DNA from: Fomitopsis serialis
Taxonomy: Eukaryota > Basidiomycota > Agaricomycetes > Polyporales > Fomitopsidaceae
Direction of reading: 5' to 3'
DNA: 64,000 nucleotides
NCBI RefSeq assembly: GCF_022376445.1
Contig: NW_025954978.1
Location: 124,001 to 188,000, forward strand
The number at the start of each line of letters is the position of its first letter. Positions within the stretch are counted from its first letter, which is position 1. Shown piece after piece: positions 1 to 64,000 of the stretch. The notes below the pieces were generated by a model. It made no database searches and was not told the DNA's origin. It saw nothing but the letters and a program-made list of their open reading frames with translations. Position numbers and translations under genes: made by a program.

Positions 1-112
1 CCTCTATCCATAAGTACACCGATTGTGATGCATGTAGACGTACTAGGACGCATCCACAGCTTACATACGTATTTGAGTAAGTACTGTAGCACCCCAACGC
101 GGACGTACCAAA

Positions 113-120
113 TGACGTCA
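113..120. promoter_or_regulatory. CRE/ATF-type palindrome upstream of the SnoaL-like gene
   Basis: A perfect TGACGTCA palindrome lies about 105 bases upstream of the start codon at 225. This is the consensus for ATF/CREB-type bZIP factors. The motif is seen directly; its use as a regulatory site is inference, since an 8-mer can occur by chance. Confidence 0.35.
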
Positions 121-224
121 CGCGTTCGCGCCAGTGCCCAAATCGCGCTCTCTGCAGCTGCGAAGTTCAAATAGGCATCCAAGCTCGAATACATCTTCAA
201 CCTCGACAGTATCGCAACGCAAGT

Positions 225-1110
225 ATGCTCGACCTATCCGCCCAAGAAGTCGAACAGCGCTTCGGCGTGCCCGTTCCCATCAAAGCCATGCCCGCACAGC
301 TCTCCGCGCAGGAAGAGCGGAACGTCTCCACGGTCCTGAAGGTGAGTGTAGTCAACAGCAGCAAGCCCGACGGTCACTGAGAACGTGATTGACGGCAGTA
401 TATGCGCACCGCATATTCCTACGAGCTCAATTCGGGTAAAAAGAGTGTGCTCGAGTTCTGTGCGCCGGATAACACATTCTCGGCACCGTCGACGTTCCCG
501 ATGGCGCATACGGTCGATGAATATGCCGAGTAAGTCACACTTACAATTCTACGCAGCGGGCGCGCTGATGTGGTCCTCTGCAGGTCGCACGCAAGTCAGT
601 CCCATTCCGCCCATGAATGCACGCACCTCTGACGTCGCCTAACCCACAGAGGTCCTGAAGAGCCTGAACGACCTCCACATCATCCAGTTCGACGTCGTCA
701 TCGCGAAAGAGGACTTCGTCTCCCTGCGCTACACCGCGGAGGGCACCCATACTGGCGAACCTCACGGCGGGGTCGAGCCCCACGGGCAACATGCGCAGTG
801 GACGGCCCAGGGGTCGTTCATCATGGTGAGTCCGTCGCGACCTACGCGAGTTTGGGAGAGAGACGTTGAGCCACGGGTGTGTACCGTAGGAAGGTGGGAA
901 GATTAAACATTGGTGGAAGGGTGAGTGCAGGCGTGCCGTCATCATGTCGTCGTTCCGTGAGCTGACCGGTATGTGATCGTCCGAAGACTGGGACAAGATG
1001 AGAAGTGGGTTGATCGCGATTCTGATATGTTGAGGGCTTGCTAATCGTATCGTCTTGCAGTGTGGAAAGGCCTGGGATGGGTGAAGCCCACTGACGCCGA
1101 GTTCATCTAA
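225..1110 (+). CDS. SnoaL-like (NTF2-fold) protein
   Basis: Seven exons give a 177-residue protein with all phases consistent: 225-341, 399-529, 584-594, 650-825, 890-920, 987-1004 and 1061-1110. Two exons are tiny (11 and 18 nt). Recognisable blocks are ESHAKVLKSLNDLHIIQFDV, the RYTAEGTH strand, then GKIKHWWKDWDKM and the C-terminal MWKGLGWVKPTDAEFI, which match the fungal SnoaL-like / ester-cyclase-like proteins of the NTF2 superfamily. Members are small cone-shaped barrels that act as cyclases, isomerases or ligand-binding proteins; the substrate cannot be told from sequence. There is no signal peptide, so it is probably cytosolic. The start at 225 is the first ATG of the exon and gives a family-like N-terminus. 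The assignment to the superfamily is good; the enzymatic role is unknown. Confidence 0.8.
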
Positions 1111-2068
1111 ACACAGGGCGTACTTCTGGAGGAACCACTGCAGCTACAGGACCAGTGTCCATACAGCGTAGCCGCATTGAAACACAACCCAATTCGCAGC
1201 GATGATGTCTTCTGCCTTCGTCGTGGTGTTCGGTGCAGGCTTGTCAACAACTTGGCGCGCGGTCCGGGGAGCTCGCGAGGAGCACCGCCGCGATAGGCAT
1301 GGGCGAACGGAAGCATCCACAAGGCACCTCCTGCTGACGTGGTGTGAGAATGCACTTACGGACGCCAAGTCGAATGTAGCACCGGGGCCGGCGGCTTCGC
1401 TGGGCCAGCTGCCTCAAAGAGAATGCGCGGGCAGCAACGCCCATACAAGCTTGATTGAGTTCGTCATGTTACGGTTACGAACAGAGACTGAACAATGCAC
1501 AGCAAAGAAGCAGCGGGTCCGGACACACAGGTGCAAACGAGGCGAGCTTGAGAGAGTTGCAGTCCATGTTTAGCTTGCGCCCGGCTGCTGACAAAAGCCC
1601 GCTCCCACTGAGGCTTTGCAAGCAGCCTGAAGTCGCTGAGCGAGCGGAGTGTTTCGAGGGCAGCCCAGACGTAGCCCCGCCTTCCCGCACGGCCGACGGG
1701 GAGGGGCGATTCTGAGCTCGAGCAGGCCGGCCTGCGGGAAGCAGAGGCGGAGACCGAGGCAGGAGGCGGGGGTGTTGTTAATGGGCGCCTCGCGGGTGCG
1801 CGCCCGATCTGTCACATGACGGGCATCGGTGAGGTGCTCACCCAAGCCGGTGACCAATCTCAGGAGCGAGCGTTAGTAAAGACTGTATATACCTCCACGC
1901 TTATCCCCCTCTCTGGTCTTCTACCACGCCGCTCGTTAACGACGCCTCTGCACGCGCACCCGCTGCTTCGGTCGCGCACCATAGCGCCCAAATCCCGCTT
2001 CGCTACTCTGAATTCTCGGCCTCTGGACCTGCGCGCCCGCTCCGAGCACCCTAGCCACACCCCGCACC
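1111..2068. other. Intergenic, no gene seen
   Basis: Short open frames occur on both strands but none shows family-like sequence or plausible splice structure. The last 250 bases are C-rich and probably form the promoter and leader of the oxidoreductase that starts at 2069. Confidence 0.6.
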
Positions 2069-3071
2069 ATGTCGCGGACGGTCAATTTGGTTGTCATCGG
2101 GGACATAGTGCGTGTTCGCGACCATCGCCTGCGCACCCGCCCGCTGACAGGGCGCCGCAGATCTGCCCCTGGTGCTACATTGGCGAGAAGGAGATGGAGA
2201 ACGCCGTTGAGGCCGTCCGGGATCTGCCCATAACCATCAAGATTGAGCACAGGCCATACCAGCTCCAGCCGTCGCTCCCGGAGGACCAGGCGCTGGTCAA
2301 GCGCGAATGGTACATCAATCGCTTCGGCAAGGAGAAGTTCCAGTCGATCATGCAAATGATCACCCTCCGAGGGCAGCAGCTCGGCCTAAATATGTGAGTG
2401 ACACTGCTTGTGCGATGCCTGCGAGTGGTCTGCAGAATCGTGTCAATGTGGTATGTACAGTCAGGGAGGAACTGATGGAACGTTCGCAGCAAATATGACG
2501 GCACAATCACGCAAACCGTGCGCGCGCACCGGCTAAGCCTCAAGGCACTCAAGGTCGGCGGGCAGCAGATGCAGCAGACCTTCCTGCAGGCGATCAACAA
2601 GGCATACTTCGAGGAGAACCGCAATATCGGTGACTCCGACGTCCTCAGCGACCTCGCGCAGGCGGCCGGGATCATGGCGAAAGACGAGGTGCGTGCGGCG
2701 TGCGACTGCACCGAGGAAGGGCCGAGGATTAGCTGACGCGTTTCCCATTGGTCGTATGGCAGGCGGTGAACTTCCTTGAGTCGGACGACTGCCGGGAGGA
2801 GGTGGTCAACATGATGTCGGAGGCGCGCAAAAAGGGCGTGACGGGCGTACCGTTCACAATCATCGACGGACGGTGGGCGGTCATTGGCGGGCAGACCGCG
2901 GAGGTGTACATCCAGGTGCGTGTTGTATTCCTCGGTGCGTCGGATGGAGTGAGTGCCTGATCGGCGGCCTATGTGTGGGTGTGTACACAGATCTTCAAGA
3001 AGCTCGCACAGACGGAGAAAGTAGTACCTATTTGTGATGTGCAGTCTGGTCCTGTGTGCTCAGATCCGTGA
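2069..3071 (+). CDS. FrnE-like DsbA-family oxidoreductase
   Basis: Five exons (2069-2107, 2161-2393, 2490-2688, 2763-2915, 2991-3071) encode 234 residues with every phase matching. The N-terminus MSRTVNLVVIGDI runs straight into ICPWCYIGE, the CPWC redox motif near residue 15 on the first helix of a thioredoxin fold. Downstream are HRPYQLQP, the helical insert (QQMQQTFLQAINKAYFEENR) and the cis-proline strand GVTGVPFTIIDGRWAVIGGQ, the order typical of FrnE / DsbA-like family (PF01323) proteins. These act in thiol redox reactions or as disulphide isomerases; 2-hydroxychromene-2-carboxylate isomerases share the fold. No secretion signal is visible, so a cytosolic role is likely. Length is normal for the family. 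Confidence 0.9.
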
Positions 3072-3648
3072 TTTGGCTTGCAGGAACTCCCGTGATCGCT
3101 TCGCGCCATGACATCGTGCGTTTCGTTGGGGGAGGGAGACGGCTGGGGAGGACGACGGTGAGATTCCCGTTCATGTTGTGCCACACTAGATGGGAGGCCG
3201 GTGGGACTCGGGCGAGCTGGGCGGGCGCGGACAGATTTTCGCGGTTGGGGTCTGGAGGTTGTTGTGTTAGTACGTATCTTGTTGTATTAGTCTTATTACT
3301 TGTTTTGCTCTGCGTTCTATCCTACTCCTTACTCCGCGACAGCGTGCCTCACAAGACCAATACAAGACATGTCAGCACTGCGGATGATGTCGCCGGGCGC
3401 CACTGCAGCCAGTCGTGTGCGCAGTGCAGGAAGGTGCAGCCACCGAACGGACGATTGTGGCGGTGGCTGGTGGCGCGCCAAGGCTCGGCATGGTGCAGCG
3501 GGGGTGTGACGTCAGGCCGTTGCAGAACCGCCCGCCGCGGCTCAGGCTGCTCCCTGCTTCGCTCAAAACTCGCCTGCTGCAGCGATGGAGCCGCCCAGAG
3601 TCCCGCTAGTCCCTCCTTTGCACCACCGCCCCCTCCCAGCTGCCCACG
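3072..3648. other. Intergenic region / promoter of the Sfk1-like gene
   Basis: No supported gene. A pyrimidine-rich stretch (about 3605-3640) immediately precedes the next start codon and is a plausible core promoter or leader. Confidence 0.5.
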
Positions 3649-4675
3649 ATGTTTCTGGCGTACAAGCACTACTACTGGGTCTACGCGTGGATACCCGTCT
3701 TTGGCGCGTTCATCTGGTTTGGTGAGTCGCTCCGGGACCTGGTGCGGTGAAGGATGGCGAGCTTACGCACGAGGCAGGCACGCTATGGGCGATGCTAATT
3801 ACTTGGCTGGCGACGGGGAAGCCGCAATATGTCACGCAGCAGGGGAGCATCGCGTACATCTCAGATGTCGGCGCGAGCTACCTCAAGCCCTTGTTCATCG
3901 TGTGCTGCTGTATAACGGGCGTGACATTCTTCCTGACGCTAGTGGTTGAGAGATGGCTGCGGCATTCCGGGAGGTGCGTACTAGTCACGCTACTGTCAAC
4001 GCGAGCACAATCTGAGACTGAGCGATGCGCAGGCTGCACCCGAATATGCGCCGACGCGAGCGCATCTTCTCGACGCTGGCCGTCCTCGGCTCGTTCATCG
4101 GCGGCGCGGGACTCATCCTCCTCTCCATCTTCGACACGGGGCGGCACCAAAGCCTGCACCGAGTCTTCCTGCTCGTCTTCATCATCGGAGTCGGGCTCTC
4201 TGCCATTTTCACCATCGTCGAGTACCGCTGGATCAACAAGGATTACGACGGCCAGCGCAAGCTCCGCATCGCATACATCGCCAAGGGCATCATCGCCGTC
4301 GTCCTCATCATCCTCGCCATCGTGTTCGCGATCACGCTGTACACGACGGCGGACGTGGGCGCGGTGATCGAATGGGTCATCGCGTTTGGGTACACGTTCT
4401 ACCTGCTGACGTTCTACTACGACCTGAGGATGTCCCGGGGGATGCGCAAGGGCGCGTACTTCGACCAGGAGCTGCTTGGCCGGAGGAGCGTCGAGAGCGG
4501 GGGCACGGCGGGCACGATGCGCCAGGTCGGTGGGTCGGCGTACGGGAACGGGGGAGTTGAAGGGAACGGATACGGCAATGGATACGGCAATGGACACAAT
4601 GCCGGCCAAGGACCGTATGGCGTACAGAACGCGGGAGGCGCGAATTTGCAGCCTGCGCGTGCGGCTGGGTATTGA
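3649..4675 (+). CDS. Frag1/DRAM/Sfk1 family membrane protein
   Basis: Three exons (3649-3721, 3778-3973, 4033-4675). The protein opens with MFLAYKHYYWVYAWIPVF and shows a set of hydrophobic segments (for example KPLFIVCCCITGVTFFLTLV, STLAVLGSFIGGAGLILLS, VFLLVFIIGVGLSAIFTIVE, IAVVLIILAIVFAITLY and AVIEWVIAFGYTFYLLTFYY). An ISDVGASYLKP loop and the IFDTGRHQSLHRVFLLVF block are typical of the Frag1/DRAM/Sfk1 family (PF10277). Yeast Sfk1 is a plasma-membrane protein that supports PI4-kinase Stt4 and phospholipid asymmetry; that role here is by family only. The C-terminal tail is a low-complexity Gly/Tyr/Asn stretch with repeated GYGNG units. Both splice junctions keep frame. Confidence 0.85.
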
Positions 4676-5059
4676 GATGAAGTAGACTTTTAGAAGGACT
4701 GGCGTTGACGATATACGTATACGACGAATCACTACTACTACGCGTTGCGAATCGCGGACTTTGATACCTCCAAAACGAATACTGTACAACCAGTGCGTGC
4801 TAATGATTAAATCTCTTGTATCAAATAGAACAATGATCCACAACCTTCGCCAGTTTTATATCGAGAGCGTATACCAAGTCCACATATCGAAGAAGGAGGA
4901 CGACAAACCGAAATGAGCGCGTCTGAGGAACACGCTCCAATATCAGTCACGTGCAACGCGTCGCACTGCTTGAGCGCGCCTTCTCGCCAGCTCTCAGTCA
5001 CCTCAGCTACCCAGGGCCGCCTCGCTCGTCCAAGGCCTTTACACAATCTCTCCTCTAAT
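4676..5059. other. Intergenic, no gene seen
   Basis: AT-rich 3' flank of the Sfk1-like gene followed by a short promoter region for Vps51. Nothing else is supported. Confidence 0.6.
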
Positions 5060-5799
5060 ATGTCCCATTCAACAATATCCCTCCCATCCTCAAACGCGCC
5101 CTCGCGCTCCCGCACCCCAATCCCCGACCTCCTTCCTCGCCCCTCCGCGCCACCATCCCCGGCTCGCCCAATACACCTACCCCCGCCAACATGCGCCGCA
5201 TCTCCAGCACCAGCCCGCTGGTGCACGCCGGTGCGCTGCCCACTTCTCCGCCCCCGGGCCGAGGGTGTCCCCGCCTGCGGGTGGCGAGCGGCAAAAGACG
5301 CGTGCGAGGGACTTGTTGAGGAAGCACTACGGCCTGGGCGTGGGCCCGCCGCCGCCACTCGGTGGGCCGGCGAGGGTTGCGGACCCGATGGACTTGGGTG
5401 AGTCTGCCGTGTGGATGCGTGCGGCCTCGGTGACTGATGGGTTGACATGCAGACTCGTCGGCGTTCGACGCGAAGGCGTACTACGGGCAGCTGATTACGA
5501 CAAGCTCGCTGCCCTCGCTGCTCAAGCGCGAGAACGAGCTCCTCTCCGAGATGCGCGAGCTCGACAGCGAGCGCCAGAGCCTCGTGTACAACCACCACCA
5601 CGAGCTCATCGCTGCTAGTGACACTATCGCCGCGGTACGTCCTCTCGCCCACCGTTCGTTCACTTTGCTGGTGTACTGATGGATGAGGCTGCAGATGAAG
5701 TCCCGCGCGGACCACCTGGATGCGGACCTCGACCTGCTGAGGGCAGCGTTCTCCGAGATATCACGTCTGTCGACGGAGATCACAGGACGAGACTCGTAG
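5060..5799 (+). CDS. VPS51: Vps51, GARP tethering complex subunit (two frame slips)
   Basis: The conserved block is unmistakable: TRARDLLRKHYGLG, then DLDSSAFDAKAYYGQLI, SLPSLLKRENELLSEM, LDSERQSLVYNHHHELIAA and MKSRADHLDADLDLL, ending with SEISRLSTEI. This is the Vps51/Vps67 domain (PF08700). Vps51 joins Vps52, Vps53 and Vps54 in the GARP complex that tethers endosome-derived vesicles at the late Golgi. Introns at about 5400-5451 and 5636-5695 splice cleanly. The serine/proline-rich N-terminus starting at 5060 changes frame twice: once near 5150 (an A-P-P-I-P-G reading needs one extra C) and once at 5263-5265, where GGG would need to be GGGG to join PPPGRG to VSPP. Both look like single-base losses. 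Length fits fungal Vps51, which lacks the long metazoan C-terminus. Confidence 0.82.
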
Positions 5800-7244
5800 C
5801 GGGATCTCTATCGAGTTAGCTCTTCATTGCAGCTGCACGAACGGTATCGCGCAGTGTGTCGGCAAGCCTGCGATCCTCAGGCATGCACAAGGCAGAAGTG
5901 TACGCCGGAGGATGACATTGAGGCGTCCACACCAGGGCCTGTCACATTACGGTTTGCAAGGCCATCCCGTACCTCGATCGCGCTCTGGGTAGATCGCAAG
6001 GCGCGCTGGGTAGGCACGGGCTCGCCGGCGGGAGGAGGTTGTGGTTTTCTAACTGTACTTAGGTATTCTCTTTATTCCGCCGCTCGCTAGAATAAGGCTC
6101 TTTCTCCGTCGAACATGTTGACCCCGTTTCTCACACTTGTTTCTCGTTGTTGTATGCAGTGCCGACGAGCTAATCTGAGTACAAACTTTGGCAGGTCACA
6201 AGCTGTCACAAGGTCATCCAGCAGTCCTGCTTGTGGCTCTGGGAAGGGTTCCTCCTCCTAAGTCTCTAACAGTGCATTACGCATAGCGGTCTAGTAGGTA
6301 TTGCTCAGGTCCTGCGGTTACAGGCTCACGCTCGCCTCGCGGCCCTCTTAGCCAAAGTATATTATGGGCATTGACAGACCCCAGAGCCCTGGGCGGACGA
6401 AGCAGGACAGCTGCATCGCTCACAGAATGAAATGCGCTCGTCTGTGCTAGTCATGGTACGGCTGCCAAGATTGACGTCGGGCAGCTCGCTGACGCACGAA
6501 CTCTCAGATCTCAGCGCGCACATCATAAGCGGCGCGAACGTGACCTCTGTCGGCGTTGTTACTGATAAGTAACAGTGTAGACGTCCCGATGTATTCAAAG
6601 CAGCGAGCCGAGCGGAGGGTGCGTGCCGTGCCTGTGTCTCGCAGGGATATTTACTGATGTTGGCTCACAGGGAACATCGTCGCGCAAGTGTTGTGCTACC
6701 TTCGATGCCTCCGCGAACGCTATGTCGCGCGTTCGTCGTGTCCCTGCGAGAAGGCACGCGTGCGACAGGGCTGCGGGTCAATTCAACTTGAGTACTAGTC
6801 AGGCCTTGGACCTGTCTGCCAGGCCTTCAAGTTGTTCAAGTTCATCTGCATCATTGGTCGATGATTGGCAGCTAGTCGAATGATGCTCAAGGTTTCATTT
6901 CAAGTCCTTGCCATTTGCGCAGTGCGTGCAAGGTTAGGACCGCCACCGTTGGCGGCACTCGTTCGGAAATGTTACAGCGGAATCGGCAATTTGGCAATTG
7001 TCATTCTGGCAGGTGCTGGTGCCGCAGACTCTCGACACGGGCAGACACGGGCGACCCGCCTTCGCTTTCATTCTCTGTGCGGCCGCACGGGGAGTCTTTT
7101 AGTAGTGTATATGAAAGCACGAACTCGGGACTGTGGATATATTAAGCTTATGTAGTTCCTCTCAAACGGTCCTTCGGCTAGCCTTTTGTCCTGTTCGCTG
7201 GTGCGCGTATGGGGCTATAATTTAATTTTGCGGATTAAATTTGA
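5800..7244. other. Intergenic, no gene seen
   Basis: About 1.4 kb between Vps51 and the tRNA. Open frames such as 6362-6598 (minus) and 6865-7155 (plus) lack recognisable motifs and convincing splice sites. An AT-rich stretch just before the tRNA (7218-7243) is usual for fungal Pol III genes. Confidence 0.5.
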
Positions 7245-7354
7245 GACACTATGGCCGAGTGGTTAAGGCGACAGATTCGAATTAGTTGGAAGTGCAGGAT
7301 TCGAACAGTATCTGTTTCCCGTTGGGAGCGCAGGTTCAAATCCTGCTGGTGTCG
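7245..7354 (+). tRNA. tRNA-Ser(CGA) with intron
   Basis: Acceptor arms GACACTA and TGGTGTC pair over seven positions, with discriminator G at 7354. The A box (TGGCCGAGTGG) and the B box (GGTTCAAATCC) are both present. The anticodon stem ACAGA/TCTGT encloses loop TTCGAA..., giving anticodon CGA at 7278-7280. A 28-nt intron (7282-7309) follows the base after the anticodon, the canonical position. A long variable arm follows, as expected for tRNA-Ser; the layout closely resembles the yeast intron-containing tRNA-Ser(CGA). Confidence 0.93.
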
Positions 7355-7355
7355 C

Positions 7356-7359
7356 TTTT
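7356..7359 (+). terminator. Pol III terminator of tRNA-Ser
   Basis: A TTTT run begins one base after the discriminator and is the usual minimal RNA polymerase III stop signal. Confidence 0.7.
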
Positions 7360-8545
7360 GCTCCTATTCGCCATCTTCCCAATCATCATTTTACTTGTCT
7401 ATCCGTTGGCCCCTTGAGCCTGCGATTTTCTGAAGCGGTGGTGTGCGTACATTGACCCGCTGATGGGAGCAATGGGTCGCCTTCCATATTGGGGGTACGC
7501 CGAGTCATCCCCGAGGCGTTGTCCGACTCCGGGCCCAACCCGGATGTGATCCACAACCTACGCACGCTAACACAGCCAACCGGCAACTAACAGCTTGGGC
7601 TTGGCGGTATCATTGCGTTGCAGTCTTCCTGGCAAGGTCGTGCTACTCGGGCTGTCATTCAATTCGGGCAGCTTTTCGAGATGTCTCTGCCACTGGCACG
7701 GCGAGCTTGCGATGCTGCCAGTGCCTCAGTAACTTGAAGGAGATCATAACACTGGTCAAGCAAAACGTGCGCTTTGGTCCTCTTGATTTGTCTGCAAGGA
7801 CGAAGGTAACTGCAGTATGTAAAAGGATCATATCTATGCTGACGTGTACAACTTTTTTGTAGCCTTTGGCACACTCGGGCCCATAGATCCGCCCAGAGCT
7901 TCTCGAAGAGCTCGTTCAATCTCAACGGATAGCAGTGCATGGCGTCTACGATGCTGTCAAAGTGGATTACAGCACGTTTCAATGCGTGGCAGAAGGCCGT
8001 ACATATGGCGCCAGCTGAAGCAGGTCAACCCAGCGTCTCAGGCGACGATGCGTAAGATGTGTTGCATTTGCTGGTCCGGCGTGGCGCGCATGACCAGAGA
8101 ATTCCGGGCTGCTCAGTTTATGCGCGGCCAGATTCGAGTATACGCTGACCACTCCGTCAGTGTGTGCGGGTATAACAACCTGTTCTTTGATTGAATATGC
8201 CTAGTGCCTGGTTTGCAGTCTACTGAAGACAAGCACGTCAATGTCTCGAACAGTAATTGCAGCCCTGGACATCGGTCATGACGGCTCATGCCCGTGAAAC
8301 CGAAGGTGGGGGTCGATCAGCGCAGTCCATCGTCTGCATTCACGGTTCTTCAAGTTGATGCGCCGGCCATTTTTTCACTGTGATTCCGCCGCTCAATGCT
8401 GATGAAGCACAGGCCTGACCAGGATGGGCAGCGCGCGTCGTGGACGATGAGACCCGTGAAGACCGAGTACATTGGCATGCTCGGACACCTGTTCAAATAT
8501 AAAAGCACGGCATGGCATCGTGGTCCAGCATTCCATTTCTTCGTC
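7360..8545. other. Intergenic, no gene seen
   Basis: Open frames on both strands (7659-7982 minus, 7844-8194 plus) overlap each other and are not recognisable. The 3' end holds the promoter of the aspartic protease. Confidence 0.5.
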
Positions 8546-10890
8546 ATGATTTTAGGCTCTCTTCTTTTCCTCCTCGCGGGCTCTGCTTCTGCTTTGCGAC
8601 TTCCCGTGCAGCGGCGAGTCGCGGGCCTTCAGCCTCGGTCGACTACCGCAGTCCTCACGAATCCGGATAATGTCAGCAACACTGGGTTCACCGATGCCGG
8701 AAACGGGCTGTATACTGCGACTCTTTACATCCAAGGCGAGCCGTTCCAGGTACGTGGTTTCAAAGGGCACGTCTCTCTTTCAGTTGGGTCCCAAACTGAC
8801 ATGATGCCTTCTATCTCAGGTGCAAATTGACTCGGGCAGCACAGATCTATGGGTCAATAGCGAAAGTGTCGACCTTCAGGGTCTTACCGACACCGGGGTC
8901 CACAGCATTACACCCTATGGGTTCGTCGTGAATTACGCATACGCGTGATACTCCCTCACCTACCTTCGTAGTGATGGCACCGTGGCCGAAGGACCAATTG
9001 TCCTGGCAAACGTCACGCTTGGCGAGTTCACCGTATCGGGTCAAGCGCTTGGTGCGTCGCCTTGGAAAGCCCAGGATGCCTCAGTCTCACGGCCACTTCC
9101 TGACAGTGACTGCTCCTGGCAGTAATGCCACGACCCCTGGTGAAGATCTGGGTCTTCTCGGTGTCGGCCTGTAAGTACTACGTGGCTGCCTGTGGTAACT
9201 GTGCCTCACCGACAGTTGGACTATAGGCCTCTGGGTTCTAGCATTTATCATGATCTGAACGGAACGTCGTTCAATGGTCTGCCTTTCCTCCAAAACGTGA
9301 GTTCCTACGTGCGACGAGAATCTCCACGAGCTTCACACCACCGATCTTAGGTCTTCTACGAAATTGCGGACGAGTCCAAGTTCATTACTCTTCTGTTGTC
9401 GCGAACGGAGCTCGGTGAAGCCTCGTACACTCAAGGCGGCGCACTCACGATCGGTAATATCCAATGCTCGCTTGAGGATAGTAGGTGATTAAGCCGCTTA
9501 TACAGGTGAACTTGTGAGCAACTACTCCGACATCGTGGATACCCCTCGTTTGCCTGTGGTTAACCAGAAGGGGTGGTACACCTGGATGGACGGCATCACC
9601 GTGAACGGCGTATTCTACCCCGGAAATGGTTCCAGGTGAGCCAAATATTCATTGATCAGCCCTTGTAGTATGGCCGGTACTTAATTCAAGCATTTCAAAT
9701 TCAGTGTTGCCAAATATGCATCGGAGTTTACTGTACAACCTGGGGCAAACCAGAGTTTTGTCCTGCTGGACAGCGGGACCTCACTCGGTACGGTCGTTCT
9801 CCCTATCCTCGGAGGCTTCTGATCATCGGGGGATGCTTCAGCCCAGGTTCCCAGATACTATCTGGATGCAATGTTCCAAGACCTCCCTGGCGCCATCTAT
9901 ACCGAGCAAGACGGGAAGAACTACTACACGGTCCCCTGTGAGACCAAAGTCAACATCAGCATGATCTTCGGGTAGGCCTCCTCGCTGCACCCCGCCAATC
10001 GCCGGGACACTGACAGGACTCGGTTGCAGTAACAACAGCTACCCGGTCCACCCGCTTGACTCCGTCTTCGTTGACGTAAACACAACGGGTGCGGTGACGT
10101 GCCGCACTGGTATTCTCAACATCGATGACAGCCCGCGTGCGTTTGTGCATGGCCCACAGAGTTGTGTGTGCGTCTCACGCTTGTTGTGTCGCAGGCTGGA
10201 TCCTGGGCGACACGTTCATGCGCAACGTCTACACCCTGTTCTATCACGGAAACGGCTTCCTGCCGGGCGCCGCTGACGAGTCCACTGCGCCGTACATGCA
10301 GATCCTCAGCGTGAGTTCATCGCTCTTTTGGCATCACCTTTTACTGAGCCCACTTGCCCCGATAGCTGACTGACGCTGACGAAGCATTCGCTGAGTACGA
10401 CGAGATGAACGCGCGGCGCATCGCGGAGAACGAGTACGAGGTCTTCGCCGACCTGTTCAACCTCACCAGCTCCACCGTGTTGGCGGCTTCTGCGACGTAC
10501 ACTTACTCCCTCGTCAACGTCTCCGCTGCCACTGCCACTCCCGCGCCTGCCGACATCTTCCTCAGCACGTCGACCCTCAGCACGTCGGCCCTCAGCACGT
10601 CAACCACGAGCGCGGGCGTGATGGCGGCTGTGGCAAAGGCGCCCGGCTCCGCGTCCGTGACTTCTGGTACGTCCGTGTCACTGGCCGAATGGACAGAGCT
10701 GAACAGCAACATCTACATCATTATCGGGCTACTTAGCGGTGCACTAGCGCTTGGTGTCGTCTGTTTTGTGTTGGCTATTAAGCCCTGCTCGAGCAGGGGG
10801 TACAGCAGGATACAGGGGGTCCCTCCGGCCACGTTCAAGGAACCGGAGTCGACGCCGCTCACGGCTGCTTACCATGACCACAAGCACTGA
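8546..10890 (+). CDS. Pepsin-like aspartic protease (A1) with C-terminal membrane anchor
   Basis: A signal peptide (MILGSLLFLLAGSASA) starts at 8546. An upstream in-frame ATG at 8396 would bury it and is less likely. Two catalytic motifs are visible: DSGSTDLWVN (about 8827) and, in the second lobe, FVLLDSGTSL (about 9760). Several short introns interrupt the gene, for example 8750-8819. ILGDTFMRNVY near the C-terminal end of the catalytic fold is the typical (I/V)LGD.FLR.VY block of family A1. After the catalytic domain comes a Ser/Thr/Ala-rich linker, then one membrane helix (IYIIIGLLSGALALGVVCFV) and a short cytosolic tail. This resembles the membrane-tethered aspartyl proteases of basidiomycetes rather than a freely secreted enzyme. 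Activity is inferred from intact motifs. Confidence 0.9.
10561..10605 (+). repeat. Three 15-nt tandem units in the protease linker
   Basis: Three near-identical units of CTCAGCACGTCGACC encode LSTST, LSTSA and LSTST in the Ser/Thr-rich stalk before the membrane helix. Such units change copy number easily. Confidence 0.85.
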
Positions 10891-12598
10891 TGATGTGCGT
10901 ATTTATTGACATGCTTGCCACGACCTCTCGTTATCCATGTATAATCTATACCGGCACAGTAATATATTGCAGCGGTTCTTCAAGTCGGTCTTTGCTGTCA
11001 GGCTGACTCGGATGCCGGCGGGCACGGTCCGAGGAGCACGGCTTCGTTTCCAAGTCTCTTCCATCCGACAGTTGGTCATGGAGGTGAGCACCCGCATCCG
11101 TTCGCAGTTGCCCAACATACGGGTTGCGAATGATACTCGTTTCGGAAAGGGCTCCTACGATGGACACATTTGGCGGCGACTCGGAGAGTAGGCACGGCCT
11201 CGGAGGCGTGAGTGTACATGGCGGGTGGGATGAGCAGACAGAAGGCTGTTTGATGCGCGGGAGTCACATCGCACAGGTTGCATGTAGGAGGTATGTACTC
11301 AGTTCAGTTCCGTCCGGCGGCTACAGCCCGCTGGAAGAAACTATCAAGAAATTCGCATTTTCGATATGGCTCTATCATCATGGTCACATACTAAGGATGT
11401 GAGCCCAGGTGGGTAAACGCGAGTCCAAGGACCTCTGACGAGTGAGAAAGAGAGAGCGAAGGGCAGTACCCTGTCTGCTGCTCTGAAGACCCTCGCAGCT
11501 CATCAGGCGAGTGCACGCCGTGACTAGTACGACGCAACCCTCGCGCGAGCAGGTTTCACTACGAAGCCACGGCGGGGCGGCGTAGGTTTCGCTACGACGC
11601 CGTGGTTAGACGCCGCAGGTTTTGCAGCACTGCGGTGCAGGATAGACGGCTGGGACATTGGTTGTGAGCGCTCCGTGCGCATGCTGATGAGCCGTCGATT
11701 GAACTGACCACAATTTCTGTAATTGAGAATAGAGTCTGAGGGCTTCGTAGGTGCGGTGTCATTTGGGTGTCATATCCTATTTTTCACCCGGATCGGGGCA
11801 GCCGTGATGTCCAGAAACTTGAAGTTCACTCCTGCGATACCTGAGTAAAACACGCAGACGAGCGAGCCCTCCGAGTCGACGGACCGCCTCCACCACAAAT
11901 CAGAGTCTGCGCCGCGCACGTCTCTTCAACAACAGACTATACAGCAGCAAAACGGACCTTGAACCCGGGTCTATATGGAGGCCTACCCCGCGCAAGACAT
12001 GCCACGGTTGAAACTGCCAGGCGCATTTTTTCATGCGGTCACGGTGCCGACGCACGAAGACAGTCGAACCGTAACCGTGGCATTCCCGGTGACCAGCAAC
12101 TTGAATGTATGATCACCATAATCAATACTTTGCTAGCAGACCTTGCGCAATAAATAAAGCCAACACAGACCTACACTGCGGAAACGTGGTAACTGTGTTC
12201 TTGCCCTGGGTTCAGGGTGTCGGAGCGGTGGTGGGGTGCGTCCACACGGATGGGTACGAGACCAGTGGCACAGTCACGGTCACGGTGTCATACAAGCTTG
12301 CGCCACAGACGCGTCTGCACAAGATCGCGTTTCCGATCGCTTGATGCAGGTGACGGACGCGTCGCGGGTAAGGCGCCGCTTGTGACGCGTCGCTATGCGT
12401 CATGAGAATGCAGGTGTTCCCATTCGCTGGGGTCATGCTCGTCTGCCTCCGCGCCCAGGCACGCTCGCGAACGGCCGCTCAATGTCACCTGGACCTCAGG
12501 CTGGACCCTGGCAGATGTGAGATGGGCTCGTCGACGCGGGGAACGACGAGCACGGCAGGCAGGGTAGGCAGGAGGAGGCGATATGTACAGTCTATGCA
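10891..12598. other. Intergenic; imperfect 21-nt direct repeat at 11551-11604
   Basis: No gene is supported in 1.7 kb. At 11551-11571 and 11584-11604 two imperfect copies of a 21-nt sequence beginning AGGTTTC follow each other within a GC-rich, partly palindromic tract. Its role is unknown. Confidence 0.45.
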
Positions 12599-12712
12599 TT
12601 ACTTTGGACCCAGCGGCGGCTCCTCCCAATTATACTCGTACAGCTGCGCGACGACGCGAATACCGACACCAACGAAAGCGACAATCATGAGAGTCCATCA
12701 TCCCCAGCGCAT
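12599..12712 (-). CDS. Small hydrophobic ORF (37 residues), unrecognised
   Basis: Beginning MRWGWWTLMIVAFVGVGIRV and ending YEYNWEEPPLGPK, this short frame has one hydrophobic helix framed by tryptophans and a charged tail. The composition is that of a small inner-membrane mitochondrial protein. The frame stays open upstream of the Met (GREFRGGIRE), so it may instead be a 3' exon or out-of-frame continuation of the neighbouring gene, whose stop lies 36 bases upstream. I see no donor/acceptor pair that joins them cleanly. It is unlike random sequence but no family is recognised. Confidence 0.35.
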
Positions 12713-12747
12713 CTCCCGGATGCCACCGCGAAACTCCCTCCCCAAGC

Positions 12748-13377
12748 TCACTTCCGATCCTTCCAAGCGTTGTCGTTGCCCAGCTTCGACCACCTCTCCG
12801 CGACTCCCGGTGAATCAGGCGCAGGGTTCCTCTCCGGGAGGCTGCCCTCCCCGCTACGTGTGCTTTTCTCGTCCATCAAACCCAGCCCGCCCCCGCTCCC
12901 CCCGCGCATCCGGCCGGGCGCCTCGCCATTTCGCACGGCCGCGCTCTCCTGCACGCCGGACTCATTCTGGGGCACGGCGCGGGTCAGGGTGGGGTGAGCA
13001 GGGCTCGCACTCGTCGAGGAACGCTGCGCACCGTTAGCAAGGGCCGGCGCGTCCGCCGCCGCGTAATTCTGGTACGGCGCGGACGTCGGGTATGCGCCCG
13101 AGGGCACCTCGTACGGCGTGTGCGCGGGGTCCGGCTCCGAGACGACGTACGTCTTCGTGCCCGCGTGCGACGTCTGCGGGTCGGGCGAGTGGTCCTGCTG
13201 CTTCTCGTAGACCGGCGAGACCGGCGAGACGGTCGACCCCGGCGCGGGCGGGCTCGTCAGCGGCGAGTTCGCGAGCACCTTGAAGGGCGAGTGGAACGCG
13301 CGAAGGGCGGCGGGGCGCGCCGGCGTGGTACGCGAGAGCGAGCGGGCGTGTTTCGAGACGGCGCGGATGGCGGACAT
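12748..13377 (-). CDS. Putative mitochondrial protein of unknown function
   Basis: A single-exon frame of 209 residues. The N-terminus MSAIRAVSKHARSLSRTTPA is rich in Arg/Ser and lacks acids, a typical mitochondrial presequence, followed by ALRAFHSPFKVLANSPL. The middle (SHAGTKTYVVSEPDPAHTPY, then EVPSGAYPTSAPYQNY) looks conserved rather than random; the rest is disordered and Ser/Pro/Gly-rich. The C-terminus is ERWSKLGNDNAWKDRK. I recognise the style from other agaricomycete hypothetical proteins but know no function. A start at 13377 is the first ATG. Confidence 0.65.
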   Translation of the reverse strand: MSAIRAVSKHARSLSRTTPARPAALRAFHSPFKVLANSPLTSPPAPGSTVSPVSPVYEKQQDHSPDPQTSHAGTKTYVVSEPDPAHTPYEVPSGAYPTSAPYQNYAAADAPALANGAQRSSTSASPAHPTLTRAVPQNESGVQESAAVRNGEAPGRMRGGSGGGLGLMDEKSTRSGEGSLPERNPAPDSPGVAERWSKLGNDNAWKDRK

Positions 13378-13827
13378 GGTGGTGGTGGTGGTGGGTGGAG
13401 GTGAAAAGTAGAGATAGACGGCGGGGACGTGCGGGAGGCTTTATATGTGCGGGTTTTGAGGGCGAGAGTGGGAGGCGAGACGCAGCTTTGAATTCGTCCG
13501 CTGTGGGGTAAATGGGGTATATGCGCATCATTCTCCCACGCCAGCTTATTTCAGTGCATGTCATGCCAGTTTCCAGGCCGCCTTCTCGTACCACCCCACA
13601 AGAAGCCGCTCCTTGGCCGCCGCGACCGCGTCGGGCCATCCCCCGTCGTCTCTGCCCAGTCGGCTGCAGCGCTTCGGGTGAGACGTGGGCAGCACCCCTG
13701 CGAATTTCTGCACCAACGAGGGAGTGCCCGACGATAACGACGGCATGGCATCACTTAGCCACATCCCATCGGATGCCCCTCGGGCTCGGGAGAACTCAGA
13801 AGGCGCGGGGCCGCGTCTCAGAACGGC
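13378..13827. other. Intergenic, no gene seen
   Basis: This holds the promoter of the preceding minus-strand gene, with a CAC/GGT-rich stretch directly next to its start codon. Nothing else is supported. Confidence 0.5.
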
Positions 13828-13832
13828 AAAAA
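13828..13832 (-). terminator. Pol III terminator of tRNA-Tyr
   Basis: Five T residues on the minus strand (AAAAA as written) begin three bases after the discriminator of the tRNA. Confidence 0.7.
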
Positions 13833-13835
13833 CAA

Positions 13836-13920
13836 TCCTTCGAGCCGGGATCGAACCAGCGACCTCAAGATGATATGTATCCATTACAGTCTCGCGCTCT
13901 TCCAACTGAGCTATCGAAGG
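13836..13920 (-). tRNA. tRNA-Tyr(GTA) with intron
   Basis: On the minus strand the acceptor stem CCTTCGA/TCGAAGG pairs perfectly with discriminator A. The D arm is GCTCAGTTGGAAGAGC and the T arm contains GGTTCGATCCC. The anticodon stem CGAGA/TCTTG encloses anticodon GTA (13885-13887), followed by a short intron of about a dozen bases one base 3' of the anticodon, as in nearly all eukaryotic tRNA-Tyr genes. Confidence 0.94.
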
Positions 13921-14871
13921 TTACTTTTTACATTCCATATACTATACATAGCCGCTTGACTTGCGGCACGTAGTGTCACTTGTTTGAATCTCTCCATTAC
14001 CTCTGGCATGTGCGATGATGCATTGATGAGCGGGCTCGCAAAATGAGCAAGTTGAAGTTGGCCCGAATCACGTCAATGTCACAGCCAGAGAGTTGGCACC
14101 ATATAGGCTCCGTCGAGTTCGGACACCTTCCCGGTGCCTTCCGATGTTCGCGATATATAACGCTCAATTGCGAAAGCATCTGCTACCCAAGTATATACTC
14201 CGAAAACAGATGCTCAACTGAACTGTCCAAAAACAGACGATATAAAAGGCTCATACTACTTAGGATACGGGCGAACGGCGACACTGGAGGGATATCAGAG
14301 ACAGGAGGAAAAAACCAGACAGCGAATAGCGAGGGTGAGATGAGTGTCAACAGCGTCGATCATCAACATATCGTGGGCGGTCGACGCCACGGAGGGTCGC
14401 ACAGGGGCGAGGCGGGGGTAAGGCAATGCGCATGGCGCGAGGAGGCGCGACGCTAATATACAACCAGACAGGTGACGCGAAGCGGCAGAAAAAAAGAAGC
14501 CAAGGACCGGTACGCAGAGTGAGAGATGATGTGATGGAGTGTATGTGCACTATCGACGAGCGTCCCTTCTAGCAAAGCCAAAGCGGTACGGTGGACGGAG
14601 AGCAATGCAATGCATGTGTCGTGAACGGCGATTGTCCAGTGGGCGCAGGAGATGCGGTTGGTTTTGGTGCAGTGCTGAGCGCGAATGAAGCGTCATAAAG
14701 GGGCGTGAGGGTTAGGCCAAGGCGGATATATAGGATAGGATAAGAGTCGATCGTGAACATGGTCATGAGGGTTGCCACATGCAAAGCCTGGCACACGCCC
14801 CATATTAGCACCCGCCAACAGACTCCGCATTCGGGAAGACGCACAATTCAACCGACAAAAAACTCGCAGAC
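13921..14871. other. Intergenic, no gene seen
   Basis: Upstream flank of tRNA-Tyr and 3' flank of casein kinase 1. No supported features. Confidence 0.5.
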
Positions 14872-17433
14872 TCATCCGCGACAGCAGAACGCAGCCCAGA
14901 AGCCTCTCTGCCGTCCACCATGCTCGTCCTGCTCTCCCACCCTCGCCATCTGCTCCCGGTCATACATACCCATCCCGCGGGTGCCCACAGCACTCATGGG
15001 CTCGCGGTTCGGCGCGGTACCCGCCGTCGTCGTTCCCTCGCGCGAATTTGTCCCGTTCTTCGCTTGCTGCTGGCCATACACGAACGATTCTGAATTAGTC
15101 GCCTGCCCGTTGGGTGCGGGCGGCGCCCCGTTCGGCGACGAGCGGTCGTACGCCGTCGCACGGTACCCGCCCGGGCTCGGCGTCGCCGCATAGGGGTGCG
15201 ATGCCAGCGCTTGGCTCTCCCGTTCCGCACGCACTACCTGCTGCTGACTCTGCCGCCGGCTCGCCGGCGGCAGGGGCTGCACGCTCGCGTGCTCGCGCGA
15301 GTTGCCGCGCGAGGCGTCCACGGCCGCGCGACGACTACTACTCTTGACATGCGCTGGGGTTGGTGCGAGCACCATTTGGGAGGAGGGCGACTGCGCGGCT
15401 TCTTGGAGGGGTTGACGCGAACTGCGCCGGTGGCCGTCATGACCGCGCGAGCGGTGCTCGCGGTGCGGGGTATGCGGTGCAGCGGCGTTTGCGTGGGCCT
15501 GTGCAAGCAGGGTCGAGGGGGTCTATGGGGCACGTATCAGCAAGTTACCGCTTTCTGCAGCGAGGTCGAGGCGCACATGTCCAGCTTCCCAGCCTTTGCC
15601 GTTGTTCAGGAGCATCCAGTCGAAAACGCCATCCTCTGGCTCGCCGAGCGTCTTCAGCACCTTCGAGAACAGCTCGCGGAGGAAGTCATAGTCTGGCGTC
15701 TCCTCGAAGCCGAGCTTCCGAACATAGTTCATGTAGATCGCGAACTCCTCTGCACCGCACATGAGCCACGCCGCTTCCACCAGCACAGACAAGCACACCC
15801 ACCTGGGAAGCCCTCGCACAGTTCCGGAATAGATGTGCTCTGTTTCTTCTCACCAATCTTCTCGTACTTCTGCTTGTTGGTGGCAGCGCGCAGACCCTGC
15901 CACGGCAGCCCACCGCGAAGGAAGTACATGAATACGTGACCAAGCGACTCCAGGTCGTCTCGGCGTGACTGCTCACGACCGAGATGCGTGTTGATTGACA
16001 TGTACCGGGCCGTCCCTGAAAGCGACTTGCGCTCGCGATAAGGAATGTGCTGTTTCGTCTTCGGGTCACGGTAGTGTTTCGCCATGCCGAAGTCTGGGTA
16101 GAAGTCAGCGTGGATGTCATGGAAACCTACGCACTACCAGAATGCAGTGGAGCCAGAATGAAGCCGGCTGGAGTAGGCATGGATGGCGGAAGATGCAAGC
16201 TCCGGACCACTGCATATCACCCTGCGCCTTCGAACGACCCTTCGCGGGACCGTGGGGTTCCAAATGTGTGACAGGGTACATACCGATGATGTGAATGGTG
16301 TTCGCGGTCTTCGACCCGGGAACACCAATTAGGAAATTGTCGGGTTTGATGTCGCGGTAAATGAGTGATTTCTCGTGAATCGCCTGGACACGAGTGACCT
16401 ATGAAACCGGTGAGAAATCGGAGCGGTACAGCAGCTGCAGGTAGTTTATGTGTTCAATGGAATATAACGTATTCAAAGCTACCGTGATAACAAGTTCAAT
16501 CCACATGTGGCATGAGGAATGGAGGTGTTAATGCCACCGCGCGGGTCCCGCCAGGAGTACGGCATTTGTGAAGAGTCGGGTCTTCGCAAGTGTCGGCCGT
16601 GGCCACAGCAGCACGACTTGTGCCACCATTTCTTGCTAGGAAATGGCCGGACCAGTTGAAACAACTAGCAAAATATAGCGTCTATGTCCATATCGTATAC
16701 AGAACGCCCCGAAGTGCCTGGCATCGGGAACATTCTGCATGGGATACGTACGAGAGTGGCCATTGATGCGAGCTGCCTGACTACGCCACACTGCACGAGC
16801 CCGAGAGCATGTAGGGGTACCACTCGGCACGCAGCGACGTGGGACGCATAACTCGGTATTATTAACTCACCATCTGTTTGGCCGCCATGCATACAGTCTT
16901 GATGGTGAACTTGCGTCCACACATGTCAAAGAGGTCCTCCAAGTTAGGACCAAGCAAGTCGATGACAAGAACATTATGCAGGCCCTCCTGGCCGAAGTAG
17001 TGTACTTGAGGGACTCCAGCTGGAAGTCGACAACAAATCGGTCAGGTCTCGCGCGCGCACCGAGAGAATGGTGGACATACGTGTTCCGTTCAGTGTCCGA
17101 TATGACCTGTACTCGTCCCTGAGTTGTGGTGCCTCCGACTTCCGAGGTTCCTAGGGTGACTGTGAGCACAGCGGAGCTAGAAGAATCAAGTTCACTCACA
17201 AACTTGATAGCAACGGGCTGGTTGTTTAGCAAGTTCGCGCCTGTGCAGGTCCCACTGAGCTTTCTTCCAGTTTCAAATGCACACCGAGATACTCATACCC
17301 TCGAAGACGACACCGAAGGAGCCCTCGCCTATCTTCTTGCCAACCCGGAAATGCGCACCCACGATGCCGTTCGACGTCGCAGACTGAGAGGTGTGGTGGG
17401 CGGACGAAGAGGCTATAACGTGGGGGTGGCCAT
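14872..17433 (-). CDS. Casein kinase 1, Yck-type with C-terminal Cys-Cys
   Basis: The kinase begins at [20 protein letters not shown] (glycine loop) and continues through [39 protein letters not shown], the catalytic [12 protein letters not shown], the DFG in [17 protein letters not shown], and the CK1 hallmarks [16 protein letters not shown] and [20 protein letters not shown]. It ends with [13 protein letters not shown] long Gln/Ser/Pro tail finishes [10 protein letters not shown]; terminal paired cysteines are the palmitoylation signal of the plasma-membrane Yck1/2 group. At least seven exons; the intron at 16399-16870 is 472 nt, far longer than the others. The frame upstream of the glycine loop has no ATG. 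The ATG at 17433 is one base out of frame; one extra C after ATGGCC would give [14 protein letters not shown] and is the likely real start. Confidence 0.93.
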
Positions 17434-19499
17434 GGTACGGAGGAAGAGAGGGAAAGGAGGAGGAAATAGAGGAGGAACCGTTGACAGGGACGCTGAGCCG
17501 CTCGGGGCGGGGCGAGGGAGAAATGATGGCGGAGTCTAAAGGCACGCCCGTCCATATATGGTCCCCTAAGAGACGCCACGCGCGCGCCGGCGCCCCCGCC
17601 TCGCGCTTCTCAACCACCGCATCCGCTGCGGCCACAGTCTATCATTTCATCGACGTTCGCGTGGCTTATGCATTAAGAATTGTCGATTTGCTTGACGGTG
17701 CTCGCGAGTCGTTGAAGGAGGTGGCACAAATCTACTGACTAGGCCGCTCGTGCTCAATACACAGTCAGGTCTGCTAGGTATATTCAAGTTCGGAAAATGG
17801 TTGTAGCGCGGTACTCGTATACCTGCCAACATGTAAGTAGTACATGGGCTTCTGTAGCCGAGCGATGCTTAGATCCCTTATTCAATCTGTGGGTGTAATC
17901 GTAGTCCCAGTGTTGCTTTATCGTAATGACATCCCGCTTGACAGCTTCAGCTGCAGGTTGTGTGGCATGCTATTAGCCGGCGATCATGATCGCAAATGCA
18001 CGCCTTCCTGTGGACATGACTGCGACCCTCAGCGATGGACTGTAGTTTGTCGACCGCCTGACGGGTGAAGCGATGCATACATCTCTACCATCTCAGTCAG
18101 AAGACCGAGAAGCTTTTGCAGCGTTTCTGGCACTGTTTCTGGCACTCTAGGTGAGCTCTCAGTCGGTTGTATACGCGGAAGTCGCACGTGCGCGATCTCA
18201 CATTCTGTCCATAGTGTCTGTGCATGGCTCGGACACATCCTCCTGGATTGCGCGCTCTTCAACGTAACGATATCTGCGACTACGCCTTCGCATAGTAAGG
18301 CCCCATGTAATTATGCCAGGGCGAGCGTAGCTGCCAATGCCGTGATGCTGAGCAATGCCAACCCGGTCCGGGCTACGACTTCGACTCGGCCATCCCGCCT
18401 CCCCAAGCTATGCATGTCCTCGAACATTTGTTCAAATCCATCTCGTGCTATATCTTGTATGTGAGCGCACTGCCTCCGTCCTTGTAACCCCTAGACTCGT
18501 ATCTTGTATGACCATATGTGACATAGAGCAGTCAGGTGCCTCTGACGGTTCAGCTTTTGAGTTGTGTCTGTTGTCACTAACATGTCAATACACATCGTCT
18601 GTCCGACTCTGGCACCTGCTTATGGTCCTGCTACGGTCCCAGCTGACGAGTGTATCTCACCGTTCCCACAGCTCCCGGGCATCGCGTCCGCGTCAGCTGT
18701 GTTGCTTGCAGACGCTCGAGACGAGACGAGTACGAACACTGAACTGATACAACTCGAAGTCATCCAGTGGTATACATAGTGACTGACTCCTGCGTAAGGC
18801 GCCTTGGACTTTGCTAGACGGAGTAAGCCCTACTACGTACTGCATGTCGTCGAGGAAGTTAGCAGGACTGACGAGAGTCACGAAACAGGCTGCGAACACC
18901 GAAAACAAAAGAGTAACCTCCACTGACTACATGCATATGGCTGTGACACGAACTCGCTGACCGCGACGCGTCTTTCCGCCAGGCTCAATCAGGGGGGCAC
19001 AATTTTCATCTTTCACACCCTTTGCCGTACGGCGTGAGATATTGAGCAAAGGGCAACTTTGTTAGCGTCAACAAAGCAATGTGAACAAGGTCGCGAAGAC
19101 AACATTAGAGGCTGTTCGAGATTCGTATGTGGTCCAGGAATGCAAGACCACACATTCTGAAGCGTTCAGTGACTCCATAGCAAGTATGCGTTCACGTTAA
19201 CCATACTTGCCTACGAAAGACGTGCACAGGAAGCGTGAACGTTTGACTGGAACACAACGTTGGTGGATTATCCATGCCATCCTCTCCACTCACGAAGATA
19301 CTGTACGAATGATCACGCTAGCATGGCGACGTGCACTGGCAAGCCATTATTAGTTCACGATGCGGGGGCTTCGTCAATAGCTACAGCCGGAGAGGACAGG
19401 AAAGTCATTTTCATTCGAAGATCTATAACGTACTATGTACACAAGAGATGCGGCCCATTGTTCCGTTACCACAAGCATCCAACCACCGATTCGCGCAGC
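17434..19499. other. Large intergenic region, no gene supported
   Basis: About 2 kb without a convincing gene. A minus frame starting at 18923 opens with a signal-peptide-like stretch but has no family features. Around 18225-18260 the plus strand reads LGHILLDCALFN, faintly like the C-terminal zinc motif of some retroelement proteins, without support around it. A short inverted repeat (GCAAGTATG / CATACTTGC) lies near 19180-19215. Confidence 0.45.
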
Positions 19500-19581
19500 G
19501 TGTAATCACAAAGCGAAACCTGCGGGGAGGCGACGGTAAGCCTCTCGAATGTGATGAGTAACCGAGTCATGTAGCAGAAAA

Positions 19582-19661
19582 TCAGTTTATTGGTGATTAT
19601 AATCAAGGCACAAGGCTAAGCAACAGCTTCTAGTTGATATTGGTTTGAATTGACTCATCAC
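19582..19661 (-). ncRNA. Candidate C/D snoRNA, target unknown
   Basis: In intron 5, a perfect C box GTGATGA (19655-19661) and D box CTGA (19582-19585), 80 nt span, D 62 nt from the 3' splice site. The region after the C box shares ATTCAAAC with the snR55-type RNA. The written sequence after the D box (TTTATTGGTGATTATAATC) has no target I recognise. Confidence 0.62.
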
Positions 19662-19811
19662 GAGAGTGTAGACATAGAAGACTTGAGATGAAGATCACAT
19701 ACCAGCTATTAGCGACCTGTATCATTTCATCCGCCTCGGTGCGTCAGAGAAGCCTGCCAGAAGCAGTCGTCAGTCTCAATCCAAAGCAGGTGGACAGATG
19801 AAGAGATAGAA

Positions 19812-19896
19812 TCAGAAGGGGTTGCCCGAAGTTATTGAGCTGTGGCGGGCACTTTCGGCAGTGATAGTACGAAGACCGTCGTGATAAAACATCATT
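19812..19896 (-). ncRNA. Candidate C/D snoRNA, target unknown
   Basis: In intron 4, C-like box ATGATGT (19890-19896) and D box CTGA (19812-19815) are 85 nt apart, the same spacing as the others, and D lies 58 nt from the 3' splice site. The guide region corresponds to the written sequence from 19816 (AAGGGGTTGCCCGAAG). I cannot place it on rRNA from memory. Confidence 0.55.
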
Positions 19897-20038
19897 CAGA
19901 GACGTCAGACAAGATGCTCACCTCTTGAATCAACTGCATCGAGCGCACTCCGCATCATAGCCGGACTATCAGGACACACACCTTAGGCTTGTCCTGGAGA
20001 ATGAGGTCAACATCGGTAATGCGGGAGATCAAGATAGC

Positions 20039-20126
20039 TCAGAGTTTTAAAAAAACAGCCATGGATTTGTCGTCATAATCGAGGTTCAAGACCAAGATCA
20101 GGCGGTAATTCCTTATGTTTCATCGT
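20039..20126 (-). ncRNA. snR77: C/D snoRNA, snR77-type (18S target)
   Basis: C-like box ACGATGA (20120-20126), internal CTGA at 20098-20101 and terminal CTGA at 20039-20042, span 88 nt, in intron 3. Next to the internal box the written strand 20102-20112 reads GCGGTAATTCC, identical to the 18S 530-loop region. The N+5 rule selects the U of GCGGU, equal to yeast 18S Um578 (snR77; human SNORD65). So the working guide would be the D' guide. The C box carries one deviation from RTGATGA. Confidence 0.8.
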
Positions 20127-20265
20127 AGCGAGAATGATGGAGACGCAATGCTCACCTTGCCGTCGACACAAGCGATAGTTGGGATTCAAGGAGGCGCATG
20201 TTGGACCTATGTAGGAGACGATGAGACAAAGTCCATACCCGAGATGGTGCAAGAGGAATAGAGTA

Positions 20266-20347
20266 TCAGTGGATTGACAGATAATCGTAAAGCATCGAGC
20301 CTAATAGGCTCTCAGATACTCTAGTTTGAATGATATAGGCTCATCAC
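20266..20347 (-). ncRNA. snR55: C/D snoRNA, snR55-type (18S target)
   Basis: A perfect C box GTGATGA (20341-20347) and D box CTGA (20266-20269), 82 nt span, in intron 2. The written strand at 20271-20282 reads GGATTGACAGAT, identical to the conserved 18S segment. The fifth base upstream of D pairs with the first U of GGAUUG, matching yeast 18S Um1269 (snR55; human counterpart SNORD33). A D'-like CTGA lies at 20312-20315, with an internal guide of unknown target. Confidence 0.87.
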
Positions 20348-20514
20348 GTAGAGTATGTGAAGCGATGGATGTCTGCATAAGAGCTAAGACTCACCTCAAG
20401 ATTAGATGCTCGCCCGCCAATATCTTTTGAAGAGTAAACACCGGCACAAACGTTCCTGAGTAAAGAGTTAGACGAGGTGCATGTGTACGAGCGATGCGAA
20501 GAGCGGAAAACCGA

Positions 20515-20606
20515 TCAGTGTAACTATGACATAAATTCTCGTGGTCATCGCGTCAACGACCTGGTAAAGGTCGAGGACACTGGAGGTAAACAAACGTTAT
20601 CATCAA
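20515..20606 (-). ncRNA. snR63: C/D snoRNA, snR63-type (25S H69 target)
   Basis: C-like box TTGATGA (20600-20606) and D box CTGA (20515-20518), 92 nt apart, inside intron 1 of the host gene. The written strand at 20520-20530 reads GTAACTATGAC, identical to helix 69 of large-subunit rRNA, so the RNA is complementary over 11 nt. The base paired with the fifth nucleotide upstream of box D is the second A of GUAAC, equivalent to yeast 25S Am2256, the site guided by snR63. The rRNA sequence is from general knowledge; modification itself is inferred. Confidence 0.8.
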
Positions 20607-20905
20607 GTCGAAGAACAGCCCAGATTCGATGACGAACGACTCGAGCACAGCGCGAAGACTCACCATCATGCACAGAGAACACATTAGGGACGGACAGCCG
20701 GCGAAACAACTGGCGAAGCACGAAAACAACTGCGCGAGAGAAGAAATTTGGCATGTACGGGCACTTCAGGGCAGGTCGCGCCGGTTCAGACCGCCTGTGC
20801 GCCATGCACGTGATGTAACGCGTTCTGACCGTCCGACTGAGACAACTCCGAAGGACCGAGTATAACTTCCAGTTGGACATCGGCGCACGCATTTCTCTGA
20901 CAATA

Positions 20906-22192
20906 ATGTGGTTGCCGTCCTCAGGGTTTCTGCAACGAACTGCCAATCTCAGAAAATACCCATTGAGGTCCTGCGGCCGATATCTCTCGTATACGGCAAC
21001 CGAGTCAATAGCACCGGTCAACCTGCACTATGACAAGCTTGTGCCGAAGGACGGGAATGCGACGGATAGACCGCTAGTCATCTTGCATGGCTTGTTGTGC
21101 GTTCACTGTATCTCGACAATTATGAAACACTCATTGTCTGAAGTGGAATGAAGAGGAACTGGCTGTCACTCTCGAAAGCATTCCTCCGGGATCTAGACAT
21201 GCCAATATATACGCTAGTGAGTAACGGACCTGCGCACACCCGTCTCACCGTCGAGCTTAGGCAGGTGTAGGATTTGCGTAACCACGGGACCTCCCCTCAT
21301 GCACGACCCATGAATTATGCCGCCATGGCTGTAGACGTCCTGCACTTCTTCCACACACACTCCCTCACGAATGTCTCTCTGCTCGGTCATTCAATGTGAG
21401 TGTTCGGCCGAAAGCTCGCGCACATTTCTCATGTACTCGGAAGGGGAGGAAAGGTTGCGATGTCTGTTGCGCTCAGCCCCGAGTGCCCATCGGACCTCAA
21501 GCACCTCATTGTCGCGGATATCTCGCCCGCGACGGGTCCCCTCTCGCCAGAGTTCAGCGGATATATTGAAGCGCTGAAGAAGATCGAATCTAGCAAAGTG
21601 ACGAACCGGAAGGAAGCACAGGATATCCTGAAGCCATATGAACAAGTAGGTCACGCGTCATGTATTGTGGGCTTCGTGCTGACTCCATCAGGATGCAATG
21701 ACCCGCGCGTTCCTCCTCACGAACCTCAAGCATCAGGGACACGAGCACCTTCCGCTCGAATTTCAGATACCCCTGGAGATCATCGGCGACAGCGTACCGG
21801 ATATAGGCTCCTTCCCGTACGAACCCGGTGAGCGGACTTGGGAAGGCAGCACGCTCTTTATCAAAGGCACGAAGAGCAAGTGAGTCACTGCCACCGAGCC
21901 AGCAAACAAGGGGGATATCTAACGTTGGATCTAGGTACATCAACGACCGTAACATACCCGTCGCTAAGCAGTTCTTCCCGAATATGGTGCTGGAACATCT
22001 GGAGGCCGGCCACTGGGGTGAGTGAGATCAACACATTGGTCGTTCTATTGTGCTTAACATTGACAATCGCTAGTACATGCCGAGAAGTAAGTGCGATCTT
22101 GATGATATATCATGCAACACAGCTGACTCCAGATCGTTAGGCCGAACGAGTTCAAGCACTTGGTGACGGACTTCATTAGGACACGACAGTAG
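20906..22192 (+). CDS. ABHD11-like mitochondrial alpha/beta hydrolase
   Basis: The N-terminus MWLPSSGFLQRTANLRKYPL, with further Arg and no acids, looks like a mitochondrial presequence. The spliced protein shows the oxyanion loop HGLFGMKRNWLSLSKAF, then DLRNHGTSPHARPMNYAAMA, the nucleophile elbow GHSMGGKVAMSVAL, and the late EHLEAGHWVHAEKPNEF carrying the catalytic His. FIKGTKSKYINDRNIP is the strand and loop typical of ABHD11 / yeast Imo32 proteins. These act on acyl or lipoyl-type substrates in mitochondria; yeast Imo32 is processed by Oct1. About seven introns, all GT-AG and in phase, for example the donor after GHSM at about 21395. The start at 20906 is preferred to a GTG-like extension upstream. 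The gene is divergent from the snoRNA host gene. Confidence 0.88.
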
Positions 22193-22793
22193 TCCATAGA
22201 CTTTGAGTGGTGTGCAGCATGACGTTGAGTAGAGTGCTGTGCCGTGTGGCTTCCTACGTTACCCCAGCCGTGCCATTGGATTTGGGACGGCAGGCCGAAT
22301 GGATTGGCATGTGAGTACTCAGTTCGTTGTGCTCCGGCCGTGCTTCTCGTTGTTCGAGATTGCTGTCCGCGCCCTTGCGCCATCTCCTTGAATCTGAGAT
22401 CTGAGATACCTGGACGGTACCATATGCAACGGGTGTCGATCCGATGCATCGATCCGGTTGGCCGACAATATATGCATGTACCATTACAGGTGTGTATACA
22501 TATGCTTTGAGAGTATGCAAGCTCCGATTCGGTAGCTACTTGTACTCATACGCTGTCAGTCATTCACGCTGCCCACTCGTTCAGACAGGCTGCCAGTTGA
22601 CCCCGATGTCGGGTAAGTCGAGGATTCTGATCTTGACTAGCACAGCTTGGACCAAGTCAAGATCGAAGTTGCAACGTGTTGGGGCGGACGGTGTCGTCAG
22701 CCTCACGGTCGCCTACTTATACGCTGCCGGCTTCCCTCCTCCCTTCTCCTCGTACTCTCATCGAGCCCGTGAACGCCTTCAGCAGTCCCGGTC
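22193..22793. other. Intergenic, no gene seen
   Basis: No supported feature. The last 100 bases are pyrimidine-rich (CTTCCCTCCTCCCTTCTCC) and likely form the promoter of the next gene. Confidence 0.5.
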
Positions 22794-25269
22794 ATGTTGA
22801 ACCAACGGTACTTCCGCTTCACACTCTCACTGTTCCTCACACTCTGCCTCTGTATGGCCCATGGCGAGTACTTCGACTTCCTCGAGCCCCTCGCACACTT
22901 GGTCACGCCCGAGGCTCGGTTCATGTCCAACGGCATCCTGCTCTGGATATTCGTTCACTTCGGCTTGGTGGTGGTCTTCTTCGGTCTCATCAACGTCTAC
23001 GTGGGCTACCTCCGGCTTTGTTATCGGTTCTCTTGGTTCGTGAGAGGTCGTGTCGAGGTATGTCACCGCGCCTATGTGCATTGAGTTTCTCGTAACCTCA
23101 CCCTTCTAGGAATGGGTCGCCGGCACTCACCCTCAACGCCAGCGCCAGGTCGACCTTCCTAGGCCTGCTTCTGTCAGGGTAGCCACTGGCACTGTCGCGC
23201 AACTGGTCGCCAACTCCGCTTCTGTCTCTCCTGTCGACGACTCCCCTCCTGTTTCTCTTGATTCTGGTGCTCGTGACGCCTTCGAGGAACGGAACGACTT
23301 GCCGGTGGACGCAGGTCTGTGTCCCGCCACCGAGTCGACTTCGACAGACGCATGGTCCGACGGATCCGCCCAAGCATCGTCCTCGCCCACTGTGTCTCCT
23401 GAGACTGTCAGCCTGGTTCTTAAATCTGACCGCGCAACGCCACCTCCGGCGTCCTGTCCTGTCAGCCCTGCACCTGCTCTCCCCATCGATACCGTGCCCA
23501 AGTCCGAAGCCGACAAACTGCAAAAGGAGATCGTCATGCTGAAGACGCAGCTGTACAAGCAGAGCAGAGACATGTCCCGGCTGGAATTGGAAAAGGAGAA
23601 GCTCAGGAAGTCGCACACCGAAGTCCAGCTTCAGTCTTATAGGCTACAGACTCAACTCGAACATGCGAAGCGCGACACGGCGCGCCTCCAAGACGACCTC
23701 TCTCGTGTTCATACGGAAACCGCCGAGAAGACCGACAGTCTGAACAGCAAGGTCATGGCTTCGGAGGAGCGTATCAAGGATCTCGGGTGCGAACTCGACA
23801 CTGCTAAGGCTACGACGAAGGCTCTTGAGGGTCTCGTTGAGGCTCGCGACGGCGCACTGGCCGACTCTGCCGAGGAGAACCAGAAGGACAAGGACACGAT
23901 TGGCCGGCTTCTTCGAAACGTCGAGGAGAACCGGAAGCTCGCCCTGCGTCTCAGGCTCGAACTGGATGCTCAGATCATGAAGAACACCCCGCAGCAGCCT
24001 CGTACATACCCGGTAGTCAAGAGGCAATTCGCGCACAAGGCCCCCTCTTCCAACAACTCTGACTTCCGGTGGACCCCGCACATGTACGTCCAGGAACTGA
24101 ACCGGCAGAAGTCTATTGCACGGCACCACATCGAAGAGGTGCACCAGGAGGCAGACGCGACGATCAACGAGCTCAAGGCCGCTCTGGCGACTATGGCTGG
24201 ACAGCGCAACAAGCTCGAGGCCGAAGTCGACTCCGTGACCACAAAGCGCAAGAACCTTCAGGCCAAGGTCGACTCTCTGACGGCTCGCAATGGTGCTCTC
24301 GAACAGGACGTGCGCGACATCACCGCGGCAAGGACCACCGCCGAAGAAGAAGTCAAGCGTCTCTCGGCAGCTCTGCTCGATCAGCCCGCCTGCATCTGCG
24401 GTGCTGCCGTTGGGCGGAGGACGAAGGGCAGGCTTGCGAAGGCCGTCGATCTCTATGCGAAGCACGCACGCGCCCTCCGCTGCATCCAGCGCAAGCACTC
24501 GGACGCGACTATTGCTGAGCTCACTTCAACTCAGAGCACCCTCGCTACTGCGGAGACCCACCTCAAGGCCGTGCGTGAGGACCTCGGCGTCCTGCAACGG
24601 GCGATCGACAACGCGTATGCTCCTCTGGGTCCTACTATGATGGCGCACCTCGCCGCTAGGGGCCTTCATCTTCAGAGGGCCCTGAGGCACGATGAACAGG
24701 TAGCTTTGATCTCGGACTTCGCAATGCTCTTGGCGAACGAGGGTTCTGGTGCTGTTTCTGGTTCTGTTTCGGTCGATATGATGGTCTGCGACGAAGACTC
24801 TGGTCAGCCTGAAGCGATCGATGCGATGGAGTCGGTGCATGTGGAAATGGCGTCTCTCTGCTCTGCGCCTGATCCGGATGCCACTCTGGTCGACACGGAC
24901 ATGGACATGGCGACCCCGGACAAGGAGGTCGTCCCAGTCGGCGCCAGCGTCCCCCTCCACTGGACACACCGGCAGCCTCCGGCCACTCCCAGCACCACTA
25001 TCCCCTACGTCCCCCAGGCCACAGCCACCTCAATGACCGACGTACAGATGGCGCCTCCCTCTGTACCTCAGCACAAGAGCACGCCAGCTCCGGGCGCGCC
25101 CAGGAAGCCCGTTGCGGCGGCGCGGGCTAAGGCACCCAGCACGCTCGCCTCTCCAACGCCGAAGGGACGCCCGGGCGCCCTGCAGATTATCTCTGAGTCT
25201 GAGTCACTGAAGCTGTTTAGTGAGCTGGGAGAGGAGGAGCAAGAGGTGTGTGTGCTGTCTGCGCGATAG
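22794..25269 (+). CDS. Membrane-anchored coiled-coil protein, unrecognised
   Basis: Two exons (22794-23057 and 23110-25269) give 807 residues. The N-terminus has a first hydrophobic segment (FTLSLFLTLCLCMAHG, possibly a signal) and a second (GILLWIFVHFGLVVVFFGLI, then NVYVGYL). After a Ser/Pro-rich linker comes a long coiled coil from about residue 235, starting KLQKEIVMLKTQLYKQ, interrupted near residue 340 by QQPRTYPVVKRQ, and resuming to about residue 520. A short CICGAAVGRR motif and KHARALRCIQRKHSD follow, then a disordered Pro/Ala/Thr-rich tail. The frame is clean for 2.1 kb. I do not recognise a family. Topology suggests an endomembrane tether or scaffold, but that is only inference. 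Confidence 0.8.
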
Positions 25270-26309
25270 CGGTGTTCAGTCGCTGATCTCCTTCAGGCAC
25301 TGGCCAGGGTGCTCGAACAGGCGCTCGCTTCCCCTTGAAGTCCACATACGGACGGACGGGGGCAGTCGAGGGCGAGGGCAACGGCCCATAAAGCAGCAAC
25401 GGGCAGCAAACGGACACACTCGCACATTTTTTGGTTCCTCATCAATCATCTTGGTTCGTGCATTCATCTATCTCTTAACATGTCTGGACAGGTACGCGTA
25501 TTCCTCTGTCGTTATCCGCACAATTGCTGACCGTCTTTAGTTTTGACAACATCTTGGTCACGGCTACTTCATCTCCGTTCAGACATCCCATATCAAGATT
25601 CCTGAAGCCATGCATCATCATCATCATCAGGCCCATGCATCGTACACGTCGTGAATATACCCACTTGGTTCGTCTTCTTCATCTCTGACGTGTCCCTCTA
25701 CTGACACCGTATTCTTGTGACAGCGGTCACAAGTAACATTGTGCGGAGCTCGTCGCTACCCCCACCTACCTGTATCATGCGAAGACGATCATATACCCGA
25801 TGCCTCGGCCTTGTTATTCGGAGGGTCTGCAGTACCTCAAGTGCGTTCTTCTCTACATCGCAGGTATGCTCTGACTTACGAGTGGTTTGAGCAGCCTCGA
25901 CACTCGTCCATTCATCTTTATTCATATCTATTCTGGAATCTGGACTCAAACTACGATGTATCTTTGGAATTCTCGGTTTCTAGACTATGTCGGTTGTGTA
26001 TCATGTAATGGATTTGGAATGCAACTGGTTGTCTCTGAGCTGAGTGAAAGTCACAGTTCACCGCACATAGGTTCTGCGCTCCCTTCACTATCCGTGTTCA
26101 ACGATCGAGTTGGTTGCAACATTAAACATTTGCTTCTGCAATCACATTCGCGTCGTGGGGACACTGAATCAGGCTTTACACAAACGGAATAGGGTATAGA
26201 CATTACTATACACATCATTATATATTGTTGTACTACACAGAACGTCGCACAGTGCACAGCGAAGCTTTCGCGACCGTCGTCATTGGGTCGGGGTAGATCC
26301 TTCATTGAT
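25270..26309. other. Intergenic between convergent genes; short CAT repeat
   Basis: No gene is supported in 1 kb. A (CAT)n tract lies at 25613-25629. The region serves as 3' flank for genes on both sides. Confidence 0.5.
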
Positions 26310-27572
26310 TCACGATTTGTCGGCTTCTTGAGACTCGTCACCTGAAGCGTCTTCCAACGCGGCGTCCGAGTCCACCTGCTTTGCATCCGAGTCGTCCGGC
26401 TTGCTCTCCTCTTGGTCTTGTAGATCTTCCTCGTCTGTGTTAGTATTGTCGCTGACGTAGTCTTCAGAACGTAGGTGCGGTGCCAGTGTTTCAGGGTTAT
26501 CAGCTCGCCATATCTCCAAAACCTCGGTCACGTCCGTCCAGTCCTTCTTGTCGGCGAAGCTGCGGTTCTCCGTCAATTGGTCCACAGTGGTGATGGCAAC
26601 GTAGTGTCCGGCCCAGCTGCCGCGGTGGATGGGTCCTTCATAACGCATGCTGACCGAATCGTCCGACGACCAGCAGATCTGCGTGAGGAGGACGTGTCCG
26701 AGGCCGAGAAACCTGTTTGCCCAGGGACCGTGACACCTCGTGCCGGTGAGCTTCGCGACGGCGCTGGCGCGCACGTACTGCGCGAGCGTCCAGTTGCACA
26801 GGATCCACTCGGTCTCGGGCGTCCCATCCCACGAGTAGTCGAGCTCGACCAAGTCGTTCAGCTCGCTGTCCTCGGCATGGGACAGCCGGACTCTCGTGTC
26901 GGACCATGAGAACTTCCTATCCCAGTGTCTAGCCGCAACGTCGTCGTCGAGCCAGGTCTTGGCCGCGTTGTACAGGCGTGCGCCGTCCTCACCGTCCTCT
27001 TCCTCGGAGCAGTCGCCGCTGAGCGACTCCTCCTCGTCCTCCTTTAGGATGTCGGGAGGCAGGTCATCGCCACTGAGGTAGTCGCCGACGCAGATGAGAC
27101 GGTCCAGGCTCCACGGCGCACTGTAGGCGTACATTCCCTCGTAGATGCGTTTCCCGCCGATGACCCGGAGGAACGAGTTGGTGAGCGCGAGGTAGGCAGC
27201 ATCTAAGATGTTGTCGAGTGCGATATGCTCGAATATGAGATCCAAAACGTCGAAGGGAAGATTCAGCGCGCCCAGATCACGCGGATCCTTGCTGTGGCCG
27301 CGTTCGAGAGAGCGCTGATACGGCTTGGGCTGCAAGGGCTGTCAGTCCGCGACTCCGACGTCGTATAACTCGGTGGACTCACCTTGCGAGGGGTGGCGAG
27401 CAACCAGATTAGTCGGTCCGGATCACGCCAAAACATCACCTCGCCGAGCTTCATACATTCGAAGCTTATACTCTGCCTCCTGTCGATGTTGATTCTAGCA
27501 AAAGTCACGCGTCCGTGAACCTGCCAGGACTCGGAACGCATATGCTACTTACAACCTCCAGTACTGGCCCAT
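26310..27572 (-). CDS. MGQYW-start F-box-like protein
   Basis: Three exons: 27553-27572 (only 20 nt), 27383-27494 and 26310-27329, encoding 383 residues. The spliced N-terminus MGQYWRLINIDRRQSISFE is the hallmark of a large agaricomycete family. An F-box-like helix follows at about residue 65 (LPFDVLDLIFEHIALDNILD). The central part carries WILCNWTLAQYVRAS and GHVLLTQICWSSD. Acidic clusters (EDEEESLSGDCSEEEDGEDG and a Glu/Asp-rich C-terminus) are unusual. If it is an F-box protein it would recruit substrates to SCF ubiquitin ligase; this is by analogy only. Both introns are GT-AG and in phase. Confidence 0.85.
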
Positions 27573-28544
27573 CCTCCAGAGTGGATGCGCGGTCCCAGGC
27601 TCGAATAGGGTGATAGGAAGGAGCGAATTATCGGGTGTTCCTGGTGCAGAAGAGTGTACAAGCTACTATGTACATAACTATGTACGCTGGAATGACAGAA
27701 GTGAGCCACAGTAAAGTGTTGCCTTTGATTGGCCACAGATTCCCACGGTCCGGCTTTGGGCTTTAGCGCTTTAGCCACGACTAACCTTAGCTCGATCCGC
27801 CGCGGAGCTCGAGGGAGGTCCGGGACTGTAGTTGTCTATGAAGATTCTAGCTATGGTCGCACAGAGTCACTCTGCACGGTGTAGATCTGCTTTGAGGATA
27901 TACGCGAGAAACTCCGTGACAGTAGATGTGCCAGTGCTTGTGTGTGCTACTCAGGACAAGTCCCACTGGCACATTGGAGACAAACTAGCAACCTTCAGCG
28001 CTCAGCAACTGGCCGCAGTGGTTGTGATCCGGACCCAGTTCGGGATCGTGATGAGTACCCGTTTTTGGTCAAGTTTCACTGGCATCCATTCATGAAAAAG
28101 CTCGAAATATATTTGAATCATGCTGTGTGGCACTGCGCGGCGCTGTTTGAGCGCTGAGCTCTCGGAACTTCCTCCTCCCCCACTGCCTCAAGGTGTGAGA
28201 CGACTGAACTGTACTTTTGTCCGCTCTTCTCCTAAAGTGCAGTCGTTGCCTTACGTAAATTCACATAGTCGTATATTCTGGCTGCACAGCCTGAGCACCA
28301 ACACACGCTCTGGGACTCGGACTCGAGAGGATCTGTTGACGAGCACTGGTGCGGTACGCGCGCAGCTTGATCTTATCAGATAAAGTCGCATTATAACATA
28401 TGTGACGGCACCGCTAGTGCCGATGCGGAGCTCTGCTTTCGTCCCAGACGGTGGTGTGGCATGCAGCCTGACGCCGACCAACTTGTCCTCTCCTCCCATC
28501 TGCCCACAGAAATTGCCTCTGCAACGTGCAGGTAACGACTCACG
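27573..28544. other. Divergent promoter region, no gene seen
   Basis: Separates the minus-strand F-box-like gene from the plus-strand phosphatase. No further gene supported. Confidence 0.5.
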
Positions 28545-31245
28545 ATGTCCTCGTCAAAGCGGCCACGCGATGGCGCAAGTCATTGGCAACGACGAGCATA
28601 TCCAGTGGCTGCTCTAGCCCTTTCCTCGATATTCCTGGTCGGGCTCGCAATGAGGTTCGACTTCTTGTCGTCGGGCCATCTCCCAGATTTTATCCACAAG
28701 AAAAGCCTGTCTATGGTCAGCCTTCTTTCGTCCACAGACGCATATGGTCGCGCTGAACGAGGGGGATAGACTTTCCGGACTTCAACAAGGTCACCCAGGT
28801 GTACACACTTTCTGAGGGGGAGCTGGGCCTCAGTGAGTCGTCTGCAGCTTCGTGGAGCCTGCCCGCTGACAGTCGCACAGATGACCCGAGCCGACGGGTA
28901 CTGCTAATCGGGGATCTCCACGGAATGAACAAGTCCCTCCAGTACGTTCCCTCCCTACCAAATCATCCTGGCTTCTGTTCGCGTTATGGCACGCTTCCCG
29001 GAGGATTGCGACTCCTCGTTGTGGTCATGTGCCTCATGTTTTCCAATGCGCTCGTCGTGATTGGTGTATGCGGCACTCGACCACGACTCCCTTTCCATCG
29101 ATCCATCCCGGAGCATATCCCAGGCCAGGTTGACCAGCAATAGTCAGCTTGCGCCTAGAGTTGAGACCCGCACATGGGGTTGCTTACCCGCGGATGTGGG
29201 GACGCACACATGCCGGCGCGTGTCGTAGACGCGCGGACTCTACAATCTCGTGAACACCATACAGTTGGTCCCGCTACCATAAGCTGGCACAACTCCACGC
29301 TGGGTATGTCTACGCCTCACATATGCACCGTGGGTGTGAACCATGCGCAGGGGGGCATTGCGTACCCTTGCTGTCATGACCGACACCGCCGGATTACGAA
29401 ACGCATGAGATTCGTGAACGCGCTTTGCATGACATTTTGCTCTCCGTAACGAGGGTTCCCTGCAGAGGGCCAAACCTTACCCTCTTCTAGCGCATGCAGT
29501 GCTCCGCCTCCACAATTCAGGAGTATGTTTAGCCCAAGTACGGACGTTTGCCGTTACTACTCATATCAGTCGGTCGCTCGTTGCGCAGGTTGCCCGTGCA
29601 GCGACTATGTAGCTCGCTTAGACAGACTTCCGACAGCAGTTTTGTCCGACTCATCCGTTCCACATTGTCATGTCGTGACGCTGACGTTTTCCCAGCAACC
29701 TGCTCTCGGCGACATCTTACGACCCTGCATCAGACACGATCATCCTCGCCGGTGACACGATGGCAAAGACCACGCTCTCCGGCTCTCTCGCCATCCTCGA
29801 CTTCATCACTCAGCACAAATGCGGGGAGGCGCCCGGGCCCCTCTACGCCGTGCGCGGGAATCACGACCAGACCATCGTCCAATGGCGCGCGTGGCGCGAC
29901 TGGTTCGAGCCGCTGCAGCTATCCATCCCTTCAGCGCCCGCCTTCACCGAGGTGGGCGCGGAGCTTGACTTACACCCCGATGCGCACCCGGGGCGCCCGG
30001 TGAAGACAGGCCGCCAGTTCCTGGAGCTGATCGAGCGGGAGTGGCAGCGCGACGTGCGGCGCGACCCGAAGGGCTCGGCGGACCCGGAGGAGTGGGCGGA
30101 CGTCGCACGGAAGCGCGCCGTCGGGACGTGGCGGGAAGAATGGTGGCGCAGGGTGCCCCGGCCGGGCAAGGGCCACCAGAACAAGGACTGGCCGATCTTC
30201 GACGACCATTACTGGCTGGCGAGGTGCGTTGTGTTGGACGCATGTCGTAGAGGTGCGACTGATGGGTGTTGGGTTACAGGGAGATGACGCCGGTGCAGAA
30301 GGCGTGTCTGTATTCGCTGCCGTTGGTGCTGCACGTACCCTCGGAGCATTTCTTTGTCGTCCATGCGGGCATCCTGCCCTATGATCCGAAGCGCCCCTTG
30401 ACGGACAGGCACCAGCCGCTCGCGCACCCGCCGAGGCTGACGCACACTGTGACCGGACCGGACGAGGGGCATTATGCGGTCGGCACGTCGTCCTCTGTGT
30501 CTCAAAGTGCACTTGCGTCCGCTCTGGTGGAGGATGCTTTAAAAAAGAAGAACGACACGCAAGAGCAGCTCCGCACCTTGCAAGAGCGCGCGCTTTTGAA
30601 GGACATCCCCGGAAACCGCGACCCATGGGTGCTCTTGAACATGCGGGGCATCCGGAAGAAAAAGAGAAAGGTCACCCGGTATGCCTTCACTAGCCTAACG
30701 GGCATGGCTCTTCGGGCTGACTACGTATGACCAGGGACAACAACAAGGGCACGCCCTGGAGCAAAGTCTGGAACGAGCAGATGGGCCTGTGCAACGGCTT
30801 CGACAGCGCCCTTCCCTCCGACGCGTCGCCCCCGCATCCTCGTAGCATTCGCAGCCTCAGAGGGAGTGACCCCGAAGCAGAGGCCTTGCCCTGCGAACCC
30901 GCCACCGTCGTATACGGTCACGCAGCCACCCGCTCGCTGGACGTCAAGCGGTGGAGCATGGGCATTGATACGGGGTGCGTGTATGGACGGAGGTTGACGT
31001 CACTCGTCTTGCAGCGTTCGAACGGTAGCACCGCTCTGTCCTTGCTGGGTCACGGAGACGAAGACGAGGATGATTTCGATACCCCTCCATTGCGCAATTC
31101 GGACGTCCTCCTACTCCGCGAGGAGCCGGACCTGCCACATAAGAGGTGGAAGACGAAGGCGAAGAAGGTCCAGTTCGGTGACGACGCGGGCATCGACGCG
31201 CAGCTCGTGAGCGTGCGGTGTCCCGACATGGGCGACCTGCTCTAG
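28545..31245 (+). CDS. Type II membrane calcineurin-like metallophosphatase (Ppn2-like)
   Basis: Exons 28545-28708, 28762-28941, 29696-30223, 30280-30678 and 30735-31245. One N-terminal membrane helix (YPVAALALSSIFLVGLAMRF) precedes the catalytic domain. Metal ligands are seen in GDLHG, LAGDTM, GNHDQ, VVHAGILP and YGHAA, in the order of calcineurin-like phosphoesterases. The layout matches fungal proteins related to yeast Ppn2, a vacuolar-membrane endopolyphosphatase. GDTM in place of the more usual GD.V(D) is a small deviation that keeps the Asp. The intron at 28942-29695 is 754 nt, more than ten times the local norm. The first intron (28709-28761) uses a weak donor, GTCTAT, and is the least certain junction. 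Confidence 0.87.
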
Positions 31246-31617
31246 TTACCACCGCTAGTCGCAAATGAGGTATGGTGGTGATCACTTTCTTGGGTTATTT
31301 AGCGCATTCAGCAGATGGACGGACGGCATACATTAGCAGCGAATAGTTCGGATTCAACGTACAAGCAGCATAATCGCAATGACTTAATGATTCGGCGTGT
31401 AAACGCGCCCAGTTCATTGGTTTCTCTGCCGCTTCAGCGACATCTGTCCAGCTGTGCAGGCTCCTTTACGTTCTCAAGTGATTTCATGCGTGCGTCTTAC
31501 TCATACATGCACCCCGGCATCCCGTCCTCCGAGTCCTACTCTTCTCCTATGACTCCTGTTCAAGTTCTACTTCAATCGGTGAGCATGTGTGGAATTCTGT
31601 CGCCCCGAAAGCGCAGT
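31246..31617. other. 3' flanks of convergent genes
   Basis: Short region between the ends of the phosphatase (plus) and HSP20 (minus). Nothing else is seen. Confidence 0.5.
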
Positions 31618-32530
31618 CTAACATGCAGATTTACTGATGAGCAGCTTGACTGTACAGATACGGGCCAGACTTACTCGAGGAGAACGGGGAGACACAGGTA
31701 GATAGCGCGAATTGGGATACGTCAAGACGAGCCGTCGGCCATCCTGAGAGGCGCTGACATCCTCGAACTGAATCCATCGTCAGCGACCACCCTGTCAAAT
31801 CCAAGCACAATGCGGTGGCGGCTCACTTTGGTCCCTTCTGGCAAGGGGATGAATTGTGTGTGCTTTATTTCTTGTCTGTCGCGCACAAGGACGCCGTCTT
31901 CCATGCTCTCTCTGACATTCCTCATTCTCCAGGTGACGATGATATGTCTAGACCGAAAGCTGACATGCATGTCCTGTTTCTGCACCCCTGGGATCTCGAA
32001 CGTCGCGGTCATCTAAGGGACAGGCATTCACTTCCAGCTGGTACGTGCATGAGACGCCTCGAGAATCACCGTCAGACCATCTGGCGACTCCTTGAAGGTA
32101 GGACTGTACACGATATACTCTTAACACGATGTCGCTAACTAGACACGAGTGCGAGCGCACCTAGAGGTACGTTTCGTCAGTTTCTTCTCGGGGGTTTGAG
32201 CGGCCTTCGCATAGCCTGACGAGAGCGCCTGCTCAATTGACCTGACTTGGGCGGAGACTTGGCGAGACTCTTCTCTTTGAGGCGCCTCACTTCTTCCCAC
32301 AACGAGTCGGGCGTGTCGTCTTCGGGCGCCATCGGAGCAGTGTAGAGTGAGCCGACTGCAGTCGGTGAGGCGGGTGGAGGCTCTTGCTCGGCCGCCTTCG
32401 CCTCCTCCATCTTCGACTTGCTTGGTCTGGGCAAAGAAACTCGCGTCGCGGTCGCGAAAGCAGTTTCGAAGAGTCTGTCAACGGTATCTAAGGAGTACCT
32501 TGCCTTCTTCGACTTGATCGGCGATGGCAT
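31618..32530 (-). CDS. HSP20 / alpha-crystallin domain chaperone
   Basis: Exons 32291-32530, 32171-32228, 32070-32119, 31827-32012 and 31618-31767; all phases agree. The N-terminus (MPSPIKSKKARYSLDTVDRL) and a Pro/Glu-rich linker lead to YIVYSPTFKESPDGLT, then the alpha-crystallin core TATFEIPGVQKQDMHVSF, HIIVTWRMRN, RQEIKHTQFIPLPEGTK and SQDGRRLVLTYPNSRY. Small heat-shock proteins form oligomers that hold unfolding clients. The N-terminal frame 32177-32530 read without splicing would end in a stop and hide the link to the chaperone domain; the 62-nt intron at 32229-32290 resolves it. The last residues and stop are uncertain because a further intron may follow LTYPNSRY. Confidence 0.85.
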
Positions 32531-33090
32531 GCCAGCTGGTTGGGTCGTGGCGGCGGTAAAAACTGTTCGGGTGCGTTCAGCTTCAGCGCGTGGACTCGGG
32601 GTAGTGTAGGCACAGCTGTGACGTGGAGATTATATATCCATCAGCCGCGTGTTGTTCGTGCACTCCTGCCGTCCGATTACATGTGTATGTCCCTTCTGCT
32701 GCCTTGTTTGAGCATCTGAGCCTTGGGATCATGATATCGATACTGTGGCCGCCTCGATGCTCGAACCGGCTCCCAGTGGTTGAGGCATACAAATCGCCGC
32801 ATCTCCAACGCGCTTGCCACTTCGCGTGCTCGCACGATGCGAGGGCAGCCAATATCTCATTCGGCTTTGTCGTATCTGGCGGTGCTAACTCGCATATGCT
32901 CCGACAGCGCGCCGTGAGCCTCGAGGACAGCACGCGGCTGGCAAGCGCCGGCTTTACAGCGCGATTCAGCAATCCACACATTCGATTGGTCTATCACGTA
33001 CAACTTACAACAGAGCACAGACAGCAGATAAGTTAGATGCACCGGCAAGATTCCACAACACATCCGCCAAGGCTGGTGAACGCAGTCGCT
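32531..33090. other. Intergenic, HSP20 promoter side
   Basis: No gene supported. Repeated TTC-containing triplets near 32570-32590 could be heat-shock elements but do not form a clear alternating array. Confidence 0.4.
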
Positions 33091-36000
33091 TCATAAGTCA
33101 TCACCGCCGCCCGGGGTCTTGAACTTCTTGTTAGCATATCCTCCTGCCATCCTGCCCATACCCAAGCGCCTCTTGCCGCGGCGGGCTTGACGGTGGAAGA
33201 TCGATATTCATCCGAACCACTGGATGGAAGAGTGGCAGGTAAGGACTGGGGAGGTGAAGCCGACTGAGACGTTTCTGTCGGCACCGGTTTTGCGTGAAGG
33301 GGTGACTTGGTGAGAGACGGCTTCACGACAGTCGGGCGATGGTTTGCATGCTGGCTTGTTGTATCCGAAGCTCTCTTGGCTTTCTCCGGCACCACAGGAT
33401 GTCGCGGGGCGGTAGGCAGGTGGTTGTATGCCGTGTTCACGACTGTGTTGCGTATTGGCGAAAGCGGTGGTAATGGGAGCGCTTTAGGCGTGGACAGTCC
33501 TCCGGAGGAGAGGGGCTTGTCGGATAGTGCAGTTCTCGCCGACGAGAACTGCACAGGACCTGCAGAAATCTTGGCAACGTTCGAGATCATTTGGGTGTTG
33601 AAACTTACCTTGGAAAGGTGCTGGAATGTTCGATCCTGGTGGTGGGTGGGCCGCAGGACGATTCGGGAATCCGTGCGAGGCATTCCAAACCTGTGCACTT
33701 GTTTACTGTCACTAGAAACTGGTCAGCACATTCACCGTTTGTGTACGACATCTTCACATACTACTGAGCCATTCTACGGGCAACGTCTGATTCGTCCGGT
33801 ACATTCCTTCCGAGGAGCTGAGCGATTAGCACACGGTCGTCTGCAGACAAATTCGGTGGCTCTCTTGCGAAACAACTCTGCGGAAGGTCAGCTGCTAAGC
33901 CAGCGTGCGAGCTGGTACAAGAGAAGCACATACCTGGTTGGCCCAGAGAGCGGCGGAGACGAAATCCGACATATCCTTCTTCTTGGCCTCTCCCGCAAAC
34001 ATGCGTGAATTCGCATGCGTCAGATAGAGGAGAGCCTGTGCCCGTGTGCAGGCAACGTATAGTAGCCGTCTGGGGCGTGAGACGGTGAGAGATGTTCACA
34101 AGCGGATCTCTGAGAATAGACTTTTTCACCTCTCTTCGTCAATATCTTCAGCTCGATGAGATGGGAACGTCCCCCTCTCCACTACAGACACAAGACGGCA
34201 TATCAGCGCCTTTTCTCTCCCAAGGAGAGTTGACACGACCGGACGGACCTGCAGGAACAAACACGACAGGCCATTCGAGGCCTTTCGCAGCATGACAAGT
34301 GGTAAGAGTCACTTTCTACAATTCGGCCGACGTCAGTGGAACAGATTCAGCGCGGGACCAGCCAGAGCATCCATACCCCCTTGCCGTCGTCCTTGTTATC
34401 CGCCGTCATATCTGTTGAAAGCATGGATGCCTGCAAAAACAGTCGCAGTGGCGTATCCCTGTCAATATGTCGCAGTCAGACGTAGTCTCTAAAGCCGAAG
34501 ATACGGTGAACCAACTTCTCCGATCTACCTTCCCCAGCTCTTCCCTTGCCCTTATCCTTGGGAACCGCATCGGGACTGACCTCCACGAACCCCTCGTCGT
34601 CCAACTGATCCCGATCGAATTCCTCGAGCACGTCCCACTCGTCATCCCATGGTTGCTCCTCAGGTCAGCCGCTGCCTCACCATCCCCCAACTTCGTCTCA
34701 ACTTCACTCGCAAAGTTGATGAGTTCCTGTACGTTCTCCCATCGACTGTCCCAGTCCTTTTGCATCTTGCGTAGGTATGCCTCGTATTCGATACCTTCGA
34801 TTAGGTTGCGGATGAGATCAGATGGAAGTGTCCTCTGCAGTGTAAATTGAGACGTATCAGGGATCCACTTCGCCTAACCAGCTGCGTGAGTGGATGACAG
34901 ACCGCTTGTGCTAGTTTCTGCAACATCCTGACAGGAGGGACGAACGACGCGAGCTTGCGCTTGACACTTGGCTTGATGTCCGGGAGTGTACCATCATATA
35001 TGCGCATCACCACCTCCAAAGGCGACAGCTTGAGGGGCTGTGCGGTAGCCAGAATCTCGGCGATTGTCTGTATGCAGAGGTATAAGCCTTCGTGGTAGCT
35101 AGAAACTGGAGGAATCGGTCTCTTCAGCTCATGGAGGGTGCTGACCTTCTCGCCGATCCCTCGCGCAGGGACGTTGATGACTCTGGCAAAAGCGGGTACA
35201 AAGTGTGGGTTGTCGATGAGTTGCAGATATGCCAGCAAGTCTTTGACCTATGAACCGTAAGGTCAGCAATGGAATGAGTGGGAGTAAGCCTGGAGTGTCA
35301 ACTGTACGAACCTCGAGCCGTTCGAAGAACTTGTGTCCACCCAGGACCCTGTTAGGGATGCCTTCCTTCTGCAGTGCGCTCTCTATCAGCCGGGATAGAG
35401 CACTGAATCGCACTTTCGGCGTCCAAACCGGCCAGGATAGGGGCAATAAGCACAAAATAGTTCACTAGACTTGACTGTTACTCACAGAGCACTACGAAGT
35501 CGCCCCATTGTAGCATGCCTCCAGTCGCTGCGACTAAGCGTTTGATCTCCGTCGCAATGAATGCCGCCTCTTCGTACTCGTTCAAGTACAACTTCAGCAT
35601 CGGGGGAGTGCCTGCGGGATGTGCGGCGTGTAGTGTCTTTGCAACACGCTTCTTGTCTGAAGTGTCACGCGTTTTCACTGAGTCAACGCCCTGGACTTTA
35701 TGACACACGGGCTGTACATACCTTGACTCACGATCGCCATACTGGCACTAAGAATGGACGCTGTTGAGCGATAGTTCTGCTCGAGGAGAATTTGTTGCGT
35801 CTTCGGGAAGTCTGCCGATCATGCACCGTGGTAAGCAACAAATGGCTGCCATTGTTATGATCATCGAGGCGATTGTGCGTACCTCGCTGCATCTTCATAA
35901 AGTTCTTCACTTCCGCAGAGCGCCAGCCGTAAACTGCAACGAACAGTGACGAGGGTAGCAGGGACATATCAATATCACGATAGGTCGAGGACACAAGTGT

Positions 36001-37025
36001 CAAAGGGAGGACGCACTTGACTGGTCAGGGTCACCCACAATCGTCACGCATCCACTCGCCGCAGCGATCCGTCTCATGAGCTTGTATTGTATGGTGTTTG
36101 TGTCCTGACTTTTGCCGGCGTCAGCACCCGTACCAGACCAAACCACATTGTGTCACTCACAACTCATCCACTAATACATGTTGACACCAGTCGCCGACAG
36201 CGGGATGCCGCGCGAAGAGCCGCACACCGAAAAGGAGTAGATCATCGAAGTCAAGGCTATTGCTTTGCCTGAGTGTATGCTCATACTTTGTGTAGACGTC
36301 TGCGACAACCGCCATGATATTGGCATCTTGCAATGTCTGGTTTTCCCCTTCGTCGGGGTCGCCATCACTGTCGTCGTCCGGTGGTACTCGTGTGCGCCTT
36401 CGACTGCCCTTGGCTTTGTTGCGGAGGTATATGGACTTGACATCGTCTGCTGTTTGACCACGCGCCTTGGCTTTCGCGATCATCGATCCTAGCGTCCCTT
36501 CGGTCAAAAGATGTTCTTATCCTTGAGGTGCTGGAGTGCTCTTCCAGCAGGTTCTTGATGAGTTTCTTACTGGAGGAAAGGTCAGCAAGTCTGACAAGGT
36601 AGGTCGGGGCACCTACCTCTCATCCGCATCGCATATCGTAAAATTGGTTTCCAGGCCGACCATTCGTCCGTGCCTACGGAGGAACGATGCACAGAGTGCG
36701 TGAAAGGTGCCCATCCGAATACGGGATGTGTCATGCACACCAACAAGCACGTCTAGCCGCGCCCGCATCTCGTTCGCGGCCTTATTCGTAAATGTAACCG
36801 CGCATATAGCTTGTGGCGCGACGTGGTGGTGGAAGATAAGATGGGCAATCCGGGCGGTGAGGACCCTGGTCTTCCCGCTCCCGGGACCGGCGAGGATTTG
36901 TAGTGGGACGTCCGGAGGGTGTTGAACGGCTATTCAAAGGTCATTCAAAGCCTCTCGTAGGGGCTACTTGTATGCAGACCTTGGACTTGTGCGGGGTTGA
37001 GGTCTCGGAAGTACGCCTGCGACAT
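33091..37025 (-). CDS. SRS2: Srs2-type UvrD/PcrA DNA helicase (several frame slips)
   Basis: Superfamily 1A helicase motifs appear in order on the minus strand: LNPAQVQAVQHPPDVPLQ, Walker A LAGPGSGKTRVLTARIAHLI, VTFTNKAANEMRARL, GTFHALCASFLRRH, Walker B HVLVDEFQDTNTIQYKLM, VGDPDQSIYGWRSAEVKNF, LLEQNYRSTASIL, VKDLLAYLQLIDNP with VINVPARGIGEKV, TCHAAKGLEWPVVFVPA and DEERRLLYVACTRAQALL. The C-terminus reads KRRLGMGRMAGGYANKKFKT, as in fungal Srs2. Srs2 strips Rad51 from single-stranded DNA and limits recombination. About a dozen introns. Frame breaks occur near 36500-36540 (three frames within 30 nt), at 34663-34664, near 34545 and at 33183-33185; the second and last are each fixed by one extra base in a C run. 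Confidence 0.88.
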
Positions 37026-37957
37026 TGTGCTCAGGCGTTGAGAGAAGATTCTTGCCACTGCGAACTGGGTTCTCCAATGCCAAGGTATCGTTGCTATTCG
37101 CGTCAACATCAGTTCACATAAAGCAATCCATCAACACATGGGTTGTAAGGGGATAGGTCGGCCACCGGCATCATGCCTTTCAGCCCCTGCCTCGCTGCAG
37201 GATCGTGGGTGCAAGACACGCTCCGCAGCATCCATGTAGTGTAGTACAAGTCAAATTATATGCATATGCGTGATGAGAGCATAACCAGAGTTAGTGCTTG
37301 ATGTCTGTCATCTGTGGCACCAACGACGATGCTCTTTTCCCAGGCCTCCGCCATCGAATGGCAGAAAGTGAGATGGGCTCCCAGAATCGGGATAGATAGT
37401 TGTGAATAGTCAAGAGGTACTTAGGAAAATACCGGGACTTACATAGCTTTGCAGGTGCAGCGTGCACTGGCCAATGTGGTGAAGATGGATGTTGGAAACA
37501 GGCGCGTGTGCAGTGGCCACGACCGAACGCGACCCGCGCGAAACACGTGATCGTGTTACTGGCTCAACCGAATCTTTTGACGCCCATAGGGTCGACGCCT
37601 TCCTTCGCTTTCCTTTCTTCCTCCGCCATAAATTCGTAAAGCGAACCCGTGCATCGCCTCGGTCTCGGACACCATTATGATACTCTGGGCGGCATACTCA
37701 TGTTCATTCATCTGCATATATATCTTCATCTCCGAGTCGTACCACATTATTTGCTGTTGAACAGCAGCATCAAAAGCATGCACGATGCAAGCCGTGCGAC
37801 AGACAGCAAGGAAGAGCATGCGGACAAACAATGCAGAACCTGTTATACAGTAGTGGGTACATGCCAGTCAACGCCGAATCGTCACTCATAATAGAACACA
37901 GTGTCATTACATGGCGCCAACAGACAGCGCCGCATCGTAGCAGATCGTTGGCAGCGC
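37026..37957. other. Intergenic, no gene seen
   Basis: Promoter side of the helicase and 3' flank of the transporter. Short frames are unremarkable. Confidence 0.5.
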
Positions 37958-40470
37958 CTACACCTTGGCGTTCATATGGATTTCCTGCTTCTCCGAGCTG
38001 TCCGCGTCCGAGCTCGTGTAGGCGTATTGGTCGAGGCCGAGACGCTTCTCGATCGCGAGCTGTCGCTCTGTATCCGCGGCGGCGAGACCTTCTGAGCCGA
38101 AGACATCGTCCATCTCTTCGAGTGTGAGACCCTTTGTCTCTGGCACCTGCAAGGCACAGAGCGACCGGCATCAGTAATGAGTGTATGGGCAACGGCGAAG
38201 CTCGTACGAACCATAAACGCAATGAATAGGGCACCGAGGAACGAGAACGACTAAGGTTATAGAACATCGTCAGCGACGCCCGACTTCAGATTACCTACGG
38301 GACGAAGATAGCTTACCCCGAAGAACACGAACGTGCCAAAGGTGATGTTCTGCATCATCGTCGGTGTGACTTGGCCCACGATGAAGTTGTTCATCTAGCA
38401 GGGGAAAAGGAAGCACACGGTCAGCGCCTGTACCAACCCCGGCAAGAGCGCGGGAGAGCACGAGCGTGGCAGACGTACCCAGTTCGAGGACGAGGCTATC
38501 GACATACCCTTGCCACGCACTGAGAGTGGCCAGATCTCAGCGACGACGATCCATGAACAAGGGCCTGAGAGACAAGATGTATCAGCAAGTCGCAGCTCAT
38601 CTTGCAATGGTGTTACTCACCCCAGCTGTAGCCGAACCCAGCAGCGAACACCCAAATCATGGCGCTCGCGGCCCAACCAGCTGCCTTGTGCCTGTGAGTA
38701 GTTTATCGTCAATAGCGTGTTTTGGTTACTAGGCGAGAAGACATACTCAGCCCATGAATGTTGGTAGAGACCTGTGAGGACCGCAACAATGAGATGACAG
38801 CTTTGTAGTACGGGCCGCTTTGGTAAGTGATGTTGACAATGTACCGTGCGAATGACAACTCACGCAGCCATGAGAAGCGCGCCAGATATCAGGACTGGCT
38901 TTCGGCCGATCTTGTCAACCCAGAGCACCGCAGGGATAGTCGCAAGCCACATCCTATCCATAGGTAGGTCAGTTTCTCCAGCGTATAATTCACATAAGCA
39001 GAACACTCACACAATACCCACGACTCCTGTTGCAAGGAGTGACACCGTGTTACCCGTCTGGCCAAGGTTGTGGAAGATAGTCGGTGCGTAGTAGAGGATC
39101 GCGTTGACACCCGTCCATTGTTGGAAGAACATGGTCAGGCTGCCGATCATCACACGTCGCAGGAGGGCGGGCGTCCGGAACAGACTCCAGTAGCTGTGCA
39201 GGCCAAGCTTGAAGTTCGACTTGAAGGACCCATCCTGGTACTGAGGGAACTGAATCTCAGATATCTCCTTTTCAAAGATGCACTGAGCCTTGATCTCGCT
39301 AAGAGAACGCGTCTGTAAGCGCGGGTGGTCTTTTATTATAGGGAAGAACGCACAGGAATTCAATCTGGACGACCTCTGAGTTTGGCGGAAGACTCCTCGC
39401 ACGGCTGAGGACCATGAGCGCCTCCTCCTCGCGGCCGTTGTTCATGAGCCAACGCGGCGAGAAGGGCATGAAGAGGATACCGACACCGAGGACGAGCGCG
39501 GGTATCAGCTGGAGCGCGAGAGGGACGCGCCATGCAGCCTCAGATTGCGTCACGCCTGTCCCACCGATGTAGTTGGTGCCGTAGTCGATCCAAAAGGAGA
39601 CCATGATCCCGAAGGTGATCGCGAGTTGCTGGAGCGCGACCAAACTACCACGAACTTCTGGTGGTGCGAGCTCGGCACTGTTTGGCAGGTGAGTAGGCTG
39701 GGTTCAAGATGACGGTAGTAACTTACTTGTAAAGCGGAACAGCCATACTCAGCGAACCAACACCCAGACCGGTAATCAACCGGCCTGCAAATATGGATGA
39801 GGGGTGGAACGCAGTGACCTGAACGATAACGCCAATGCAGAAGACCACAACAGCTACAGAGCGGAGGTAAGCTATCGTTCTAATTTCTAAGACGGCGGAG
39901 AACTGACCGAGAACGATGGAGTATTTCCGCGAGAGCCTGTCAGCGAGGTAGCCGGTGCAGAGCACACCGAACCAGGCGCCAAGCTCAAGCACCGAAACGA
40001 GCCAACCCTTGGTGTCGGTATTCGTGACGGCAGTTCCCATACGTTGGTCGAAGTTATACATGCTGTCACGAGGCCGTCAGTACTAATAGGCACGAGCAGG
40101 GGCAGACTACCACATACGTGAGTACACTTGAGAAGACACCCTGGTTGTATCCTATTCAGGTAGCATGGTTCACTCTCTCGGCGGCGTTCTACATGTCAGG
40201 CGAACTTACCATAAAGCCTAGGTATGCAACGCGTTAGTACGTGTCTAGTGATGAAATATGCGTCAAGTATACTGACATACCACCCAGAGACGCGAAGACT
40301 GCAATTGCGAAGACCTTGCGGTTATGTACCAGCCCCGCCTACGAGAATGCGTCTCGTCGCTCAGAGGCTAGTAATCATGTCTAGGAATATGAATATGCAC
40401 TCACAAAACCTGACTGCCCAGCCAGCGTTCTGCGACGACTACTTGATGCTACGACAGCGCCACCAGCCAT
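37958..40470 (-). CDS. MFS sugar transporter (SP family)
   Basis: Roughly 12 membrane segments. Signature motifs are GRLITGLGVGSLSMAVPLYNAE, ADRLSRKY, FMPFSPRWLMNNGREEEALM, FFQQWTGVNAILYYAPTIF, VDKIGRKPVL and PETKGLTLEEMDDVFG, all typical of the sugar porter family (TC 2.A.1.1). The N-terminus starts MAGGAVVASSSRR and enters VFAIAVFASLGG, then YNQGVFSSVLTMYNF. Substrate (hexose, pentose or other polyol) cannot be decided. More than ten short introns. A micro-exon at 40210-40217 (8 nt as written) should read GGFMGYNQG; it is one G short at the splice junction, another probable sequence error. The C-terminal tail is acidic and Ser-rich. CreA/Mig1-like motifs lie upstream. Confidence 0.9.
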
Positions 40471-42392
40471 GATGAATTAGCTTGGACAGCCTGAGCAGAG
40501 ACTTTCGTTGAGGGCTTAGGGAGGTCAGACGGACTCGTCGAAACACCCACGATGGTTCCGCCTTCTTATGTATTTTCTCCGGGCGCATGAGGTGACGTGC
40601 AGGCCAGTCCGTACTCGGGACGGTGCCAAGGTCACACGGAGAACCTCCAGGGCAGGCCATCATACTAAACTGATCAGGCGCGATCAACAATGATCAACCC
40701 CTCCTCCAGGTCGACCGGGGAAGCGGGGCGTCCCAGGCGTCTCATGGTTTCTCCGGGTATCTGGCCAATGAGGCTCGTTCGGTCCCTCCCACGTCCCCGC
40801 ATTCCGTGCCCCGACGGCCCGGGGTCGAACCTTGGAGGCTTCCTTGCAGTTCCGGGTCGCCACTGCGCAAAAGCCGGACTCGCCCACCCGATCACTCTGC
40901 AATGCTTCAACAGGTTCTCCTTGGCGTATTATATTGAGTATGCTATGTGTTCGCTTCACTTCGTCGATCACTTCATTTCCCCCCACTCGTTCCCAACCTC
41001 ACTTATGTATGTTGAGCTCACTCCGGTGACACGCAGGGGAGGCGGTGAAGCGTTGCGCGATAATCCAGCGCGTATATGCTTCAGCATGCGTTGCAGCGGA
41101 CGTATTTCGGATCTTCGGCACCCGGTGCACACTCGTAGGCAGAAAGATCCAGGGAAGGCGGCAGTCCAAGGGCCCTATGCATTCGTCTCAGCGCCGGAGG
41201 CAGCAAGCGAACAGGTTCGCTCCTTCGAAGCTTCCTTCCTGTGTATGATGTTGAGCAGTACGTCACCGTTGCTCAGCAGGGTAGCAAGGTGCAACAGACG
41301 GCATTTACCGTACAGCTTGCGTACAACCCCCAGTCATGCACCGATGCGACAAACTTACCAGGAACAGGGGATAACATCAAGGCTGACACATTCTGGCTAT
41401 CGGCATCCCCGCTAGGACGTCGCAAAGCATGGGGCACCACCGACATATAACCGCTTTACTCGGGGCGCGACGGCCTTTAGGATGCCATAGTAGGCAGGGG
41501 GACGCCCTGGCCTTGTCCTGGCCTCAGCAACCAGCTCGAGTTTTCATTTTGCGGCTACCCGCCCCCTCCGTTCCTGGGAAGCGGGACCGGGTTTGCCCTC
41601 CGTCTTTCGATATCGGCGTGCCCCAGACAACCTGACGCGAATTCACGTACAGCGCGAACTTTGCAATCGCTCGACGGAGGCTATCGAACCTACATAGCGC
41701 TGTGTGTACCAGCTGACGGGTATCGTACGACATGCTGCAGCGCGCTATGGATGTCGAAGCCACTTCCAAACCCTTCGTATCTGGCGGCGGCTCTGTGGGA
41801 GCCATATGCGCAGCTGAGGTGGGCTTGTGAAGATTTATGAAGATCGCCCCTTAGGAGCACTGCTAGCGCACGGGGCATACGGAACAATTTGTTGTAACAT
41901 GGTGCTCCCGTAATTCTCAAACACGAGTCCTCCAGTCGGCGATAAATGACTGGTGCATATGCCGTCTCGCTGCCCGTACTCAGCTCCAGTCCCGGGAAGG
42001 TCCTGTCCGCGAGACACCACGCGCGGGTTCCGATGTCAAGCTCAGGTTCGACTTATCGCGACGGCCAGCACTCTATGGTGGTCGAGTGGTGCACGGGCCG
42101 CCTTCGGAACCTGGTCATCGCACCGGACGAAGCATCGTACGGTGAGCATCACCTTTGCGTCGACGAGTGCGTCACCCGTATTCTATGTACCGGTGTGAAC
42201 GACCCCCAGATCTCACCGCCCTCAACATCACTACCAGACATCCCCGCCCTTCGGCACCACTACCACCAGCGCAACGAAAAAAGCCAGAACGTCACCGTCG
42301 TCAACACCGTCCGACGGCGACCCGGACGCCGCTCAGCCACCGTCCGTTCGCCGGCAACGTGCTCGAGCTCGGAGGCTCTACCCCACAGAATG
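40471..42392. other. Intergenic, no confident gene
   Basis: A 241-codon plus-strand frame at 40690-41415 and a 206-codon frame at 41946-42566 are open, but neither reads like a protein: composition is Arg/Ser/His/Pro-rich and no motif or splice structure is seen. With frame slips common in this assembly a real gene could be hidden here. Confidence 0.35.
40715..40824. promoter_or_regulatory. Cluster of four CreA/Mig1-type motifs upstream of the transporter
   Basis: CCGGGG at 40715-40720, GCGGGG at 40723-40728, CCCCGC at 40795-40800 and CCGGGG at 40819-40824 all fit the SYGGRG consensus of the carbon-catabolite repressor CreA/Mig1. They sit 245-354 bases before the transporter start codon. Clustering in a GC-rich stretch is suggestive of glucose repression, but could be compositional. 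Confidence 0.35.
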
Positions 42393-42698
42393 TTAGGCTT
42401 TGCGCGCGTCCTCGACGCGCTTCCTCTCCCACCCCGCATCCCCCACACTTTCCCACTTCGCGGTGACGAGGGTGCGGAACCGTCCAGGATCCGCGCTGCC
42501 CACATCCGCGTATCTGCGGCGGTTCCCGCCCTGAGGGGGATATACTTGGGCGGACGGTATCGATGAGGTATAAATACCTCGGTCACGATCTGGGCGTGCG
42601 GGAGGGGCAGGTGGCCGTGGTAGAGAAGCGTCCGGGGACAATGTGAGTCGGTGTCCTGCGGCCCTCTTACTGAGTGCGTCCGACCCCGCTTTGTTCAA
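42393..42698 (-). CDS. Unrecognised short ORF
   Basis: A 101-codon frame immediately downstream of the metacaspase. Its C-terminal half (VTAKWESVGDAGWERKRVED) looks more protein-like than the Pro/Arg-rich start. It could be the last exon of an unrecognised gene or chance. No family known. Confidence 0.2.
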   Translation of the reverse strand: MNKAGSDALSKRAAGHRLTLSPDASLPRPPAPPARPDRDRGIYTSSIPSAQVYPPQGGNRRRYADVGSADPGRFRTLVTAKWESVGDAGWERKRVEDARKA

Positions 42699-42857
42699 GT
42701 TGCGCTGACGAGTTGCAGTTACATCGAGACGAGACTATGTTCCGTTTGCTCTGAGGCACTACAAGAAAGAGGCACAAGATGATACAGCCTATAGTCCGTA
42801 CACAGGCATCGTACAGCAAGATTCGCCCCATTGAACCACACGCGTCCTGCGAACGCT

Positions 42858-45362
42858 TCAACAGATGAACAACAAACTCGTGTCCTGCATCGGTGCAGAT
42901 CATTAACACATGCTCCATCCGAGCGCTCGAAGGAGTACGTACGATCGGGTGGGAGGAGGACAGCTGCGGCTTCTGGCTGTACTTCTGGAAGAGGATCCCC
43001 CTGCACCGGAACGTGCATCTCAGCAGGGGTGCTCCAGACAGACGGTGCAGTGAGAAAAGAAGTGAGGCGAGTACGTACCGGACGTTCAGGAGCAGCTGTT
43101 GGTAACTTTGCTGCTTGTTTTGCCCTGTGAGGGATCGTCAGCGGGAGACGGGCAGACGGAGCTGCTCAGGTACGCACGGAGGACGGTCATGAAAGCCTAG
43201 GCATCGCGCGAGGGAACGTCAGTGTTAAGCACAGTAGAAACGCGGAGCGGCGAAAGAGTGCGACTCACGTAACTCATGGCTCCCGTCGCCTGCCCGGCTT
43301 CGACCGTATCCGCGCTGGTCTGCTGGTCCTTGCAGCCACCCCAGCAGATCTGCACAAGACGGGGTGTCGATCAACGGAGGGGCTCACACGGTTGTATAGA
43401 GCGCTGCGCAGATCGTGGCACGCGGATACTCACCACATCAGCGGGGCTCGTCTTCGTTTGCTGTGTCCGCTCGCGCGCGCCTGAGTTTCTGCCCGACACA
43501 CCTTTGATGAGTCCCGTTACGGTGCTCATCATGCCTCCCTACGGAGGTTATGAGTGGTCACGATCCAAGGCACGCTGCTGCCTCCATGAACGGAGTAGAT
43601 GGGAATGAAGACGCACGATGTCGCCCCGGGCATAGGAACTGACTGCGCCGAGGAGGCCTTGCGCGGCTTCTGCTGCCAGGTTGGGCTCCTTGATCTTCCC
43701 TTCGTGGGAGTACATGTATGGCAGGTCTGCGACGAGCATCAGGGATTGCAATGGGCGTCGCGCGGCCGGTACGGTGGGCTGTGCGACTTACCCATGATAG
43801 AGCCGGAGTGGCACGACTATATGTCAGGACGGTCAATACAGCTCCTCATGCATAGACTAGCATCAAGCATACGTCAAATATAGCCGTGAGACGACATCCC
43901 TGCGGAAGGGCTTCACGAGCAGGTCATGCAGTCCTGCAATCATACCAAGTAAGTAAAACACTCTAGAATGCTGAGCTTTGTGGAAAGACGCACGTCGTCC
44001 ACGATTTGGCCGGTCTCTTGGAAGTCTACAGGGTAAATCACCTCGTCGTACCCGCTTTCTTCGTCACCATCCAAGTCTTTGTGAGACCGCCGTGCCCAGA
44101 GTCTGGAAAAGTACGTGGCAGACGTTGGTCAGCGCGCGAGAATACTATCGTGGACTGATCTGCGTACAATGCAAGAAGAGCGAGTCGTTTGGCTGTGCAT
44201 CGCGCACGAGCCATTGGAAGGCATGTATCTGTGATGGGGACGGCGCGGATGTGCATGTCAGCATCAGAGCTATTCAAATACGTGGCGAGCGGGGAGCGGG
44301 CTGCGTACCATGTTCATCCGCGTAGGGATGGCTCTCGGGTCCGGTTGGTCATCAGTCAACATCACGATGTCGTCCTCTTGGTATCCATACTCATCTGTAA
44401 AAGACATGAGTCACAGTCAACCGCTCGATCGCGACGCTTACGAATAAGGAAACGCCGCATGTTGTTTGCGTCGTTGATGCATCCCTTGAGTTCCTGAGAG
44501 GACCCCATGTAGTTTATCCCAATCTGGACGCATTCACTTAGCGCCACGACACAGATAACCTGATCAGAAAGACGTACACAGAGAGCCTTCTTCTTTCCAT
44601 TACATTGGGAGTACTGGAAGTAAGGCTGAATCTGCTGCTGCCCGCCCTGCCCGTTCATCATCGGCCCATAGTGCTGTTGGCCTGTAGGAGGGCGGTGCGG
44701 GGCCCCGGCTGTGTACGATCACACGAAGTTAGGGATGACTTGAGATGCAGATGTCCAAACTTACGCGGAGGAGCGTAACCACCGGAATATGGATCTGACA
44801 TGCCATAACCAGACGGAGGACCGGGGGGAGGCGCGTATTGGCGTCCTGCGCCAGGAGATGGCGCGCCGTAACCAGAAGGTGGTGGACCTGGAGGTGGCGC
44901 GTATCCGCCAGGTGATGGTCTCGGAGGAATAGACGGTGGCGGGCCAGGAGGAGGAGCATATCCGCCACCTTGGTGATGGTGGTGGTGGTGGCTGGGCGGA
45001 GGGCCGGGAGGCGGCCCCCACGGGTCACCTCTGAAGCGAAGACATGAAGGTGAATGGAACTAGAGTGAGATTGTGCTTACTGGCCAGGTGGCGGCCCCGG
45101 CGGGGCGCGTAGCCCGACCCATACGACGGTGCGTAGCTCGGCTCGTAGCCTCGCGACGCATTCGGCACGCCTCTGGTCTGGAGTCAATTATCGGCAGCAT
45201 GGCAGTTATCGCTGAGTACTCACGGCGACGGAAAGCCCATTCTAGCACGGCTCGTAGTCAGTAGGCTGTACACGTTCATAACTGGACTCAATTGACGTAC
45301 GGGCTGCCTTCATTTGGTGGCGGAGGGTATCCGCGCTGGTTTCCCGGGTAGTCGTTCCACAT
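42858..45362 (-). CDS. Type I metacaspase with proline-rich prodomain
   Basis: The start [20 protein letters not shown] opens a prodomain of [13 protein letters not shown] repeats with a six-His run (about 44975). The caspase-like p20 begins [25 protein letters not shown], then [17 protein letters not shown]. The catalytic His is in HYSGHGG and the catalytic Cys in [17 protein letters not shown]. The p10 part includes [33 protein letters not shown] and the end [20 protein letters not shown]. Metacaspases are Ca2+-dependent Arg/Lys-specific cysteine proteases in stress response, proteostasis and cell death. Many short introns. Three exons need one extra base (45102-45105, 44076-44080, 43908-43910), all in short homopolymers, so the gene is probably intact in the organism. 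Confidence 0.9.
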
Positions 45363-45764
45363 CTGAGTGCTCTTACCTCGAAGTTCTTGTACACGAAGAG
45401 CCGAAAGATGCTAGAGAAGCTGGAAGAGAATGGTATAGCTAGAGGACCGTGCACTGCAGAGTGTCTCAGTCCTGGTGGCTGCAGCCACTCGGCATCGATA
45501 CGCAGCCACGGTCACGTTATGCAGAACAGCGCGTCAGAGCCAAACGGCCAGACGCGCCCTCCGCCGCCCAAAACACAGTGGGTTACCAAGTTCTCCATAG
45601 TCTGAATCAACGACAAGACAAGACAACTATTTTTCTTGTCTGAGACGTCGCGTTAAGAGCAGCATCTTCCACAATATTAATCACATCGGGTTTGCATCGG
45701 GTAGTAAGTAGCACGTTCAACTCGCTGTACAATACAATGTCACTGCCGTCCCACTAGTACTGTT
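45363..45764. other. Intergenic, no gene seen
   Basis: Metacaspase promoter and the 3' flank of the next minus-strand gene. Confidence 0.5.
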
Positions 45765-48031
45765 TCAAACTGCATCTCGCGCGTCAGCTAGGTAGCCTGA
45801 AAACAAATCCACGCTATAGCTGAGCACAGGACCGCATTCTTCTTCGTACGCCAGCTCGTCCACATCATCCTCAGCGTCGAGAAGCATCGGTAAGACTGGC
45901 CGGTCCATCTCCATGACCGGTGCGCCACCGGCAGAACCGGTCCCTTCAGTAGCATTGTACGCAAAGGGATTGGGGCTTGACATGCCTTCTTGACCTTGTG
46001 GATGCCAGGGACGAATGGCGCGCCGGGAGACAGGACGATCGTTTCGGGGATATGGCGCAGAGAAACCGCGAGCCCGAGTCTAGGTACAGCAGATGAATCT
46101 GTGCAAGCATAAGTTCAACAGATGACACGCACATCACGGTTAAATGTCGTCTGAGAGCGCAGATCGGTTGTCTTGGGAGGTCGAGTCATAGCGGGGGATG
46201 CGCCATCCCGGGGCGGTCGGCCCATCGCCCTGGCGCTGCGACCGACCTTCAAGCGGGAGTTATGTTCTCGAGTACTTGATTGCAGCTTCGTAGCTGCGCG
46301 TGCAGTCTCGCGCAGGGAGTCCAGGTATGATGCTAGAGGCCGCAGACGAACGCTTTTCTCCGCAGAAACGCCAGCCTCAGATGGGTCTATGACAGTTCCT
46401 GTGTTACCGAGTCCAGCATTTAGAAATGAAGCGGGGGTAACGCGCGCAGCAAACGCGATTGCCAGAGAAGAACTATTGTCGCAGTCGACAGGAGAAGAAG
46501 ACAGCCCTGCGGGACTAGCAGCACGATCGGGGCGATCAGCCAGAGAGTTGCAAACATTGGTCTTCTTTGGGAAGTCAAGGGACGGAGATGCAGCAGCGCT
46601 AGTAGACAATTCGACCGACATTGCGATCGCTCCTGCAGTGGATTCGCCTGATGCATGCGGGAGTGGATGAGGGTCCTCCGAGGTAGATTTTCCGGCAGAC
46701 GAAGGCGTTGTTTGAACACTAGGACCGGGCAGCGCGTTGGATCCTCGTTCGCGAGTTGATCTACCAGCGGACACTCCGCGACGGTCTGGCCGTCTATGCA
46801 CCCGTCTGGGAGGTATGGGGATCGCCATTACCGCAGGCAGCGGTACATTCCCAGATTGGCCTTCTTCCTGTTGCGGCGCCTTACGACACTCTACCACCGG
46901 GGTGTTCTGTTGCTGCTTCCTATAGAAAAGGGGTAGACAACATGTCAGGGTTCAGCATCACGCGTTCGTGTGGAACGAGAGACAATACTTTGTCTGCAAA
47001 GAAGCCTCATGTTCCTCTAAAGGGACGAGTGCAAATGGTAACACATTACACCGGACCTGATTGCGATCGGTGATAGTTCGAGAGGACGCGGACGCGCGGT
47101 CGTATGACGGGTTCTGGCCCCAGGTGGCGTCCTTTACATTCGCGCCGCGTAACATCCACCTCGTTATTGGTTTCCTAGTGGGCCGAACTGCAGCAAGCGG
47201 CCCGAGACGTACGTCACCCACTGAAGGCGACGGCATATGGAGGAAGGAAGTGGCTTTCCGGGGGTCTACAAGTCTCCCTTTCTTGCTTATGGGGTGCGGA
47301 GAGGAGTCTTCGTCGGCATCCACGAAGGTGAGCGGAACGCGGCCGCCTGTATGCGCGTTGATCTGTGTGGTGGGGGCGTGCGAGAGGGCTGCAGCGGTGA
47401 ACGTGCAGCTTGCGAGCGATTTGGGCTTCCGAGCACGCTGCTTTCGCGCGATCTTCGACGGGGGTGCCTTCGTGCTATGCTCCGAGTCCGCTCCGCTACC
47501 TGTGGCGCGTGAATGTGGATGAGCGTGTTTGTACAACGAGTCTACCAGGTGCGGAGTTACCGGAGAGGCGAGGAGGAACGTCGTCGCCGCGATAGAGTTC
47601 CGAGGACGCGTGCAGTCGTGACTGCAGCTTCATTCGACGTTGTTTGCGGCCACCGTACCGTTTCGCAAGTGGCGTCCGGACGGACCATCGCAAGAAGTCG
47701 TCGACTGTGAGAGCCCGCGTTGAACTTGCAGCATCGGGTGCGGGTTCGAAATGCGGTGGTTGTTGTTCAGGAGGAGCTCTGTCGTTCTGCCTGGCTGTTG
47801 CATCCGAGGCGTCGGACCCGTCATTCAGGACCGTCCAGCCGGGATTATCTGTTTCGTGTCTTTCTGGGACAGCGGCGGCGAATGAAGCGCTTTCCACATC
47901 ACGCTCAGTCCCATCCCGAAATCCTCTTCGCTTCTTCCCGAACTGCAAAACAGAGCCAGTATGAGCCGATATTCGAGCGCATACATCCGCCCGTTGCTTA
48001 CGATGAAGTCAGGAGCGTAAGTGAAGGCCAT
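45765..48031 (-). CDS. Large disordered protein of unknown function
   Basis: The start MAFTYAPDFI (48031) joins over a 60-nt intron to FGKKRRGFRDGTERDVESAS. Successive open blocks follow: LTVDDFLRWSVRTPLAKRYG, then HLVDSLYKHAHPHSRATG with basic PPSKIARKQRARKPKSLAS, PITRWMLRGANVKDATWGQ, a Ser/Ala-rich block with SYLDSLRETARAATKLQSST, PRLGLAVSLRHIPETIVLSP, and the acidic end DAEDDVDELAYEEECG. Several segments (DDFLRW, RWMLRGANVKDATWGQNPSY) look like short conserved motifs in a disordered, basic protein, perhaps nuclear. Two joins (about 47630 and 45984) need one extra base. No family is recognised, and exon boundaries in the middle are tentative. Confidence 0.6.
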
Positions 48032-48755
48032 TGGCTATGTCGCGAGTACGCTGCCAGTAGAGATTTCCCAGTACCAGAGCCTTTGCACGAAAATACTCGG
48101 ATTATGGATAGTCTGCACTGTCGAGGTAGGGTGCAAGCACACTGTGCCTGTCACTTGGCAGTGGCAGTCGCGCGGGCATGCTTCGGCAATCGAAGCGGGC
48201 TAACCATATACGGAAAGAGGCGCATAAGTGTACGCCACACTGTGTACACTGACGTCCGAGTCCATGATGAATATTCATCAGTTTGTTTGTGAGTTCATCA
48301 CAATGAAGCTGTTGTCCCTCACAGTGCGAGTAGTGGGGCTTTCAACAGAATCGCATACACTTTGTTTCTTATTCTAACGCTGACCAGGCCCAGCCAATGC
48401 ATTGAAGTACTCAACGTACTCAGCCTTCAGGTAGATTTCCTGGAAAGTTAGCTTTGATCCCAGCTTGAACATGGCGTATGACTGACTGCTTCAACCGAGT
48501 AGGAGAATCATGCTCGCCCCCGCTAGTGTCATGATCATCATCTGTGCCTCACGAAGCAACGTCGAATGAGGCGAGCATCGATTGGTACGCCGCCATTACA
48601 ATTCAAGCTAGCATGGCTGACGAGGCTGACGAGGCGGGCATGCATATAATAATGGCGCAGTACGTGGACAGTGTCATTCTGTGCTCCTCTCACCGTATCC
48701 ACTCGTTTGAACAAAGTCTTACTCCCCCGAACGGCCACCAGGTAAAGAAAGCAAC
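48032..48755. other. Divergent promoter region, no gene seen
   Basis: Lies between the minus-strand disordered protein and oxalate decarboxylase. A short GCTGACGAG direct repeat is at about 48618-48635. Confidence 0.5.
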
Positions 48756-50891
48756 ATGCCTATCTCACTGAACAAGATCTTCGTCGCCACCGCATGCTTG
48801 CTCGTTCTCTCCTCCTCGGTAGCCTCAGCTCCAGTCAGCTCTCCTTCTTCGACCTCGACCTCGGCCTCTCCGAGCCCGACGGTCCCGTACGCCAGTGACG
48901 ACCCGAACACGGAATTATGGAACGCGGACTCGAATATCGACCCCCAGCCAATCCGCGGCTCACTTGGATCGACTATCATGGGACCGCAGAACGTCCCGCT
49001 CGAGCTTCAGAACCCGAGTCTTCTTGCTCCACCGACAACTGACCATGGTGAAGTGTAAGTACATTGCCATGTTCGACTCAACGCAGGCTTATTGAGACGG
49101 TGATAGCCCTAACGCGAAATGGCCGTTCGACCTCAGCCACACCCGTTTGCAGACGGGAGGCTGGGCACGCCAGCAGAACGGTGAGAAGCCTCAATGCTGT
49201 TTTATGTGTTTCGCGTACTCATGCACACGCAGTGAACGAGATGCCCATAAGCACCGGTAGGCCGCCCTCATAACGTTTGTGGCTTCTGCTCGCTCACAGC
49301 AGCCCCACTTTAGATATGGCAGGCGTAGACATGCGTCTTGAGGCAGGCGCCATCCGGTACGTGACCTACAATGACAGTGGAGACATTCAAATTGTTCTTA
49401 CGCCTTCTCAAGGGAGCTGCACTGGCACACTTCGGCCGAGGTATGTGATCGAGCGCTGTGTGCACAGACCTTGCCAAAATAATCACTCTCCACAGTGGGC
49501 ATACGTTTTGAAGGTGTGCATGTTGATGTTGTCATCAAAGTTTTGCGTCGCTGACAGTAGGCGTAGGGCAGCACTCAAATCACGACAGTCACCCCGGACG
49601 GACAAAACTACTTGGCAACGGTGGTGAGTATGACATATTACATGTCCGTTCAGCGCCGTTTGACTGAGTAATCATATAGAACAAAGGAGACCTGTGGTAC
49701 TTCCCGCCAGGGCAACCACATTCCCTTCAGGCAACTGCCGATGATCCTGCTGGCACCGAGTTCCTTCTTGTCAGTGCATCAGATCGTTTCTTACATAGCG
49801 TAACGACTGACTGCAACGTGGTCCAGGTATTTGACAACGGAGACTTCAGCGACGACTCCACGTTCCTTGTAAGTGGTCTCTATCCAGGCTGTTGTCCTCG
49901 GAGCTCAATATTGACTGCCCGTGTTCCGTGCAGCTGACGGACCTAATGGCGCACATACCGAAAGAAGTGGTTGCGAAGAACTTCCAGCTCCCACAGTCCG
50001 CGTTCGACCACATTCCTGGCGAACAGCTGTATATCTTCCCGAGCAGTGAGCTTCCATGCACTTCACCGCACCCCTCGGTGACCTCATCTCGTTGTCAGAC
50101 CCACCTGCATCGAACGCCCAGGCGCCCTATGATCCCCAGGGCCAGACACCGGAGCCTTACTCGTACCCGCTCTCGCAGATGAATGCGACGCAGCTCCCTG
50201 GCGGTACCATCAAGATCGCGGACTCCACGAAGTTCAAGGTCGCACAGACGATCGCAGTTGGGGAGATTACGTTGGAGCCTGGTGCGATGCGTGAGATCCA
50301 CGTAAGTACAACATCACATACCCAGGACAGACTAAGGAAGCAGTGCGCGAATACATAGTGGCACCCAACGCAACCCGAGTGGATCTATCTCATGTGAGTG
50401 ATGGCTCTCTGCCGGAGAGCTCTACTCATGTGAGAGTGGATTAGCGAAGGGAGCGGTCGCATGACTATCTTCGCAGCCAACTCAAATGCGAGGACTTTCG
50501 ATTACCAGGTGAGATCTGACGCCCTCTGGTTGAACCCGTATATCATCGAGCGTCGAACGTAGGGTGGCGACATTGGCTACATCCCGCCTTCCTACGGTAA
50601 ATGAAATCGTGTTAAGTACTTTCCTCTACCTTGCTGAATATTCTTCGAAGGGCACTATGTGGAGAACACGGGTAACACGACGCTGCATTACCTCGAGATC
50701 TTGAAGTCGGACAAATACCAGGACGTTAGCTTGAATCAGGTGGGCGACATGTTGATCTGTTGTTGACGATGAGTCTTAACACTACTCAGTGGCTTGCATT
50801 GACTCCACCTGACTTGGTGAAAGCCCACCTGGATGTATCAGACGAGGCACTAAGTCATTTCAGCAAGACGAAGCCGATCATCGTTGGGTAG
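48756..50891 (+). CDS. Oxalate decarboxylase (bicupin), secreted
   Basis: Signal peptide [20 protein letters not shown] at 48756, then a Ser/Thr/Pro linker. [20 protein letters not shown] begins the bicupin. Mn ligands are present in both cupins: [17 protein letters not shown] with [12 protein letters not shown], and [15 protein letters not shown] with [14 protein letters not shown]. The segment between them ([17 protein letters not shown]) carries the lid region that separates decarboxylase from oxidase activity. The end is [14 protein letters not shown], as in the fungal enzymes. It converts oxalate to formate and CO2; wood-decay fungi use it to control extracellular oxalate and pH. More than ten short introns, all in phase; no frame slips found. 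The assignment is firm, but decarboxylase versus oxidase rests on overall similarity. Confidence 0.92.
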
Positions 50892-51228
50892 TAGCACTTA
50901 GCATATTCATATTCGCGCTTCGATCGATAGGGATGACTTGACTCTTTTATTTATTTGATGATGTATACGTGCGGTTATCATACCACTACAGTCCTTGGTC
51001 GTGATTCTGAATGTCGCGTACTTATGAGATGGCGACGCGTAAACGCGTGAAGGTGACCGCGTCTCGCGCGGGCGCTAAATGGCGCGTTTTGACGCGTTGC
51101 CACCCCGAGTCATCTCAAGAGGCTATCGATCGCCACTATTCTCCTTCTCCGACGCCCTGTAGCCTTACTTTGTACTACCATCTGTATCCAACCTCCAGAA
51201 GACCTGTAGCAAGCTCGAATACCACAGA
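50892..51228. other. Intergenic, MetRS promoter
   Basis: AT-rich 3' flank of oxalate decarboxylase, then a GC-rich stretch before the synthetase. No other gene. Confidence 0.5.
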
Positions 51229-54015
51229 ATGTCTCAAAAGATCCGGGAAGCGGAGGGTGTTCTGCGAGCTATTCCAAAGCCAGGCGAGACGATGTAAGTG
51301 GTGCGATGTTAGTGAGGGTGACTCGCCGTTCAAGGCGAACTAGCTTGCCAAAGGACGGCGAAGACAACATCCTGATCACGTCCGCTCTGCCGTACTGTAA
51401 CAACGTGCCCCATCTTGGTATGGCCGTTGCTCGTGTGATGGTGAACACAGACTGAGACGCGTACGGCGGAGCGTAGGCAACATTATCGGGAGTACACTGA
51501 GTGCCGATGTATTTGCTCGGTAAGCAATAGTTCGTGGCGTTCTAGGGGTGCGTTGTGATTGACTTGCATTGCAGATACAACCGTATGCACTACGTTCTCG
51601 ACATGCAATTTCTATGCTCAGGCACCACCTCACAGGAACGAGGAATCGGAAAACCCTGTACATTTGTGGCACAGACGAATACGGGACCGCCACAGAGACA
51701 CAAGCTCTCAAAGAGGGCATCACTCCGCGAGAACTCTGCGACAAATATAACGCGCTTCACGTCGAGACATACAAGTGGTTCGAGCTCAGGTGCGCACGCT
51801 CGGTTCTCATGATATCTCGTTATCCTGACATTTGGTGAAGCTTTGATCACTTCGGGCGAACCTCAACACCCCTGCACACTGAGTCAGTCAGTCATTCACA
51901 CTAAGGATGTTCTCTAGCTTAACGCTGTCCAGAATTTGCCAATCAATCTATTCGAACTTGCTCCACAACGGCTACCTCGAGAAGCAGATCAAAGACCAGA
52001 CCTACTGCGAAGGCTGCCAAAAGTGCGTGGTGTGAAGCTACCGCCTGAGAGATAGACTGACACACATCCAGATTCCTCGCAGATCGCTTTGTCGAGGGGA
52101 CATGCCCGCACTGCGGTGCCGATGTACGTCTTCCGAATTTTCCATATCATACTGACACTATGGTTACCTTCATCCACCTCACTAGGACGCTCGTGGCGAC
52201 CAATGTGACGTCTGCGCGCGCACGCTCGACGCAATCGACCTTATCAACCCACGCTGCCTCATCAGCAAAACACACAAAGTCACCACACGCTCCTCAGCAC
52301 ACATGTACGTCAAGCTTGATGAGCTCCAACCGAAGACCGAGGCATGGATCAAGAAGCGCTGGGCGCTGGGCAAGTGGTCGCCGAACGCAGTCATCAATAG
52401 CGACGGCGAAATCGTCGACGCCAGGATGCGCGGGGGCATGAGGCCAAGCCCGGTCACCCGGGACCTGACGTGGGGAGTGCCTGTCCCGATTGTGGATGGC
52501 GAGGACGACCAAGGGATGAAGGGCAAGGTGCTCTGTGAGTCTTGCATTTGTATGGGCTTGAGTGGGTCGTTATTGACATGTTTGTGCAGACGTCTGGGTA
52601 AGTAAGTGCATTACATGGCGTGACCAGAATGCCAATATCCTGCACAGTTCGACGCACCGGTCGGATACCCAAGTATCACAGCAAACTATACACCAGAGTG
52701 GAAGAAGTGGTGGTTTAACCAAGACAACGTCCGGCTGTACCAATTCATGGGCAAGGACAACGTTTACTTCCACACTGTTTACTTCCCCTCCATCCAGCTG
52801 GGTGACGGCCGTCCCTGGACGACGCTCTTCCACTTGTCTACCACAGGTAAGGCAACTTTCCTTGTGGCGAAGTCGGCTACTGATAGGCCGTGCAGAGTAC
52901 CTGAACTATGAGGGCGGCAAATTCTCGAAGAGCCATAATCGCGGCGTGTTCGGTCCTGCGGCAAAAGAGACCGGTATTCCGCCCTCCGTCTGGAGGTACT
53001 ACCTGATCTCTACGAGACCAGAAACTGCAGACGCTATGTTCTCGTGGGGCGACTGTGTGAGTTCGATGCTCTCAGGTGGGGATAGGTGTTTGATCGTCTG
53101 TTGTAGATTGCTGCGAACAACAACGTCCTCCTCAATAAGTGGGTCTTCCCGTATCTGTTTCGCATTCAAGATGCTGATCTACTCTGAAGCTTCGGTAACT
53201 TCGTCAACCGCACGCTCAAGTTCATCTCGTCGCAATATGACAGTGTCATCCCTGAGAGCGGCGATGCACCAGGGCCACTCTCACCGAACGACGAGATCGA
53301 CAGCGAGTTCATCACTGAAGTGAACGCATACCTGAAGGATTACATCGACGCCATGGACTCGGTGAAGCTGCGGCTCGGCCTTCAGACAGTCATGCTCCTC
53401 TCCGGCCGGGGCAACGTCTACCTCCAGTCCTCGGGCCTCAACAAGGCGCTCATGACCGAGAACCCGGAGCGCTGCGCACAGGTCGTCTCACGCGCCGTCA
53501 ACCTCATCTACATCCTCTCCGCGCTCATCCACCCCTTCATGCCCGCCACGGAGGCAGCCATGCTCGCGCAGCTGAACGCGCCCGCGCGAGCCGTGCCCGA
53601 GGTCTTCTCGACGGACATTCTCGCCGGGCACACCATTGGCACGCCCGATCACCTATTCAAGAAGATCGACGAGAAGATGGCGGACGTGTGGAGGGCGAAG
53701 TTCGGCGGGAGCAAGCCGGTGGAGGCTACGCCAGAGCCTAGCGCGGATGCCACCCACGTCGCGCCGGGCATGTCGAAGCGCAAAGCCGCCGCGGCGAAGA
53801 AGGAGGCGGCCAAGGCCGCCGCTGCTGTTGTGGATGCCCAGCCGAAATCTGCAGAGGTTCTGGCTTGGGAGCAGAGGATCACCGAGCAGGGCCAGATCGT
53901 CAGGACGTTGAAAGGCAAGCCAAAGACTCCGGATGTCGAGCAGGAGGTTGCAGCTGCCGTGGATGAGTTGAAGCGCTTGAAGGAGGAGCTTGCTGCGTTG
54001 CAGAAGGCGTCGTAG
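51229..54015 (+). CDS. MES1: Cytosolic methionyl-tRNA synthetase with WHEP-like C-terminus
   Basis: [20 protein letters not shown] leads into [18 protein letters not shown] (HIGH motif as HLGN), [34 protein letters not shown], a zinc-knuckle region [20 protein letters not shown] with [36 protein letters not shown] and the KMSKS loop [12 protein letters not shown]. The anticodon-binding domain follows. Class I synthetase charging tRNA-Met. The last 50 residues, [16 protein letters not shown] ... [11 protein letters not shown], resemble a WHEP domain, preceded by a Lys/Ala-rich linker. One exon is only 8 nt (52590-52597, ACGTCTGG) and encodes part of YVW. No mitochondrial presequence, so cytosolic. 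No frame slips were found. Confidence 0.92.
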
Positions 54016-54372
54016 AGAAGTCACATCACCAAGTAAACCAATGCTGTATTGTACATGACGTCGTATTACTGCTCGTCGAATCCCCTACGTAATGTTGCTA
54101 CGCATCGAAGAGTAGACTGTTATCTTGCTGTTTCTACACCGTATCCAGGCGAGACCAAATATAAACATGATCGTTAAGGTTCTACCACCCTCATGTGCGT
54201 ACTGCCGACCCTTGACTCTAAGGCGGTGTCGGTGGGCATCCGCACACGAAGTGCATTGTCCCTGGCGCTGCTCGGCATAAATGCTATGCGGTATAACGTG
54301 GACTGGCAGTAAAGTCATCAGTACATTTTCGCTATCATCTGCATGTTAAGTTATACGAGTACAACACATACC
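54016..54372. other. 3' flanks of convergent genes
   Basis: Between the ends of the synthetase (plus) and DUF6533 copy A (minus). Nothing else seen. Confidence 0.5.
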
Positions 54373-55942
54373 TCAAGCAATGAACTCCCCGACCGCTGGG
54401 CCATCTGAAGATATATCTATGACATAGTCATTCACATACCCGCTCTCGTCCCGCTTTTCGTCACCGTAACCAGACATGTCGGAAACCGCGTCTTCCCCAT
54501 CGGGTGTCCCGGATCGATCTGGATCGAAGAAGTAGACATCCGACATCTCTGAGGGAGTAGACGCAGAGTCATCGTGGTAGGCCACTTCGCGGATGCCGAT
54601 CACGAATCTGGATAACAGGATTACTGTGAACCTGGCGGAAGGAGACGTGATCAGTTGAGTTTGTGCCAATCCACATCCTGGTACTTACATATCGACGAGC
54701 ATCGAGCATTCCAGAGCCTAGAGGTGTTGTTGAGCCTCGTCTCTGGTACAAGCCGGGATACATACATTGACAGCCCAGGCTGATAGCACGACAATGTTGA
54801 ATCCGAGAAGAACACTACAGGGGATTGCTGTTCGGTATATTGTTCGCGCATTGGTAGTCTAAGACATACCCGAAGTGCACGGATCCTGTGCGAGCATCAA
54901 TCAGTTCGATTCACCATGTTATATGCACACGATGATCTGGAACACATGCTGACCATTTTGGAGAAATAGCTGGGTGAACTTGAAGATGGGCGCCTTGCTG
55001 CGTCGAGCCTCTTTGTAACCTGCATACGTGGCCCGCCATGTCACGAGCAGAACAATGGCATCCGCCATGATGCTGCATGCACGCACGACCATCTCCACTA
55101 CAGAAGGAGTCAGCCAAACGACGCGGATATCTCACGAAGAGGAATTTGCTAACACCTGAGTATCGCCTGTCACTAATACACTCAATGACTAGGATGGAAT
55201 CGACTCACTGCATTGTGAAAACAAACCGCTTGCTGCCTATCAAACAGTATATGGGGAGTGGAACGTCTTGATACACTGTGTAGATCACCGAGACCTGGAG
55301 GAACCTCAGTATCAATTGCATGACCTAGACTCTGAGACCCACAATCGCGTAGATGGGCCCGAGAAGGAACAGGGTCAATACGAGTGCTGGAAGCGGCCAG
55401 CGTCCCTGACATATGCCATAGACACGCTGTGCTGTGATCACTGCAAACTTAGTTCAGCCGGCGACAATCGAGACAAGGTCCAGAAGTATTACCTCCGAGT
55501 AGCGCACAAAGTACACACCAAGAAGCCCCGTATATTGGGTATATGGAACGGTCCCTATGGAGGAGGATATGCTGTGTTCAGGCGACATGCCCGTGAATCA
55601 GTAAATATTGGACGGCGTTACCTCTGACAGAGAAGTTAGCGGACGTGAATGATACGCAAGAAAAATCCCTACCCTACAATCTAGACCAGCCCATGTTGCG
55701 ACGTTTGCAGAGAAGTACAAGATTGCAGAAACATGCATGGCCGCATACAAGGCGCAGAATCCCCATTTCGGTCTGCGCCACACGGTGTCTACTTCGCGGG
55801 AGAACGTGAGGGCACGGTCATACAAGTAAATGCCTGCGCGTGCCGCATGGAGTCAGGGGGGATGTAATGCAGAGGATCACTACTTACTGAATGCGGCGGC
55901 TGTGCAGCAGTTCTGCACAAAACTACAAGGTGATTGATACAT
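54373..55942 (-). CDS. DUF6533-type membrane protein, copy A
   Basis: The N-terminal block YDRALTFSREVDTVWRRPKW is the DUF6533 signature of agaricomycete multi-pass proteins. Hydrophobic segments follow: GFCALYAAMHVSAILYFSAN, RWPLPALVLTLFLLGPIYAI, VVLSAWAVNV and ILLSRFVIGIREV. The cytosolic tail is acidic (SDVYFFDPDRSGTPDGEDAV) and ends AVGEFIA. Function is unknown; a receptor-like role has been supposed from topology only. The initiator is not at the position used by copy B (GTG here), but an in-frame ATG eight codons upstream, at 55942, gives MYQSPCSFVQNCC. Several short introns; middle exon boundaries are approximate. Confidence 0.65.
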
Positions 55943-56087
55943 GAGCACACTGCCGGTCATTAAAGATAGGAACTCACTAGGTGTCCCAAGTGAATGTCTC
56001 CTCTGATTCATGTATCATTGACATCGCGATTCGACAAGGAGAGGGTGGTTTCCGCGGGAGTCGGATTTAAGGCAACAGGAACTTATA

Positions 56088-56866
56088 AGATAGGGCTCAC
56101 GCACAATCATCCAGCGTGATGACGTGTGACAGCGCGTTACGGTCATGGATAACCTCCGTCACCGGGGCCTATCCAGACGCCTGACTGCCGGATTGAGATG
56201 GCTGGCGGGCGCTGCAGTCGCGAGCGAGGTTCAAGTTACAGTCAATGTTATACAGCTATGAAGTACTAGACTACGTACAGACAGTAACATACAAGATTAG
56301 CTCCAGTAGATAAGTACCCTCGTAATGACAAGCAGTGATCACTGGTCCACTGCGTCTCGGGATCCATCTGTGGGCCACGAGTTTAAGGTCAGAACAGTCT
56401 GACAGAAGAGAGATCGCGAGGACTCACATTCTCCTTGCCATGCTCTGCCTCTAGCACAACCTGCACCCTCTTCAAGCCACTCGTATGATTCCCTAGGTTT
56501 TTTAGGTTGCAGAGGCGACGCCTCGGCATGGTGGTCCAGGTCTCGGTGTGATGATGCACTTCTGGCTGTCTGTGGCCCAAATGCGTACATCGACGGGTAC
56601 CAGCGCTCGACTTATTTGGATTATTTCACACACTACCCAAGTCCCACAATGGCGAAGCGATGTACTACTCACACGAGAAAGTTAATGGAAATGTCAGTCA
56701 GCTCCGTGTCCACTTCTCCTCCGCACAGTCTTGTCGGAATAGTGATTTACTACAGAACTGTGCGGACCACTTGTCGGACAAAGGAAACAAAACATTCGTA
56801 TTAATTCTACGGTGCCCGTCACGCTGACATTACATAAGCCTGGATGGTTGTGTACGAGCCCTATCT
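56088..56866. mobile_element. 779-bp TIR element with TA target-site duplication
   Basis: The ends are inverted repeats: AGATAGGGCTC at the left and GAGCCCTATCT at the right are perfect over 11 nt, and similarity continues imperfectly through CATCCAG, about 30-45 nt in all. TA flanks both sides (56086-56087 and 56867-56868). The duplicate unit B carries the uninterrupted sequence ACTTATACACGAGGCC at 59369-59384, a paralogous empty site with one TA. TA duplication is typical of Tc1/mariner-type insertion. No transposase frame is present, so this is a non-autonomous, MITE-like element. A minus frame at 56339-56590 inside it is not recognisable. Confidence 0.82.
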
Positions 56867-56971
56867 TACATGAGGCCAGCTTCACACGTCACCAAGTACA
56901 AGGGAAGACTCAACAACGCGGTTAGTCCCACGCGTTTGACAGAAGCTAGCCACACGAACAGCAAGCCTGTG

Positions 56972-57561
56972 CAGATAGCAATAGAAGCTCTTGGTCGGTG
57001 TTAGGGGGGCGCACACAGCGTTACTACTGCATCAAGGATGTGAGTACGCCTACTTACCAGCGCGAGATAGTCATAGTAGTGGTCGGTTGCGATGATGCTC
57101 GCACCCCATATCACTTACTATCACAGAAGAGGGCGTGAAACGTACAGAGTCAACTTCTCCAAATGATACCAAGGCGAGAACTTGGCGAGAACAGATCGCA
57201 AACTGAGTGACGTAAAGATGGGAAACTCGGGATATGGCTAGAGCCGCGCGCCCGTGTACCACACCGTGATGACATCGTTCAGTAGCGAACGCACTGGCAG
57301 TTACTGGCAGAAAGCAGGGAAATGAAGTGAGGCACATTTGTCCTCGACGCTGGGTGATTCAGGTCCCTCGAAATTGACTTCGGTGTAGACAATGCACGAG
57401 GCTTGAAGATTGAATGTTATGTTTCTGCATACCACTTTCAATCAGATGTAGATCTGCGTACAGAACGCTGTGCCCAGCGGTAGTGTTTGTCTCTATCCTT
57501 CGAAAGATGACATTGTGGAAAATACGGAGCATGATATCATTCTTGCTCACCTCAAGACTAT
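56972..57561. other. About 590 bp present only in duplication unit A
   Basis: Relative to unit B (junction near 59480) this stretch is extra: the sequence before it (GCAAGCCTGT) and after it (CAAGAACACTGTCAG) are adjacent in B. I see no terminal inverted repeats or target duplication, so it could be an insertion in A or a deletion in B. No gene is recognised within it. Confidence 0.5.
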
Positions 57562-57618
57562 CAAGAACACTGTCAGTGTCAGTCGCCACGCAAGCGTCAG
57601 GACACGGAGAACCACGCG

Positions 57619-59203
57619 CTACTTTCGCCGTCCATCGGATCCACTGGCCTGCGGTCGTGTGTTGGTACCGGATCGGACAAGGGGCGCTTGTACTGGCGTA
57701 CGATATCCTTTCTCGTCCCACTTTTCGACACCGTAACCAAGCAGGTCGGAAACCTCATCTTCCCCATCGGGTGTCCCAGATCGATCTGGATCGAAGAAGT
57801 AGACGTCCGACATCTCCGAAGGAGTAGATGCAGAGCCGTTGTGGTAGGCTACTTCGCGAATAGCGATCACGAATCTGGACAATAAGATGACTGTGAGCCT
57901 GGCGAAAGGAGACGTGATCAGTAGCGTTTGTACCAGTCCACATCCTGAGACTTACATATCGACGAACATCGAGCACTCCAGAGCCTAGATGTGCTGTTGA
58001 GCCTCGTCCCTGGTACGAGCCGGGATACATACATTGACAGCCCAGGCTGATAGCACGACAATGTTGAATCCGAGAAGAACACTGCAGGGAAGTTTCTGTT
58101 TGGCATACCGTTCGCGCGTTGACAGTCTAGGACATACCCGAAGTGCACTGTTCCTGTACGAGCATCAACAATCAATTCGGTTCACTATGCTGTGCGAAGA
58201 CGCCGAATTGGAATACAGACTGACCATTTTGAAGAAACAGCTGGGTGAACTTGAAGACGGGCGTCTTACTGCGTCGAGCCTCTTTGTAGCCTGCATACAT
58301 GGCCCGCCATGTCACGAGCAGAACAATAGTATCCCCAATGATGCTGCATGCACGCACGACCATCTCCACTACACAAGCAGTCAGCCAAACGACACAGAGA
58401 TCTCACGCAGAGACTTGCTGACACCTGGGTATCGCCTGTCACTAATGCAGTCAACGGGGCGGACCAAATCAACTCACTGCGTTGTAAAAACAAACCGCTT
58501 ACTATCTGTCAAGCAGTATATGGGGAGTGGTACGGCTTGGTACACGGTGTAGATCACGTAGACCTGCGGAGACCTCAGTGTCTATTGCATGATCCAGAAT
58601 CTGAGACATACAATCGCGTAGATGGGCCCGAGAAGGAACAGGGTCAATACGAGTGCTGGAAGCGGCCAACGCCTCTGGCTTATGCCATAGACGCGCTGTG
58701 CTGTGATCACTGCACAACTTATATCAGCCAGCGGCAATCGAGACAAGGTCCAGAAGTATTACCTCCGAGTAGCGCACAAAGTACGCACCAAGAAGCCCCG
58801 TATATTGAGTATATGAAACGGTCCCTATGGGAGAGGGTGTGTCGTGTTCAGGCGACGTGCTCGTGAATCACTGAGTATTGGACAACATTACCTCTGACAG
58901 AGAAGTTAGCGGGTATTAATGATGTGCAAGAAACTACTAGCCTCCCTACTTTACAATCTAGGCCAGCCGAGGTTGCGATGTTCGCCGAAAAGTACACGAT
59001 TGCAGAAACATGCATGGCCGTATACAAGGTGCAGAATCCCCATTTCGGTCTGCGCCACACGGTGTCTACTTCGCGGGAGAACGTGAGAGCACGATCGTAC
59101 AAGTAAATGCCTACGCGTGCCGCACGAAGTCAGAGGGCATGTAATTTCGAGTAGCAAAGGATCACTGCTTACTGGCTGCGACGATTGTGCAGCAGTTCTC
59201 CAT
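57619..59203 (-). CDS. DUF6533-type membrane protein, copy B (altered C-terminus)
   Basis: Paralogue of copy A. Starts MENCCTIVAA at 59203, splices into SIYLYDRALTFSREVDTVWR, and keeps the same hydrophobic segments (GFCTLYTAMHVSAIVYFSAN, MSRFVIAIREV) and the acidic tail SDVYFFDPDRSGTPDGEDEV. After GYGVEKWDEKGY the sequence diverges from A and runs into about 25 unrelated residues ending SGSDGRRK; this point coincides with the duplication breakpoint near 57700, so the original C-terminus was cut off and replaced by read-through. The upstream ATG used by A is followed here by a stop, so the two copies use different starts. Probably still able to make a membrane protein. Confidence 0.62.
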
Positions 59204-60210
59204 AAAACTACAAGGTCATTGATGCATGAGCGCGCCGCCAGTCATCAAAGTATAGGAACTCACTAGGTGTCCAAAGCAAAACTCTCCTCCGATTCAGGTA
59301 TCATTGACATCGCAATTCAAGAAGGGGAGGGTGGTTTCCGCGGAAGTCGGTTTCAAAGCGATGGGACAACTTATACACGAGGCCAGCTTCACATATCACC
59401 AAGTACAATGGAAGACTATACCTAAACGATGCAATTAGTCCCATGCGTTTGACAGAAGTTAGCCACACGAACTGCAAGCCTGTACCAAGGACACTGTCAG
59501 GGTCCGTCGGACGTCAGGACATGGAGAGCCACGCGCTACGGAGCCACTGGCGGCGGTGTCACGGTGTCTCGAGTAGCGCAACTCTGTCGGTCAGCCCTTC
59601 AAGCTGGGCTGCATCTCTGCCAATTGCAGGAAGCTCAGAGGCGAAAGGTCTCTGATGCCCAACCAATGCCTATAGCAATTGCCCGTTGCGATGTCTCATG
59701 TGTCCACCGTCGCTGGTCAGTAACATGTTAGTGAGGAACGCGGAGCCTATCAGTGGCCGGGCACTTCTTGGGTTGGCAGAACTTGAAAGGGGCCCGTTGT
59801 TGAGTTTGGGATGCCTGCGGTCCGACCGTGCGCGTACCGACGTGGTTGGATATCGCACGACGCGGACAGGTTCCCTTGTGTTGTTGCTTTGAGCTCGTCA
59901 TCTACAACCGCAGTAGGGGTGCTATAAGGCGCATAGCACTCGAATGTTGAACGTTGAACTTGTGCCTACAGGAGCAAGCATGGTGATTCGCAGGCAGACC
60001 GTCGAGGCAGACGTCGACAACTTGGAAAGAGACGACTAGCGCTCGAACCCAGTTCCTTTTAGGGAAAGTGGCGGATCCCTCGCCGACCGTGTCGCACCTT
60101 CCTTCACTCTCCCACTCGGAACACCCTGCTCAGTGCTCTACGTACAGTCCTCGCAGGCAGGAACTCTCCTCAATAACTTTATCGCTATTGCGAACCTTCT
60201 AAACAACCAC
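59204..60210. other. Intergenic, end of duplication unit B
   Basis: Contains the unit-B match to the flanks of the transposon (59275-59540), then about 650 bases with no supported gene before the start at 60211. Confidence 0.5.
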
Positions 60211-61481
60211 ATGGCTCTCTCTCCCGAGCATGCCCAGATGAGTGCGACTGAACTCCGAGTCGGGACTCCCGACATCCTCCCTGTGGATATGCAGCCCATT
60301 TCGAAAGAGACTCCCGCGCACAGCAAAATACCTGTCTCTGCACCGGTAATCCCTCTGACGCGGATAACCTGACTATATGCTAACGATTTCCCTCAAGGGT
60401 GCCGCTGAAGTCGTCGAGGAACCCTGCCCAGACGCTGATCACTTAACTCAGGCGACGTCCAAATCTCTGGTGACCTGTCGTGTATTCACTTGAATCATAC
60501 TCGTGCTAATATGTCATTCTCTAGACCTCCGAAAAACGCAAGGCATCGGACGATGCCTGCAAGGAGCAGGCTAAAAAGCACAAGGGTATGGAAAACCAAG
60601 ACGTAAGAACCGTTCAAGTAAGCGCATATAGTCTGCTCAGGTTGAGCCACATTTACGCATCTCGTCTGTAGGATTCGGATGACGATGACTCTTCATCCAA
60701 TGAGTCGGATGACGATGATACTTCATCCTCATCCTCATCCTCATCCTCATCCGATGAGTCGGACGATGACTACAGCGGAGTGCTCGGAAGGCATGTTGAA
60801 TCATCTGATGATGATACTCCCTTGGTGAAGATGGCAGTGAGTACATCGGTCAACAATCGTGCCTAGAATTAAGCAGCCGTCACGCTCAAGGCTCCGAAGG
60901 CACCAAAGCTCGCCGGTGGCAACCGCGCGAAGCCGTCTGTGGCAGAGGTATGGGGGTCTCCATTGACACGATTAACGTTGTCTTACCGAGCTCATCCTGC
61001 TTAGGCCCAGATGTTCGATGGGCCGCGTTACCCCGGCCTTCCCGGAAGTCTTGAATACGAGCGAGCTGCTGCCGAAGTCTTTTTCCAGCATGCAGCTGAA
61101 GTTCGCCAGCAGGCCAAGCTTCAAATGCAGCTCTATGCGAACGCCGCTCAGGCCGTCGCGCTCAGAACCAGAGCCTGGAAGGACTATTACCGCGGTCTCC
61201 AGACCGCTCGGGAACTCGGCTTAACGATGCCGGTCCCGGCGTTTCCTCCGACCTTGACTATGCCTGCCCTACCTGACTTTTCTGGGCTTCTGGGGAGTCT
61301 CCAGCCTTACAGACCAGCCTGGTACGCCGACTCGGGAGTGAGGACGATCCCTGGCACCGCAGGTATTGCTTCCCGCAAACTCAATGCGGAGGCTCTGACG
61401 GAAGAATCTCGAACCCATAACGCCTCTGCCTCTGGATCTGGTCACATCGACTCCGGCGAGTCTGACAGCCACTCTCTCTAG
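60211..61481 (+). CDS. Acidic Ser/Asp-rich protein of unknown function
   Basis: Exons join as MALSPEHAQMSATELRVGTP ... KIPVSAP, then GAAEVVEEPCPDADHLTQAT, TSEKRKASDDACKEQAKKHK, an Asp/Ser repeat tract, APKAPKLAGGNRAKPSVAE and a final long exon from AQMFDGPRYPGLPGSLEYER. The last exon has an Ala/Gln-rich helix (AAEVFFQHAAEVRQQAKLQM) and ends SGESDSHSL. A KRK ... KKHK cluster could be a nuclear signal. At 60835-60836 the exon end ATGGCAGTGAGT needs one more G (CAG|GTGAGT) to stay in frame with the next exon. No family recognised; acidic low-complexity plus basic patches suggests a chromatin or nucleolar protein, which is only a guess. Confidence 0.65.
60719..60758 (+). repeat. TCATCC / TCCGATGA low-complexity tract
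   Basis: Repeated TCATCC units code for the poly-serine run within the Asp/Ser-rich exon and are prone to length change. Confidence 0.85.
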
Positions 61482-62651
61482 ATCTGGAATCCGGTCACTG
61501 TATCTGCCTCTCGCCCGTGTCTCGTCTCGCCTTGTCTCTTCAACCTCTTGGAGCTGCTGCAACGACCGCTCAGGTCACTCAACGTGCACATGCACTCGTC
61601 GGAACAGACGCCGTCATGCGAAGTCTCACAACTCGGGACTGTATTCCTCCTCTTTCTGTTGTACTCTGTGCTGTCGCATGTGCTGCTACACTTGTCGAAC
61701 GTCATGATCCCGAACGCTCTCCGATGTAATACTACGATCCTGTAATCAGACGATGACATCCCCCCAGTCCTGCAATAGAGATGGCGAACTTTGAGAAACT
61801 CAGAAGCATCCCGGAAGATGTGGAAATTAAGCTTACACCGGATTTCCCCTCTGCACCTTGAGCTGAGGTCTGAGGCGATATCAACTGAATCGTATATTGT
61901 CTAGACAGGGTACATCGCTGACTGTAGCTACAGACGTTGCGGACGAGCGCTGGGCGCGCCGCCCGATCTGGCGATCTGGCGGTCGTCGCGACATTGATCC
62001 CGACGCGTGCTGCGTTCAAGTTCAAGTTGGACGCGACCTACAGGCGTCGTCTGCCCGACGACCTATTCGACGTCCAGCCTCTACAGTAGGGCGGACTGCG
62101 GCCGACGACTTGATGCAGGCAGGATCAATATAGAAGCCTTCTGAACAAAGCGGGCGCCCACAGAGGCCCACAGAAGCGGACACGCGCTGCTCGCACAGCC
62201 TTCCCCTTGTCTCTGCACCCTCTTCGTTGTGTATGAGCAGGGCTATGAGATGAGACGGATGTTGGTAACCTTCCCAGGTGTGTAAGCTGTATCATGATTA
62301 GGCGAACTGATTGACGGGAGTCCTAGACACAGGATCCGAGTCTGTCCTGTATCGGGGATAGGGTGTAGAAAGGACGTCAGGGCCTCCTGCGTCGTAGATG
62401 CACCAGACAGGGACAACAGACATGGCGTGCTTACCCCTAGCATCTGTTGTGCGGCGCCCGGTGCTGCTACACGCTAGCACTCACCATGGGGTTATGATTC
62501 AAGTTCACACTGCACCGGTAGAGGCAGCCGCCACAATTTCACCACCAGAATCGTGCCTTCAGTTGATGCATCCAATAAGGATCTCAAACCGACCGACATT
62601 AGAGGTGAGTGTTAATCCTGAAGTTGGTGTATAACATACGAATGGCTTAGC
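61482..62651. other. Intergenic, no confident gene
   Basis: A short protein-like frame begins MANFEKLRSIPEDVEIKLTP at about 61780 but stops after 26 codons. It may be the first exon of the gene that follows; I cannot find splice sites that link it. Confidence 0.35.
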
Positions 62652-64000
62652 ATTACCGTTCCGATCCAGGAGTATGCGGAGGATCCGCTTGCTGGTCATA
62701 GTTAGGACTCGGAAGTGCAAATCACCTGTTCGGGACCTGTTCCGCCGTTTGACCCGGAATTGCGCGTGTCCTCAAAAAGGTGGTGGTATAATGACGACGA
62801 GCATGCGATCCCCGACACGCAGCGGCGTCGCTGAACCTTTCCTCTTCCGGTACGCTTTCCCCTCGTTAGCTAAGATTCCTGCACTGACGGCCCCTGATAT
62901 CACCGCCCAAACGGTCTGTTCTTCCGGCGGCAGAATGGCGATAACGATCTCTCACGGAACCAATTTCCTAATGCTCGCTGTGGGTCCACATGCCGAGTAT
63001 GGACAACCTCCTCCTCCAGGCGCTTCTGCTCGCTCCCGACATTCCATCCACAACCACTACAGACCTCCTGCAGCCCCTCTACACCCCAAAGCCATGCGTA
63101 TAGCTATGGTGAAAATTATTGCCCCGTCGATGGGCAGAATGCTGCTCGTCAGCTACCGCGCTGCCAACAATTCCAGCATAACCCGGATATCCTGGGCGCT
63201 AACAAATTCGCTCAAAACCAGGGTTTCAACGATGTCGGACAGACTGACAACGCGTATGACACGATCCAGGCTGAGAGTGCGCAATAAGTGGCTGCAGGGG
63301 CAGCCGGTGCCACTCGGGGTCATCGGTTTGTACTTGAGGACGCTCGTGGACAGCTTCGTCGTGCGTTCGCGAACTATAGAGCGCCTGTGCCGTCTCTGTC
63401 GCCTCCAACGGCCTCGCCGCAGGCAAGTACCCTCTCTGCCCCATCTGATATCTGAAACTCTCAACTAATTGTTCTCCAGCTGCCCGACACGAGGAGTGAC
63501 TCGAGTAGCCCCGCTGGCTCGGTCGGGGGCCAGCCGAGCCGCCACGGCGGAGGCGGCGGAAACAGGAGCCCCCGGGACGTGTCTCATGTCCCAGGCGTTA
63601 CAGGACAACCGCACAGAGCTCAGGGCTCACAGATGGGTGCAGTGATACCCGTTCAGGGCGAGCAAAACGCGTCGCCACAATCGATTAGCCCCGGGCCTCC
63701 CTACGGGGCATATATTCGGCGCGGCAGATTGGAGCAAACGGACTATGAGAATGTGGCCCATGGAATGACGGGTAATGTACTCCAGCGTCCTCCGGTGCAT
63801 CGATTTGCATCGACAGGCGTCGTAGCGGGCCCATCGTCGCAGAACGTCTTCAACGTGCCGCGCCACGTCCAGGGCGGGGGCCCTCCTGCATACCCGCAAC
63901 CCCCCTCGCTCCCTCAGACGCCACATCTCGATCTACGCACCCGCCAGCTCTCTCTAGACGATAGACCGGTGCATTACGGAGGGCACCTACAGCTGCCACA
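62652..64000 (+). CDS. Unrecognised low-complexity gene, cut by window end; frame interrupted
   Basis: One reading frame carries protein-like sequence in pieces: ITVPIQEYAEDPLAGHS, a TAG at 62703, then PPFDPELRVSSKRWWYNDDE, a gap, SHAYSYGENYCPVDGQNAAR through QNQGFNDVGQTDNAYD, a TAA at 63285, VLEDARGQLRRAFANYRAPV, and after an intron at 63423-63479 a Gly/Pro/Gln-rich exon (LPDTRSDSSSPAGSVGGQPS ... YENVAHGMTGNVLQRPP) open to the window edge. That intron has a GC donor (CAG|GCAAGT). The two stops in otherwise open frame may be unrecognised introns, sequence errors or real decay. Composition suggests a disordered protein; no family is seen. Confidence 0.45.

Follow-up and report, generated by a model that had tools for sequence, protein, structure and literature searches.

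It is highly probable, in our judgement, that the minus strand of the 64 000-nt stretch of Fomitopsis serialis DNA analysed here (the window) carries a mainly non-coding RNA polymerase II host gene with five spliced introns, each bearing one box C/D snoRNA, that these snoRNAs guide modification at six rRNA sites, and that the locus descends from snoRNA cluster I of fungi. The gene would be transcribed with little or no protein output and its five introns spliced; each debranched intron would be trimmed by exonucleases to a single C/D snoRNA shielded by the core snoRNP proteins Nop1, Nop56, Nop58 and Snu13; and the snoRNAs would guide 2'-O-methylation of 25S rRNA at Am2256, Um2421, Cm2959 and A1867 and of 18S rRNA at Um578 and U1231 (yeast numbering throughout).

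Five GT...AG introns can be read on the minus strand between 20663 and 19520: intron 1 (20456–20663, 208 nt; GTGAGT...CTAAC...CAG), intron 2 (20207–20394, 188 nt; GTGAGT...TAG), intron 3 (19994–20155, 162 nt; GTGAGC...TTGAC...CAG), intron 4 (19754–19921, 168 nt; GTGAGC...CTGAC...CAG) and intron 5 (19520–19702, 183 nt; GTATGT...CAG). The model built on them has four internal host exons of 61 nt (exon 2, 20395–20455), 51 nt (exon 3, 20156–20206), 72 nt (exon 4, 19922–19993) and 51 nt (exon 5, 19703–19753), flanked by the 3' part of exon 1 (20664–20760, upstream limit arbitrary) and the 5' part of exon 6 (19300–19519, downstream limit arbitrary). An initial annotation of this DNA had described five introns of 162–208 nt and exons of 51–72 nt, and these sizes are borne out. 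A YTRAY branch site lies 12–16 nt from the 3' end of introns 1, 3 and 4; when the motif was looked for within introns 2 and 5, the D box itself was the sole match. Donors resembling those of the host, for example GTGAGT and GTATGT, also occur in the neighbouring kinase gene. A CACGTG motif lies at 20807–20812, some 145 nt before the first splice site, and may belong to the host promoter.

Each of the five introns contains one C/D pair, with C to D spans of 91, 81, 87, 83 and 79 nt and distances from the D box to the 3' splice site of 59, 59, 45, 58 and 62 nt (introns 1–5 respectively). Box C/D snoRNAs have a C box (RUGAUGA) and a D box (CUGA) near their ends and are about 70–100 nt long; the units found here have this layout at 79–91 nt, with CTGA as the D box in all five. 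The C box is TGATGA in introns 1, 2 and 5 and imperfect in intron 3 (CGATGA) and intron 4 (TGATGT), so that the C/D pair previously claimed for every intron is present in all five, though not well formed in two of them. The D' boxes are degenerate in intron 4 (CGTA) and intron 5 (CTTA). All on the minus strand, the units comprise an snR63-like snoRNA in intron 1 (20515–20605), a double guide in intron 2 (20266–20346), an snR77-like unit in intron 3 (20039–20125), an snR73/SNORD35/U35-like unit in intron 4 (19812–19894) and a U95/snoR33/NcCD28-like unit in intron 5 (19582–19660).

Guide pairing was scored against working copies of S. cerevisiae 18S and 25S rRNA, with a working list of yeast methylation sites. 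The copies have the expected lengths (1800 for 18S, 3396 for 25S) and number A2256, U2421, C2959 and U578 as is usual for yeast; each of the 56 yeast sites on the list shows the expected letter. Searches for eukaryotic 25S and 18S in public contigs returned pieces or nothing, and parts of the working copies match the rDNA pieces retrieved. Contigs L003–L006, from bacterial metagenome-assembled genomes, end in eukaryotic 28S, presumably at the R2 insertion site, and seem to represent R2-type retrotransposon contamination; a contig from a viral collection whose end is eukaryotic 18S rRNA (L001:3790–4543) is apparently a chimeric assembly. Two published sequences are consistent with the working copies as well: a 28S target in PMC12180492, and a 28S primer in PMC8571607 over its first 22 letters.

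Every unit has a guide with at least 10 rRNA pairs beside its D or D' box and a target in the N+5 register, in intron 4 next to a degenerate D' box and in intron 5 with one mismatch. The intron 1 D guide (20520–20530) pairs with 25S around Am2256 through 11 Watson–Crick pairs. Intron 2 carries two guides of 12 pairs each, an snR78-like D' guide (20318–20329) directed at 25S Um2421 and a D guide (20271–20282), like those of snR82, CD44 and HBII-55, directed at 18S U1231. The D' guide of intron 3 (20102–20112) forms 11 Watson–Crick pairs around 18S Um578, that of intron 4 (19873–19884; D' box CGTA) 12 pairs around 25S Cm2959, and that of intron 5 (19622–19639; D' box CTTA) pairs at 17 of 18 positions around 25S A1867. 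The second guide region of introns 1, 3, 4 and 5 was assigned no target in S. cerevisiae rRNA. The initial annotation had claimed three perfect guides of 11–12 nt at three known yeast sites. The guides stand, with 11, 12 and 11 Watson–Crick pairs in introns 1, 2 and 3 in the N+5 register, as do two of the three sites, Am2256 and Um578; the third, Um1269, was rejected as the target of the intron 2 D guide, which by the checked numbering pairs around U1231, a site not listed for S. cerevisiae. The guides to Um2421 (intron 2 D'), Cm2959 (intron 4) and A1867 (intron 5) had been missed. When the score allowed G–U pairs and mismatches, intron 3 reached 12.4 at 25S U3148 against 12.2 at Um578; U3148, higher by 0.2 with G–U pairs, was set aside in favour of Um578 because the 11 pairs of the latter are all Watson–Crick and the site is known. 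A relaxed score permitting at most one box mismatch returned no Cm2959 match for intron 4, as the box there departs from the motif at more than one position.

We take yeast Um1269 and Um1888 to be the counterparts of N. crassa Um1265 and Um1866. U1231 then corresponds to N. crassa 18S-Um1227, with the same offset of 4 as between Um1265 and yeast Um1269, and A1867 to 26S-Am1845, with the same offset of 22 as between Um1866 and yeast Um1888 (PMC2780460, Table 1). That table gives 18S-Um1227 as the site of N. crassa CD44 and names snR82 of S. pombe along with snoR14 and HBII-55 as homologues, which covers S. pombe, plants and human but leaves S. cerevisiae without one; it assigns 26S-Am1845 to CD28, snoR33 and U95, with none in either yeast. 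For intron 5, the register first adopted, U1873 (11 pairs; box CTGT), was replaced by A1867, which has the longer pairing and which PMC2780460 lists for N. crassa as well as for plants and human; U1873 is a possible alternative register.

Degeneracy of the C box in introns 3 and 4, and of the D' box in introns 4 and 5, would suit a decayed cluster of pseudogenes, or units that are left unspliced and released from a polycistron by RNase III, the route taken in budding yeast. Against both stand the intact guides, which keep 11–12 exact pairs in introns 1–4 and 17 of 18 in intron 5, and the framing of every unit by splice signals at similar distances; we therefore consider decay or an unspliced polycistron very unlikely, and spliced introns with working guides the better account.

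Whether the boxes and the short stretches of complementarity could be coincidental was weighed against several controls. Across the whole window, on both strands, 570 exact CTGA boxes yielded eight guide-like matches with 10 pairs or more, and four of the eight fell in the 1.26-kb stretch of the locus, which holds 12 of the 570 boxes on its strand; three of these four coincide with yeast sites on the list. With reversed, complemented and sense rRNA as control targets, the window gave 7, 12 and 4 matches and the stretch none. As the window total of eight is no higher than the controls, the signal lies in the place and the sites of the matches, not in their number. With one box mismatch allowed and 58 listed sites as targets, 11 matches were obtained in the window, five of them in the stretch; without the two sites that entered the list only once the guides were known (18S 1231 and 25S 1867) the stretch held three of nine. 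Shifting the sites by nine offsets gave no match in the stretch eight times and one match once. In favour of chance, 388 random segments scored with relaxed boxes reached 11 in 20.9% of cases, 12 in 8.0% and 13 in 2.8%, and the top random score (16.2) exceeded that of intron 5 (15.2). Single guide matches are weak evidence taken alone. A short C/D-like unit was also seen on the plus strand at 11685–11739; its 55 nt run from an upstream C box, TGATGA, to CTGA, and it can form 10 pairs with 25S around U1039. It was judged to be probably at chance level.

At Rfam gathering scores the whole window returned two tRNAs and no snoRNA family, which fits in part the expectation that annotation pipelines would leave this interval empty. 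The tRNA genes lie at 7245–7354 on the plus strand and 13836–13920 on the minus strand; their anticodon arms have extra bases relative to the Rfam model, 31 where it has 3 and 13 where it has 1 respectively, which is compatible with introns. There was sub-threshold support: in 19.0–21.3 kb at E up to 5, all five matches were C/D snoRNA families, on the minus strand, in four of the five introns and below gathering. These were snR78 in intron 2 (24.3 bits; gathering 48), SNORD35 in intron 4 (21.9 bits; gathering 36; E 0.088 in this 2.3-kb search), snR63 (14.8 bits; gathering 50) and GlsR7 (16.6 bits) in intron 1, and SNORD49 in intron 3 (14.2 bits). The last was treated as a weak side match because the intron 3 D' guide fits snR77. 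SNORD35 alone of the five families appeared in a search of the whole window at E up to 10. Two control stretches of equal length gave one and two weak Rfam matches, one of them SCARNA17 (20.6 bits, E 0.69), a C/D-type scaRNA, and the 0.5 kb from 11.5 to 12.0 kb gave one C/D match, sR42, at 13 bits. Lone weak matches thus turn up elsewhere in the window, a point in favour of chance, and Rfam alone would not carry the case. Five consecutive introns with six guides and known sites, set against controls that yielded little or nothing in the stretch, together with snR78, SNORD35 and snR63 matches that sit in the corresponding introns, nevertheless make a chance origin extremely improbable.

Alternatively, the host could encode a protein or form a long 5' UTR, its introns bearing snoRNAs incidentally. 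A spliced RNA modelled from 20900 to 19300, both limits being arbitrary, contains ORFs of at least 20 amino acids with lengths of 24, 22, 34, 39 and 121; the longest is open through exons 1–4 and requires a transcription start upstream of 20893. The snoRNA-bearing introns of RPL7 and NOG2 are positionally kept in 82% and 72% of fungal species respectively, as reported in PMC8476143. On the other side, a search that scored 30 candidates gave the 121-amino-acid ORF no homologue at E 0.001, and the remaining ORFs encode just 22–39 amino acids. Six read-through frames of 13.0–28.0 kb likewise contained no Pfam family at E 0.001, weak evidence from an insensitive scan, since it also missed the intron-rich, multi-exon kinase gene next door. 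A coding host thus appears unlikely, and a host that is mainly non-coding is the most probable interpretation of the sequence.

That kinase gene, downstream on the minus strand at 14870–17640, encodes a casein kinase 1 in at least seven exon pieces, with a frame ending in FCCRG, perhaps of the membrane-anchored type. With the exon pieces joined by eye, the best match was 95% identical and came from Postia placenta (Agaricomycetes, Polyporales); all 7994 scored candidates were relatives, of which the best 120 were considered. Among the matches listed, the next named ones are presumably mostly from Agaricomycetes, then from other Basidiomycota and a few Glomeromycota. By this gene the window belongs to Basidiomycota, and probably to Agaricomycetes. 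Two of the six gaps between the kinase pieces are long (16384–16867, 484 nt, and 16095–16284, 190 nt, minus strand) and the other four measure 49–64 nt; the two long gaps contained no snoRNA family in Rfam at E up to 5 and no C/D unit by reading. A plus-strand ORF at 23299–25269 encodes 656 amino acids, appears coiled-coil-like by eye and has one relative, which is 31% identical.

A multi-exon, non-coding host with a single C/D snoRNA in each intron is also the arrangement of the vertebrate UHG/SNHG genes, GAS5 among them, although their snoRNA set differs; the sequence lends good support to the initial interpretation of the locus as a mainly non-coding host of UHG type whose introns carry one C/D snoRNA each. 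Fungal hosts have themselves been likened to vertebrate UHG genes, and UHG-like hosts with alternative splicing are described for N. crassa in the accessible part of PMC2780460; Candida species have non-coding, partly intronic snoRNA polycistrons (PMC5033589, accessible part). Since such arrangements are described across fungi, including Basidiomycota (PMC3596301; PMC2780460; both in their accessible portions), this one is less novel than first held. On the whole, the initial observation largely holds and is partly confirmed, and its interpretation is partly supported.

The closest likeness is to the intronic form of fungal cluster I. PMC3596301, in its accessible part, describes three fungal snoRNA clusters, of which cluster I (snR78-77-76-75-74-73-72) is intronic in Basidiomycota. 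Like it, the present locus has one C/D snoRNA per intron and a poorly coding host, and it holds three of the seven members, the snR78-, snR77- and snR73-like units, in cluster order (PMC3596301; PMC2780460; accessible portions). Units for snR76, snR75, snR74 and snR72 were not found in the stretch. An snR63-like unit precedes the snR78/77/73-like series and a U95-like unit follows it, and both are lacking from cluster I. The S. cerevisiae snR72-78 polycistron has snoRNA members in common with the locus; it is non-intronic and cut by Rnt1p according to the accessible part of PMC5033589, whereas the units here are intronic. In N. crassa, the counterparts of the snR63-, U95- and snR82-type guides, CD33, CD28 and CD44, are on chromosomes III, II and IV and cluster I members on VI (PMC2780460). 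The guide that partners snR78 is of snR82 type here, compared with snR72 in Euascomycetes (NcCD5). This combination of snoRNAs was not found in the openly licensed literature; it might be present in the figures of PMC3596301.

By its sequence, the locus appears to be of a known fungal kind, a UHG-like snoRNA host, with a partly new passenger list, and it is most likely a descendant of cluster I to which snR63-, snR82- and U95-type guides have been added. Descent is suggested by gene content and order (snR78, snR77, snR73), with three shared members only. On this account snR76, snR75, snR74 and snR72 would have been lost from this place, snR63-type and U95-type introns gained, and an snR82-type guide acquired by the snR78 snoRNA in its second half. 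Whether cluster I was rebuilt in just this way in the present agaricomycete lineage, with snR63- and U95-type introns in, four members out and an 18S U1231 guide gained by snR78, to give a double guide that differs from the snR78/snR72 one of Euascomycetes, we regard as an evenly balanced proposition. If true, methylation at 18S U1231 and 25S A1867, neither of which is listed for S. cerevisiae, would be coupled to the old cluster's expression.

All five likely C/D units score below the Rfam gathering cut-offs. The locus would give a mushroom-type fungus an intronic snoRNA host for which six predicted targets can be named, and it may serve as a test case for the movement of snoRNA introns between hosts and the recombination of guides into double guides, both of which have been proposed for fungi (PMC3596301; PMC2780460; accessible portions).
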